A stretch of 64,000 nucleotides of DNA from Mesaphorura yosii (Eukaryota; Arthropoda; Collembola; Poduromorpha; Tullbergiidae): NCBI GenBank assembly GCA_009869945.1, contig WIXG01000005.1, forward strand, positions 62,001 to 126,000, read 5' to 3'. The notes below the pieces were generated by a model. The model saw nothing but the letters and a program-made list of their open reading frames with translations. It was not told where the DNA came from and did no database searches. Made by a program: the position numbers and the translations under genes. Positions 1 to 64,000 of this stretch are shown piece after piece (the first letter of the stretch is position 1; each line of letters starts with the position of its first letter).

Positions 1-3000
1 AGAGGGTTACATAATTCACTCGTAAAATAATGCTCAATGAAGTGGCATAAAGAGTATCAGAGTTCCTCGTTTAACATTTGTTTCAACGATCTCATGGAAT
101 TGAAGCACTTGATGAGCTGTGGTGAATCGGTGAACTTGGCGTCAGTGTCTTGAGAGGGGAGACTTAATTGGACGTGCCGATGCATACAAACGGCGAATAT
201 TATGATCGGTGCATTTCATTACTCCATTCACAAGTCACAAGTACGCAGTCTTCTCATTTTCAATGTTACAGTTCACACAATGGGAAATGTGTGTCTCGGA
301 CGTGTTGAGTAATAAAGTACACTCGTTTCCATAAATTTTCATTTTCAAAGAACACTAAACTGTTGATTCCCACACAGGCAGTCGAGTCAAGCCAGCGTGG
401 TTCACTGGCTTAGTTCACAGTTCACTGTTGTTGTTTTGGATTTGGTGCTGATATATCCTTCCGCCTTGGAGTTTTCTCACCGATGCTCGTAGACGAAGAA
501 TTGCACCGACACGAAGCACAATACGAACGGTGTGGATCCAAAAATAGCTTTTAATTACGCATAGTTTGGACGCATTGTCTTATGCACAGTTACGCACCCA
601 CAAAAGAAATCCGCAATCTCCTTCGTACTCAGTTTGGCGTCTCACCTACAACTGTTAAACGCAGAATGCGAGTGCGTCCCGACGAGCTGTTATTGACTGT
701 TGCGTTTTCCCAAAACCAAAACAAAAGTGTACAGCTGAGCCGAGTCAAAGCCAAGCGGCTGAGCCACCACAAGTTGAATGAGTACCTCACTCAATCACGT
801 ACTGCACTAGACACAAAGCGAAATGCACTTTAGCTTGTACCGTGGCTTTGTAAAATGATCACGGCGATAAACCCTGGTGCATTTTGCAGTGGTACGAACA
901 ATTATATACGCGTACGACGCGTAGTACAGAAGTATTCATCTCTTCAAACACAATTTATTACTATCATCGCAGTCAGTCACTCATCCACCATCAACTCGCT
1001 CCAGCACAGGAAGGAAAGGCTCGGAAAAGGGGTCCCTTCGCACTTTTATGGGATCTGAACCGTGGACGCGGACCTACAGCGCCTGGTCCGGCGGCATAAA
1101 TTGTTTCAGTTGCAGCCTGAAGGCTGATGATGTTAATCATGTATGCAGTCGCAGTCGTAGACAATGGAACCGGCAGACCAAATCAGCAGGGCGGGCAGAT
1201 AGGCCAGTCGGATGCGTAAGTTGCATTCCGTTGCGATGCCTAAAAGTCTGGAAATCAAAGCACAGTAATAATTATTTCGCTTCACATAAAAAGTTTATTA
1301 CCAAATACAAAAAATGTTGGGCCATTCATTCAGGAATGTTAGGTTTTGGAATGAATGTGCAACGGGCAAACGGCGAAAGGCGAAACCCGGAAAAGTGTTG
1401 CGTGCTTGCATTAGGAACATATGGACCCATCGACGGGGAAACCGGTTTTAATTGAGGCAGGGTGTACAGAAAGCATGAGCATTTGCAACAGATTTTGTTC
1501 AGATTTGCATGAAAGGGACGACGGGATTTACGATTTACAAAATCTCTTTGCCACACATTTTTATGGGCAACTCGTTCACGTTCCATTTCATTGGACGCAG
1601 TATGCGCGAGAATTGTGTAACCGAATAAATTGATTTCAGTCCAGTTCATTCTGCTTGTCCTTTCCATTCTACTTTCTACTTAAACAGTCACCCATTCTGA
1701 AATGGTCCTTTTATTGCAATCATGCAACATAACTTGTAATCACAAAATTAAACGTTAGACATAAGGAAATGTCAATGAGAGCGTGTTTACACATTTCTGA
1801 TTACAATTATTACTGTTACACGATTAGAGATATGATTGAACAGAAATGGTCATGTAATAACACTCGCGGCTCGCACTCGGGCAATAAAAGCCAATTTGGG
1901 CTTATGTAAACAGAGAGCGTCATAAATAATGTTGAATGCAGCTCATTCTGTTTGAGGCGATGATCTTATCGAAATATGATACCGCGAGGCGGTCGGTCGT
2001 AACTTTTACTTTGCAATAATATATCGCAACATCGATGAGCGCGAGCGTCAGGAGAGTGCACAAAAGACGAAGTTACAATTGCCGAGCCGAAAAGCTATTA
2101 AACTTCTGTTTGATTTTAGAAAGCCAGACTTTAATACAGGTCTTGCATTTTAGCATTTTACTACCTTCGCCTCTGCTTTTTCACCTTAATAACAAATTCC
2201 TGCATTCAATCGTCAATTTTTATCGTTTCTCTGATTTCTTTCTGTGCTGTAATTTATACTAACGCCTTGCAACAATGAAACTCCCTACTGAGGCTGTTGC
2301 GTCCCCGCATTGCATTGCGAAGAATATCGTAAAATCAACTTGAATCTTTTGGATTTGGCTAAAGAACCCTGAAATTGAATAAAAAATTGGGAAATTGAAT
2401 TGAATCTCCGCGTATCGCGTGCTGTGTTGTTTGTATTGTTGATTGTCGTTGAACTCTCTTTTGTACAACATTGTTGCGTTATTGCGAGATAATTTCGTTT
2501 CTGATCAATTGAATTAGATTTTTAGATATAAGAATATTCTGCATGACTCTTCATAAAATATTATTTGATCAATTTTCTCGCTGCATTGGAATTGGAGGCC
2601 GAATACAGAAATTTGTAACGATTGAATCGAATTTCAAGCACGAACTCTGCTGACTCTGCTTGCTGTCTTGCACCATCGACCAGATCATTAGGCAAACGGT
2701 TCTTCAAGCAGGGTTGGTTCTGCGTTAAAAAGTATTTGATTGTTGAAAGTGAGTGGCTTGTGGATTGCATGACGTGATGTACGATTTCAATATGAATGGA
2801 GAAAAGGTAATCACTTCCTGTCACACGATCATCTCTCTTGCTGAATTCTGATATAGCGAACAATAACGAAATGCTTCATCATCGAGACCCTTCAAGCAGC
2901 AGGGCAGCGGGAGCAGCAGTCGAAAGGTTAAAGTGAAGAGGAAACAATTGGGAAAGGCACACGTTGTGTTTGTGTTTGCAGGGAGCACTTTGGGTCGCAG

Positions 3001-6000
3001 TGTATGAAAGGCAGGGTCTTTCAATCCCGATCATTATGCACTCGGCACAACGCAAAAAACAACATTGTAGCAAGACAAATGACACAAGCGGACGTTACTT
3101 CCTCTTCTTTCCCAAGTTGGCTGTGTCATAACCGAAAATTCATCAGCAATTTGTTGCTTGCTGCCATCTCCTAAGACAATGGTTGGCAGTTTTAACGGTT
3201 AAGAATGGTCTGCGATGAGCATCGGTGGTGCGCTCGTTGTCATCGTTGACGACGACGAAAATCAGTTTATTCTGAGAAATTCAAGCCTTCTATTTGTGAT
3301 CCGTGTTTATATTCCGAATTCCACGCACGAGCACTTGCGGTTTCTGCGGATGGCGGATCCAATGTGAGAATTCATTGACACACTTTGCGGGGCAGGCGTT
3401 GGATTCTGCTGGCTGAGCCAACAGTGTGCTGTGCCTGCGTATCCTCTCTCTGTTTACATGAATTCCTAAATATTACATCGCTCATTTGAAGGAAGATGCA
3501 AGCATAGATATGGATATAAACGTTGATTTAGTACCGTCACCGCCGCAGATAAACTAACGAACGATTTGAATGAGTGATCATTTCTCACGGCACTCGGACA
3601 AATGTTTTCTTAAAATCAAAATAGTAATGAGCATTATCATTATTACCTTCTTGATTCAAAATCCCCTCTTGGCTTTAGACCGTTATAACCCATTGTCCCA
3701 TATCACATCACACCTTCTTTCAAGTACTTCGTGCGTTGCCTAAAAAGTCCAAATTACTTCAACAATGAGCAATGCAATGCAATGAGTATGCAGTCACAAT
3801 ATTTTGTGTTGCGTGTGTGAATTTTATAAATGAGGTGAGCTACTATGAAATTCTGACTCTGACCTGGAGTGGAGTACTTTCAATTCACCTGCTCAGAAAA
3901 CTAGGTACTTCCCTTCGAGCACGTCTCAACCGTCGTCTGGCATTAGCCTTCTGCTCCTTATGTTTCCTTCGGAGGTTCACTACACGACAGGCACGGGGCA
4001 GGTGTCAAACTCGTCAAGCTGACGGTTAGGATTCGAAATTTGCTATACTTTAGTACACGTTACATTTTTTAGGTCTCCAACTGTGCACGAGGCATAAAAC
4101 AAGGTGAGACATTTTTTGCGGCATAAATGCACAAGAAAGTTGCAATTTGCAATGGGATATAATAAGAGCGATCACTCCTGCAGTTGCAGTGTTTGTCAGT
4201 TGCAACGCTGCAATCAGTTGTGTCAGTTTCAGAACTGATACGTGATCAATGGATTTCACTTTCCTTCAAACTCATTATGAAATTCTTAAGTGTTGAACAA
4301 TAAAATTTGTGTTCTCCTGTCAGTTCATATTCGTATCATAAAACGAGACGAATAATCTGATCTGTTTTTTAAACGAGAGTGAACCATAGCTCAATTGCCA
4401 ACAATAATATTGGAAGCTCGTAATGATGAAATAATGGACGAAGCTTGTTGAACAAATAAATAATGCTCTGATGATGCTATTACATTGCGAATTATTGTCA
4501 CAAGGAGAATTCGATAATTCGATGGACTTACCGAAATGAGGAGTGTCCACTGAAGAGAAATCACTTCATCTCACTTCTCTTGTATTTATTTGCTTAAGCT
4601 CATTCACACTCCTAAGGCGTAATCCTTCCCATCACAATTACAGTTGAGTTAAATCTCAAGTCGGCTGTCCTCAGCACTTCACAAATGTTTGCCTTGTGTA
4701 AAGAATTAAGATTCGACTTTGATAGTCAAACGCTGACTGACTGAGTCAACGAGCAAACGCTAAATCGAGAAATTTGAGGCTGGTAAAAACTTGTTTACGA
4801 GCAGATAAATGTGCTTTTACATTGCTGGTGCTTGTGAGTGAGGCGAGGATTGCAAATGCAGTTTCATTGTGGCTTGGCCGAGAAATTCTGCTTCGCGACT
4901 CACGACGAATCTACCATGCGCCTTCTGTCAATGCCATTAATAAGTGGTTGGGATAAAGAAGCCTCGTCTCTTCTCGTGAACCTCGTCTTCATGCAAAGTG
5001 TACACATTTTTGGAAGAAATTATAAAATAACAGTAATCATGTTCAATAATTGCACGGGACTCGAAGGGAGCGAGAGAATAACATGACCACGACCAGATCA
5101 TTCAGATGCAAATCGCAAAAATGCAAAATGCTGACTGCACGGTTGAATGGGCGAGCGGAGGAAAAGTGAATCTTTCGTATTTTTATAGTAGGTCGTCAAC
5201 TTTATTATAAAATCGCAATCAAGAATTGAGTATTCAGGAAGATGACTATCAATTAATGCAGTATGTTATATTTGCATTTAAGGCAGGCAGCCCTGCAGCA
5301 TGTTATTTGCAGAAAAATGATTGACATCTCATTTTTTTTCTGAAAATGACACCGTTACAAATGCACACTTTCCAACGTACAGTCAAAATTATGCCAAAAA
5401 TGATTTTATCAGCGTATCACATTTGTTAAATGAGATTCGCACGTCACATTGTTCGTAATTGCAGTCCCTAAGAGGCATAGTACGTAAATGCTATGTTCAC
5501 TTTGCATTAATTAGAGTGAGTGGTTCTCGTCTTCAGGTAATCTGAACCGTTTAATAATGGGATAATGACATGTCATAGCATCAAATTACTTCACCAGCTA
5601 TCGTCTCGTTCCGCAGCAGCTCTCGTTCGCAGGTTGTTGGGTGATGCAAGACCACGATTCTTGCTGCTAAAACAAAAGTACACAGAAATCTGGCCAATGT
5701 GCTAGTGCATTGGTGCCTGACGTGATAAGTTTCACTCGCTTCATTGTGAATCAGCCTCAAATAGAAAATTGCCGCAGAATAGTAAACATAAAAACCTGAA
5801 AGTGAAAATAAGCCTGAACGAACGCCGAATTCCGTGTGCAATAAATTTTGCGTAATTTGCGCTGTCGCGTCTGCTTTGTTTATCTTTTGCGTGGATGGAT
5901 TTAGAAAGATCAGAATTAAGCTCGTTTGCACAAGGACATAATAATTGTGACACTGCGATCGAGCTTCAGGCGCTCGCGTCCCGCTGCTTTGGATCCCAGT

Positions 6001-7179
6001 CCACGTTTTCTCTTTTCCCGATTTAACCTTTGTGCATTTGCTCTGCTCTGCTTTTGCTTAATTTTGAGTGCGTCAGTCACGCAATCAGAGCTCCTAATTG
6101 CAATTCACGTTTAATTGTCTGCTCTGCAGCAAGAAACAAGAGCGAATTAACTCTTTCAGACCATAGCGTATAATCAAACAAAAATTAGTCAAGGAGGTTC
6201 GCTCAACTCTCAATCCCAGCCGCAATTTGTGAGCAAAAATGAAATTGTGCCAGTACAGCTTTACCGCTATGCTCATAACGCGTGACAAGAAAAGATGAAG
6301 AGATGAAAAGATCTACATGCTGCTTAGCCTGCACGCGTAAAGCAAAGTACCAGTTTTAAAGAAGGTGAAGGTGAGTACAAAAGACGACGACTCATCTAGA
6401 TTAATGCGTGAAACTCTTTCTTGTCCTGCTGCAGTGCAGCTGCATTTCATTATCTTTTACTCTGTTACATTTTGTCTCTTGGCCACTTGCGAGTTACGAC
6501 TTGTGTTCTGGTTTCATCGGTCACTTTCGTTTGGGAAAAGTGAGGAATTGAGGTTACAAACCAGTCAACCACATGCGCAGGTTGATGTTTGATGTTTGAG
6601 ACCAAATTCAGATCGAGAACATGTTTTTGTCTGCGTCTTTCTTCTTGCAGTTTGTGCAATGAGTAATTTATGCATGATTGCTTCGCGCATGCGTGTTGGG
6701 CTGATTCAATTGGCTCTGCATGTCAATACGGCCGGATGGTCACGGCGATATGCGATATGTCAATGGATATGTAGTTCATCTGCACAAAGCAAATTGATTT
6801 GGTGTGCCCGCTCACAATTGACCGACCATCGACTGCCGAATCCATTGAATCTTCGTGGACGATAAGGATCTTGACATTTAGGGCAGTATTGAACTTTACT
6901 TTTGCTTAACAATGACAATGGCTTGTGCACTAAAGCAGTCGAAGTATGGCAGGATATTATTTATTACATTTAAACATAAGTGAAATTGAATAACTAATTT
7001 TTTGTGTGTTTTCACGTCGATTTTCCAACTAACTACAATTTGGTCGGACATCGTTTGTTTTTAAGCATGCAGGCCAAGCCCTGCGTCTGTCGTGTTGTGC
7101 TGTCCCATGTCATGTTTTTGAATATTTATTACATCTTCATCTCGCAAGTTCTTCTGAAGTTTGTCTGAAGGCAGCCTGC
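1..7179. other. Long stretch with no supportable gene
   Basis: Only short open frames under about 120 codons occur on both strands. None shows a recognisable domain, a credible chain of splice sites or coding-like composition. The stretch is AT-rich with many short homopolymers and could be intergenic sequence or introns and UTRs of genes outside the window. A 17-base CpG-rich motif at 908-924 recurs at 30271-30287, and a short GCAAT run lies near 3770-3785. Confidence 0.6.
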
Positions 7180-7420
7180 CTACAATTCTTTCGGAGTTCT
7201 TGACTTGCTCGTTGACGTTGAAGTTGAAGGCGTCTTCAGCGTGGACGCGGTCGATCTTGACTTTGTTGCTGTCGAACCTGTTCTAGCTTTTGTGATGTTG
7301 GTCGCTTGCCATTCCTTCCACTTTTGCATTGCCATCTCTTCCACACGCATGCTCGTCTGTTGCAATTCCTCATCAGTCCACTGCTTGAGAAACGGTGCAA
7401 TTGTCAACTGTACGAAAACA
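7180..7420 (-). CDS. Weak candidate 3' exon of an unidentified protein
   Basis: An open frame on the minus strand follows a good acceptor (pyrimidine-rich tract ending in acag near 7420) and ends with a stop at about 7180. It encodes a Trp/Glu-rich segment (motif WTDEELQQ, then KWKEWQ) and a Ser/Thr/Lys-rich tail. I cannot place it in a family. The WTDEEL stretch only faintly recalls SANT/Myb helices. A further upstream piece around 7490-7540 (frame containing NSELSEQEH) may belong to the same gene but no clean junction was found. It may equally be a chance ORF. Confidence 0.25.
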
Positions 7421-7503
7421 GAAGACCAATAAAGCGTTACAAGTTGCAATCGAATTGTTTGTTCGCAGAATGACTCATTCACAAATGGCAAATTGCAGAG
7501 CAA

Positions 7504-8123
7504 GATGCTCTTGTTCGCTTAGTTCGCTGTTGACCTCCTTAATTAATAATTATCGAACCAAAAAAGTCAACCGTGGGCCACGACCCACAAGCACGACAGA
7601 ACAGGGAATCCATTAAGTGTGAATTCATGCTGAACGAAACCTAAAAACTTCAGTTCAACTTTGGCAATTCACATTCTGCAGTCCGCATTTGTGGTAATTC
7701 AATCGTCATGAAATTGTAATAAATGCCCACTCCACTTATTCCGCCAACAATCTTAGATGAAACACAGCATTCCATTTCGAAATTATTGCATAATTGAATT
7801 AATCATAACGGGACAGAACGGCACGGCGAGGAATGAAGGAGTTTCTTAATGTTTTTCTGATCGTGACTTTCTTAATCAAAACACGAATCGAGAATCTCGC
7901 CGCGACAAGACGTGGCCGTGCCTCACTGAATTTTGCAAGGGAGCCATTGTAATTTCAAGTTTCAAATCTAGCTGACCAACGAATTATGACAAATGAAATT
8001 AACATCGATTCTTTTTGCAGTTGCAAAAAGTTTGCCGTGTATTCTTGCCTTGTCTTGCGAGTCGTGAACGATTCATTGTTCTTGAAACGAAGTCGTGGTC
8101 GTGGTTTCACTATCGACTCACGT
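7504..8123. other. Intergenic, nothing recognised
   Basis: No domain-bearing frame or splice-linked exon was seen. The stretch probably contains the 3' UTR of the minus-strand gene at 8124-8970. Confidence 0.5.
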
Positions 8124-8970
8124 TCAGTCGAAGTGTATAATTATCGCAAACGAGAACCGGCTCTCCGTCACAGGGCATGATTTCTCAAAGAATTTCAATT
8201 TCAGAAGAACGGTTCTCGTTGTTATTGAACTACAATTCAGACCAGTGCGGTGGGGCTGCTACATTTAATTGCTACAAACCGATGGATTTCTAATAACAAG
8301 CAACAAATCGCGACGTTACCTGAAACAATGCCGACGTCCGATGGTACACAACTTTGACGTAAAATTGTGTCTCGGTGTTTGTGATTGAGTTGAACATAAC
8401 AATTAGCTCTGCATTCAGGAAGGACCGCACTAACGGGTCGGGCTTGAGAATGATCCACTGCCCGTGCTTCACTTCGCTTATCTTGTAATTTATATTGTAT
8501 TCGCCAAAGTATGGCAGTTTGGCTTTTCCAAGGTACAGCTTGCCAACTGAAATGTTCTTGCGAATGTCCGCCTCGTACAGGTCGGTGACCCAGTGAAAAT
8601 ACTGCGGAAGGAACGGAAGATAGTTTAATTGTAGGCCACGTATGACGAATGCCTCCAGACTTACCAGCGGCACATTGTTCGTGTCCGTGACGAGGTTGAA
8701 GAGAAAGGGCCTCGGAACGTGGATGATTGAGCTGATTTCCGAGGCGCTGTTTCTCGGGTTGACCCGATACTTGTACAGAATGGCGAGGCCACCGACGAGA
8801 AACGATACGAGCAGTTTGGTACCAAGACCATATCGCATTTTCTTCTTTTCGTTGTTATTCTCGTCCTCACCGTCCAGCTCGGCGTTGTCGTTATCCGGAG
8901 AGTTGTTGGACTTAAATAGGGTGAAAAGCCGCATGAAACCCAGCACGAGTTGAACTATGACGAGACTCAT
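8124..8970 (-). CDS. Membrane-anchored protein, possibly SRPBCC/START-like
   Basis: Three exons are inferred: 8970-8665, 8601-8320 and, less surely, 8258-8124, giving about 240 residues. The N-terminus is hydrophobic (MSLVIVQLVLGFMRLF), followed by an acidic Asn/Glu/Asp linker, a second hydrophobic helix near residues 55-70 (LLVSFLVGGLAILY), then a mixed alpha/beta domain. That domain has the pattern of an SRPBCC or polyketide-cyclase-like fold: HVPRPFLFNLVTD, then FHWVTDLYEADIR, then a KLPYFGEYNINYKI strand pair. The 8602-8664 intron is 63 bases long, in frame and without a stop, so an unspliced message would insert 21 residues. The call rests on pattern only and no precise family is recognised. 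I chose the ATG at 8970 because the open frame upstream has no other ATG near it. Confidence 0.55.
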
Positions 8971-9860
8971 CGTGGTGGCCAAGAAGTATGGGATTTGTAC
9001 ACGACAAGATGTATATTATGATAATGCGTGATAGATTAGCGATAGTGGGCCTGCCTGGTTTGCTCACGCTTCGCTTTCCCTATTTACTTACACTTGTGCT
9101 AGAGCATCGGGAGAAATATGGCTGGACTGGATTTCTCAAGTGACACGTTGCATTCATAATTAATGAAACTCGAGTATCATCGATCGAAGTGTCGCTTGCG
9201 TTACTTGGCAAAGGCCAAGCACAACAAAAGTTAAATGTAAATGTAGAAGGAAAAGTCCATACGATCGTAATTGAGTTTTGAATTCGTACGAGCGAGTAAA
9301 GCGCCAACGTCAAGTTGATGCTGATCACAGTCAGAATTGAAAGATGAAAGTAATTAAAATCGTTTCATGAGTTTGGACTACAAAAGGAGTTGATTACGCG
9401 TCTGCTCGTTTATCTTCACTTTTACGACCGCCACCGTTAGTCGTGTGTATGCGTGGAGCAAAGATAGTTCGTTCAACCTCAAGAATTCTCGCTTCATAAT
9501 TGTTGCATTGCTTCTGCTTCTGCAACTAATTGATGTTATTTATCTTGTGCAGCAGTGCAGTCGTGCTTTATTGATACAATTTACGCCTCACGCGTTAACA
9601 AACTGTAGTTTCTTAATTTTATATTACAAACAAGCCAATAAAAAGCGCTGAACGATGACGGCATTATAAGTTTCATTCAAGCCAGTGCAAACTTAGCGGA
9701 TGAGGAACACATTTCTAAAAATATGCGATGCAAGTTTGTTGATTTGAGCTTGATAGAAAATAATTTCCGAACTGGTGTTCTAATAATTATCAATTTATTC
9801 ACGACAGCTAATAGACAACCAAAGATTCTGGGATTCAATTGATTAATTAATTTCTTCTTA
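8971..9860. other. Intergenic between two minus-strand genes
   Basis: Short frames only. This should hold the promoter and 5' UTR of the gene ending at 8970 and the 3' UTR of NAF1. No conserved element was recognised. Confidence 0.5.
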
Positions 9861-11620
9861 TCATGCCGAGTCGGGCGGAGGTGGCGGTGGCGGATAAATC
9901 TGAGCCGGAGAAAAAGAAGACTTTTGAAAGTATTGTGGAGTTGACGAGACTGGGTTTGGATTATGATAGTAGTAGTTTGTCCAGTACGCAGACCAGTACT
10001 CATTAAAAGAGTCCATGGAATAGTTGCTGGCGGTCGGTTGTTGAGAGGAACGGAATTGCTGCCGAGGTTGTTGATGATTGAAATTAAAACTATGCCTTGG
10101 CGGACGAGGAAATCCTCTTCCACGTCCACGATGAAACGGAATTCTTGGACGAAAACCAGGTACATTGGAAGGAATGAAGGGATTCTGCGGTAAACTTGGC
10201 GTAGCTGACTGCTGGTCTGGATGAAACTGCCTTTTCCGGCCTCGGCTAGACTCGGAACTGGGGTCTGGCGTAAAGGATCCTGTAACAGCAGCGCCTCGGC
10301 CTCTCGCACGAACATGACGCCTGCCTCCTCGTTTTGCAAATTCTTCCATCTCATCATCTGAAAATTCCTGGACTTCTGCGGGAGGTTCTATATCATCTTT
10401 CCATGATGCGTCAGTTCCTCGAAATCGACTTAACTGGGCAAGAAGGATGAAGGCTGCAAATTACAGAAATAGTAAATTACACTTGAGTAACTTAATAACA
10501 CAATTTGAGCAGAAGATTCGTTTAACTTACAACTATGAGGAGTGTCAGGTGCGCAATAAACTCGCATTCCACATTCAATTTTCGAAGATTCGATGTGCTC
10601 TTTTGAATTAAAGCGAACACAGTAATGAGGTTCTTTGACTGGACCAAACACGTCGAATATTTTACCAAGTGCACGATCGCCTTGCTCGAGAAATAAAACG
10701 CTATCCAAGTCAAGTGCAGGTGAGCCCGGATCTCCTGCGACGATTACTGTCAAGACAAGCGGAAGGTCGGGAAGGTGAAGGTAAAGTCAGTCTGAGTGTT
10801 CAATTCACGGGAATTTATTTATAAGGCATACCTAGCGGATCCACAAAGCTCTTCACGACACCAATTGGAGTGCACTTTTCATGGGGAACAGTAATGTGCA
10901 AATCTTCAATGGGTGGTAAATCACAAAGCCTCTTTTCGCCCTTGACACGAGGTGAGTGCTTCAACTTTGCAACGTTAGCTGATTCCTCATCACTATCACT
11001 GTAAACACAATTTTATACTCAATGGACACGAAAAATAACATTTGGTCAAGATCAACAGAGTCTCTCCTTTACCTCATTGTGTTTGACCCAGAAGAATCTT
11101 CATCTTCGCTTGAAGAATCGGAATCAGAGTCCGAAGTTTCTGAACTTGACGCGAGTTTCACATCCGATCTAATTTCAGTGAAAGCTTGATCTGGACCGGT
11201 GCTGTGTGCAACTTCACCGACCCCGATTTTACTAAATGAGGAGCTTTGACCATTGTCGTTCGTCACACCATTCTTGGTGCCATTGACAGGCGCGATACTC
11301 ACGTTTACTTCGTCGACATCCCCAGTATGTTTAATAAGCATCTCTTGAACAACTGCACTAGCCGGTGTGCACGGCGACTTGGCATTTGCAACTTCATCTG
11401 AGCCATTTCTCTTACTCAATCCGGTATGAGTGAGCGAGTGCACCTCATCTTCTTCGTCTTCGGACCCGGATCCGCTTGAGCCTCCGTATGAAGCTGCTAA
11501 TGACGCCAAAGCAGAGTGCTGGGGAAGGTTCTTTGATGTCTTCGAAACATTCTCTTCGGCTTGATGGTCCGCTTTCGCCGTAGATTCGACCGATGGAGGA
11601 TCAACTGGTAGGCCGGGCAT
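9861..11620 (-). CDS. NAF1: H/ACA ribonucleoprotein assembly factor NAF1
   Basis: NAF1 is a nuclear shuttling factor that binds dyskerin during H/ACA snoRNP and telomerase RNP assembly and is later replaced by GAR1. Four exons (11620-11073, 10998-10832, 10746-10531, 10453-9861) join in frame to 507 residues. The N-terminal exon is Ser/Glu/Asp-rich. The central GAR1/NAF1 beta-barrel is clear from PIGVVKSFVDPLV, DSVLFLEQGDRALGKIFDVF, GPVKEPHYCVRFNS and IESSKIECGMRVYCAP. The RGTDASWKDDIEPP and QEFSDDE segment after the barrel is the conserved NAF1 continuation. The C-terminus is Arg/Gly- and Pro-rich and ends in a run of eight prolines. The 5' end faces NFU1 across about 720 bases, so the two may share a bidirectional promoter. 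No anomalies were seen. Confidence 0.93.
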
Positions 11621-12343
11621 CTTGAAATACCCCTAGTCACCACTAGTCACGTAATCACTAACAAAAATGACGTACAATCAGCTCAGAGTGTCAATTAACA
11701 CCAACGATACCATGTAGGACGGCCACGGTCACACGTTCAATCTAAAGATGAGATCTGTGTTGCCAACGTGATCCGGCTCACGTCCTTGACCGGTACTTTA
11801 AAATTTCAATATGTTCGGACAGTTCCGGTTAATTTAGTTGCATTTACTTTCGATCTCAGCTAGTTAATTGAGCCAATATCATGATCATGTTTACGTTTAC
11901 ACAAAAGACACAACGCCAATAGACAATAACATACAAAACAATAGTAGAATCTATTGCGCAAATACCAACATGTGGACTCCTGCGTAATTCGCGCCGTTTC
12001 GTAAGTTAAATAAAAAACATTTATACTCATACGACAAGAGGTGATAGCTTTTGTATATAAGGATTCAGCCCCGAATCTGCGAAGTTTTTTGACAAAATTA
12101 TTCGCTATTCGACAGTGATTCAATTTAATTTAAATTATCCACTACTACACAAAAGGTCGGCATTTTGAGTGAAAGGTAAGTTTACTGGAAAGAAAACAGG
12201 TTTCAGTTCGGCTGGGTTTTAATGATTTGTTAATATTTTCATTTTAGCAACACATCAGTACCGGTTCAGTGCTTGGGCCCTCAATTTTGGGGAGACATTG
12301 GCATAACCTGTGATCCTTCTAAATATTATCTAGTCATTTGAAC
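11621..12343. promoter_or_regulatory. Divergent intergenic region NAF1/NFU1
   Basis: About 720 bases separate the start codons of two head-to-head housekeeping genes. The region probably contains both promoters and 5' UTR sequence. A possible 5' UTR donor and acceptor lie upstream of NFU1 (gaaaggtaag near 12170-12180 and a ttttag near 12240). No TATA box position can be defended. Confidence 0.45.
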
Positions 12344-13621
12344 ATGCTACGCAGAATTCTTAGGCGTCCTATGTAAGTCAGCATATTAGCACACTGTTAT
12401 CCTGATTTAAACACAACATGGCATGGTACTGTTGTTATTCATAGTGAACTGAGGTCGAGGCTTGCTATCTCGAATGGTTCAGAAATTGAAAGCAGCTTCA
12501 GACGCGTGTGCCACGTCAGGCTTTTGTCCACAATTACGACTACGGTCAGGGCGCATGCAAATCGTCGAAAGCAGGTGTTGCCATTCACATGCTCTTCGCA
12601 GCCAGTCAGATCCATGTTTATCAGGACGCAAGACACGCCAAATCCGAACAGTTTGAAGTTCTATCCCGGATCTCAAGTAAGTTAAGCATTTCAAGAATTT
12701 CATGTAGCTTTGTGAATTCTCAACGACGCGTTGTTAGGTTCTAGATGCTGGGACGATGGACTTCCCGAACCCTGCATCTGCGATCAATTCAACGCTTGCA
12801 AAAATGTTGTTTCGCATCGAGGGAGTGAAGTCTGTATTTTTTGGAACTGATTTTATCACTGTAACGAGAATAGACGAAGAAATTGACTGGAAATTATTGA
12901 AGCCTGAGATTTACGCGACCATCATGGACTTCTTCGCTAGCGGAATACCTGTAGTGAACGAGGTGAAAGTTGATACGGGTGATGGTCAAGCGGAAGCAGG
13001 TATCTTCAACTATCTTCATTGCTCAGATTTCTCACACGCGCGTCTCAAATAATTAATTCTAATCTTATCTTTTATTGGGGCAGGGGAGGGTGAAGAAGAT
13101 GAGACTGTTGCACTTATCAAAGAGCTGCTTGATTCTCGCATTAGGCCTACTGTCCAGGAAGATGGAGGCGACATACAGTTTGTGGTAAGGTTTATTTTAC
13201 TGAATTTAAAGCCAAGAGAAGCATGAACAAGTCAAATTAACCGGTACGGTACAATATTCTAGGAATTTAAAGATGGAATTGTCAAGTTAATAATGCAAGG
13301 GTCATGCACATCGTGTCCGAGTTCCGTTGTTACGCTTAAGAATGGAGTACAAAATATGCTGCAATTTTATATCCCTGAGGTGAGCTCAACGTTCTATTGG
13401 CTGGCTGACTGGCAGGCAATGGGCATGAAATTATGAAGGATTTCTTACTTTAGGTGGTTGGGGTTGAGCAAATAATCCCTCCCGAAGAGTCTATTGCAAA
13501 TGAGGAGTTTCAAAAGTTGGAGAAAAAGTTATCTGACTCCGAAAAGAAGGAATCTGGAAAGTCTGGCGATCCCATCATGAATGCTATTAAGACGAAGCCT
13601 CCCGATGACAGGTCAAGGTGA
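12344..13621 (+). CDS. NFU1: NFU1 mitochondrial iron-sulfur cluster scaffold
   Basis: NFU1 delivers [4Fe-4S] clusters to mitochondrial enzymes such as lipoate synthase and respiratory complex subunits. Six exons (12344-12372, 12445-12676, 12738-12999, 13084-13184, 13263-13379, 13454-13621) join in frame to 302 residues. The N-terminus (MLRRILRRP, then a basic Ser/Arg/Thr-rich stretch) fits a mitochondrial presequence. The Nfu N domain begins at [19 protein letters not shown] and continues through [19 protein letters not shown] and [14 protein letters not shown]. The C-terminal NifU-like domain starts near [20 protein letters not shown] and carries the cluster-binding CxxC (Cys223 and Cys226, within GSCTSCPSS). 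A charged Lys/Glu tail follows. The domain order and motifs are typical, so the call is firm. Confidence 0.95.
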
Positions 13622-13765
13622 ATTAGGATTCACTTTCTTTCTTCCGATCGCTTGTAAGCAATTAGTGCAAGTGCAAATAGTCATAAGGCCGTCGCATTGA
13701 TAGATGATTGAATCGCAATTCGATTTAATACAATTCGTGTACGTGATATCAAAATCAAAGTCGTG

Positions 13766-13771
13766 AATAAA
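13766..13771 (+). terminator. AATAAA polyadenylation signal, probably of NFU1
   Basis: The canonical hexamer lies about 145 bases downstream of the NFU1 stop codon on the same strand. Assignment is by position only. Confidence 0.45.
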
Positions 13772-13910
13772 TGAGCCGTCTGCCATGTTCACACGCATCT
13801 GATCTTGATCTTGAGATTAACCCGTGCATCAGCCTCATCAGTGGCTAGGGAAAAGCCATCTCCTTAGACGCCGCACTCGTCTGATTCTGCGGAAACAAAT
13901 ATGTTAATTG

Positions 13911-14584
13911 TTAATGCACTATTGAATTTTCCCACATGAAATGGGATAGAGTTCGTAATTCATCAGGAAGGGTGGGTAGTATAGAGTCATCACAGGATTC
14001 TCCGCCAATCAGTTCATCATCGAAAAATACAATTACTTTGATTTCAACAATATTTATTATCGACGCACCGAAAAATGAGTTGTCCATTTGGATCATCGGC
14101 CCTCGACATCTTTCGCATTTCACGATTAATCATTCCAATTTCCAATGAAGGCCATACTCGTCATCAAGCACTTCCAGTCGATTATTGACGAATAAGTCGG
14201 GTCTAGGAAAAAGCACAAGCATCGAATGAGTAATGTTTCGTACGGAGAAGGTATGATTACATTTAAAGTTTCGAACAGTATCAGATACAGTGGGTGGTAT
14301 AAAGTCTTCATTGAGTTACTCCGCCTTATACTTCATCATTTGAATAAAAATTTTTATAGAGGCTTTAGTTGTTCCAAGAAGTGGGCTTACCGGCTTTATT
14401 TGTCATGGTGGAACTTAAGAACTTTAAGGCCATCCATTGGACCCATTGCAATCAAGGTCTCAAGTTCACGTCTCCATTACGTCTTGGACTTCCAGGGCGG
14501 CTGGGATTCGTCCGCTACTTTCGCCTTCCCCTTGCTCGACACTCCCTTCAAGGCTCCCATCACCTCCAGATCGATATCATCCAT
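13911..14584 (-). CDS. Unresolved candidate gene
   Basis: Several short frames line up on the minus strand. An ATG at 14584 opens a frame MDDIDLEVMGALKGVSSKGK ending near 14475 with a possible donor at its end. A putative 62-base intron lies around 14190-14250, and a 70-codon frame at 14123-13911 contains CERCRGP and PTLPDELR. I could not connect these into one continuous protein or assign a family. It may be a small fast-evolving gene, a pseudogene or chance. The opposite strand has an open frame of similar size that also lacks any recognisable domain. Confidence 0.22.
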
Positions 14585-15357
14585 TCTCCTCCAGTCGGAT
14601 CATTTTGCGACTGAAAAAATTCGCCAAAACGAGATTAGAAGGACACAAAACACTCAAAAATGTTTTAATGTTAGTGAGAAAAATTTCAGTTTAGGACATT
14701 TTCCGCATAATTTTGAGACGGGTATTTCTCTCTAGGAAGAGGGATGCCTTTATATAACATCATTAATACACTAATCAATGATAAACTGATGGTACCTTCG
14801 AAAATATTGACAGCCCTGCGTATGTTACCTGAACTGGAGAATTTGAAGCAACAACTCCAGGGGATGAAATTGAATTACTGATCGAAGCTCACGCCAGACA
14901 ACTGATCACCTCAAGCAACAAATTAGATCTAGTAGTTAGATTAAGTTAATGGAGATTATATACTGAAATAAAGCACGTCCTGACTCGAGTCCATGCGCTG
15001 TGTCGACTGTGTTGTTCCCAACTGAATGAAGCTAGCCAAGATCCCTTGTGCTCGTACCGCATCCACAGCCACGCACGCACGCGGTTCACACGCGTTGAAG
15101 CTTCCTTTTTGGCTTTTGGAGCCAGGTCTTAGCATCTTGTCGCGTGAAAGATGGAAGATCGCCAAATGGGAGACTTCTTTGTTGAGACTCAATTTACTGC
15201 ACCGAAAAACATGACAACGATTAGTGAAACGTGGACGCCTGTTGGTCGGTCGCTGCAATTGTTATTTTAGTTCGTAATGAAAGAATTTGAACTGAAAATC
15301 AATCATGTTTTTAAAATTGACATTGAGTTAGAGTGTAGAAAGCGAAGCTGTGGTGCA
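14585..15357. other. Intergenic, nothing recognised
   Basis: Short frames only. It lies between the unresolved minus-strand candidate and the tetraspanin start and presumably holds the tetraspanin promoter. Confidence 0.45.
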
Positions 15358-16613
15358 ATGCAAAGTTCAGTTAGTTCATCCAAATCTAAGAGCAAATGGA
15401 CAGCGGTTGGAGTGGCTGCGCAGACAACATTCTTCGGCGTGAGCATGGTTATGTGGGTAACCTGATTACGCTCGTTGATCTCTTGGGTTGTATGTTTGCC
15501 TCGTTGCAGCGATTTTTACTTCCATTTTACAGACTGTCGCAATTGCATGCACCAGTTTCGGGTTTATGACGGGCTACGCCTCGAAAACTGTGGAATTTCC
15601 GGCGTCAAGAGCCAGCCTGACTCTGTCCACTCCAGCCACCATCTTTATAATCTACTGCATCCTAGCCAATTCCAGTTATGACGATTGCGTGCCTGGCAGC
15701 CATCTTTGTTAATCGCTGGATCCTCGTCTTTGTAGAATCTCTGAAACACTCCGCCGAATTATCTGCCACTTTCGCTGTTAACCAGTTTGATTTCTACAGT
15801 ATTTGATCCTTGCTGTGCTCTTCATATTGATTGACACGCGTTTCGGGATAAACTTGCTGTTCTCGACCAAGGCGTTTCAGAATTTTCTCACCGATATGAA
15901 GGATTCAATGGAAAGCTACGGAGTCGTCAATTCAAAGAATGCCGTTGGAATTTTCGCAAATCCTACTTTTTACTAGGACCAACTTCAAAAAATTGTAAGC
16001 CTTGTAAGCCAACTCTACATTAGTAATGAAGAAGTTTTTTGCAGACGCTAACTTCTTCACTAACTTACCGAATTGTCACAGGGAAAGTGTTGTGGCATAA
16101 ACGGATTCGAGGACTGGGTCTACACTCCAATAGGCGACCAGGGAAGCCTGCCGTACAGCTGCTGCAACGATGAGTACATCAACAAGGAATGCGGGGAGTT
16201 GATTCTCGATCATCAGAATTTCAGGGATCATTCATTCAATTGAAGACATAATCAATTTGCGTGGGTGCTTGGAGATATTTCCCGCATCAGTTGTGAATCT
16301 CTTCAAGCGGCCTCAGTATTTTGGAATTGTTTTGGCAGTCCTTCTGATCATATCAATGCTTGCCGCTGTGTTGCTGTTATATCTCGGAGTTCTCAAGAAA
16401 TATAATTCAACAATGGCTCGTGAGACGAAGAAGCCAAGAATTGCGCCGTTACGTGAAGACCTCGGCAAAAATGGACAGGAGACCGGTCTCGCCTCTATCG
16501 CTCCTAGACAAACGCCTGCCCAGACTTCTGCCACCCCAGGAAATGTCGGAAACGATTTTAATTCCAATCCAGTCTCGACGACAAAGGCCAGCGATAAGCT
16601 TAACAATGATTGA
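15358..16613 (+). CDS. Tetraspanin, possibly frameshifted
   Basis: Tetraspanins organise membrane microdomains with partner receptors. Inferred exons are 15358-15456, 15533-15589, 15666-15707, 15800-15922, 15977-15994, 16082-about 16200 and about 16225-16613. The large extracellular loop carries the family signature: KCCGINGFEDW, then LPYSCC, a further Cys, and GC near 16262-16268. The last helix is IVLAVLLIISMLAAVLLLYL, followed by a long basic, Ser/Thr-rich cytosolic tail. Helices 1-3 are split among very short exons and the 15590-15665 intron starts with an atypical GTGGAA. Between about 16200 and 16225 the reading frame shifts and no canonical intron fits, so this is an assembly indel, a recent pseudogene or a missed splice. 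The family is clear, while the exact model is not. Confidence 0.7.
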
Positions 16614-16958
16614 CGTTGATCATGCCCCTATTAAAAAGCCACGCGTGTGATAAGTACACAAGTTTATTTTTCTACGCATTATTCTCAATCTGCATGCGTG
16701 TGGACACGATAAGGGTAAGGTAACTAAATGCAACTCTGCAACAAGGTCTACACACAACTCGACTGAAGCTCTGTGGTCTACGAACTAGTGTCTAACGCAT
16801 ACTACTTGCTAATGACTTAGAAATCGAATTGAGATGGGAAAATTAAGTGGAATGCTTCTGTTTAACGGTATGTTCGAGCTACAGACTATCTGAAAGTTCT
16901 AGTTCATTCTGATTCGCTCCTTTAATGGTGGCGAGATATACAGCATTCAGATCTTGCT
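16614..16958. other. Convergent 3' intergenic region
   Basis: Tail-to-tail spacer between the tetraspanin (plus) and V-ATPase c'' (minus). It is expected to contain two 3' UTRs and nothing else was seen. Confidence 0.5.
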
Positions 16959-18050
16959 TTAGTTCTTGTCTCCCATTTTTACTTTTGACGTCTGATAAAC
17001 AGAACCAAATGGCAATTAGCAATGCAAATCACGCCTCACATAATTATCAAATTAGCTTACCATGTATATTCCAACAATGAGCCCGAACAAACCGATAGCA
17101 CTTCCGAAGATTTCAACGATGAGAATTTTCACGAATAGACTTGGATTTGCGGCATCTGCAAGGGCTGCACCAGAGCCTACAATTCCGACGCACATTCCAC
17201 AGACCAGGTTGACCAAACCCACAGTCAAGCCTGCAGCAAACATGAGGTATCCAGACATCGCGTTCCTTCCCAAAATTTCTAGATCTGTAGCCGCCTTAGC
17301 TGCTGAAAACGGCTAAATAGGAGTAATATTTCCGTTGATTACGAAGGCACGTAACAAGCAATCCAAAGGTGTGAACTTTAATCAACTAATTACTTCAATC
17401 ATTCCCGCCAGCACTATCGCAGTGATCAGGCCGTAGATAGCGACTGCTTCACAGAAAATTACTGATATCAGATTCTTTGTCTTGATTCGAGGGGCCTTGA
17501 CACCTCCGCCAATGATAGAAACACCAGTTGTGTGGATACCCCTGAAATTAAGAGGTATACATGTAAGCAATTGTCGGACTAGTTCACAACATGGAAGGTT
17601 CGAAGAGTAAGCGTCAAACTCATTAATTGAAAATTACTTACAACGCTGCGCCTACCACGGATAATGCTACTGATAGTCCAGCCCCTGTCGAGGCCCACAT
17701 GTAGGGTGATGTTGTTGACAGAAACCTGGAACAAAATCAAAATGTCAATCATGAAGTTTAGTGACGTGATGAGAGTGATTGGTTCTGATTGTTTATTGTT
17801 GTCAAAACTTACCATCCGAAATCGATTCTGGTTCCTTGACCCAAGATGATGACATAAAAGAGTCCTGGAATAAAATAAGGGCAATCATTAGGATCAGGCG
17901 TCATGTCCGTCGGGCAACAGGTGCAATGATGATGGGCAAGAATTCAGCAAAGATATACAAACCTATCAATGTAACAGCTGTGACTGTGCTTAGCGCTACG
18001 GTGTAAGCAACAATGGGCCCAGCGCTGTAGTAGGAGCTTGTTGACGACAT
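16959..18050 (-). CDS. ATP6V0B: V-type proton ATPase 21 kDa proteolipid subunit c''
   Basis: This subunit is part of the proton-translocating proteolipid ring of the V0 sector in endomembranes. Six exons (18050-17963, 17864-17813, 17725-17642, 17541-17394, 17312-17061, 16991-16959) join in frame to 218 residues, close to the usual 205-213. Highly conserved blocks include [35 protein letters not shown] with the proton-carrying Glu, [20 protein letters not shown] and [20 protein letters not shown]. The C-terminus [10 protein letters not shown] sits in a separate tiny exon. The short N-terminus ([12 protein letters not shown]) precedes the first helix. It is divergent with mRpL27, with 559 bases between the start codons. 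Confidence 0.96.
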
Positions 18051-18609
18051 GTTTAACTGTGATCAATCACTCAGCCTGGAGGCAGGATACTCCGATTGTC
18101 GGATTAGCCTTTTTGATGACGTTTCCACTCGCAAACGCAGATACTCGACAATGCAGTATTTAATTGATTAACATTCGTCACTTATTACTGCCTACTAATT
18201 AAAGCTTTCCACATATGGAACTGATGAAATTAATTGCCAAAATACAACTATTTCGAGTACCACATATATTCTTAAATTAAGAATTTAATTAGCATTGGAA
18301 TTGAATCTGTTGTATCTTATTACAGGACCAAGCCCACTTAAACCCATTCAAACCATCGAGCCTTTCTCATCATATGGACATGTAATCTCTAAGGTAGAGC
18401 AGGTCTTGCACGGCAAACACCTCGCCACAACCACAACAGGTCTGAAACTTCCTCGTGTTTGTTGTCCGGCTTCATTGAAAACAAAATGTTTAAGAGAGAA
18501 GCCAGTGCCAGAATAAAACCGAGGCAGATAAAGTGAGAGTGAAACTAGCAATTAAGTTCATCGGTAACTCCCAGCTGAGCTTCATTGTTGCTGTACTTTG
18601 ATTCGAAGC
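18051..18609. promoter_or_regulatory. Divergent intergenic region ATP6V0B/mRpL27
   Basis: Head-to-head spacer that should hold both promoters and 5' UTRs. No specific element is claimed. Confidence 0.4.
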
Positions 18610-19191
18610 ATGTTCTGGTCAAATCTTCTCAGGCGCCCCTTGGGACTAACGCCAACAGCTAACATTAATTTCATGGCAGGTATGTAATTTAATTGCCCTT
18701 CTGATCTCGGCTATCAATCGCACCATTTAGAATCGATTTTACATTTTTAACTTGATATTTATAGTCCGAAATGCAAGCAAGAAGGCCGGTGGTGGGAAGA
18801 GGAATCCAAAAGGTTCACGTTGGAAGTGGAGAGGTCTCTTAGTTAATGATGGTGGTAGTGTTTTTATAATGAACCTTCTTGCAACACAAAACAGGTCGAA
18901 TTGGCTACCCGGATTAAATGTAAGTAAACTAATTATTTTGGATGCATGGCTTATATTTGCAGAATTAACAAACTTTTATTATTCCAGGTCGGAATAAAAA
19001 AGAATCTAAGTCTGATTGCATTGAAAGCAGGAAAGGTCCGCATAACATGCGAAACTCCTGACTTGGACCCAAGTAATCCCATCAACCAGCGCCTTTTTCC
19101 GGACCAAATTGGGCTGAAATTATTCAAGAAGTACATCCACGTAATACCAGAGCCGCAACACGTCAGATTTAAACTAATAGATCAAGTTTAA
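18610..19191 (+). CDS. mRpL27: Mitochondrial large ribosomal subunit protein bL27m
   Basis: bL27m is a component of the mitochondrial large ribosomal subunit. Three exons (18610-18679, 18765-18919, 18988-19191) join in frame to 142 residues. A short basic presequence (MFWSNLLRRPLG) leads to RNASKKAGGGKRNPKG, the family's ASKKxGG start. NLLATQNRSNWLPGLNVGI matches the conserved (N)IIATQR..RWHPG block, followed by SLIALKAGKVRIT. The divergent animal-type C-terminal extension ends KKYIHVIPEPQHVRFKL. The length matches metazoan orthologues. The intron ending at 18987 falls between LN and VGI, in phase 0. Confidence 0.92.
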
Positions 19192-19484
19192 TGTGTCCTT
19201 AGTACAATTTGTTCATGATTCATGAATTACTGAGTAAATTAGAGATAAAATACGACGAAAGATTAAACTTCTAGATTAATTCTCTTGTGTCTTGTTAATA
19301 TAAGGATTAAAGACCACGCGCCTGCGAAATTCAATACAGGCGAAGAAGAAGTCTGGGTGAACATTTGGTTGTTTGTACTGTCGCGTCGGCGTCATGAATA
19401 ATTAGTACAGTCCAAGAATACGAAGATTTCGAAGATTTCGAAGAAGGGGTTTCACCCAAGTGTAGAAATGGAGCAGATCAAATT

Positions 19485-19878
19485 TCAAATCTTCTGTGTC
19501 TCATTTTCTGAACTGACAACACAACTTTCGTAGCTTGGGGGCCCTTCACATTCAATGTACTTTGGCGGTTCATCGCGGTGCAAATCAGATCTCAAGCGCG
19601 TTAGGAATCCATTGGCATGAGTGGCTATTCTGTCTGGACTCCGTCGTGGCTCGACATCTCCAGAAAGGGCTTCCACTCGTTCCCCACAAAACTGTCAATG
19701 ACAATGAAAATGACGATACTACTGACTGACCCATTAATTTGTTCAGATGACTTACGGATTCGATGCAGCGGTCGCAGCACGTGAACAAATTTCTGAAACA
19801 ACTGAAACCGATTCCAACGAAGACAATAGCGATGAGGAGCACGAATTGTACAAGTATGAGCAGCGTGTCAGACCTCAT
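19485..19878 (-). CDS. PPxY membrane-adaptor family member A
   Basis: Two exons (19878-19756, 19691-19485) give 109 residues. Exon 1 is almost entirely a transmembrane helix (LLILVQFVLLIAIVFVGIGF) followed by a Cys-rich juxtamembrane stretch (CFRNLFTCCDRC) that could be palmitoylated. Exon 2 is cytosolic and basic and ends with two WW-binding motifs, EPPKY and GPPSYESC. No signal peptide is seen; with positive charge after the helix, N-out/C-in is inferred. It lacks the second intron found in the other members and is the shortest. PPxY motifs are known ligands of Nedd4-family WW domains, so a role in recruiting such ligases to membrane cargo is inferred rather than shown. Confidence 0.72.
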
Positions 19879-20500
19879 CCTCCCGTCTCGTACGAAAATA
19901 CAGCTACCTCCAGCTGAATTAAGGCAGAATGTGTTGAACAGAGTTCCTCGTTACTCTTAAATATCGTAAATCGCGTTTAGCATTAGTTAACACTTTCCTT
20001 TCCTGAGATCACGTACTAATAGCCGAGTACCTCATTGCTTAATTAGCGTAAAAGGTAAAATCAAGATTTCAAATATACACAAACACAAACAAGAGCACAA
20101 GCAAGCGTCGTTCGTGGAAGGAAGAACCATTAAGACGAGGCGAGCCTCCAGAGTATCAGAGATACAGCACAATCAGAGTTTTCAGAAGCAATTAACGAAG
20201 TCATCAGCAGTTCAGCTCGTATTGATCAACCTGTTTGGAAAATTGAGAGTTGTTCGTTCATGAGTCATGATAAGAATAACCCGAACCGTGTCCGTTTATT
20301 CCTTTAATTTTCCTCCCGAACATTATATTCAAACATTTACATTTATGCTCATGCGCAATAACGAAACAGTATCAAAATTATGGCGTATTGAATTGTGTAA
20401 TTAAGCCAAAGTCAATACGTCCATCGATATGAGGTTGGAATGGAACCCGCTTGCTTCTTGTCCCGGTGTGGTATGCCCATTTTCCTTATATCTTATCGCA
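19879..20500. other. Spacer between family members A and B
   Basis: No gene was seen. It should contain the promoter of member A and the 3' UTR of member B. Confidence 0.45.
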
Positions 20501-21172
20501 TCACGGATGACGATGAATTGAGGCGTACACAGGCGTCATTGGCACAGGAGGGTACCGGAATGATTCCGAGTAACTCGGCGGTAAGTCGTCTACAGGTTGA
20601 GTGTAACTGCAAAGCTCCTTCACTTCACGCGACCATCTCGGTATCGACGTGGCCGTCACTGACACTTCGTCCCCTTCGATTGGCCGAATTCTTCCGCATA
20701 AGGAGGTGATCGCGAAGATTCCTGACGCTATGAAATACATTATTCAAGGTTGTACAACAAACTTGTATATCTTAGCGTAATTTAGCTTACAAGGTCTGTC
20801 GGTCGAAGATGTCTGCACACTGACTCTTCTCGATGCGGATTCGACGCGATTTAAGGCCACTTCCGCGTCTCGGACGATTCTTTCCTGAATTGAATATTCG
20901 TCTTCTGTCTCTGCTTCGATTACCCCTTCTTCCATTTGTTCATCACCGTTTAGATCAACATTGGCGCTTAAATGCACTTTCCTTAGAAGTTTTTCTTTCT
21001 CTTTGAAATACTCGACGAGCTTCAGGAAAATTGATGTCAAGAAATACGGTTCATAATTCAAGTGTGTCGTTGCAATATGATGAGGAAATCTTACCATGAA
21101 TCCAACGAGGAAGAGGGCGATTATGAAGAGAATCAAGCCGGTGAAAAATATAACTTGGTCTAAATTCCCCAT
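20501..21172 (-). CDS. PPxY membrane-adaptor family member B
   Basis: Three exons (21172-21095, 21019-20791, 20727-20501) join in frame to 177 residues. Exon 1 (26 codons) is the transmembrane helix (VIFFTGLILFIIALFLVGFM). Exon 2 is a long charged, helix-prone segment (EYFKEKEKLLRKV, then acidic, then Arg/Ser-rich), and exon 3 ends with DDLPPSYSESF and PPVPMTPVY. The phase-0/phase-1 intron pair is the same as in members C-I. The first intron is in frame with no stop, so intron retention would add about 25 residues after the helix. It is the most divergent three-exon member, and the middle exon is more than twice the usual size. Confidence 0.72.
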
Positions 21173-22192
21173 TACAGCTGAAATAGTATTTTCTACTTTG
21201 TGCCGAAAGTTGATACCGAAGTTAGATTATTTGCTGGACGCCAAACGTCTAAACGGGATAATGACACTAAAGGGAAGACTTCCTCATCGTCCTTTTCCTT
21301 GTCCGCGAACGTCCGTGCATGATGAAATGATAACTGACTCACGCAGTTGTATCTTGATGCCTTGCTGTTGGTGCCGTTGTGGTCGAAATCTGTGTGAGCA
21401 GCAGGAAGTAGGCCAGTTTAGATTTACACGGGCGGTGTGGTTCCAAATCTGTAGCCCAAACTACCAGGTACCAGGCTTACGCGAAAGATAATGGGTGACG
21501 GAAATAGGAACCGAAGTCAAACAAGTGGCGAATGGTTTACATGAAATAAACAAAGCGAGCACGGCGACTGACTTATGCTGTGCTCAAAGATTAGAGACAG
21601 GACAATGACCAGAAAAGTATACGGGCTATATCAATAACAGATATTCAGCGATAACACCAAGCGGACTCAACGCACATCAATTCTGTTACTCTTGATAGTG
21701 ATAATGAGCAGGAAATTGCACCATGCGAGCTGCCAAATGGTGACGGAGTGTAATATTGATGTAGTTTGGCTTGAAGAGAAATGCAATGCAAATACAAGGC
21801 TATCTTCACTTGGTGTTGGTATTAAATTGAAATTGATGATTGGCTAAATGTTTCCTGCTTAATAAACTTAATTTGGACCTTGTGCGCTGCACGTGTGCAT
21901 TCATCAGCACAGACTTGGCATGCCGGACAAGTTCTCGTCGTGTGTGTCCAAGCTGCACCGCAAAGTGGAGAAGCATGTCCAACAGATTTTTGACTTGCGA
22001 AACTCCGAGCATGAAGTTCAACCGGGCTGGCGGCATGACATGAAAGATGTGACGTTTAACCGAACAATCTGCTCGATTGGCCGATGTTTCCTGTCAAATT
22101 TAGAGATTGCGGAACTCATTAGTTGGAAGTTTCGGAATACAGAATAAAGATTTTAGCACCAATCTTCGAGGGAGTCGAACCTTCAAGTCGCG
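21173..22192. other. Intergenic region between member B and a gustatory receptor
   Basis: Opposing start codons flank about 1 kb. No exon is recognised; promoters for both neighbours are expected here. Confidence 0.45.
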
Positions 22193-23698
22193 ATGCCCTC
22201 AGCTTCGGACCCAAGCACAGTCCTTCCATTTCCAACCGAAGATAATGGCGAGAACGCGATTGGAAATCAGTCTCCAGAACTCGTGCTGCTGAATTGCGTG
22301 AAGCCGGTGATACTTTTGACAAAAATCGTGGGCCTGTTCCCAATGCAAATCAAGTCAAATGGAGCAATTCGTCACAAATGGTTCTCGAAGGAAGTTCTGT
22401 ACAGTTTCATTTACGTCGCTGGATTCTGCCTAACATCGGCCCTCTACCTGCCATTCGTATATTACACGATTCGTCAAATGAACAAGGAGCAAGGAGTCAT
22501 TAGCTTCGTGTCAGAGCTGGTCTTCTTCATGGGTCAATACTGTGCTTCAGTTTTGACTCTCATTCTGAACCAGTGGATGGTTCCCAGGATTGCACGCGCC
22601 TGGAATCAGATTCGCGACGTGTCCACGTATTTTGCGAGCAAGGAACGAAATTCTCATCAACTCTTCAAGACCACGTTCATCATCACGCGTTTGCTGTTTG
22701 TGACCTGGATATTGTTCGAAATCGGGTACATAATCTTCTTCTTCATTTACTTCTGGAAACATCTTGCAATCTACTTCAAGAAAGGTTCGAGCTCGTATTT
22801 CCCTTTCCATGTGGTCGGTTACATTGTGTTTTGTGGGCAAATGTCTGGCCACTTGCTGTACATCATTCTTGCTGGCACGTTTCTCCGAATGCTGGAACAT
22901 TCGCTGACTGGACTTCGCAAAACTGTACAGGCGGACGCAAAAAATGCCGATTCGTTTCTCAAATTGTACAACACGTACTGCTTTATTGAGAACATTATCA
23001 AGGAGCTGAATAGCACATTCGGAGTGTACACGATTATCCAAGTCATCGTGATGGTCTGCTCCACGTTAGTGAACTCCTATTTCACCATTTACTTCAGCCA
23101 GGGCCTGCATCGGGGCTTCATCATGGCCATGCCTCCTCTCCTGATTGTCCTGTACGTGCTCTGGCTGCTGCGGGTCTGCAACAGTGGAGAGAGGATACAA
23201 AATCAGGTACGTCGATCTGGCAGCGGCAGCAGAAATTAAGCTTCAACGCTTTAACGAATAATCTCCCTTGAAAATTGTCATTGCAGTCCAAGAAAGTCGT
23301 GAAAGCGATACAACATGCGGCCGTTTTTCAATTAAACGCAGAGGACAATCTGAAGGTCAGTCCGGGCATTTTAACTTTCGACATTTCTTTCACTTTTTTT
23401 ATGTCTTTGCTGTGAAGATCACTGGAATCCTCGGCAAACTCACTGGCTCTTACATAACCGTGACTGCGGCTGGGTTCCTGCTGATAAACCGAAGGCTAAT
23501 GGCCAAGGTTTGAGAATTAATCTTATGCAAAATGAAATTTCAATATTTGTTGCACGTTCACAGGCAGCTAAAGTGCAGCGTCAATTTACAATGCAGGTGA
23601 TCGTGACAATGACGACGTACCTGATCATTTTGGTACAGATTCGAGTCGATTTGAAGGATGACGAGGAACCTGCAGCTGTGACGCATCCATCGTCTTAA
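22193..23698 (+). CDS. Gustatory-type chemoreceptor 1 (7tm_7)
   Basis: Four exons (22193-23206, 23287-23355, 23418-23507, 23564-23698) join in frame, all introns phase 0, to 435 residues. The large first exon holds six hydrophobic helices, for example LLFVTWILFEIGYIIFFFIY and IIQVIVMVCSTLV. The last exons carry the arthropod gustatory receptor signature: GFLLINRRLMAK and TYLIILVQIR, corresponding to the TYhhhhhQF motif of TM7. No signal peptide is seen, as usual for these inverted-topology, ligand-gated channels. The three C-terminal phase-0 introns match the ancestral gustatory receptor arrangement. The ligand cannot be inferred. A paralogue with the same exon plan lies at 46619-48110. Confidence 0.88.
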
Positions 23699-24124
23699 AA
23701 TTTGACAACTTTTTGTGCTAGTGTGGCTTATTAATAGTTGTGACCAGAGTCATAGAGCCATTCGCACATTCGTTATCAACACCTAAACCGCTGGAGGGGT
23801 ATTAGTTCGCTCTTCTTGCAATCTAAACGACTTTTATGCTTTCGTGTTGAGACCTTCAATAAAATGAATCAATACTTAGGAATAATGACCGTGGTGACTC
23901 ATTAAGCGATCTGGTGAAATAGTTGCCAGTAACAGTAACCATGGCTGGATGCTATAGATGTTAGCAGTGATTTATAAGATAGTTCGATTAACTAATGGAG
24001 CATCTTGGAGCCAGCATACAGGCCCGTTAGGCAACCCCAGTGACAACTACAGTGGACCCTTATTCAAATCTAGTGGTAGGTTTCACGGATTTACAAGAGA
24101 AACACACGCGCGAGCCGCGCTGAC
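23699..24124. other. Spacer with a probable poly(A) signal
   Basis: Contains AATAAA at 23858-23863, about 160 bases past the receptor stop, and presumably the promoter of the F-box gene. Nothing else was recognised. Confidence 0.45.
23858..23863 (+). terminator. AATAAA polyadenylation signal of gustatory receptor 1
   Basis: Canonical hexamer on the coding strand downstream of the receptor stop codon. Assigned by position. Confidence 0.45.
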
Positions 24125-26041
24125 ATGAACGGAAACAATCTGATGGACGACGCTGGTTTCGAGGACAGCTTGGATGGATCCCCGGTTATGGCACAAAAAG
24201 AAAATATGAAGCAAATGGCCGAGAACGGCGCCTATAAAACGCCTGTGTGGATGGATGACAATAGAAATTGCACAATTCCATCCGAAGGCAACGATGGCTC
24301 GGAGAAAGTTGAAGGCGATGCAGACAATATTACAAAACCTCGAGAACAAGTTGGTGATATTGTGTCAGAATCTGGGATGCACTGTGAAGTCCAATATCCA
24401 AAAGTGCTTGAGATTTTATACAAGAGAAGCTTCACCGACAGTGCAGTATCAGCCAGTGAAGTCTACAAAGAAGACGAAATTCAACGTTATATCAATTCTG
24501 CTGACCATCTTCATTCGAAGTCCAGTTGTGTCCATTTCAACTTGAATTCTCCAAGCTCGATTTTCGCAGTTGCCCCTTCAAATTCCCCTTGCTCCGGCGA
24601 ATACAGCCGATTCGACCAGCTGGACCCAACAATTTTGGAGTTTGAGTACTATGAACAGTTGGCAATCAATGCTCGGAACTTGAAGTTGAGTTTGGCCGCA
24701 CAGGTTTGTTTCTCCAACGATGTCTTTCTTAAATACTTGTGAAAAAGCGTTGGCTCAGATCTGCATTGTTTACATGCTGAGGTTTTGGAGAAAATCCTCC
24801 CCTTCTTCAGATTGCAAAACCTGTTAGAATGCCGTACTGTCTGCAAGAAATGGTACGACACGATTTCCTCTTCCCCGTACTTCTGGCAGCGGATATATGT
24901 CACTCGTCGAAGGGGTGACAAATTGACTTGGACAGATCTCATCAATTCAGAGCTGTGCGACGTGTACAACTTTCCGAGCTATCACATCGTCGAGTGCGAC
25001 CTCCGCGAGAGTGAAGTGCGCCTGTTCGTTGATATAATGGGAGGTCAGATCAAGGAGTTAAAATTGACAAGATGCGTGTACTCCGTTGCAACACTGCAGA
25101 ATCTCCTCACAAAGCTTCACAGTTTGGAATATTTGGAAATCACAGGCGTGGATCCCTCCGTTTTAGTTTCGGAGTCAATCTATCCCCCTAATCGAGACAT
25201 CAAGGCCATAAATTTGAAGCTGTCCACACTTGTTCTTGAATACCACGTCGGTCGCAGAGACCTCCAGCTCGAGCAATCTTCAGTGATCAGTTTTCTTCCC
25301 AGAAACTTGAGCGAAGCCGTTTTGTATGATATATTATCAAATTCCTGTTATCATCTGAAAATTATCAAGTTGATTGGCTGGGAGAGCAGAACATGCTTCA
25401 ATCTGCTGCAGCTGATTTCGTACCATTTACCATCGCCCACTTCGCCAGAAGAGCTACACTTTCTAAACGTACCACTCAAGAATCTGTCTTTCGCAGATTT
25501 CTATCCTCTGGCAAACGAATGCAACTCGCTCCGACTCAAGAAGCTATCAATCTGCCTTGCCAGTAACTGCTGGCGTCGCTTCCCAAAAGTGGACACAGTT
25601 TACGTCGACAAGATTGTGACAGAAATCCTTCAAGTGCAAAGTTCAAGCCTGACTCATGTGTACCTGGATCACTGCCCAGTCTCACAGAAGATTTTCACCG
25701 TCAAAATGCCGAAACTAAAAAGAGCGTCGATTCACGGAACCAAAATCAGTGTAGCCGATGTGTGCGGAAGTCCAAGCAACTTCGGTGCCTGGGGCCGTGG
25801 CAGTGTAACAATCGGAGTGGCGACGAGGATCTGTGAAGCATGCGCGGATTGCTCGGCACAGACTTTGATGAACAGCATCGTCCGGACATTCATAACATTG
25901 AAGTTTTGGGGCGCGGCCTGCTGTTGCGCCATACTGTCGTACACCATCGTGTTTCCTGATCAACCTCGCCTGCTCCTGTTTCTTGTGGGAACTCTGGTCT
26001 TCTTTGCATCCGTGAATTCTAACAACCAATTCCAAATGTAA
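24125..26041 (+). CDS. F-box/leucine-rich-repeat protein with hydrophobic C-terminus
   Basis: Two exons (24125-24703 and about 24782-26041) give about 612 residues. Residues 1-193 are acidic, Ser/Asn-rich and probably disordered. The F-box starts near the junction: VLEKILPFFRLQNLLECRTV, then CKKWYDTISSSPYFWQRIYV. F-boxes bind Skp1 to make the protein a substrate receptor of an SCF ubiquitin ligase. The following 330 residues contain irregular leucine-rich repeats (IKELKLTRC, LEYLEITG, LKKLSICL, LTHVYLDHC). Unexpectedly, the last 80 residues hold two hydrophobic stretches (FWGAACCCAILSYTIVF and LLLFLVGTLVFFASV), which suggest membrane anchoring. The exact acceptor is uncertain: two other AG sites nearby give the wrong frame with the best donor. 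Confidence 0.8.
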
Positions 26042-26881
26042 ACCAAAAATGTTGTAATAAATCCATCCCAGTGTCGTTCTGTCATTTGTCACTTTCATCC
26101 TGGAGGTTCCAGGGTTCGGCATGTGTTGTAGACACGACATTGCCCCGAAGCCCAAACAATCTTCAGTGGTTCTATATAGTAAATATGGTTAGTTGATTGA
26201 GACGATCCAGCTGGCTGGAAAAAGTCGGTCATAGGGCAATTTGCTGTTCATTAAGAAGGCTTCACCAAGAAGACGCATTCAACACTGCCTAAACCTTGAA
26301 ATCCATTACAATAGTACAATTACACGCAGTAAAGACGGACTCATCACTGTCGAAGCACAGATGCACGGAAAAGAGTCTTGTGCTATTGACTAATATCCTC
26401 TTACTCAGCGTAAATTCAAAACTGAGGATCAGCTGCGCACAAGTACTGTTCTCCAACTTCTGTCTTTGACGTTTGAGGTTTGACGACCAAGTTTTTGTAA
26501 CTGGTGAATTAAGTTGTAATTGCTAAAGGCGCTGGGCAAGTTGGGCTTGAATTTCCGTGACCACCTGTATCAAGTAAGTTAAACATTATATTCGATATCC
26601 GCAATTTATGCTCTTTATGCCGGTTAAGTTCGCGGAGACAGGACGCGAGTTTGATGTCTGTGTAATCAATTCGACAGCATGAAGGCCGTGAGGCCAAAGG
26701 TCGAACACTGAAGTGGAGTGATTCGAATATCTTTAGCTAATCTAGTGTGAGTATTCAGTGTTTTTCAAACCACATTCAATACGTCAGCCTTTGATTGTGT
26801 CTGCGTGTGTCAAATCGGTGCATGGGCATCAGTGTAAAGTTTGATAGCTTGTCGAATTCCTACTCACTGTGTGCTTTTAGG
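26042..26881. other. Spacer and 5' UTR of the TRM7-URM1 gene
   Basis: AATAAA at 26056-26061 lies 15 bases past the F-box gene stop. The acceptor tttag ends at 26880, one base before the first ATG context of TRM7-URM1, so that gene probably has a 5' UTR intron within this stretch. Confidence 0.5.
26056..26061 (+). terminator. AATAAA polyadenylation signal of the F-box gene
   Basis: Canonical hexamer immediately downstream of the stop codon at 26039-26041. Confidence 0.6.
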
Positions 26882-28218
26882 ATGGGGCGGTCGTCAAAAG
26901 ACAAGCGAGACATATTTTACAGATTGGCGAAGCAAGAAGGATGGAGGGCAAGAAGTGCTTATAAACTACTTCACCTCGATTACGAGTTGAAGCTGTTACA
27001 GAATGTTACAAGAGCCGTCGATTTATGTGCAGCACCCGGAAGTTGGAGTCAAGTGCTCGCTCAGTCAATGAAGCCATTGGAAAGTCCTGGCAAATGTATT
27101 GTTGCAGTCGATCTCCAAGAAATGGCTCCCATTCCTGGTGTACAATGTTTTAGTGGTGACATCACTTCGGATGAAACAGCTGGGAAAGTAATCCAGCTAC
27201 TGGGAAATGCAAAGGCCGACATTGTTGTTTGTGATGGTGCTCCAGATGTAAGAATTGTCATCTTTCCCAGTTATGCCTCGCTCGAGCTTACTTATAGAAT
27301 CATTTTGTGAATCCGCAGGTTACCGGATATCACATATTCGATGAACATTTGCAATCGGGACTATTTATGGCGGCCTTGAAAATATCTGTAAAAGTACTGG
27401 CAGAAAATGGCACGTTCCTCGCCAAGATATTTCGCTCAAGCGATGACGGCGTCAAATGGCTCTTCTCAAAAGCCCAACTTTTCTTCAAGGACGTCATGAT
27501 TGCTAAGCCCCGAAGTAGTCGTAGCACCAGCGTCGAAGCGTACATTGTTGGGAGACAGTTCAGCCCGCCCAGCAATTTCACCAGCTCTAATTTTGAAGAA
27601 ATTCTGCAAGGAGGTCAGAAATTGCTGGAAAAACTGTCACAATTGACGGAAACGATCTGCGGAAAAGAAGATCTTGAGTCGGATGTCAGTTACCCTTCCA
27701 GCATATTGATAGACCACAAGTACGAGTTCTCTGTGCCGCCTCCGAACTTGGAGGTTCTTACCGAAGGATACAGCGCGGGGTATGAGCCACCGGGGCCGGA
27801 GCTTTCCAATTTGCCTTCATATGAAGACGCGTTGCTTGCAAGAAATACGAGGAAATTACTAAGCATGCAAATTAAATCGGGCGAGAAAAGTGAAGTTGAA
27901 CCTGAAGCTCCTGGAAACACAAGAACATTGAAGATTTCGTTTGGTGGAGGCGCCGAAAATCTCGTGAACTGCGGTCGAGAAATTACTGTCAGCTACCCTG
28001 CATCAGAAAAGTATTCGTTTGAACTTCGTGGCGTGCTTAATCATATCAAAGACTACTTCATTGTTGACCGTCCGGAATTATTCATGAAAGACGATGATGT
28101 GAGACCTGGAATTTTGGTGCTAATCAATGACACTGATTGGGAAATTCTGGACAAACTAGACTACGAAGTACAGGAAGGAGACTCGATCGCATTTATATCC
28201 ACTTTACATGGAGGCTGA
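26882..28218 (+). CDS. FTSJ1-URM1: TRM7 (FTSJ1) tRNA 2'-O-methyltransferase fused to URM1
   Basis: Two exons (26882-27247, 27319-28218), phase-0 intron, 421 residues. Residues 1 to about 310 are a full-length TRM7/FTSJ1, which 2'-O-methylates tRNA positions 32 and 34. They include [23 protein letters not shown] motif [28 protein letters not shown] and [13 protein letters not shown]. The catalytic K-D-K-E tetrad is visible as Lys28, Asp118, Lys158 and Glu195. The usual TRM7 tail ([16 protein letters not shown]) is present. After a short linker with no stop, residues 325-421 are a complete URM1: [43 protein letters not shown] and the C-terminal STLHGG. URM1 is the ubiquitin-like sulfur carrier for 2-thiolation of wobble uridine, and needs its exposed C-terminal Gly-Gly, which is retained. 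The fusion is uninterrupted within one exon. An internal Met (SMQIKSGEK) just before the URM1 part could allow separate initiation. Confidence 0.95.
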
Positions 28219-28334
28219 AATTCTTGTACAATTCTTGTATTTTAGCATTTAATTATCGTACAACATTTTTACTTAAGAACTATGAGTTAAATACATTAAT
28301 ATCAAATTAAATCAGGTTCAGATCCAATAAATGG

Positions 28335-28967
28335 TCATCTTGCACTCTGACTCTCGACATTTTCCGCCGAATTATATTTTACATAGTCTTCGTACGAGGG
28401 AGGAGGTTCGTCCATGTCTATGTCTATCACTGCAGGAGTGGAGACTTCGTACGCGGTGCTGAATGGCGGAGGTGCAGAGTCAACCGCCTGTTGAGATCTT
28501 TCATTTCGTGTTTGGTCTCTTGGCATTTGGATTTCATACACGCCGAGCGCAATGGTATCACCCGCCCGCGAGATTGTGGTTATGCGCACGGCTCGCGTGA
28601 CTCCTCCTGGTCGATTTGGCCGATTTCGTGCATTTCTTGCTTGACCTGCGAAAAGACAGCATCAGCATCGGGTAAAGGAATAATTCCAAAGGAGTGTGCT
28701 TGGAGCCCACGATTCCCATGATAGGACTTACTTAAGAAGAATGCCTGTCTCTGTCTAGCCAGTTGGTGTTCTGTCGTGATATGGTCTTCAAACGCCCGTC
28801 TCAAACCCCGGCAGCATACAACTATTATCTGGAAACGAATTATTGTGCGGGTGTCAAGAGTAATGAATTCACAAATGTGTCCAAGAAAAGCCGTGTTTAG
28901 TACTTACGACGAAAATGACGATAACGATAATCGCAATGACCAGCAATTCCATGAGATCCTTCGCCAT
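28335..28967 (-). CDS. PPxY membrane-adaptor family member C
   Basis: Three exons (28967-28908, 28828-28732, 28645-28335) join in frame to 155 residues. Exon 1 (MAKDLMELLVIAIIVIVIFV) is nearly all transmembrane. Exon 2 begins IIVVCCRGLRRAFEDH, giving a Cys pair and basic residues just inside the membrane. Exon 3 is basic, then holds the bipartite motif: PPPFSTAYEV, an acidic VIDIDMDE spacer and EPPPSYEDYVKY. The final PPSY is a class I WW-domain ligand and the following YVKY could also act as an endocytic tyrosine signal. It is tail-to-tail with TRM7-URM1, with only 116 bases between stop codons. Confidence 0.82.
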
Positions 28968-30486
28968 TCTTCTGAATGCGGGCGTGTCTCACCAAATGCA
29001 AACTACAATTACAAAGCTTAACTTTCGACTTGACACTAAATACTGTTCCTCTGGGGTTAAAGGTTACATTGTTCCAAGTCCTTGGACTTGTCTCTTCAAT
29101 GACTGACGCTTTTTTGTCTCAATTTATTTTATGTGCAGCTAGCGAAAAAGAATCAGGGGAAAATAATGCAGACAAGGACATAATTCGATATTATTCTGCA
29201 AGACACAAGAGTAACTTTGCGATAATAGGAATACAAAATTAGCCAGATTGTCGTACAGTTTGCTCCAAAAATCGTTTTCCAAAGACCTGATATTACCATT
29301 GCCCTTTTATAAAGTTTGGTTATCTGCATCTGGAGCGAGTCGTGCTCAAAAGTCAGGACGTGCCGTGTGGAGTGTGGCATTATCAGGGAGCCGTGCGCAT
29401 TGCGGTAAAACCGTGTGCACAAATCCAGACGGTCCGTGTGGGCAACATCCAGATAAGGAAGGTGCTCGTTATCATAATCAGGTTCATAATGACGGCACGT
29501 CTCGTGTTTTCAGATTACGAACACGACGACTGTTCGGGGAAACCAATGAGTAGGGATCCAAGTTCAATGGTAATTGTGTTTAGAGATGAACTTTACTTTG
29601 GCATGGCGGCTAGCGGCTTAATACTTCTTGCTATCTCGTGTCCCAGCGAAGCAAAGCGCGCACTAATTGCTATTGCTGATTATTGTTTTGCAATTCTGCA
29701 GTCAAATCAGCTTCGATGGTGGTATGATTCCATACCACAGCGCAGTGGTGACAGCAATTACGTGATAAAAACTTTCCGTATTTGTGTCTTCGTCACATAA
29801 TTCCCCTCAACAAGGGGCTTATCAGCACTGCGTCATTGTCTTGTCTCGTGAATAATAAGGAAAGCCTAACTCTTCTAACTTCTAGCCACGTTACTGAATG
29901 AAAGATTGGAGATCAAACGATAACGGCACCTGAAACGGCTGAAATGAGATGTCAAATAGCGAAAAGCATCTTTATGGTATGAATTAATGAATCAATGTCG
30001 CTATGTTTCGATTTCCAGTGAAATGTTTGCAATGCATTATGCCAAACGAGCAGTAAATTAAGTTGCAAATCTTTGGAGTTTCATTATTATACAGTTTTAT
30101 TTAAATACAAAATTAAACTCAACATTGGCACTTACTTCAGCATAAGGCCGTAAGGATAACATGTTCATAATTCACAACAACACAAATTCACAGACGACGA
30201 ACATTCAGCATTGACATTGCAGCAAAAATTTCCATTAATTTGTACCATAATATGTGGCCGGGCCGTACTAACGCGTACGACGCGTAGCCACAATCGCGAC
30301 TCTCGAGTGGCATGACGTCTTGAGCGTAGAATAAGTAATAAGTGGAGCCGGGCAAAAGGAAGACACAGGCACTAAGTTCCAAGGCATGGTCCATGGCGGC
30401 TTGACATTGGCAGGACCCAATGTTTCAGTCGGAGTCGAAGCTCCTTCGCGAAGTATTCTGACAGCCGGGAACCTGAGCCGTGTTCT
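28968..30486. other. Spacer between family members C and D
   Basis: No gene was recognised. A 152-codon plus-strand frame at 29342-29800 lacks domain similarity and good splice context. The CpG-rich 17-mer at 30271-30287 is shared with 908-924. Confidence 0.45.
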
Positions 30487-31143
30487 TCAGCAGTTCCCAT
30501 CTCCATGCGTCTGCGTTGTCGTCGTCGACTTGCTTACGGCCTCTCCGCAGCTGATGCATAAGCTCGGTTGTATCACGCTTGACGAAATGAGGACATTGTT
30601 GCTGTAATTACTACTCTGAATTTGCCTTGAAGAGCTGTTGTGTTCTGGAGGTAGCATGATGGTGTGCGAATCATTCGAGTACCTCCTCACATACTCTTCG
30701 TACGATGGCAGCTGAACGTCCTCCATGTCCACGACTGAGATCGGGGCTTTCATTGAGACTGCTTCGTCAAACTTTGGCGGAGGCTCAGTGGCTAGAAAAA
30801 AGAAGAGGGAAAAAAGTCAGTACTTGCACATATTAACTAATTCGTTCCTTATCTTTCATTAACACCTTACCTCTTTGTCTTCTGGCAATATTTTCGGCAA
30901 TGAACTGTTCCCATCTGGTCGATTCGTCAGAGCGTGGCGAGAAACAACTTCGAATCTGAATATCACAAGAAACGAAGTGAAAACTTATACGAAACGATGA
31001 AACCCTCGTCGCTATGACTGAGTTTCAGATTTTCTCAACACGCTTACCACGAATCTAATTGTAAGTATCAGCACTAGCACGGCGTAGCCGCCGACCAAGA
31101 TGAAGATCACGATACGAGCCCACTTCTCGGCGTCCGTAGTCAT
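30487..31143 (-). CDS. PPxY/LPSY membrane-adaptor family member D
   Basis: Three exons (31143-31048, 30955-30871, 30791-30487) join in frame to 161 residues. Exon 1 has a short polar N-terminus (MTTDAEKWAR) and a helix (IVIFILVGGYAVLVLILTI) ending RFV at the phase-0 junction. Exon 2 is basic (IRSCFSPRSDES, ENIARRQR). Exon 3 opens with TEPPPKFDEAVSM, then VVDMEDVQLPSYEEYVRRY. Here the distal motif is LPSY, a Nedd4 WW ligand known from Commissureless. The tail is Ser/Asn/Thr-rich and contains a CISCGE pair of Cys. Exon 1 and its junction closely resemble member E. Confidence 0.82.
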
Positions 31144-33060
31144 TTTTAAGACTTGGTGGTTAAAATTATTTGAGACTTGGAAAGACAGAGTAAAGTAATT
31201 TAAGCTTCTGGTCTTCAGGTTGATGGAAGTTGAACTGAACTCGCAATTAAGATGCTAATGCATGTGAATACTACAATGTGTTTAGAACAGTAGTCCAGTA
31301 GTCTCACAATTTTTCAAAACAAAGCACGCTCGGACATCTTCAGCAGCACAGCTCACAAATACAACTAAAATGTTTACATAATCAGAAAGGAATTCTGTTC
31401 CAGTTCCAAAAAATTGAGCGGTTCGATGTCGCCGGCCAGCTAACGTAAACAAATACCGTGCACGTCTGTCAGAATTTTAGAATAGGTTCCGTTCCAAGTC
31501 AAGTCAAGTTCAGCAGGCAGCGAAGAACAGTGATTAGATGAATGGTGTGAGTGTACTCTTAGTTTTATACAAAGAGCAGGCCAGACCACGACCACAACAC
31601 AAACACAACTCTCCACAGTTTCCAAAAATAGATGATCAGCATACAAACGGAGCCGTGCACTGTGTACTCTGGCTGCAGGCTGTGTTTAGTTGTAGATACG
31701 TGTATTTACTATTATGTTAATAATAAATTAACGACACAGACAACATTTCAAGCAGCGCATCATGAATGGAAAAAACCAACTGTCCTATACAGGCATGTAC
31801 TACACTTTTAAGCACAAGCTGAGCTCTCTCTGATATGACAAAGTCTATGTGAGAGATATGCTGTTCTGGCGACTTCTCCATGAACTGTCCAGCCAAGTCC
31901 AAGCCGCAACGCAACACAACAGACTTGCACTTTTATTCTGCACGCTGGACACAATGCAAATGCCTTCTTGTCGTTCTGGCTGCGTTCATTAAGAACTGCG
32001 TAATAGCGTTACGTGCAAATATTTTGCTCACCTTACTCCAATGCGCTACAATCAATGCGCTACAATGTCGTGTCGCAGATCTACACAAACTATTTAGCAT
32101 ATTGATGGTACTTGCACAAGGAAAGTTGTTGACAAGCGTTTTGCCATGTGATAAGTCGTATTATAGTCGTACCATTCGCGATGGAACAGCCGCAGCCATT
32201 TAACTCCTGTGGAAAAACAAACTCAAGAGGTCGATCCTTTGATTGAATGGCTCCACACGTCATTTTCGATTAAGTGTTTACCTATTCCGAAGTTATTACC
32301 TTTCTGTTAGTGCTTGCGATAATCGCCGCCATTATTGGTACTTTATCTGAGCCTGGAAGTAAACAATCTAATTTGGCGACGCAGTCGCTGCGTGCGAAAC
32401 GCTTAACCACCTGTAACTACAATGGCAATGGCAATGGATTAGTTGGCCAATCTTCCTAAATTATTTCTTCTGCAGGCCACAGTCGCATGTGCGATGTGTT
32501 TTTGACATTGTTTTTAATGGGAGAGTCCAAAACGCCAAACTCATACCGCTGTACTCACAGAGCGCGGCGGCAGGCGTCGTCAACATAGTCCAAGCCAAGT
32601 CAGTCAAGTCAAAGAGCATTGTCGCTTTGAACTCTTATCAAATTGATTGGCATTCAGCTCCGGTCGGTCGAGTTCAGGCGTCATTAGGTTAAACATTGGA
32701 TCAAAGGGGCTTAAGTTCATCCAGGCGGTCAATTCAATCAATATCAGTCCAATTTGACGCGGCAGTTAGAAATTAGCAGGATGATTTCGGCTTCCGAATT
32801 CCGTATTCGGAAACTTGCCACTGTCACTGTTAAAAAACGTCACAAACCACAAGTTCAATGGAAAGGTCAGTCATGTGTTTGCATAACGGGCGAGTGTACT
32901 TTGATCTTTGCTTGTACATTTCTTATCTCAAGCACAATTAGGAAAGTTTCTGGCCTTGAGCGGCTACGCGTTATTTAATGAGGGTCGATCATGATAAACT
33001 CGCTCAATTAAAACCATTATAAGATGCTAAATAAGTTAAGATTTATTTCGTGTAGTGTAT
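31144..33060. other. Spacer between family members D and E
   Basis: Short frames only. One plus-strand frame near 32274-32350 is hydrophobic (TFLLVLAIIAAIIGTL) but lacks an ATG and flanking exons, so it is not called as a gene. Confidence 0.45.
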
Positions 33061-33679
33061 TTATAAATGATGTGACGAATCTACAATATTCATATTTGTA
33101 TTTGAACTGGCGTCGCTGGACTGATTTGTTGATATACTGAACGAAGGCGGTGGGCACTCTTCCTGTTTTTGAGATTTCGTGGCATTTTTGCTCTGCGGGC
33201 CGACATTGCCGTTGGCCGGGGTCACAGTCTTTGAGTAAAACTTCTCAAACTCCTCGTAGGTCGGTGGCTGCTCCTCAATGACGTACGAGTACGACGGGGG
33301 AGGCTCCACGACCACTCGACCCCGCGGGTCACGGGGTGCAGCGTTTACTCTAAGATCTGTTCAGAGTACGGTAAAAATTAGAAATTGAAAATTAAAGCGG
33401 TGAACGCGAGCGTAAAGACAGACTCACCATACAGGAATGAATTTCTTGGCGTCTCTCCACTCGACTGCCTCCACCGGACTCCGCCACTGTGACCGCTTGC
33501 GAATTTGACGTATTGCACCTGCAATTTAGGCGTGAGTTTTAGATTGCAGCCTGGATTTTCAATATTTCAACGAATTGGCGCCTTACCACGAATCGAATTG
33601 CGATTATGAGCAATGCGATCACGTACAAGCCGCACACAACGAATATGAGAATGGTGGCCAGGGTCTTGGTGTCCGACAT
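33061..33679 (-). CDS. PPxY membrane-adaptor family member E
   Basis: Three exons (33679-33587, 33518-33428, 33356-33061) join in frame to 159 residues. Exon 1 is MSDTKTLATI plus a helix (LIFVVCGLYVIALLIIAI) ending RFV, like member D. Exon 2 is Ser/Gly/Arg-rich. Exon 3 contains two full class I motifs close together, VEPPPSYSYV and EQPPTYEEFEKFY, and a later ECPPPSFS. The tail is Asn/Ser/Lys-rich and ends SSHHL. Intron phases are 0 and 1 as in the other members. Two tandem PPxY motifs would favour binding of multi-WW Nedd4-type ligases (inference). Confidence 0.82.
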
Positions 33680-34781
33680 GTCATTTGCAGGAGGCTCGAA
33701 ATCAAATGACAATCGATTCGAAATGACAGGAGTGGAATGGGGCACAATTTGCACGATGAGGCAACTCAAATTTGTCCGTATGCGTCTAGAACTGGAAAAT
33801 TGCAGAATGCTTTACTGGGTGATGGCACAAACGATCAAATGAGACACTAAATTTTATTGTAAATATAACCCCAGAGTGAGTTTCGAGTGTGTTAGTGCGA
33901 TTTGTTGTACTGACACCTAACCCAGCAGCAGCCCAGTGCGTTCTTATCAACTTAACTAATCATACAATTTTTGCGCTATGTTACTATCTCAGCTTTTCGA
34001 CGACGAGAATTTTATTGTGCTGATAAAGCGCGAGCATATGTCTCGTCCGTCTGGTTGTACACAATTTGACAAATTATCTGCGCCAAGCAGCTCACAGATG
34101 TTGGTCCCATTATGAGCGCAAGTCTGATGCAAATTAATTTCGCACGAGTTCATTAATGTGCAATTTGGCAAATGTGAGCCCTGATAAGTGCTAATAACCG
34201 ACCTTAACATTTTTGCTGGAATCATAAAACGATTTCACGTGAAACGACGCTAGTTTAACCTGAAAATGGCAAACGCAGAAGCCTCGCAAATGTGTTCCAT
34301 TCTTAATGCGATAAAACGATTACTCTGACTCGACTCACGTAGACATCGTACCGTGTGTGTGATCACGATCACAAACGCCATGTCAAGCCAGCCAAGCCTA
34401 TGTAATTCGAACATGATGCCCTTGAATGTTTGATACTCCTTTGTTGGATTCACATTTCTATTCTTCGACCATGTGAAGTGAACCTGTCACCGTGTCTCAT
34501 TTGAATGGTTGAAGACGAGGCAGGCATGCGAGTTGAGTCTTCTGTCCTGTTGATGTTGATTCCATTGTAATCTTGTAAGGTGGCTAATACTCCAGCTAAT
34601 GAGCTACTGGTCACGTCCATTTTGTACATGCTAGAAGTCTACTGTGTCCATGGCACACCAAGCCCATACTATGATGTCACCTTCATTTATATACTCGAAT
34701 CTTGCACTTTAATGAAGTTATTTTTCTACAATAGTTTGTTTTCGTGTAATTTCAGTCGCTGTTACGATCTTAATCCTAACA
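33680..34781. other. Spacer between member E and stefin 1
   Basis: No coding exon was recognised. An acceptor ending at 34754 (tttcag) lies 27 bases before the stefin 1 ATG, so a 5' UTR intron is likely here. Confidence 0.45.
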
Positions 34782-35369
34782 ATGGCTTCCAACCCGAAAG
34801 CGCAGGACGGAGCAGCCAAAAAGGATGCCCCAGCTCAGGTTCCGAATCCGAGCCCAGACCCCAAGGCCGGGTCAAAGGTAAGCCATTGACTAAACTCTTA
34901 AGTAAAGATTACAATTTCTCAGCTTAATAACGTAATCGAATGGTCACTCCAGGATTTGGCATCTGAAGTCGAAACTGGTGGCCTCAGCAATTTCCGGCAG
35001 CCTGATCACGTCATCACGGGAGTGATTGAGAAAGTCGAAAATGCGATCAAAACGGAAATTAACGCGCTAAAGATGAATGACCCACCACTTGGGAAAGGAG
35101 ATAAGCTGACTTTGGTCGGATATCGTTTGAACATCGTGAATGGGTACTTGTATTTCGCGAAGGTAAGCTTACGAGCCTATTTCTATGGGATAAGTTACCA
35201 TTTACGATAATCCGCATGTTTGTAGATAAAGATTCATGGAGACAGCTTTGTCCAGGCGCGAATTCTCCAAACGCCGAAGGGTGAGGTCACCCTGCAAAGT
35301 GTTACGGAGACGAAAACTGACGCTGACGAGCGAGATTACTTCAAGCTGCCGACTTCATCATCTAGATAA
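34782..35369 (+). CDS. Stefin-type cystatin 1
   Basis: Cystatins of this type are cytosolic inhibitors of papain-like cysteine proteases. Three exons (34782-34877, 34953-35162, 35226-35369) join in frame to 149 residues. A Pro/Lys/Ala-rich extension (MASNPKAQDGAAKKD, then SPDPKAGSK) precedes the stefin domain, which begins TGGLSNFRQPDHVI with the conserved N-terminal Gly. The first inhibitory hairpin that is QxVxG in active cystatins reads NIVNG here (in YRLNIVNGYLYF), so the Gln is lost and protease inhibition may be weakened. The last exon starts IKIHGDSFVQARI, with the intron at the same place as in vertebrate stefins. The protein ends YFKLPTSSSR. Confidence 0.8.
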
Positions 35370-35881
35370 ACGCGGCATTGTTGTTCCATCAACAGTGAGG
35401 AGCAATCCAGCACGGCTTCACTGAAGATTAAAGGCAATTCGCCAGTATTATTGCGCTATCGAATTTCACTCGTATTTTATTGTCTTCGTGTAGTTAGCAG
35501 ATTGAAAACTGTCGCTTCCAGATTACATTCACTTTCGCTGTCGCACGCCGACAAATTATTCATTCCAGCGCCTTGTTACAGCAGTTGTGACATAGTTTTT
35601 CATTGCCAGTTGACTTATGTGCACCACCGGAGCCTTCTTGTTATGGCTAGCCAATGCGATGATTAGCTAGTACTTTTAACTATTAACCACAAATTATTAG
35701 CATGCGGTAAAGTTAGACGTAGCTTAGCTTGGGTGAGTTATGTTAACAGTCTTATTAAAATCAACCAGTTCACGATCACGAAATAGAGTTCTGTCAATTT
35801 ATTGCTTGCATTCTTCCGCGCAGACATAATTTGACGGTGAAATTGTAGCAGTTTATTTCCAAATCAGTCCAGTAAACTTTC
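35370..35881. other. Spacer between stefins 1 and 2
   Basis: No exon was recognised; it should contain the promoter and 5' UTR of stefin 2. Confidence 0.45.
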
Positions 35882-36523
35882 ATGTGGATTTGTAAAGTGG
35901 TAAGAACTTCTTGTTGCGGCTGCTGCTGCTGCTCGAAAAGACGGTCAAAATTGCGGCGGGCGCAACAGGCGGAAAATGAGAAAGCTGTCGAAATTCAGGA
36001 AGCTCGAATGGAGCTTGAATCAGAATCAGAATCAGAGGACGAAACGGAAGCTGAAACACAAGACGTGGCAGTAAACGAATGCGAGAAAATGCAGCAGTTC
36101 CAAGATTCATGCGTACGTATGGTAATACACAACGTAATGTATTATACACTCGGTCTAATCTTGCCGACCATGCATGCTATTTTTCAGGAGCTCCACTCAG
36201 AATCCGAATACTCGGAAGAAGAAGACGACCGGAGATCTTTGCGAGATCCGGACGACGACAGCGAATTCATGCTGTCAAAATTCAGAAAAGAGATTACGAA
36301 AGCCATCTTGAGAGAGATTCCGCTCGGGGGCCAGGATCCGGACATCGTTCTCATTGGGTACGCCAGTCAATTTGTCGCAGGCACGGACTACTACCTGAAA
36401 ATCTTCGAGCGGGCGTCCGGAAAGTACTTCCACGTGCGGATTTACGAGTCTCTACAGGGCGATCTCATGCTGCAGAGGCTCAGTGCTCCCAAACAATTCG
36501 AAGATCCAATCATCTACTTCTGA
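35882..36523 (+). CDS. Stefin-type cystatin 2 with Cys-rich N-terminus
   Basis: Two exons (35882-36112, 36188-36523) give 188 residues. The intervening 75 bases have GTACGT and TTTTTCAG ends but are also in frame without a stop, so a 213-residue readthrough form is possible. The N-terminus is a striking cysteine cluster next to basic residues (RTSCCGCCCCSKRRSKLRR), typical of multiply palmitoylated membrane anchors. A Glu/Ser-rich linker with an ESESESE repeat follows. The stefin domain is at about residues 105-188, with an intact QFVAG inhibitory loop (residues 138-142) in IGYASQFVAGTDYYLKIFE. The protein ends DPIIYF. It lacks the intron after the hairpin seen in stefins 1 and 3. A membrane-tethered cytosolic protease inhibitor is inferred. 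Confidence 0.8.
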   Translation: MWICKVVRTSCCGCCCCSKRRSKLRRAQQAENEKAVEIQEARMELESESESEDETEAETQDVAVNECEKMQQFQDSCVRMVIHNVMYYTLGLILPTMHAIFQELHSESEYSEEEDDRRSLRDPDDDSEFMLSKFRKEITKAILREIPLGGQDPDIVLIGYASQFVAGTDYYLKIFERASGKYFHVRIYESLQGDLMLQRLSAPKQFEDPIIYF

Positions 36524-36936
36524 ATTCTGAAGAACCATTTATTTCTACATTAATTCTATTCCATAGTTCATTGCGCGGGCTGTGGTGTCAGCACCACGAA
36601 AGAGAACAAGGATTAAATTGCAGATATTCGCCCTGCTTATTGTGAGAATTAAAGTTCTTCAATCAATTGATTCCCCACATCCGCTCCTTGCTGATAATCT
36701 CAATAGCTTGTTGGCCACAACCAGTTGCCTTCACGGGCTCAGGGACTTTTGATTAATTTTGCACTGCATTGGCTAAACCTGAGCATTGCTACCGCTGTCG
36801 TAAAGAATTGCAATGTAGTTCGGTTGGACTCCGCCAGCAGTAAAGTTTAAATCGGATCACTCACGGTAAGCAGATCCAAGTATTTTTCGTGCCAGTCATT
36901 GCCACAACCACTTCCACAGGTATTTGAATTGTAGAA
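36524..36936. other. Spacer between stefin 2 and the extension-only gene
   Basis: No exon was seen. It presumably holds the stefin 2 3' UTR and the next promoter. Confidence 0.4.
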
Positions 36937-37208
36937 ATGTCGGACGAGGAGGCACCGTTGAACGCTCCTCCTGAGGAAAAGAAGGACGCGGATGGAGAGT
37001 CTTCAGGGACGCCTTTCTTCATGAAGATTATTATGCTGCTGTTCTCGTGCTTCATGGCCGCCGAAAAGGCAGAAAAGGGTGCCACGAAGGAAGAGGTGAG
37101 TGGAAATTGAGCGCTAGTCATTTAATTCCGTATGTACACGTTCAAAGGGTTAATTATTTTCAGGAGCAGAAGGAAGAAGCCCCGGCAAAAGAAGCACCGG
37201 CGGAATGA
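36937..37208 (+). CDS. Small acidic protein resembling a stefin N-terminal extension
   Basis: Two exons (36937-37095, 37164-37208) join in frame to 67 residues. The start MSDEEAPLNAPPEEKKD resembles that of stefin 3 (MADEPGEETPLLGEPP), followed by a hydrophobic Cys-containing stretch (FFMKIIMLLFSCFMA), again similar in position to FLQLFLTCCMPV of stefin 3. Exon 2 is only EQKEEAPAKEAPAE and a stop, so no stefin domain follows. It is either a truncated paralogue that kept only the membrane-interacting extension, or a separate micro-gene. The splice sites (GTGAGT, TTTTCAG) are good, which supports expression. Confidence 0.55.
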
Positions 37209-37755
37209 GCTCGATGATTGGACTATAAACTTTAATCAAGCTATGAAATTCAGTTCATGCACACTCCGACACGAATATTGCCGGATGCAAATTAGATAAG
37301 ATCCTAACAGCCAAATCTGAATAAACTCCGTTGACCTGAATCTTCCTTTGCTTATTCTTATCAGCGACATTAGTGCAAGTGTCCCAAAGCTATCAGCGTC
37401 AGCATCATCAAAGCATGACATTTTACAACATGATCTTAACTGGCTCTTATACCTTTTGTCGAAGATTTTATTCCTGTTTGGTATTGATTCGAACTCTGGT
37501 GACAGTTTTAACAGTGACCGAAAGCGGTCATTTTTAACCAAAAGTGCAGAATAAAATGGACGATTTGAAGTTGGTTAAACTCCCAGTTAGTGTAAAGAGG
37601 AGTGTAAAGTGGAGTGTAGCGTATGTGCCAGCGCCAGCGCCAAGTGACTTACCACAAGAAATCTTTTAATGATTCTTTTTGCGGTCCTGTGGTTTCTTCT
37701 AGTAACTCTTTTAGTGCAGATATCATGAAAATGGATGTAATGACAGTAATCGCAT
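37209..37755. other. Spacer, nothing recognised
   Basis: Short frames only between the extension-only gene (plus) and the orphan minus-strand exon. Confidence 0.4.
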
Positions 37756-37943
37756 TTAATTTAGAGGAGTGCGAATAAGTTCGTTTTGTGCTGGGGCTGC
37801 AAATAGGCCTGGTTCTTCTACGTTCAAATTCATTGGAATTTGCAAATCATTGGCATTGTCGGCATATGGGAAGCTACGCCACCTTCTGAAATCCAGGTTC
37901 AGCGAAGGAATATACGACCGATAAGGTAACGGCGGTTCATTTC
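37756..37943 (-). pseudogene. Orphan last exon of a PPxY-family gene
   Basis: A minus-strand open segment begins after a good acceptor (cttcaagcag at about 37944-37953). It enters in phase 1 and reads NEPPLPYRSYIPSL, then an acidic NLNVEEPGLF stretch, to a stop at 37756. The entry phase and the position of the proline/tyrosine motif match exon 3 of the membrane-adaptor family. However, it has PPLPY rather than PPxY, and no transmembrane exon or middle exon was found upstream before stefin 3 and member F. It is most simply a relic, or a gene whose first exons lie on the strand opposite stefin 3 and escaped me. Confidence 0.4.
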
Positions 37944-37998
37944 CTGCTTGAAGCACTCCTCATACACTCGTAAACAGCTGCCTGATTTGATTTGTCAG

Positions 37999-38977
37999 AT
38001 GGCTGACGAGCCTGGTGAGGAGACACCGCTTTTAGGCGAACCTCCTCAGCCAGAAGAGGCACCACCGCCACCAGTGGAAGAAGCAGAACCACCACCTGCT
38101 CCTGAGCCTGCAGCAGAGGAAGCCAATCCACCAGAAGAGCAAGAGTTAACGGTCGCTGAGTTGAGTGTTGCAGAGGAAGTTGCGCCTTGCGCACGCCAAG
38201 CACGTGTGGCGACTCTTAAGAAAAACACCCAGTCAAAGGAAGGCCTCTCAGCAAGCGCCCTTCAGGGCTTTCTCCAGCTTTTCTTGACGTGCTGCATGCC
38301 CGTTGTCCACCCCGGTGGGTCACGAGCAACATCGCCAGACCTCCCGAAGGCGCTTCCGGTACACTACATAACCACCTTCACGATAGAAGCGATTGCCGAT
38401 GGCTTCATAATTGTACGCTCATACGCTTATTTTTTGTCATTTTGTCTCGTGTTAATTAAGAACAATTAACATTCGTTACTGCGATGTTGCTTTCAATGTA
38501 GTCGAGCTTAAGACGTTTATGTTTTAGTAATGCCTTTGTAAGTTTTCATTTACTCCTCGTCCACGCTGATTCGTTGTTATGCAGGAAAAGTGTGCCTCTG
38601 GAAAACTTGGACCTTTCAAGCATCCGGATCACGCAGTTAACCGGGCATTTGCTGCTGTGGACGATGCCATCAAGGCGAAAGTCGAGGAGCTGAAGGGAGC
38701 TGCACCGGAGTCGCTGGAAGTGACTGGCTACAAAGACCAAAAGGTGGTGGGTATCAATTTGTTCGTCAAGGTAGTACAAATAATGAAAACACTAAAGCAA
38801 GGGCGTTGTCTCATTTTTTACTTAACCAACCGTTTCTTTTCCATGTTGTTTCAGATCAAGATTGACAAAGGTCCGGATTACATCCACGCCAAGATGTACC
38901 AGCCGATCGAGGGCGAGCCTTGCCTTATTGACACTACTGGTCTGAAGCTCGAGTCTGACGAGATTGAATACTTCTAA
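37999..38977 (+). CDS. Stefin-type cystatin 3 with acidic Pro-rich extension
   Basis: Three exons are proposed (37999-38358, 38585-38770, 38855-38977), giving 222 residues in frame. The extension starts MADEPGEETPLLGEPP, containing an EETPLL acidic dileucine motif, continues as Pro/Glu repeats, and includes a hydrophobic FLQLFLTCCMPVV segment. The first donor (GTACAC) was chosen because the resulting SPDLPKALP/EKCASGKLGPF junction parallels SPDPKAGSK/DLASEVETGGLSNF of stefin 1. The stefin domain has the N-terminal Gly, a QKVVG loop (QxVxG retained, about residues 172-176) and ends DEIEYF. The intron after LFVK is conserved with stefin 1. The extension could instead be a separate gene ending at 38469, so the junction is the weak point. 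Confidence 0.72.
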
Positions 38978-39410
38978 AACTCGTTTATGGTTTTACGTGA
39001 CTGGACAGCAGAAACTATTTTACTGACATCACCATCAATTTCTTGCCTTGTGCGGTTTCTATTTGAGAGTCATGTTTTAAACCCTGTTCTTAATAATTTG
39101 ACTCTGTGCTTGCATTCTGGTTTGGACTTTGGATAAGACAACATTGACAACAATAAATGAAATCTCATACCGCTCAACAAATATTCAAATATTATTCAGT
39201 TCAAGAATGTACATGTTTGAACAAACTCTGCAGCATAAGTTAATGACTGTCCATAATGAACTTGAACATTATATCACATTACGCAGTTTCCTGACTCCAG
39301 GTCCCTCAGATTCCACCCGGGTAATTTCTCGAAATTGATGCCAGCACCAGCACCATTCTTTCGTATGAGTCAATGGCCTTCCGTCCAGGCAGAAAGTCAT
39401 ATAATCGAGG
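38978..39410. other. Convergent spacer stefin 3/member F
   Basis: Tail-to-tail 3' region with an AATAAA around 39153-39158. No further gene was seen. Confidence 0.45.
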
Positions 39411-40099
39411 TTACACTTCAGTGGTGACGGTCGTTCGCGTTTGTGAATGTGGATAGGACTGACTTGAATGGGACATCGACGTGGATGCCACCACTGCAGC
39501 TGAAGTTGAACACGACGCTTTGGATTGGCACTCCTCGTACGTCGGAGGCGGCTCCTCCTGCTCATTCTCGTCCACTTCCAGTATGACTTGATTCACGAGC
39601 TTCACGGGAGTTGAACACTTCAAGGCCTTCTCAAATGACGGTGGTGGTTTTTGTTTCACGCGCCCGAAACAGGTGGCAAGCTCGGGAGAAACGTGTGCTG
39701 GGCCAAATTCCGTGCCAGGAAGTGGATGATCTGGGTAGAAATACAAGTGGTTTCCTGTGCGGACACGCATCAAAGTCAATCATCAGTCGCCGAGAAAGCA
39801 TTTACAAACTTAACGCTCAATTAGTCAAATTACCTGTGAAATAACTTCTGGCTGTTGGTGAATGACTTTCCACCCAGCTGAGGTCATTTCTTGACCTGTT
39901 TCCTTTGAAGAAGCATCTGATAAACTATCCGCGATAAAAATCAAAATCAATAAGTCAAATTAAATTAGCACCGAATGTTCAAGACAAAACAGAAGCTAAA
40001 GTTCTTGTCAAATTGACACTCGAAACTTACAATAAATTTCAGGACGAAGAGTGTGAACGCAGCGCCGAGAACAATGGCAACGCCGACCCAATCACCCAT
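39411..40099 (-). CDS. PPxY membrane-adaptor family member F
   Basis: Three exons (40099-40031, 39924-39834, 39754-39411) join in frame to 167 residues. Exon 1 is MGDWVG plus a helix (VAIVLGAAFTLFVLKFI) to the phase-0 junction. Exon 2 starts FIRCFFKGNRSRND, with Cys and basic residues at the membrane. The acceptor gcggatag was chosen over a nearer atcag because only it keeps both flanking frames. Exon 3 contains QKPPPSFEKALKC, the spacer ILEVDENEQEE and EPPPTYEECQS. The tail is Ser/Thr-rich. The spacing of the two motifs, about 30 residues, is like members C, G and I. Confidence 0.8.
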
Positions 40100-41775
40100 C
40101 GTACAAAATCTCGACAGCGTACAACTGCAAACTTCCAGATTTCAGTCAGCACGTGTGACTTTGCTGCTGACCTGCGATTGTATGGAATTGAGACTCCAGT
40201 CAGAGGCTAGCACAACAGAAAGTGCCGATAATGATGTTATGTAGAATTCTCAGTTAAACTTGAGACAAACAAAATCTAACTGACTGGGAGAACATCAAAA
40301 TCTCGAATCTCGTGCTGCACATGAAACACAAAGCACAAGTGGCTTGGCTGTTAATGTGGTAATTACATCCGTGTGGAGTACACGTACGCGCACGTTGTGA
40401 TTAATTACTTTACTATGAGAGGCGATAAGCAAAGCAAAGCACTTGCACTGCACAAGATGTTCATGGCGACTTAATCGGTAATTATAGTAGAACCTGGTGT
40501 CGATTCGTTGATGCTGCTGCCATTGAATGCTGATACGATACGAGTATGAGAGTCTTAACGAAAGTGAGAGTACATCGCACACGAACTCACGAACAAAGAA
40601 CCACTATCCAGTCAAGATGGTTCGCTCAACGCAACGATGAATTATAGTCCCTGTTTTGCCTTTGCGTGGCTTGTCGAAGGTCAATTCACAAAAAATTGTT
40701 TGCGATTCCTTCCAACTCCTCTTTTGTGCAGTGAGCTGAAGCACCAGCGCAACGTGGCTGTACGAGAATATAGTAATAGTACTAGCAGTAATGATGAATA
40801 TCAAATTAGCTTGTCGAGTGAGCGAGCAAATATCATAATAATGTTTGTGACAACGTTGACCAAGGTTAAGTTCAGACTCAGATGATGACAAGATGGATTT
40901 GTTTATGTTTATGTTTTGCACTGCACTGTTTCACAATCACAATCGCACCCTACCTCATGTGCTGTGCTGTGTTTGTACTTTACTTACTACGTTCTTATAT
41001 AGTCTTGTAATTCTTTGCGTGCTTGTACGACAGCTGGGAGTCAAAGACACTGTAATCTTCGTTTCCATCTCCGCTGCTCCTTGCTTTTGTATTGTGTTCG
41101 TGGTTTGCGTCCGGTGGAGGAATTAATGAGAGCTAACAGAAACCATAAAACCGCAGATACTTGCCGCCAGTGAACCGCGATCGCGATGAATGGATGGACA
41201 TACGACGTAGTTGGACTGGAACTTTTTTTTTAATTACAGAAGTAAACAAATCCATGCGATTGCGATTATTGTTGAGCTGTGAAGTGCCATGTGCCGTGAG
41301 ATTTTATGATAATCTGTTTATGAACAGCAGCAGAACTCACCTATCATTACAAGACTGCGAGCGAGGGAGGAAGAGCCGTATTCGCATCTCTTCCCTGTAC
41401 ACAAACTAACTGTACTCATTAGTGACATTGCAAAATTAAAGTATAGGCACAGCCCTGACATTGACACAGAACCAAGCTTGGTGTTTCGCTTTTTTTCCTT
41501 ATTCGTTCTATTCTATTCACGCGATTACATCCAGTGCAGGAATTGACTCTTCCATTTATTAGCCATTTAAAGAAGAACCCATCCCACATCATCACAATTA
41601 ACTTATCGACTTACCCGTAGTCGTATAATGCTTAATGCATTAGAATGTTTATAGTCTAGGAAGAACCTTACTCATTATTGTTAGTCTATCATTATCATTA
41701 AAATTATGCTGAGTTTAAGGAACGGTAATTTCAGTCCAGTCTTATTAAGAAGCAGCGATGTTAAGAAGTATTTTA
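40100..41775. other. Spacer between family members F and G
   Basis: About 1.7 kb without a recognisable exon on either strand. Confidence 0.45.
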
Positions 41776-42456
41776 CTACAAATGATTTTCAGCGTCTGGC
41801 AGCTTTGTTGTTGAATCATGTGTTGGGGCCGCGGATTGCGAGGGTGCTTTGTCATACTCTTTCTGAAGCTGCCCGTGCACAGAAGGAATTGGAATTGCAC
41901 AATCCATCATTTGTGAATGGACGTCGGCCTCGCCTGCTGAAACTGTCCTGACATACTCGCTGTACGAAGGAGGCGGTTCATCGGACTCGTCCTCCATTGC
42001 AATGTCAATGTCGACCTTCTCACAATACTTTATGGCGTCGTCGAATTCTGGAGGCGGAAGTGGACTCAAATTCCTTCCGACATGATTTGGATTGTAAGAG
42101 GGCGAGGTGGAATCTAATTTGTTAGAGACACGATTGCAATTTAATGTGTGGCCAGAGGCAAATTCTTGTTTAAGCTCTAAAACCTACGCACCGACTCTCA
42201 CGATTGACTCGTCTTGGCCTTCTCTGCTCCTGATTGAATAATTTCGCTCAGCCAGTCGTTCTGCTTCTTCCCGCAAATACTTTCTTCGACTCAACTGCAA
42301 AATGGATAGAAACCTTCATGTAATTCGCTTCCCGAAAGGACTTAGAGCCAACATTTTTATCGCAGTTGAATTTACCCAAAACTTGAGACCAAACATAAGC
42401 AAGATAGCCACGAACAGCCCGACTCGAAACCAAACAGATTTGAGAATGTCCGCCAT
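41776..42456 (-). CDS. PPxY membrane-adaptor family member G
   Basis: Three exons (42456-42376, 42294-42192, 42113-41776) join in frame to 173 residues. Exon 1 is MADILKSVWFR plus a helix (VGLFVAILLMFGLKFW). Exon 2 is strongly charged (LSRRKYLREEAERLAERN) and ends in phase 1. Exon 3 holds PLPPPEFDDAIKY, the acidic spacer VDIDIAMEDESDE and EPPPSYSEYVRT. The PPPxF-(D/E)(D/E)A(I/V)K element is nearly identical to those in members D and I, which shows that the first half of the motif is also under constraint. Confidence 0.83.
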
Positions 42457-43227
42457 TTTATACGATGTCACAGGCAATTGTCGCAAATAATTTTAAACGC
42501 GATATTTTTGAGCCTTCACCTTGCATTCAACCGAACTTGGAGGGACACAGGCACAACAAACACAGTTAACATTGTCTCGGCAGTAACACCACCAAATGGG
42601 GACAATATGGCTAGCAACTGAAGTGGCTCGGCTTGAGTACAAAAATAAAACTGCAGCATCAGCGCTCATGCCTGCAATCACACGGGACGAGAGTTGGTGC
42701 GGCCGTTCGATGCGATGAATGTCATGCGCAAGGTTGTGACAAGACGCGTCAACGATAAGGGAAAATAAGTGCAAACTGATAACGGGAAACTGGTAGAGTG
42801 CAAATTGGATATTGCTAATGAAGCGGACCAGTGATCTAACGAACGGTCCCAGCTCGTGTCTCGTGTGATTTCACACGTCTACACCGCGTTATGCAGTCAC
42901 ACTAAACTAATGGCTTTAAAAGACAAAAGACCTGACGCATCCATCAGTTGGGCAAGTGCTGCAAATCGGCAGTTTGTGGCGTACTTTGTTATTGTTGTTT
43001 CGACGTTCGTAATTCGTCATTTTTATTTAAATCATTATGTTGTACTGTGAACAATTAAAAATTAAGCGTATATTCAAAACAAGGTACAAAAGAACAAAGA
43101 GTATCAGCTAATAAAACCTGCTGGTGATGTAAAAATTGATAGAGACGTGTTTCAATCGTGGTTCATCGTTCATGGAGATTACTGGAACATTATTCAATTC
43201 AGACTTAGCACGATTTTGCATGATGAT
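42457..43227. other. Spacer between family members G and H
   Basis: No gene was seen; it should contain the promoter of member G. Confidence 0.45.
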
Positions 43228-43806
43228 TTAAATGTGAAGTACACAACTGTGCGGATGATTTTGGTCTGGCGGCATCACAATTACGTTTGCTTCATTTGTC
43301 GTGGTCGTGACGCACTTTATTGTTATGCTATCGCCATCAGTTGAATCGCCGTTTGATGCTGGATTTTCAGCTTCGTACGCCTTCAAATAATCAGCGTAGC
43401 TTGGAAGGACTTCGCATTTGTTGTATTCTGGCGGTGGCGTGTCTCCCACGCGTGCTCGATCTAAGAAGAATCCTACAATAAACGCCTTGCATTGAATAAC
43501 GTATTTATTAATGATTAATTAGTAAAATCCCTACCTGTCCTAGTTGGAATTGGGCTGTTAATGTTGACATATTCCCGGAGTCGAAATTCGTCGTTTACAC
43601 TGAAATTGGACTCCGTTTCCCGGCGGCTTGCTGCTCGTTTGGTCATGAGATAAACCTGAAAAGTCAAAATGAGCTTGATTTCTGTTGCAGCGATGAATGT
43701 TTGAGAGTTAGAGTTAAAGTAAATAATATAAACTTACATATAGCCTTAGCGCGATGGCTATCAAGAAAGCCACCAAGATTAAGGTCACTTCCAGTTTTAC
43801 ATCCAT
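43228..43806 (-). CDS. PPxY/LPSY membrane-adaptor family member H (Comm-like motif)
   Basis: Three exons (43806-43738, 43655-43535, 43472-43228) join in frame to 144 residues. Exon 1 is MDVKLE plus a helix (VTLILVAFLIAIALRLY). Exon 2 starts VYLMTKRAASRRETES. Exon 3 has both motifs close together: TPPPEYNKCEVLPSYADYLK. A PPxY followed within about ten residues by LPSY is the arrangement that Drosophila Commissureless uses to engage Nedd4 and sort Robo to endosomes. Similarity outside the motif was not established, so homology to Comm is only suggested. The tail is Thr/Asp-rich and ends VLHI. Confidence 0.82.
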
Positions 43807-44624
43807 TACTGCTTTCTTTCAAGGACCTCAAGGATCAGTGATTGTTGAGAAGCGGAACACTGATACTGGAGTTGCCGGTTCACTTGAACAAACAATCAAA
43901 ACTTCTAAAGAGTATCTGCTCGAAAAAGCTGGAGCACAACTACTGTCTGAACTACTCTCCTTGAACGGTGCCTTGAATATGCTATATTTCTGCTTCCGCC
44001 ACTGTGACATTGCAACGCAACGATTGCAATTCTGTCGACGTTGAATGACCTGGAATTGTTTGTTTACATGTTCTACTCGGGAAAGTGCGCAGGCTTATTG
44101 TGAACGACTGATAAGCGATCAGTAATCAGAAGCGTCAATGCCCAATACGAGACACTCGCTCGTACATGACGTTTGCAACAGTGCTACTCATTTGTATTGC
44201 ATAGCGTGATCGTAAGTGCCCGTTGTGCCCATGACCGTGAGGGTGACCCCAGTCTGAAATTCCAAATAAAAATGAGAGTTTAAAACAACGTCTCGAGTTA
44301 TTTGATTGATTCAATTTATTTACAAACATCAAAAATAAACTTCCTACGTGAGATTTCGCGCTGATATCAGCACGGCGCGTATCTGCTTAAGTAAATTAGT
44401 GACTTTCATAGTATAAAAGTTCTATACGTATCTATAATTTGTACGAGTTATTAGAACAGGTGCAGGTGCAAAAGTCAGACCTTATTGCGAGCTGAGAAGT
44501 CAACCTTTCCAGACGAAAGCCGATCAGCAGCTGATTGCCGAGCGCCTTGGCTAAACTGCCAAGGTAATGCCACACTAGCATTATCTAGAAAATCTTTATC
44601 TTAAACTAGCCACTGTCATTGTAA
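43807..44624. other. Spacer between family members H and I
   Basis: No gene was recognised. Confidence 0.45.
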
Positions 44625-45710
44625 TTATGCATTTGCCGTGACCGTTGTGAAATGCTGAGTCGCTACACTCTTCTCCTCTCCTCTCGTACTAATTTCAGTT
44701 GTAATTGGGTTCTGACTGTTATGAACACTTAAAATTAGTTCATCCTTCGTGGCAGTGGCGGTACACTCTTTTGTTTCATCCAGGATGAGTGTCGTCGTCA
44801 TTGTGGTCGGCGACACTGGCGGTGTTTCACTCTTGATAGCATCGTCATAGGTGGGTGGAGCTGCTTCTTCGATGTCAATGTAGAAAATTGGGCTCATTTT
44901 AACTGCATCCTCGAAAGCTGGAGGCGGAGCACGAATAAGTACGTTTCTGGCTGCCATGTTCCTGCGTAGGGCTTCTGTAAGAACAAGTACGGCACGGTCA
45001 CATTAGACACGGTCATCGCATCACTTGAACCCGAAATTGAAAATTAACAATGGCTGCAACGTGATCTATAACCTGCGGTACAACGGTCATGCCATGTGAA
45101 ACACGTGCGTCAGCATCTCTTATCAGTTACATTGTGAATGCATGATACGTGTTTTCAACTTTGCTCTGAACTTCAACTTCATTCCTTACAGCTACAATTC
45201 GAGCCAGATTGTTCAAATTGAGCTTGGCTATGGGCAATTGCGTTTGATTGGAAGATAACTTTAGTTCTAAATATCTAAATTGATAGAATCCTTACCTGCT
45301 CTTCTTTGGCGTCTTGCAGCTTCTCTCAGTAACTCTGCATTCTGTTTGAAGTATCCTCCAAGTAGCAGTCTGTTCTTCCACTCGATAATCTATTGAGAAC
45401 AATGATCGTACTAATTTAGAATTTATTTCACTGATTTTTAACACTACTTATTGAGATTCTAAGGAAAAAATCTACCGCGTTGAGTAATTAACCGCACAAA
45501 ATCTGAAATGACATGAAAGGACATTTCATCGAATCCTTCTCGACATTTAACTCGACCGGAGTTCTTTGTGTCATTTCCTTAGAACAATTCCTGCGTTCAT
45601 ATTTCTCATGTTTTGCTAAGATTTTATTTTGGGCTTACAACAAATCTCAGAAACACGCAAAAGAAGACGATTGCGACGATGATTAAGCAGATTTCTAGTC
45701 CCAAATCCAT
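44625..45710 (-). CDS. PPxY membrane-adaptor family member I
   Basis: Three exons (45710-45639, 45389-45296, 44974-44625) join in frame to 171 residues. Exon 1 is MDLGLE plus a helix (ICLIIVAIVFFCVFLRFV). Exon 2 is amphipathic and basic (IIEWKNRLLLGGYF, REAARRQRRA). Exon 3 has RAPPPAFEDAVKM, the spacer FYIDIEEA and APPTYDDAIKSE, then a Thr-rich tail (SPTTMTTTLI). The introns are longer than in its neighbours (249 and 321 bases) but the 0/1 phase pattern holds. It is the outermost member on this side of the array. Confidence 0.82.
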
Positions 45711-46618
45711 CAGTTGCTTAAAATGGATTAGTTTTATTCACAAAAAAGTAAGGATAGTTGTTTTCTGGCGAATGAACAATTGACGAGTAAAACTCGAGTC
45801 CGATTTTCGCAACGTTCTTATAGTCATACGTGGATCAGGTCTCGAGTGCACAAATTGCGCGTGTAGAATTCCGTGTCATTTTGAAGCGCTTTGTGTACCA
45901 TAATTTCACAAATAACCCACTTGAAATTTGCACTTCGCGGACTACAATTTGTGTGGATGATGGCATGAGCAGTGATAAGTAAATGCCAACTGCCGAGATA
46001 GCACACTGCACGAAAATATTTGCGAGATACTTGAAAAGCTATTTTTACTTAGCCAATTGAAATTTTTCCATTCCAGCCGTCTTCAATACAATGCTAGGGT
46101 TCAGGTAACCTCGATTGCCTTGAGCCTTGGCCCTGCCCTGCTCTCAGTTGCATTCTCGCAACTGAATCGCAGTTTGTTTTGAAACAATGAGGTAGTCAAA
46201 TCAATCGTGTTTCATAATTTAAATACCTTTGTGATTATCACATGGCATGATATTTTCGGATTAATGGATGATAAATGTAATTGATATCCAGCAATTCACT
46301 AGGGTTCTCAGGTAATGAATGCTATGTGTTCACCTTATCACGTCATTAATGCTTCAAGAATTACGAAAGCTGCTTGTCGCCGTGTAATGGTCAGCGGACT
46401 CGACCATCGGGAAGGATGGCGGTCAGACGACTTGCTCCGATGGTCGGACAGATGGTCGTCGGTCTTGTTAGGACGACATTGATGATAACATAATATGCAT
46501 GAGTAAGATCATTATTTAGGAAGGCACGACTCCACCAGTAAAGATTGAACCAGCATTTGAGTCGCTGGTGCCATCATATTTGTCCTGAGTGCAGAATCTT
46601 TACAGTCTCTTGCCGAAA
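45711..46618. other. Spacer between member I and gustatory receptor 2
   Basis: Opposing starts flank about 900 bases. No exon was recognised. A TCGGACAGATGGTCGTCGG-like GC-rich patch near 46400-46460 is unexplained. Confidence 0.4.
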
Positions 46619-48110
46619 ATGAGTGGAACTTACTTCGTAGAGCCCCTGGGTGAGCCGAAGGGTAGAGTCCAGCTCTCCAACACCAAAAAGAACACGAAAT
46701 CACTTTTTACAAGTTTGGAGAACGTATCGCCTGAACTCTTTCTGGCAACGATCTTTCACCCGATTTTGCTGGCTACGAAATTTGTTGGCGTGCTCCCCAT
46801 TTACGTCTTGCGTGATGCAGGAGGCACGAGTCAAACGAATCAAGAAGGTTACGAAGTGGGATCAGCGTACTTCAAATGCTTCTCATCAAAGACCGCCATC
46901 TCCTTGCTGCTCATAATTGGACTGGCAGCCACAACGGCAAGCGTGGCGCCATTCTTCTTTGATACGGCTCTAAACGCCCGAACTCAATTTATGGAGCTGA
47001 TTGCGCAGGTCGCATTCACAGGTGCGCAGTTTTTCGCGGCCAGTTTGACAATGGTCTTGATCCAGTGGATGAGCCGCAAGCTTTGTATCATTTGGTATGG
47101 GCTTCATCAAGTCACAACATACCTCGGAAGAAATGGCAAGATTTCCTGCGCTGATTTTCAGTTAACCTACATTTTATCCCTTACAACGATTGTATTTTGG
47201 GTCGGCTTCACGATCGGCTACTGCATATTCAATGCGATCATTTACTACCCAAGACTTAAAGCGTACCATGGAGGGAAGGTTCAAGCGGTCCATTTTGGTG
47301 TGTTCATGCTATTTACGGCGCTGATTTCAACACATGTCATACATTCGATGATATTCGGTACAATTTGTTGCGCAATCACCCAATCATTCTCGGCGTTATC
47401 AAAATTGGCGAACCAGGGCATAAGCACAAACCAGTCAACTTTGCACAGCGAGCTGAACAAGTTTACGAAGTTTCTCGAAACGTACGAGCAGCTGGTTGGA
47501 CTGGTCCACCTTTTGAACAGCACGTATGGGGCGTACTTTATCGTGCAACTGGTGGGCTTCATTGTGTGCGTGCTGTCAAATGTGCTGGCTATCGTTGCTG
47601 ATCATCACGATCCTGAAATACTTCTCGCACACATTGCGTCCATATCATCGTACATGGTTTGGTTGTTTGCTATCGGTTCAACGGGCGAAAGAGTCCACAG
47701 AGCGGTTAGTCAAGTACCTCGTAAAATGCAGGCTTAACTTGCCTGATTATATACATTGGTGGTTTTATTGCATTCACAGACTTGTAAATGTCGGGATTCA
47801 TTGCGGATTGCATCGCTAAAATTCAAAATTCCGGTAGAATAGAAGTATTTTACACACGAAATTATTAGATTGAAGCTGTTTCAATACCATTACAGGGTCG
47901 AGTTGTCTACATGAAGCTGGGGGACACTCCTCCGTTCATAACAGCGCTGGGGTTCTTCAACATTAATCGACGATTGATTGCTAATGTAAATGAGTTGAGA
48001 ACGAATGTTATGAGAACGTCAGTGTACCTTCGTTACAAATGTTGCAGGTGCTTGGCACCCTTACAACCTACCTGGTCGTCCTGATGCAGTTCAAGATCTC
48101 TTCTGAATAG
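46619..48110 (+). CDS. Gustatory-type chemoreceptor 2 (7tm_7)
   Basis: Four exons (46619-47713, 47780-47833, 47896-47985, 48048-48110), all phase-0 introns, give 433 residues. The first exon carries six hydrophobic helices (for example ISLLLIIGLAATTASVAPFF and FIVQLVGFIVCVLSNVLAI). The third and fourth exons hold GFFNINRRLIAN and TLTTYLVVLMQF, a textbook gustatory receptor TM7 signature. Receptor 1 (22193-23698) has the same four-exon plan, including an identical 90-base third exon, so the two are paralogues separated by the adaptor/stefin block. The short second exon (TCKCRDSLRIASLKFKIP) is the least certain part. Confidence 0.87.
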
Positions 48111-51100
48111 TGTTGAGTTATTTCACGCTCACGCTCATGCCAGATGTTGACTGCACTGAATCCCTTGGGGACACACTGATCTCCCAAATGCATTTGGATT
48201 TTGGATTTAATTCAGCACGGTCTTAACTTCATTAAGCATCTCATTTATTCAGTAATTGTATTAAACCATCTACGGAACAACCCAAATAGCTAGAGCATCC
48301 ACGCAATTAATTGTGCTCGCCCCCTTCGTGGCCTGACAAACGAAATTGCTATCCATCACTCATCACAGCAGCGGCGATTTCTTGCGCTGGTTATGCTTTT
48401 GTGCTGCTCATGTTCAAGAGCCAGTGTTCATATTTTGACTAACGCTCGAACTCGAACGAACCCTCCTCAACTCAGATGTCAAGTCAAACGTGTCTCGAGA
48501 AAAGAACAGCTCGCTCGTCCTGAATCTCGAATCTGAAGAGCGGTTTCTGGCTGTCCACTTGGCACTGTCAGCGAAAGGCGAAAGAAACGCTTGGTTTTGC
48601 TACTTGTGAGTGGCGACTTGCTACTACAATGAAACGACACAACATGAGCATGTGCTCGAGAAATAAAGAATTGTCATGAAAAATGTTCTCCGTTACTACG
48701 TGACTTCCTGTACAAGATTTGATAGTGTGTTTCCTTGTCCAACGCACCATGAACGACGATGTCTTAAGAATTCCAACTATTCTGCTCGCATTCTTTCCTT
48801 TATTATGACAGCACGTAATATAAGTAAACTATTTGGAAGTTTCATAATCTCATTCTTATCTGTAATATTTGCAAGATAAGAATTTCGGCGTCAAAAATAT
48901 AATTTCTAGTGGTCAGTATTTCGTTGGAAGGTTGAGAATAATCGAAAAGTCAAAGAGGTCAAAGCCAAAATGTCAATATGGGAAGAAAACTTGAGCGCTT
49001 TTGATGCAGATACCATGCGTCATGTCGTATCAAAGGATCTTAGACCTTAATGTATTTACATACAACAACAATAACTTCAAAGATTCAAAGCCTAGCATCT
49101 TGGAAGCAATACGTTTATCATATTCTTTTGTTATTCTGCAGATCAGACACAGAAGGAGGGGAATGGAAGAAAAGCCCTTTTTGATCTTCCGCTGTCCATT
49201 TGATATACAAAACACAAAATATCTGTTTTAAAGCCTTCCTTGGCCTGCCTGGATCATATTTTGGCTTTTATCGTTCTGCTCTCCATATTTTTTACTGCGT
49301 GCATAGAAATTTACTTTGTCATTCCCTGCCTCGCCCTGCCAGACTTTAAGACGGGAAATATGAATTTTATGATTCATTTAAGTAATGTTTCTTGTGCGCA
49401 TCTCACCAACTCTCAAAAGATGTAGATCGAAGATCTAGACTCAACTCAAATCTCTTGGGCCCCACAAATAAACTCATTCCACAGCATTTCCTGAAGAGCT
49501 CATCGTTTTATGGCAACGATTATCCCGTTACCATCATCCACATCCACCCTGATAACTCCGCAATTTGTTTAAAAGTTATGCGTGCTTAATCTTGCGTCAC
49601 TTCGCTGGTAATGCGGTGGTTTCCGCTGTTCCAGTGTGGCGTAATGGGGCAGTTATGAGAAATTACCTACCCGTATTCATTGGTACTTCATTCTCCCTTA
49701 TCACGACGATGACGCGATTGTGAAAGTGTTGACGACGGCCATGCGATATGGTCATTATCACCCACACTAACTTGGGTATTTCACTGAACCCAGAAAAAAG
49801 ACACTTCTTGTTGATTGCTATTAAGAACAGTCGGCTGCACACACTTGATTTTAGCGGCGGCCTCAGAATTACATTTCAAATTAGATCATGAATGATATTA
49901 ATCGCTGGGGACCTGAATAAATTCGGCAGAATCTCTCACGTGTGGCTTGTCCGTTGATTGAGTTGTTTGTCTCAAGTGGCACTGGTTTGCAAGGATTGCT
50001 TCGAAGAACTCCATTGCAAAAGGAAACTATTTCTTTTTCTTTGTACTTTATCAAGTCACTTACAAGGAAATAGAATGCCTTCGTGTTCAGGCTCATCTGT
50101 CTAAGTTTGGTATTCAGTCGCCCCTTCTCTTGCAGTCTGCACACGGTTCAGGTTTTGGCCCTCTCAAGGTTTCTCGTCTCTCCGGCTAGACGCATTACTG
50201 TACCGTACAGCGTAATAGTTAAGTAGTACTATGATAGTATGCATGGCCACATGTGTTTTTCGACGTCTCTCTCGACACAAGGCACAAGCACGAGGAGAAA
50301 GTAAATTTCATTCTCTGAATTTTTCTGTGTCTCGAGAACCAGTGAGAACTCTCTTTCCGCTTTCTCTCTCCATTCGAACCGGACTCGCGCTCAGTACCGT
50401 TTAAGTTGCGTCTCGTCTCATAACAAAAATACTCTTCTTCGTCTCGTCTCATTTGTGAGTGCGCATCTTGCGTCTTGCGACAGTTTACAGTGAAAATATT
50501 ACCTCGGATTCTGTATTTCTGCATAAAAACACAATAAATTTTAACAGGCAGTAAATTACATTTCTTTATTACAAATTGATGTTGTTTCGTCGCCTGCTCC
50601 GTAAGTTGTATGTTTGAGTGGTGTTTCTTTATGAGTTTTCGACACCGCGCTGCACAAAACTGAGATTAAGTGACAGCGAATTTGCAAATTGAGAAAAACC
50701 GGCGGTCTCGACTGCGACGTTGTCAGTGAAATGCAAAACCGAAGTCTAGCCAAGCGTCGAAAGGCACTTGAAGACGAAAAGCCCGTCACGTCAGTTGGAA
50801 TGTCATGTTTGCGGCTAATGCAGTTACTTAAAAGATATTGCGATTTTTCATTTTGCGGTACAAGTTGGCTGCTGCACATTATTGTGTGATTGAGTGTGAG
50901 AAAAGAAGTGCCCGGAGAAAGTATCACTTTTCCTCGCGAAAGTATGTTTGGAAAGATAGCTGTTCTTTTTCACTGTCTCCGTACTCACTCACCATAACTC
51001 ATCCAAAAATATGTACAATGAAGAAGTCGACTGTGTAGCGTGCTGCGTTGTGGTTTTTCATAATCCGAGTTACTTTTCAACTTCAGCAACAATTTAAAAT

Positions 51101-51575
51101 GCATGCCGTATCAAAATGGAATGAAACTCGACGCCTGTAAAGTGAAAAGCGAGTCCTCATCCTCACTTTCGCCCGTCTATTAAATGCAGAAGGCAGAAAC
51201 CCTCGCTGAGCTGAGCGAAGAATGAGAACATTCAACGCAGAAGACAATTTTTATACGGTTTGAAGAACTCTCTCTGGAAATACGAGACGCAAGAGTCATT
51301 CGTACAAAGTCCTATTCAGAGGAAACTGCGAAGAAAACTTGAGAATAGAAAGTTGAAACTTTTGTCGTTGTTTTCGTGAGCTGGATGCGGGAATAATTAA
51401 GAGAGCGGGACGATACGGGTGATGAACTACGGGACACAAAACAAAATCTTCAAAGAGTGTCGGCTAACAACAACTGTACACGTGAAAAATGTGAAACTCG
51501 AGTAACGTGCTTTCAAATACACGACCTAATTCGCCTAATTACAGAGTGTCAGATTTATTTTTCTCATTCTCGTTA
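48111..51575. other. Intergenic region upstream of the class C GPCR
   Basis: About 3.5 kb without a recognisable exon. A short direct repeat of CGTCTCGTCTCA occurs near 50408-50420 and 50440-50451. It probably includes regulatory DNA and 5' UTR exons of the receptor. Confidence 0.45.
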
Positions 51576-54500
51576 ATGATGAGGGGTCTGGATTTACTGT
51601 TCGTACTTTTGATACTGCTGAGCTGGCGCAGATTAAGCAGCTACAGCTCGCGACTGTTGGACGCTTCTGATGAAGAGGAATTGGACTATGAAATAGCGTC
51701 ATGGTTGAATGACGAGTTGGAAGGGTTTGGCGATGGTGATGGTGAAATTGAGTATGATAATGATCATGCTCACACATTCGCGTCGGTTTTCGACTATCCG
51801 CCGTTGCCCGCATCCGATCGACAAGATTATCAGCATCACGAGCATCGCATTCGACACCATCACGGACAGAATACCAAAAAGCGGCGGCACAAGGATGCTG
51901 ATGCTTCAGACGAAATGAGTTTATACCCTCCGTTGCAGGGCAGTGGAAGGTACGATTTAATGAAAGATCTCAAATCCCACGTGGGCGCATTTCGCCAGAG
52001 AAATTACAACCACGCCGAGCGAAGAAATCAACTTGTGCGGCATGCGACGAGATTTCTAAACAAGTACCTCAGCAAATTCACCGACGACGACATTACTTCG
52101 CCCGACTCGGCCGTCATGAGACATCATCTTCCAATTTCCAACCTGACCATTTCGCAGCTGATTGAGAACCTTCGCGGTCTGCGCGCCCGCCGACGGCGCT
52201 CGTCGATTGTGAACAATCTCAAATTGACAGGTGTGATTAGTACGAGTGGGTCGAGTGCGACTGCGGCCGGTGATTTATCAAAAGGCGGTGCGAGTTCGTT
52301 GGCAAGGCCCACGAAGAAAGTAGCAGAGATTGATGGTGAAATAGTGCTCGGTGGTCTCATGATGGTTCATGAGAGAGGAGATACAATCACTTGTGGTCCA
52401 ATCATGCCCCAGGTTTGCATTTTTCTCTCTTCTGCATCCCGCCGGTCCACAGCGGCAACAGCGGGGAACAAATCTCGCGATTCCATCACACTTCTCGGTT
52501 CTTGTAAAGTTGCCAACTTCTGGCCTGGCCTGCCACAAGTTATAAACATGCAATAAATCTTGACCTTATTGCGTGTACATTGAATATTTCTGACAGCAAA
52601 ATATTTATCAAGAGGAGTGTCAGTCTAAAGTTCACATATTGTGGCTGAATGAAGAAAAATGAAAGTAGGAAAGTCTGACGGGCAAAGCACACCACAAACA
52701 AGAAGTTTGCGGGTCTGCGACGAACTTTCCCAGCGCTTTCATGCCTACTTGGCTTGGCCATGCGATGCGCGGCAAGTGGCAAGTTCTTTACTACGCGATT
52801 AACTCGCCATATTTCACATTATTTTGAACTGTGTGGCCGCACCGCACAAATGTAAAAGTTTCTCATACAAAAACTACCGACAGACTACAGACTTTGTGCA
52901 AGCAACAAGCTGTGGAACTACTTTTGAGGTGGTTTGATTGTAATTTATCAACGAAGAATTGAGTGAAGGAATTTCATACAATAAGTTCCAACCACGGTAA
53001 AAATGGGAACTTATGCCAAGATGTCATGTCATTGTCAGCCAATGTGAGTAGTGAGTATTAGCGATTTGCGGCTTTTGTTGCACAAATATGCACTGAGTCT
53101 AGTCTCTTTCCCGACTCACTGAATTTGAATTGGAAAGAGTAAAATCAAATTTGAGAGGCACGCATAGAGAACAGAAAAGAGCGAAGGGAAAGTGGAAAAC
53201 TCTGATTAGAATAATAAGATACGATACTCAACTTTGTCACTCTGCATCGGCCTTCCCGGAGTGGATGAGTTGGAATTGAGACCCAGTCTAACTTTTAAAG
53301 CCCCAATAAAGATAGGAGGACGAGTGTAAGCGGTCTTTAAGTAGGCAAACACTGAAATTCTGGAGCATTTTCTGGTATTAATTATATTTACTCAGGAAGT
53401 GAACGAGTGCAATAAAAACACTAATAAGGCGGGAAGGTAGGCTTAGGCTCGCCGCTTCTCTTCGAATATTTTATTTCTACTTTCTCCAGCCGAAGTCCCT
53501 TCGAAGATATACAGGAAAAGCAAAAAGGAGTGAGCAACCAACCACCACATGCTAGGAAAGGCAGACGATGCGATGAGAAGAGAGGAGAAAATATTTATTT
53601 AATGATATTGGCCATAAAATGAAACATTTCATATTGGAGCCCCGAGCCCGCCCGCCTGCTTCAGCTGCGTCTTACCTTTTCTTCTCCTTGCAGCTCCTCA
53701 AGAGCCTTGCATATTGTTTGCATGCGTAATTACTTCTATCGTGTCTTCTCACTCATTCTGCTCTCTTTATCGCCGACAATTTTGTCGAGAAAGCCCAATT
53801 TTCTAGTACTTGTCCTTCGGATCCGATGCGATGCTTAGACTGCATTGTTTGCGCTCAATTAAGTATATTAGAACAGTATTAATTCCTTTTTAATGCCACG
53901 TGGGGAACAAAGCAAATGCTGCAGTCAGTTTGAGCCCCAATTTAGCGAAGAATGACACGGACGGGCTGCTGGGAGACTTCGCATGGAAATATGAAGGAAA
54001 GTTTCCGAGAGCAAGTCCCCGGATAATTTTTGACTCGGCTGCTTTCTTCGTAATGCTCTTGAGGGAGGTTTTCAATCTGCCTTTCACTTAAACTCTCATT
54101 AAGGCGTTATTTATTTTGGACAAGTTTAATATGAAGCGAGTGACGGTGATGGCGACAGCTTTTGGACAATTGGTCTCTGGTGCCTTCTGTGCATGAATGA
54201 CAGAGTGCATGAATAGAGAGCACTAAATCCCAGTTCTCAGAGGACAAGGACAAACAATTTACCTGAATCAGGTCGAACCAGAGGTGGCTAAGTTGTTACG
54301 TATTGATTATACAATTTATAATTTTATAACATATGAAAGTAAACGGTGCGATCACACTTCAAATAATGAAAAATAATAAAATGGGAACACTCAACAGGAC
54401 GCGTAAGGCGTAAATTATTTCTAAACACTTCACTAGTGTCGTGCTTTCTATTCCTTTCGTGTCCTGCCGACTTGGGACACTCATCCAAATTGTGTGCGGG

Positions 54501-54769
54501 ACCACCCGGGTCATAAGCCCAAAATTCGTCGAAGAATCACTGCACAACAGCGAATGGCCGTAGTGGACTAATAAACTTTTGGTGCCGTTTCATAAAAGCC
54601 TTTGTTTATGTAATTTAGGGTGGAATCCAAGCTCTGGAGACGATGCTCTACACTGTGGACAGGATCGAGGAGCTCAAATTGCTTCCTGGAATCAAACTCG
54701 GAGTCCATATCCTCGACGATTGTGATAAAGACACTTACGGCCTGGAACAGGCGGTTGACTTCATAAAAG
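51576..54769 (+). CDS. Metabotropic glutamate-like class C GPCR, 5' exons only
   Basis: Two coding exons are visible: 51576-52412 (279 codons) and 54619-54769 (50 codons, ending one base into a codon). The rest lies beyond the window. A signal peptide (MMRGLDLLFVLLILLSWRRL) is followed by a long acidic, His- and Arg-rich region, then the start of the Venus-flytrap ligand-binding domain: DGEIVLGGLMMVHERGDTIT, CGPIMPQ/GGIQALETMLY, LPGIKLGVHILDDCDKDTY and GLEQAVDFIKG. This block fits arthropod mGluR-type receptors and recalls the mangetout/mGluRB group. About 240 residues between the signal peptide and the binding domain is unusually long and looks disordered. The ATG at 51576 was chosen because it starts the signal peptide; an in-frame frame extends upstream to 51507. 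Splice sites are GTTTGC, AATTTAG and GTGAGT. Confidence 0.88.
52413..54618 (+). other. Intron 1 of the class C GPCR
   Basis: A 2.2 kb intron between the two visible coding exons. No nested gene was recognised on either strand. Confidence 0.7.
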
Positions 54770-57700
54770 GTGAGTGCTTTGGGTTTGGTATCCTTTCTCG
54801 GTCCGGCACTTTTGTGCAAAGGCTAGTAACGGTTATAATTAGTTTAATAGCTTCGTAACCATTGAATTGAACATGGGAATGAGAAATTTGAGATGCTACG
54901 CTTTCCGACATGAAAAAGCATCGCTCGCACGTCAATCTAGCTCCTCGTCCCAGCTTTCGCCTGATCCGATCGCGTTCTCTAGAGATCAATTTCTTCAGCT
55001 GGTTTCGTGTTATTCTGAATGACAGACAGACAGGCGCATCGGTGAAGGAACTTCAGTGCAGAAACTGATTAGTGAAAGAAATTGCATTATATTTCATCTC
55101 TGCCATTTCCTTACACATTTTGAGACACAACCGCTATGCAGTGCGGCTCAGAGGTTGTCTTGTCTTAATTCCTTTTTTCCGGGTGCGGCTTATTTGTTCA
55201 AGACCGTGTTTCATAAGACGTGAAGCATAACCTGTCTTCTGTAATCAGTGTGTGAACAAATAAAGATGGACATGGAAGAGGCTGATGATTTATAGGGAAG
55301 TTTTCTCTTTCACTGACTCGCCTCTCGGCTGCGCTTTCGGCCTTCGTTGAGACGAGGATGAGTAAATAGTCAGGACAAAAAGTATAATGAGAACAACAAT
55401 AAAGCAACATGGTGATGAAACTATAGTTTTATCATATAAGCTCAGTCCAAAGCAGTATAATAGACAGCTCTCAGCTCTGGCATGATTCTATTAAAAGCCT
55501 GCGCCTTCCTCAAAAGTTTGGAGACCGCTCTGCTCAGATTGACTGTATGGACGACACAACAAATTACAAAGTACAAGACTGACGTTGCAGAAATTGCATC
55601 AATTGAAGTGTAAAGAACAATCGCAGTGGGGACGTTACTGCAACTCTGCGCTGATTCCATTGGTTCGGGATTTTGGAAGACAAACTTCCAACTCCGAGCT
55701 TTCGCGGGCAGAGGAATCCAAACAAATTCCACCAAGGTCAGGCAAAACAACGAAGTGTGGCGTATCAGACAGTCAAGCTCACGAATCGCTGCATCTCGTA
55801 ATAGTTGTCTTCGCCCGTCACGGCTCGTACGTCAGCGTACAAAGTGCGAAACAAAAGAAAGTGAAAAAATGCACAGAGCGAAAAAATCGCTTAATTAAAC
55901 AAGAACTTTCCAGGATTCAAAAAAGTACGCGAAAGCGGCGAACCTTTTAGTCTGAACTTTCATCTCGGTGGTCTCGTTATAATTTTTTCAATTCATCTCT
56001 GCCCGCTGTGTTTATTTCCAGCTTCCTGTGAGTTGTCTCTCATACTTTTCATCTTAATTATTCCATCATCACATTTCGCAAAGCAAACAATCGCGAATCG
56101 CTTTTTATTAGTGTGCGCATTTTGCTTTTCCCAGCACTGCATAAATATCTGCCTGCCTTTGTCACGTGGTGGCCCTTGCCGCTCTATAACCTGTTGAGAG
56201 GCGAAACAGAAACTGGGACAAAAGTAAAACTAAAGTTTGTCGTAGGAAGTTTGCAGCGGCGGCAGCGGAATAATGTCAACTTATTGCAAGTGTGGACTCT
56301 TGACGAAGAAGAAGACGACGAAGGCAGCGTGAGAGACTTTTAAATTTTGTTCTGAGTAAATTTAAATCGACTTGTCGCAGACACGCGCTTCGCAGAAGAA
56401 ACCTTTGCATTTGCGTTACATAATACGCTGTATCGCTATGAAATGAGGTCCATAGCTCACTTTCACTTGTGCCTGTGTGCACAGAGCCCACATGTGTGTA
56501 TACAACACTTTATTTTGATTCAGTGCAGGACAGACTCGTATTTCACAGCAGCCCCCTTTTCTTAGACTAGACCGCACGTCACTATGCACGCCAAATTGTT
56601 GCTTGAGCAAACTGTGGAAGTGATATAGATTTTATGAAAGAAGGATGGACGACATTAACATCGTATTTCGCAGCACGTTGCTCGAGTTCCCATCTCTGAA
56701 TGAAAGTAAAAGTCCGAAGGCAAAGGCGAGCAGTGAGGAATAGGATCGTGAGAAAATAAAAGTCGAATGAATGAAAAGGTATAAATAATAATCATTTATA
56801 TCTCCACATGCAATGTGCCGCAATTGAAAAGAAAAAAATGCTCAAGCCAGCTCAAATATCTTTCAGCTGCCTCCTTTCTGATGTGGTTCTTTGGTTATGT
56901 GGATTCATTTTAATAAAACCGTACACAGAAGCGATAAATTGTTATGGAAGTCAGTAAACCGTAAGGCAGAATCTTCTGGCTTGCGCATTTTATGCCGAAC
57001 AGTAGCAATTTTTCTATTTCTACGAATTTCTTTCATTATTGCTGCAAAGTTTTGAAAAATTATGAAAAACCGTCATAATTTTTCTTTGCCAATACTCGAA
57101 TGACTGCGCTGCATCGCTCGAAGCCACTTTTTTCTCAAATAAACATGCAGATTTTGTGGATATTAAGCGAAGTGAAAGCAGAGAAAACACGCGACAGACG
57201 CGAAGTATTCCGTCCACCTGTTCAAATAGTTTTGGACAACATGTAAAAGGCGAGGCGGCTACGGCACAAAGTTTTGAAATGACAAATTACTTTGAAACAC
57301 GCATGATGAATATTTTCAGGATTTTTATTCCAGTGAATTCTTTTGTCTGGGATATTAAGACATGAAACTAAATGAGTTCGGCCTGCTCAGCCCAGCAATG
57401 GAGAGAAACAGCACGAGAGCACGACGCGTAGGACTTCGATTATTTCCTTTTGTTAAGTTTTTCTGAAAATGAAAGCCACCTGCTGCATCCCGAAGCGAAA
57501 ATTACCCAGCATGTTCAATGTTCAGTGTTCATGTTCAGGGCAACTCGTGTTGTGAATGGCGAATGAAATGGGAGTTTTTAATTTCAAAGAAAAGAAAATT
57601 ATGGAAAGAACAAAGGGCCAGACGAGACAAGGACGCGGGCGTATGCGTATTCTTTCTTCTTGCATTCTACAGCTTGATTAATTCATTTGTACGATGCACA

Positions 57701-60700
57701 TGTGGAGAAATTACTTTCCATTCTCATATTTTTCCTGTACTGCCTGCAATTGTCTCTGAATGTGCTGGCGTTGTGTCTGGGGCCCTGATTTCTTTTTGAG
57801 CACTTAATAATTTAATTTCACGAAATTAACACAAAACAAGTGCCAAAAGCAGGCATCTGCCTATTTTCATTGCCGTGGGCTTGTGATGTGATGGACCAGT
57901 TGTCCAACAGTCCCATTTTCCTTTGCTTATTAAATTGTCATCAGCATCAGAGCCTGATGAATATGAAGTGGAATTTGGAGCAGGGAATTTATTGCACACA
58001 GTGAAAAACATACGTATACGCGGGCCACATGTGGCCATGAAACCCAGTGCGAGAGAAAGTTCATGTTTTCTCCGCTTATGAATGCTTAATCATTTCCTAC
58101 TCGGAGATTCATAACTTTTACCTCAGACGCTCGCTGCTGCGGTTGTCGGGAGTCTGGAGAGTTATTGCGCTCTTCACTCGAGTTGAGTTGCGCGGGGATG
58201 GAATGGAATTTTTACTTTTGTGGTTCGTTTCTAAAACTCGATCTCAAGCTTCATCCGCGAAGACAACGTGTGGCTTGGCCTGCATAGAATCAAGACTGGC
58301 GTGCTTTGGCATTTAGGCCAGGCCAAGAAGTTTACAATTTCGCCAAGCTCAAGTAAGCGCGGCGATCAGATTATATGAGAATATGATACACGGGATGCTG
58401 TCCAGACTCCAGACGCGCAGTAATTCGGAGGCATGCTCGTCTGGTTTTATTTGGTTGGGGAGAAGCGGTGACGGGCCATGGTCCATGACTGTACACATAC
58501 GTATGAGTTATGGGACGGCCAGACAAGGCCAGGAACTGACACGGTACAAGATACAAACTCCAGACACGCACGGAGCACGATTTTCCAATCTCATTCCACC
58601 GTGCTCGCACTCCTGTGTCTTGTGCGCTGTGAATCCAGATACGCTGAGCCGAAGCTGAATTCAGAATAGAAGCCCAGCCGGATGTTATGCATGCATGAAT
58701 AGTTGATCACGGTACAGTAAACACACGGAGCAGGGAGGCACAAACACAGGCAGGACGACACACTTTATCCAATTTCTTTTTATTTCGCCGTACACAAATG
58801 ATTTGCAATTCCTCGCTATCCGGTGCGAGTCGATGCGCCCGCCGCTCTCCTGACCTACCGTCTACCGAATAATTTGGAATTATGCTTTAGCGCCTGCAGC
58901 AAAGAAGAAGGAACCAAGCAGAATCGGTCATGGCGAAAGTGTAGAGTACAATTGCATTTATTTAACATGCGTGCTTCGCGTGGACACGTTCCTCGCATTA
59001 TTTAATTAAAAATTCATGTAGGTGGGTAACTTAATGGTCGGTCGGTCCATTCATTCGCTGCCAGCCAGCAGTAAAAGCATGAGATTGCTTTCACTTCACT
59101 GCAGTCGTGCTCATGAAAAACTCAGCCTTTTGACGAAAGTCCTGATTGGGAAATTCAGTCGATTGTCATTCAAACTGGCAAACGACAAACTACAAAGGAC
59201 GACGAATTAGGAGGACATGAAAGAATTTTGCTGATCTTGCCAATTGGAAAACTCTTAATTTGTGCTCGAATTTTTCAGATACATTCTTCAGCGAACTTTT
59301 CTACCGACAATTATGTATTCGCAACAATTCGCTTTATAATTTAGAATCTGCAAGCATGGCTTTGAATATGCAGACTCGGCAAATATTAACAAACAGCGAG
59401 TTTTCATTATAAAATTTGAGTACGCCAATTCTTTTCTGTTCATAAGCAATCCTCATTAAGAAAACTTCTTAAGAACAGTTTTACTCGTACACGTGTGTAA
59501 TATGCAAACTTATGTAACTGAATTAATCTTTCATGTTCACAATAAAAAGTTTGCCGTCGTAAATTTTCCTTTCTGCCATACCTCCGTTTATGACTACGGC
59601 CTCAACGGTCGTAATAGAATTTAAGACCCGGAAAAGCGGCTGGTATTTATTCAATGCAATTTTTTCTGGCGATGAACATGATGATGATTTGAGAAGAGAA
59701 CCGAGCGAAAACTTAATTTCTTTTCTTTTCCTTCTTTACAAATGGGCATACTTTCGTTCAGTCGGCAGAAGTGAACGCGAGACCAGTCCTAATTTTTCTC
59801 ATCTACCTAAAACGAAGGCAGGCGCAAAGGAAACTTTTGAACCTTCGCATTCCGAACCATGAATTCTAACTGTGAGTCCGCCGAGCGATGCGTGTGCGAT
59901 TCTTCCATTAACGTACGTATTTTATTGTGGTGGTCTAGCTGATGGTACCACTTTATCATTCAGCAGCGCAGCAGAGGTGAAGAGTGAGCCAAGCTATTAC
60001 CTTCACAAAGAAAAAAGATTTTCACCTGAATGAGGCCGGAGAGTGCAATTCTTTACCTCTCCGTGCCCAGATGTCATTTACATTCCACAGAAAAATTGAA
60101 ATGTTTCGCTATCCCCGTAACGCTGAAGTTTAGAAAATGAAATCTTGTTCCCATTTCTACTCTGATTGAATTCCCTCAAAATGCGGCGATCGACCTTTTT
60201 CTCCACCGCGCAGCAGAATAAATTAAGACTGTGCGGAGGAAGGAAGCAGGAAATTCGTCGGTCTGGCATGGGAGCACGGAGATAAGAATTCAGAGACTTA
60301 ATAGAGTCTTAATCTTTTAGACAAGTTTGCCCGTAATTCGTACCGCAATCGCAATCGTGCTGTGTCCTCTTGTCTACATGTCTCCTAATGCAAAGTTCAA
60401 CCGTCGTATCCTGGCATGGCACGGCGTGATTAGCTCGACTGAGGGAATGGAAGGAGGAAGCATAAAATATGGTTTATGGAATAATGAAATGAGAGTAGAG
60501 AGGATTAGAATAATAATTTCAGTTCCCCAGACGGTTGGACAGAGCTCTAATAATATTACGCTTAGCTTCCGAGAAGCTGCCCACTTTAGCCTGAGCATAA
60601 TTTTGCATAGGCACGCGGAAGGACGGATTGATCCTTTAAAACAATTTTAACAATCATTGTAAAGTAACTTTACATTTTTCCAAGAAGGCTTCCTAAATCC

Positions 60701-63700
60701 TTAAAACTTATTTAATTAAACTAAAACAATCCCACCTTAATAACGGGATTGGCGAAAGGAAGCAGCTCGAGAGTGCTTTTGCTTTCAACTTTAGGTGCCA
60801 GGGGATTACGAAAGAATTTTAAAATGCTTTGCATAAAAAATGTGTAAAGTTCGCAAAATAAATTAGGAAACAGATAGACTCGTTCCGGATTACGGAAGCA
60901 GGACGTGCACTGCATAAATACATTACATTAAGTTTCATTTGCACAAGAACTTAATTGATTTTACTATGTACTGCTGTCGAATGCTAAATGCTCGAGCTGA
61001 GGCAATGAAAATTAGATTAGCTTGTTGAATCAAGGTTGAGTTTCGGGTTCGAGTGGCGGAATCAGGAATTAAATTGTCACATTCATTTATTACCTGGATT
61101 TTCGCCTTGGGTTGAGAATACTGAATAGATTATTACGGCTTGACTTTCAATGTGTCTTCAAATTAGGAAGGTGAAATCGAGTTTTGTATGTTTGTCTTTC
61201 GGTTGGATGATGTAAAATTAATCTGGTTAGAAATGGCATAATCTGACATCACCATCTGCTAAGCTTGTACTTGAATTATGAAAATTCAAGCGGATTTTGT
61301 AATGTAAATAGCAATATTAGACAATTCGCTTTCGTTTTCGCATTCTCAAATACTTAATTAACGGTTGAATGAGCAATAAAATCTCTTGTTTTGTCAACTT
61401 TTCGTTGCCGCCTACTACCGAGCTCTGAATTAGATTCATTAAGAATGTACAAGAATACAAACAAGTGCATTTCGCGTGCGAAATACAAAGGACACGTGAA
61501 TTAAGCGCTTCCAACATTCCTGTCTCCCAAAGCGCTGGCCTTGAAGAAAGCAAGGCCTTGTATTAGAAGAGGGAATTTGAAGCTCTCAGGTATTTAATTC
61601 CCTGCTAAATTATGGAAAGGAATGTAATTAGCTGTTATTAGTCAGGTTCGAGCATCCTTCCATTAGTCACAGCACAGCGTAGGCACGCGGCTCAGAAAAC
61701 GTCTGGCTTCCAACAAGCAGCAGAAGAGAAGGAATTCAAAGAACTATTTTCGGATCCAAAGATAAAGGATTTCCTGCTTCCCTACTCGTACTCCGTTCGC
61801 TCTTGCCATTCCTGACTAGACGTCCAGCCATTTATTTCGATTTCGCCTTTCGTGTGATGGAAATGGAGTCGTGTGTGCTTTGGCTTTCGACACCACTGCC
61901 TCACATCCGAGAATGAATGGGTGAAAGGAAGTAGCCCACAGTTTTTACTATTATTCCAATACTCTCATTTTCGGCAATGTTCTTTCACCCAACTTACTGG
62001 TCTGAACTGGAGTTGGAGCGGATTGACTTGACTAGTCATTTAGATTTCCGAGTCTGATAGCAACACGTAATAATATGTAATGCACTAAACCATTCAGGAT
62101 TTCGCTCAAAAGGTATGGCTTCAAAATGAGTAGGACTTCCGTGGAAGCTGGCATATTCAAAGACTTCGCAAGCGTTCGTTACCAAATTATGCATTGTTTC
62201 GACGTAGGCGTGAGATTTCAGTCGGCCTCCATTTAATTAGCACCAGTTCATTTGGGGCTTTAAACTGGGTTCATTTGTCATTCGTATTCATCGTGTTGTT
62301 CTTCCAGGAATTGTACTGCAGGCAGATTCGCAGATTTCAAGCCGTATGGCTTGAGGCTGACAATAATTCGTTAATAATGTTGAGTCCAAGATAGAAATGT
62401 AGCTGTAGCCTTCTTTGTCAATGGAATTTAATGAATTTGTCTGCCTTTGTGTTTCATCCTTGCTTCCTCAGTCGTGAAGAAAAGGAAATCTGAGACGGAA
62501 GTTGGCAAACCAACCTGCTGCCACTGCCGGTTGCCATTTTTACACATAGCAGAGGCCAGACTCAAGAATTTACCATGTTGATATGCGTTGCGAGTTGCAA
62601 GTAATCGCCACATCGCAAAGCATCACAGGAAGGAATTGGTATAATATTTTGTGGAGAAAGTAGTTTGTAAGATAGTAAAAGTCAGGAAAAAGAAGAAGTA
62701 ATGGCGGCGTGCTACCGCCATACTACGCGTACTGCGCGTGCATTGAATCTCTTGGCACAGCTGGACTACGATACGATAGGAAACTTGCTATACATAAAAC
62801 AGCAGTACATGCTCGCGCTCATTACCAGCAGCACTAGCACATTGGCGACTGGTTTGCAAGGTGTTTGTGTTTGTGCTCGCCTTCTTTATTGTGCGCCCGC
62901 TCGCCTTGTGAAAGTGTTGAAAAGCCAACTAAGTAGAAAATCCACTGTTTCCTTTCCGGACCCTGATACAAGCTGGATATGAAGGCGGCTACGAGTCAAG
63001 AGTTAAGTCGGGCGCGAGGCTGGAATTTAAAGTGCACACATTCTCGAAATGAGAGAAACTTTAACTTAACCTCCACACATTTCCGCTTCCTTCTCCTGGT
63101 CGGTCGGTTTTGTGTTCTCTCTTAATATCCAGTGTTAGCATAATGCAGAGCGGAATGAGTGGGCCCTCGGTCCAGGCTCAAGCAGCTTGGCATAGCATAG
63201 CTTGGACAAGGTGAGCGTAATGCCCAAAGTCAACAATCGATTTCTCAGACACATATGAGATGAAAGAAAGAAAACATTTGCTTAGCGAGTGAAGGACTTG
63301 GACTTGGCTTCGGCAGAAGTGGGAAATGAAAATAAGCGGATTCAAATAAAAATGGAAACTTTCTTCTGCAATGCAATGAATTTTTGCAGCTGTCCGGAAA
63401 TATCGAATATCGAAACTGATACTGGAAATTTTGGGCACAACCACGGACCGCAGCCAAAAAGTGTTGGATGAATTTACATTAACTCCACACACCCCTGGAA
63501 ATTGTGCCAATTCCCAGAGAGCGGGTGAGATTGTAATCAGGACTGGAATTCCAGAGGCTGTTGCCGAGTGAGGTTGAATTATGTGTCTGGCTGTCTCTGG
63601 CATAATGCATCAATTGTTCATTTGCGAATGCGACTGCCAGACTGCCACTACGACTACGACGCTTTGGAGTTTCTAGTGATTAGTGATTAGGAAGTGAATG

Positions 63701-64000
63701 AATGACTGGAGCCTGATTGCAACCATGCTACGAGCACGTTTCGAGCTGCTGAGCTCCAAGTCACAGTCACAGTCACAGTCACATTTTATTCTAAGCTACA
63801 CGTAGTCCTGCGGGTGTAAGCTTGTTGAGCCGAAACTTTTGAATGACAGCCGCATAATGCGTGATTGGAAGTACTTATGTACTTAATATATATTACGCTC
63901 CTCGCGAACAAGAACGACGAGGAAGGAAGGCGAAAGGCGAAACTGCATTAAGCACTCACATGATTATGATTGATAACTTCTCACTTTAAGTTTCTAGTTT
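54770..64000 (+). other. Intron 2 of the class C GPCR (extends past the window)
   Basis: Over 9.2 kb without a supportable exon on either strand. Only short frames occur. A small CACAGT repeat lies at 63761-63782. The reading phase out of exon 2 requires a phase-1 acceptor exon continuing FIKG, and no such exon with family similarity was found here, so this is best read as one long intron. Confidence 0.6.
63761..63782. repeat. Short hexanucleotide tandem repeat
   Basis: TCACAG is repeated nearly four times in perfect tandem. A microsatellite-scale feature within intronic DNA. Confidence 0.85.

Follow-up and report, generated by a model that had tools for sequence, protein, structure and literature searches.

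A predicted in-frame TRM7–URM1 fusion gene occurs in two diverged copies in the collembolan Mesaphorura yosii

In UBA52 and FAU, a ubiquitin-like (Ubl) domain is encoded in frame with another protein; the Ubl is N-terminal and is released after Gly-Gly, the site at which ubiquitin-precursor fusions are cut. Urm1 has been studied as a free protein, both as a sulfur carrier and as a modifier. Sulfur carriers fused to enzymes have been described as ThiS–ThiG and MoaD–MoaE, and as ThiS on sulfite reductase and MoaD on aldehyde ferredoxin oxidoreductase (PMC1779556). In Thaumarchaea, a Ubl of the sulfur-carrier type is carried by a tRNA-modification subunit, Cgi121 of KEOPS, in an arrangement reported as conserved in that lineage (PMC2948915). 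As for the tRNA methyltransferase TRM7, Drosophila is reported to have two enzymes, which serve positions 32 and 34 of tRNA, respectively (PMC7038984; PMC12145424). Here, a gene of Mesaphorura yosii is described in which a complete TRM7 is predicted to run in frame into a complete URM1, without an intervening stop.

The window, that is, the whole 64-kb stretch analyzed, lies in contig C5 (668,160 bases) of a 93-Mb assembly with 1127 contigs. Two forward open frames, 26795–27310 and 27298–28218, stand in different reading frames and are united by a predicted GT–AG intron inside the TRM7 half, with the ends GTAAGA and CCGCAG, located directly after D122 (Table 1). The spliced product predicted from this model has 421 residues and a mass of 46.6 kDa. 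Exon 2 is free of stops: the remainder of TRM7 with its tail is followed by about 20 linker residues and by URM1, ending with STLHGG and the stop codon. An earlier, sequence-only reading had placed the gene correctly at 26882–28218, but had described one uninterrupted reading frame, which is wrong, as the 71-nt intron splits the TRM7 half between two different frames. It had also proposed that neither a stop nor an intron separates the two halves: there is indeed no stop, and a splice-pair scan turned up no intron candidate where the halves of the window copy meet, whereas a predicted intron does lie within the TRM7 half. Its main point, an in-frame TRM7–URM1 fusion, stands, and the predicted gene is, to judge from the sequence, a genuine fusion. 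A chance open frame is excluded because both domains give strong profile matches (E-values in Table 1) and because a second, diverged copy has the same architecture. A weaker hexamer, ATTAAA, at 27871 within the linker of the window copy counts against reading the gene as a fused transcript.

Table 1. Features of the window copy of the predicted TRM7–URM1 fusion gene (positions in the window)
Feature	Position	Strand	Basis
Exon 1, TRM7 residues 1–122 with K28, D118, S25, S54, D77 and D93	26882..27247	+	Open frame, splice model, alignment
Intron, 71 nt, phase 0	27248..27318	+	Predicted; 71-nt intron after the same codon in the second copy
Exon 2, TRM7 residues 123–303, linker and URM1; stop codon 28216–28218	27319..28218	+	Stop-free frame 27298–28218
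FtsJ methyltransferase domain, residues 21–203, split by the intron	26942..27561	+	PF01728 E 2.5e-48; 8y2o chain B E 7.1e-72
CG..(L/F)(E/D)SD..Y motif, residues 236–247	27658..27693	+	Tail alignment; corresponds to human THADA-binding Cys238–Tyr250 as given in PMC12145424
TRM7 C-terminal tail, residues 204–303, ending P-x-Y-x-x-A...R...KL	27562..27861	+	Alignment with yeast Trm7
Linker, residues 304–325, with non-conserved Met305 and without a junction Gly-Gly	27862..27927	+	Comparison of the two copies
URM1 domain, residues 326–421, C-terminal STLHGG	27928..28215	+	PF09138 E 1.7e-29; 1xo3 E 2e-27 (URM1 part alone)
AATAAA, poly(A)-signal-like hexamer, the first past the start codon	28326..28331	+	Sequence scan

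The surroundings of the gene contain further coding regions. Just upstream, a 432-residue open frame at 24785–26041 encodes an F-box-like protein (E 1e-6), and a gustatory-type 7tm_7 chemoreceptor is encoded in a single open frame at 22157–23239 (E 1.7e-14). Downstream, open frames at 28335–28589 and 30487–30753 (minus) contain the similar stretches PPPSYEDYV and LPSYEEYV; they have no Pfam match and possibly encode related PY-motif proteins. An Rfam search of the 64-kb window gave no matches, and neither did a search with COX1. In the assembly, TTAGG arrays gave 40 overlapping matches (26 forward and 14 reverse) compared with none in a backward control; together with the 7tm_7 gene, this fits an arthropod. 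On small contigs (C900, C936, C1051, C1061 and others) the arrays occupy internal as well as terminal positions, and are perhaps telomere-associated elements.

The TRM7 half was assigned by comparison with Pfam and with solved structures. The FtsJ family (Pfam PF01728) matches the spliced protein, and the best solved-structure match is chain B of 8y2o, the FTSJ1 of an FTSJ1–THADA complex, followed by yeast Trm7 (6jp6, E 1.3e-61); SPB1 comes next at 2.2e-38, with FTSJ3 at about 1e-38. By these E-values, the TRM7 half is nearer to FTSJ1/Trm7 than to FTSJ3/SPB1 or MRM2. In a four-sequence alignment of both copies, human FTSJ1 and yeast Trm7, the residues K28, D118, K158 and E195 are invariant, as are the S-adenosylmethionine (SAM) residues S25, S54, D77 and D93. 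These roles are taken from the human residues reported as catalytic (28, 116, 156 and 191) and SAM-binding (25, 54, 75 and 91) (PMC12145424). The proposal of a full-length TRM7 with the K28–D118–K158–E195 tetrad and its usual tail is thus borne out by the FtsJ match and the invariant tetrad. In both copies, two extra residues follow the catalytic-lysine strand (window 27442–27447), where human and yeast TRM7 have RGRD--V; SPB1 and FTSJ3 share a similar longer form.

The TRM7 tail is also recognizable. The Cys-Gly...Ser-Asp...Tyr motif, kept in both copies, aligns with the human stretch 238–250 described as binding THADA (PMC12145424), and the tail ends with a P-x-Y...R...KL motif like that near the end of yeast Trm7. 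Right before the conserved Cys-Gly, about eight residues are missing in both copies (human RIIVPFVT, yeast RNIAEFMA) in a region that aligns poorly. The missing residues belong to a stretch that has been reported to bind WDR6; as the alignment there is weak, a change in WDR6 binding is no more than suggested.

The URM1 half is complete. The Urm1 family (Pfam PF09138) matches residues 326–421 over profile positions 2–96 of 96, and among solved structures the URM1 part searched alone matches 1xo3. The RPGILVLxND–DWE core is present, and the C-terminal Gly-Gly is free in both copies, STLHGG being followed by the stop codon. The full-length profile match and the stop right after STLHGG agree with the earlier proposal of a complete URM1 with a retained free Gly-Gly. 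Two single-sequence structure predictions (mean pLDDT 38.4 and 42.8) were too poor to use.

A second fusion copy is located on contig C36 (349,091 bases). It encodes 411 residues, is 62% identical to the window copy, has the same junction and likewise ends with STLHGG and a stop; a 71-nt intron follows the same codon. Neither copy is a retrocopy, because the intron is common to both. The TRM7 core is the most similar between the copies (78% identity), followed by URM1 (59%) and by the tail and linker (34%); the corresponding dN values are 0.145, 0.296 and 0.69. Synonymous sites are saturated (proportion 0.73–0.92), and therefore no dN/dS ratio is given. The TRM7 and URM1 halves are constrained in both copies; the tail and linker are much looser, yet open in both. 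The copies were aligned as proteins, so that gaps are whole codons by construction, and the alignment shows that the two copies stay open and are in register at either end; it does not show that the individual indels were triplets. Quartet sites pairing the two copies number 7 (vs 2 and 1) in URM1 and 15 (vs 1 and 2) in TRM7, a pattern as expected for a single fusion followed by duplication. The URM1 halves are scarcely closer to each other (59% identity) than to mouse URM1 (54% and 50%), so that one of them may be losing or changing function. When the 64-kb window was compared with 100 kb of C36, a single weak match (71 residues, 30%, E 6.7e-5) appeared besides the fused gene and its antisense shadows; apart from this match, no shared neighbour genes were found in the comparison.

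A search for stand-alone genes argues strongly for the fusion. In the 93-Mb assembly, PF09138 has two matches at E<=0.001 and still only these two at E<=10, and both are fused. PF01728 has 15 matches, four of which are exons of the two fused genes. In tblastn, the next-best FtsJ genes are FTSJ3-like (C113, 34% to TRM7) and MRM2-like (C955), labels that were assigned from motifs. For five FtsJ matches (L007 and L011–L014), similarity to TRM7 was at E 0.2 or worse. The FtsJ matches compared, which comprised all but three weak places (on C13, on C281 and the second on C296), included no stand-alone TRM7. The profile search runs exon by exon, so that a stand-alone gene cut by introns into short pieces, or one that is unassembled, could escape it; its sensitivity is illustrated by CTU1 in the same genome, which was missed by PF01171 and found by TIGR00269.

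Enzymes acting with URM1 and TRM7 are encoded in the same genome. MOCS3/Uba4, on C80, has ThiF and rhodanese domains, with Uba4 as the best solved match and MOCS3 as that of the rhodanese part. CTU1, on C104, has the TIGR00269 match, an NcsA-type match and a zinc ribbon. CTU2, on C10, is weaker (E 9.9e-6, over the cut-off), and a Pfam scan of one CTU2 open frame gave no family. THADA lies on C234. Each of FTSJ3-like, MRM2-like, MOCS3, CTU1, CTU2 and THADA occurs at one place in the assembly. Separately, a TtcA-like PP-loop protein (L035; G000:C113:8109-8423, minus) matches the NCBIfam tRNA 2-thiocytidine(32) synthetase model at E 4.2e-42, below the model cut-off, and a long Gln-rich open frame lies directly upstream of it. 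A candidate position-32 thiolation enzyme in an animal-type genome deserves attention.

Fused relatives were sought in contigs of prokaryotes and viruses. Of the candidate stretches in contigs of bacteria and archaea, 0 of 136 matched with the full-length query and 1 of 206 with the URM1 query; in viral contigs, the counts were 0 of 74 (full-length), 2 of 54 (URM1; both partial and weak) and 0 of 39 (TRM7). None of the three prokaryotic or viral URM1 loci has a TRM7 match. As these collections do not contain animals as such, the searches say little about other arthropods. A 3.6-kb contig of a Bacteriovorax genome bin (L054) carries an interrupted URM1 with an STLHGG end beside a eukaryotic-looking protein kinase, and is probably contamination from a eukaryote.

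In the account that we consider likely, a single TRM7–URM1 fusion was followed by duplication and gave rise to proteins with both functions, in which URM1 is charged without being detached from TRM7. A TRM7/FTSJ1 gene and a URM1 gene downstream of it would have become a single gene by loss of the TRM7 stop, with a linker of about 20 residues joining the two. The fused gene would later have been duplicated and both copies retained, each being translated as one predicted chain of 46–47 kDa. The N-terminal half would 2'-O-methylate anticodon-loop positions of tRNA with THADA and perhaps also WDR6. MOCS3 would adenylate and thiocarboxylate the free Gly-Gly of the attached URM1, which would then pass sulfur to CTU1–CTU2 for 2-thiolation of U34. 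Since every URM1 detected belongs to a fusion, and the genome encodes the enzymes that charge URM1 and accept its sulfur, the simplest account is that the fused URM1 is used as such. An ordinary mechanism is the most likely, and a more interesting one may yet apply. Any benefit would more probably lie in fixed co-expression or co-localization than in channelling on a single tRNA, as the tRNAs on which TRM7 methylation and U34 thiolation mainly act are largely different. The fusion may also be a tolerated passenger that fixes co-expression.

N-terminal additions to Urm1 have been used in other organisms. Urm1-null flies are made viable and fertile again by Flag-Urm1 (PMC5617222), HA-Urm1 is thiocarboxylated by Uba4 in yeast (PMC12645042), and GST-CtUrm1 interacts with Uba4 (PMC7527816), the N-terminal position of the tag being read from the construct name in each of these reports. 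In those systems, N-terminal tags or partners are compatible with Urm1 function.

The alternative that survives best, although we think it rather unlikely, is that the fused frame is translated but URM1 is freed by proteolysis, or is made from an internal promoter or start, and that the free form alone works. The junction is indeed loosely constrained, as its dN indicates, and the window copy has an in-frame Met305 just ahead of URM1. This Met has no counterpart in the C36 copy, where the nearest upstream in-frame Mets, 271 and 279, lie within the TRM7 tail; moreover, URM1 is preceded by 22 ATGs in one predicted mRNA and by 14 in the other, which disfavors leaky scanning. Internal initiation at the Met before URM1, which the sequence-only reading had offered as one route, is weakened on both counts and is not favored. 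As for processing, Gly-Gly dipeptides occur in the window copy at 220, 331, 332 and 420 and none is located at the junction; the layout of ubiquitin-type precursors, an N-terminal Ubl with a Gly-Gly processing site, does not apply, since URM1 is C-terminal.

A second alternative, which we regard as doubtful, is functional coupling: TRM7 with THADA/WDR6 might hold the anticodon loop while URM1 supplies sulfur there, or URM1 charging might regulate TRM7. Both pathways act on the anticodon loop, THADA, MOCS3, CTU1 and CTU2 are all in the genome, and the fusion has been retained in two diverged copies. However, the sulfur acceptor is CTU1–CTU2 rather than TRM7, and the two pathways have different main tRNA targets; the linker shows little conservation and is short, and drift can fix a fusion without any coupling. 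In favor of coupling, the Ubl–Cgi121 fusion, which also involves a tRNA-modification subunit, is described as conserved in Thaumarchaea (PMC2948915). A bolder form of this idea, which we offer only as speculation and think improbable as a whole, is that in this lineage the sulfur carrier for tRNA thiolation, existing only in covalent fusion with the anticodon-loop methyltransferase, imposes obligate co-production and physical coupling of wobble thiolation and ribose methylation, and that the two copies have divided positions 32 and 34 as well as the URM1 roles (thiolation vs protein conjugation) between them.

It is quite improbable that splicing disrupts or excises the junction, in either copy or in both, such that TRM7 and URM1 are not one chain. 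In the C36 copy, six candidate splice pairs lie in the tail and linker, three of them not a multiple of three in length, and splicing at such pairs could change or disrupt the fusion there; the same scan finds none in the window copy. One of the six, a 45-nt GTAAGA...GTCAG pair, is a multiple of three, so that the fusion would be kept, and its removal would delete the KL of the R...KL motif that yeast Trm7 also has. This candidate intron (L001:1439-1483; GTAAGA...GTGTCAG) lies in the C36 linker and keeps the frame either way.

An assembly artefact or a second species within the assembly, to which the 1127 contigs and the two copies of the fused gene might point, is very unlikely indeed, given that the FTSJ3-like, MRM2-like, MOCS3, CTU1, CTU2 and THADA genes are each found at a single place and that the tetranucleotide profiles of the C5 and C36 regions correlate at 0.92–0.97; misassembly of the junction, which the sequence-only reading had named among the things that would overturn the fusion, is rejected as very unlikely because the same junction is found twice, in diverged form, on two large contigs.

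The tethering of every detectable URM1 to a tRNA methyltransferase constitutes a natural experiment on whether URM1 must diffuse freely for charging and sulfur delivery. It also raises the question of whether the methylation and thiolation machineries meet, and makes a physical link between the two pathways testable; a 46-kDa carrier would stand out wherever thiocarboxylated protein is resolved on a gel. Should the fusion be no more than a passenger that is tolerated, it would still clearly mark common descent among related arthropods.

Compared with TRM7/FTSJ1 (yeast Trm7, human FTSJ1 and Drosophila CG7009 and CG5220), the N-terminal half is the same methyltransferase, with the same tetrad, SAM residues, THADA-type Cys motif and P-x-Y...R...KL end; the fused copies differ in their C-terminal URM1 and in lacking the residues before Cys-Gly that the human and yeast enzymes have. 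The duplication parallels the two TRM7 enzymes of Drosophila. The fly Nm34 enzyme, as described, is without the Cys of the motif, whereas both fused copies keep it, and therefore no fly-like 32/34 split is indicated by that residue. As for URM1, the full-length domain, STLHGG and the RPGILVLxND–DWE core are as in known systems, and MOCS3, CTU1 and CTU2 are present here too; the usual URM1, however, is a free 11-kDa protein, whereas here about 300 residues of TRM7 stand at its N-terminus, in two diverged copies.

In a survey of 2'-O-methyltransferase domains in 198 genomes, Spb1-C and DUF3381 are mentioned together with FtsJ, and the figure leaves out rare combinations (PMC12155479). No description of a TRM7–URM1 fusion was found in the literature searched, which excluded preprints, subscription journals and protein databases, and within that scope the result agrees with the sequence-only reading, which knew of none. 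Unlike UBA52 and FAU, with their N-terminal Ubl and Gly-Gly cut, the gene described here has URM1 at the C-terminus and a junction without Gly-Gly. The ThiS–sulfite reductase and MoaD–aldehyde ferredoxin oxidoreductase fusions have a C-terminal carrier, like URM1 here, but the sulfur-carrier fusions, as reported, are prokaryotic, and, unlike TRM7, ThiG and MoaE are direct partners in sulfur transfer (PMC1779556). The nearest precedent is Cgi121–Ubl, from which the present gene differs in that the former is archaeal, has another Ubl and, in the account given, involves no methyltransferase, Cgi121 belonging to the KEOPS complex required for t6A (PMC2948915). The parts are known, and the combination of TRM7 with URM1 in an animal is new to the literature searched.
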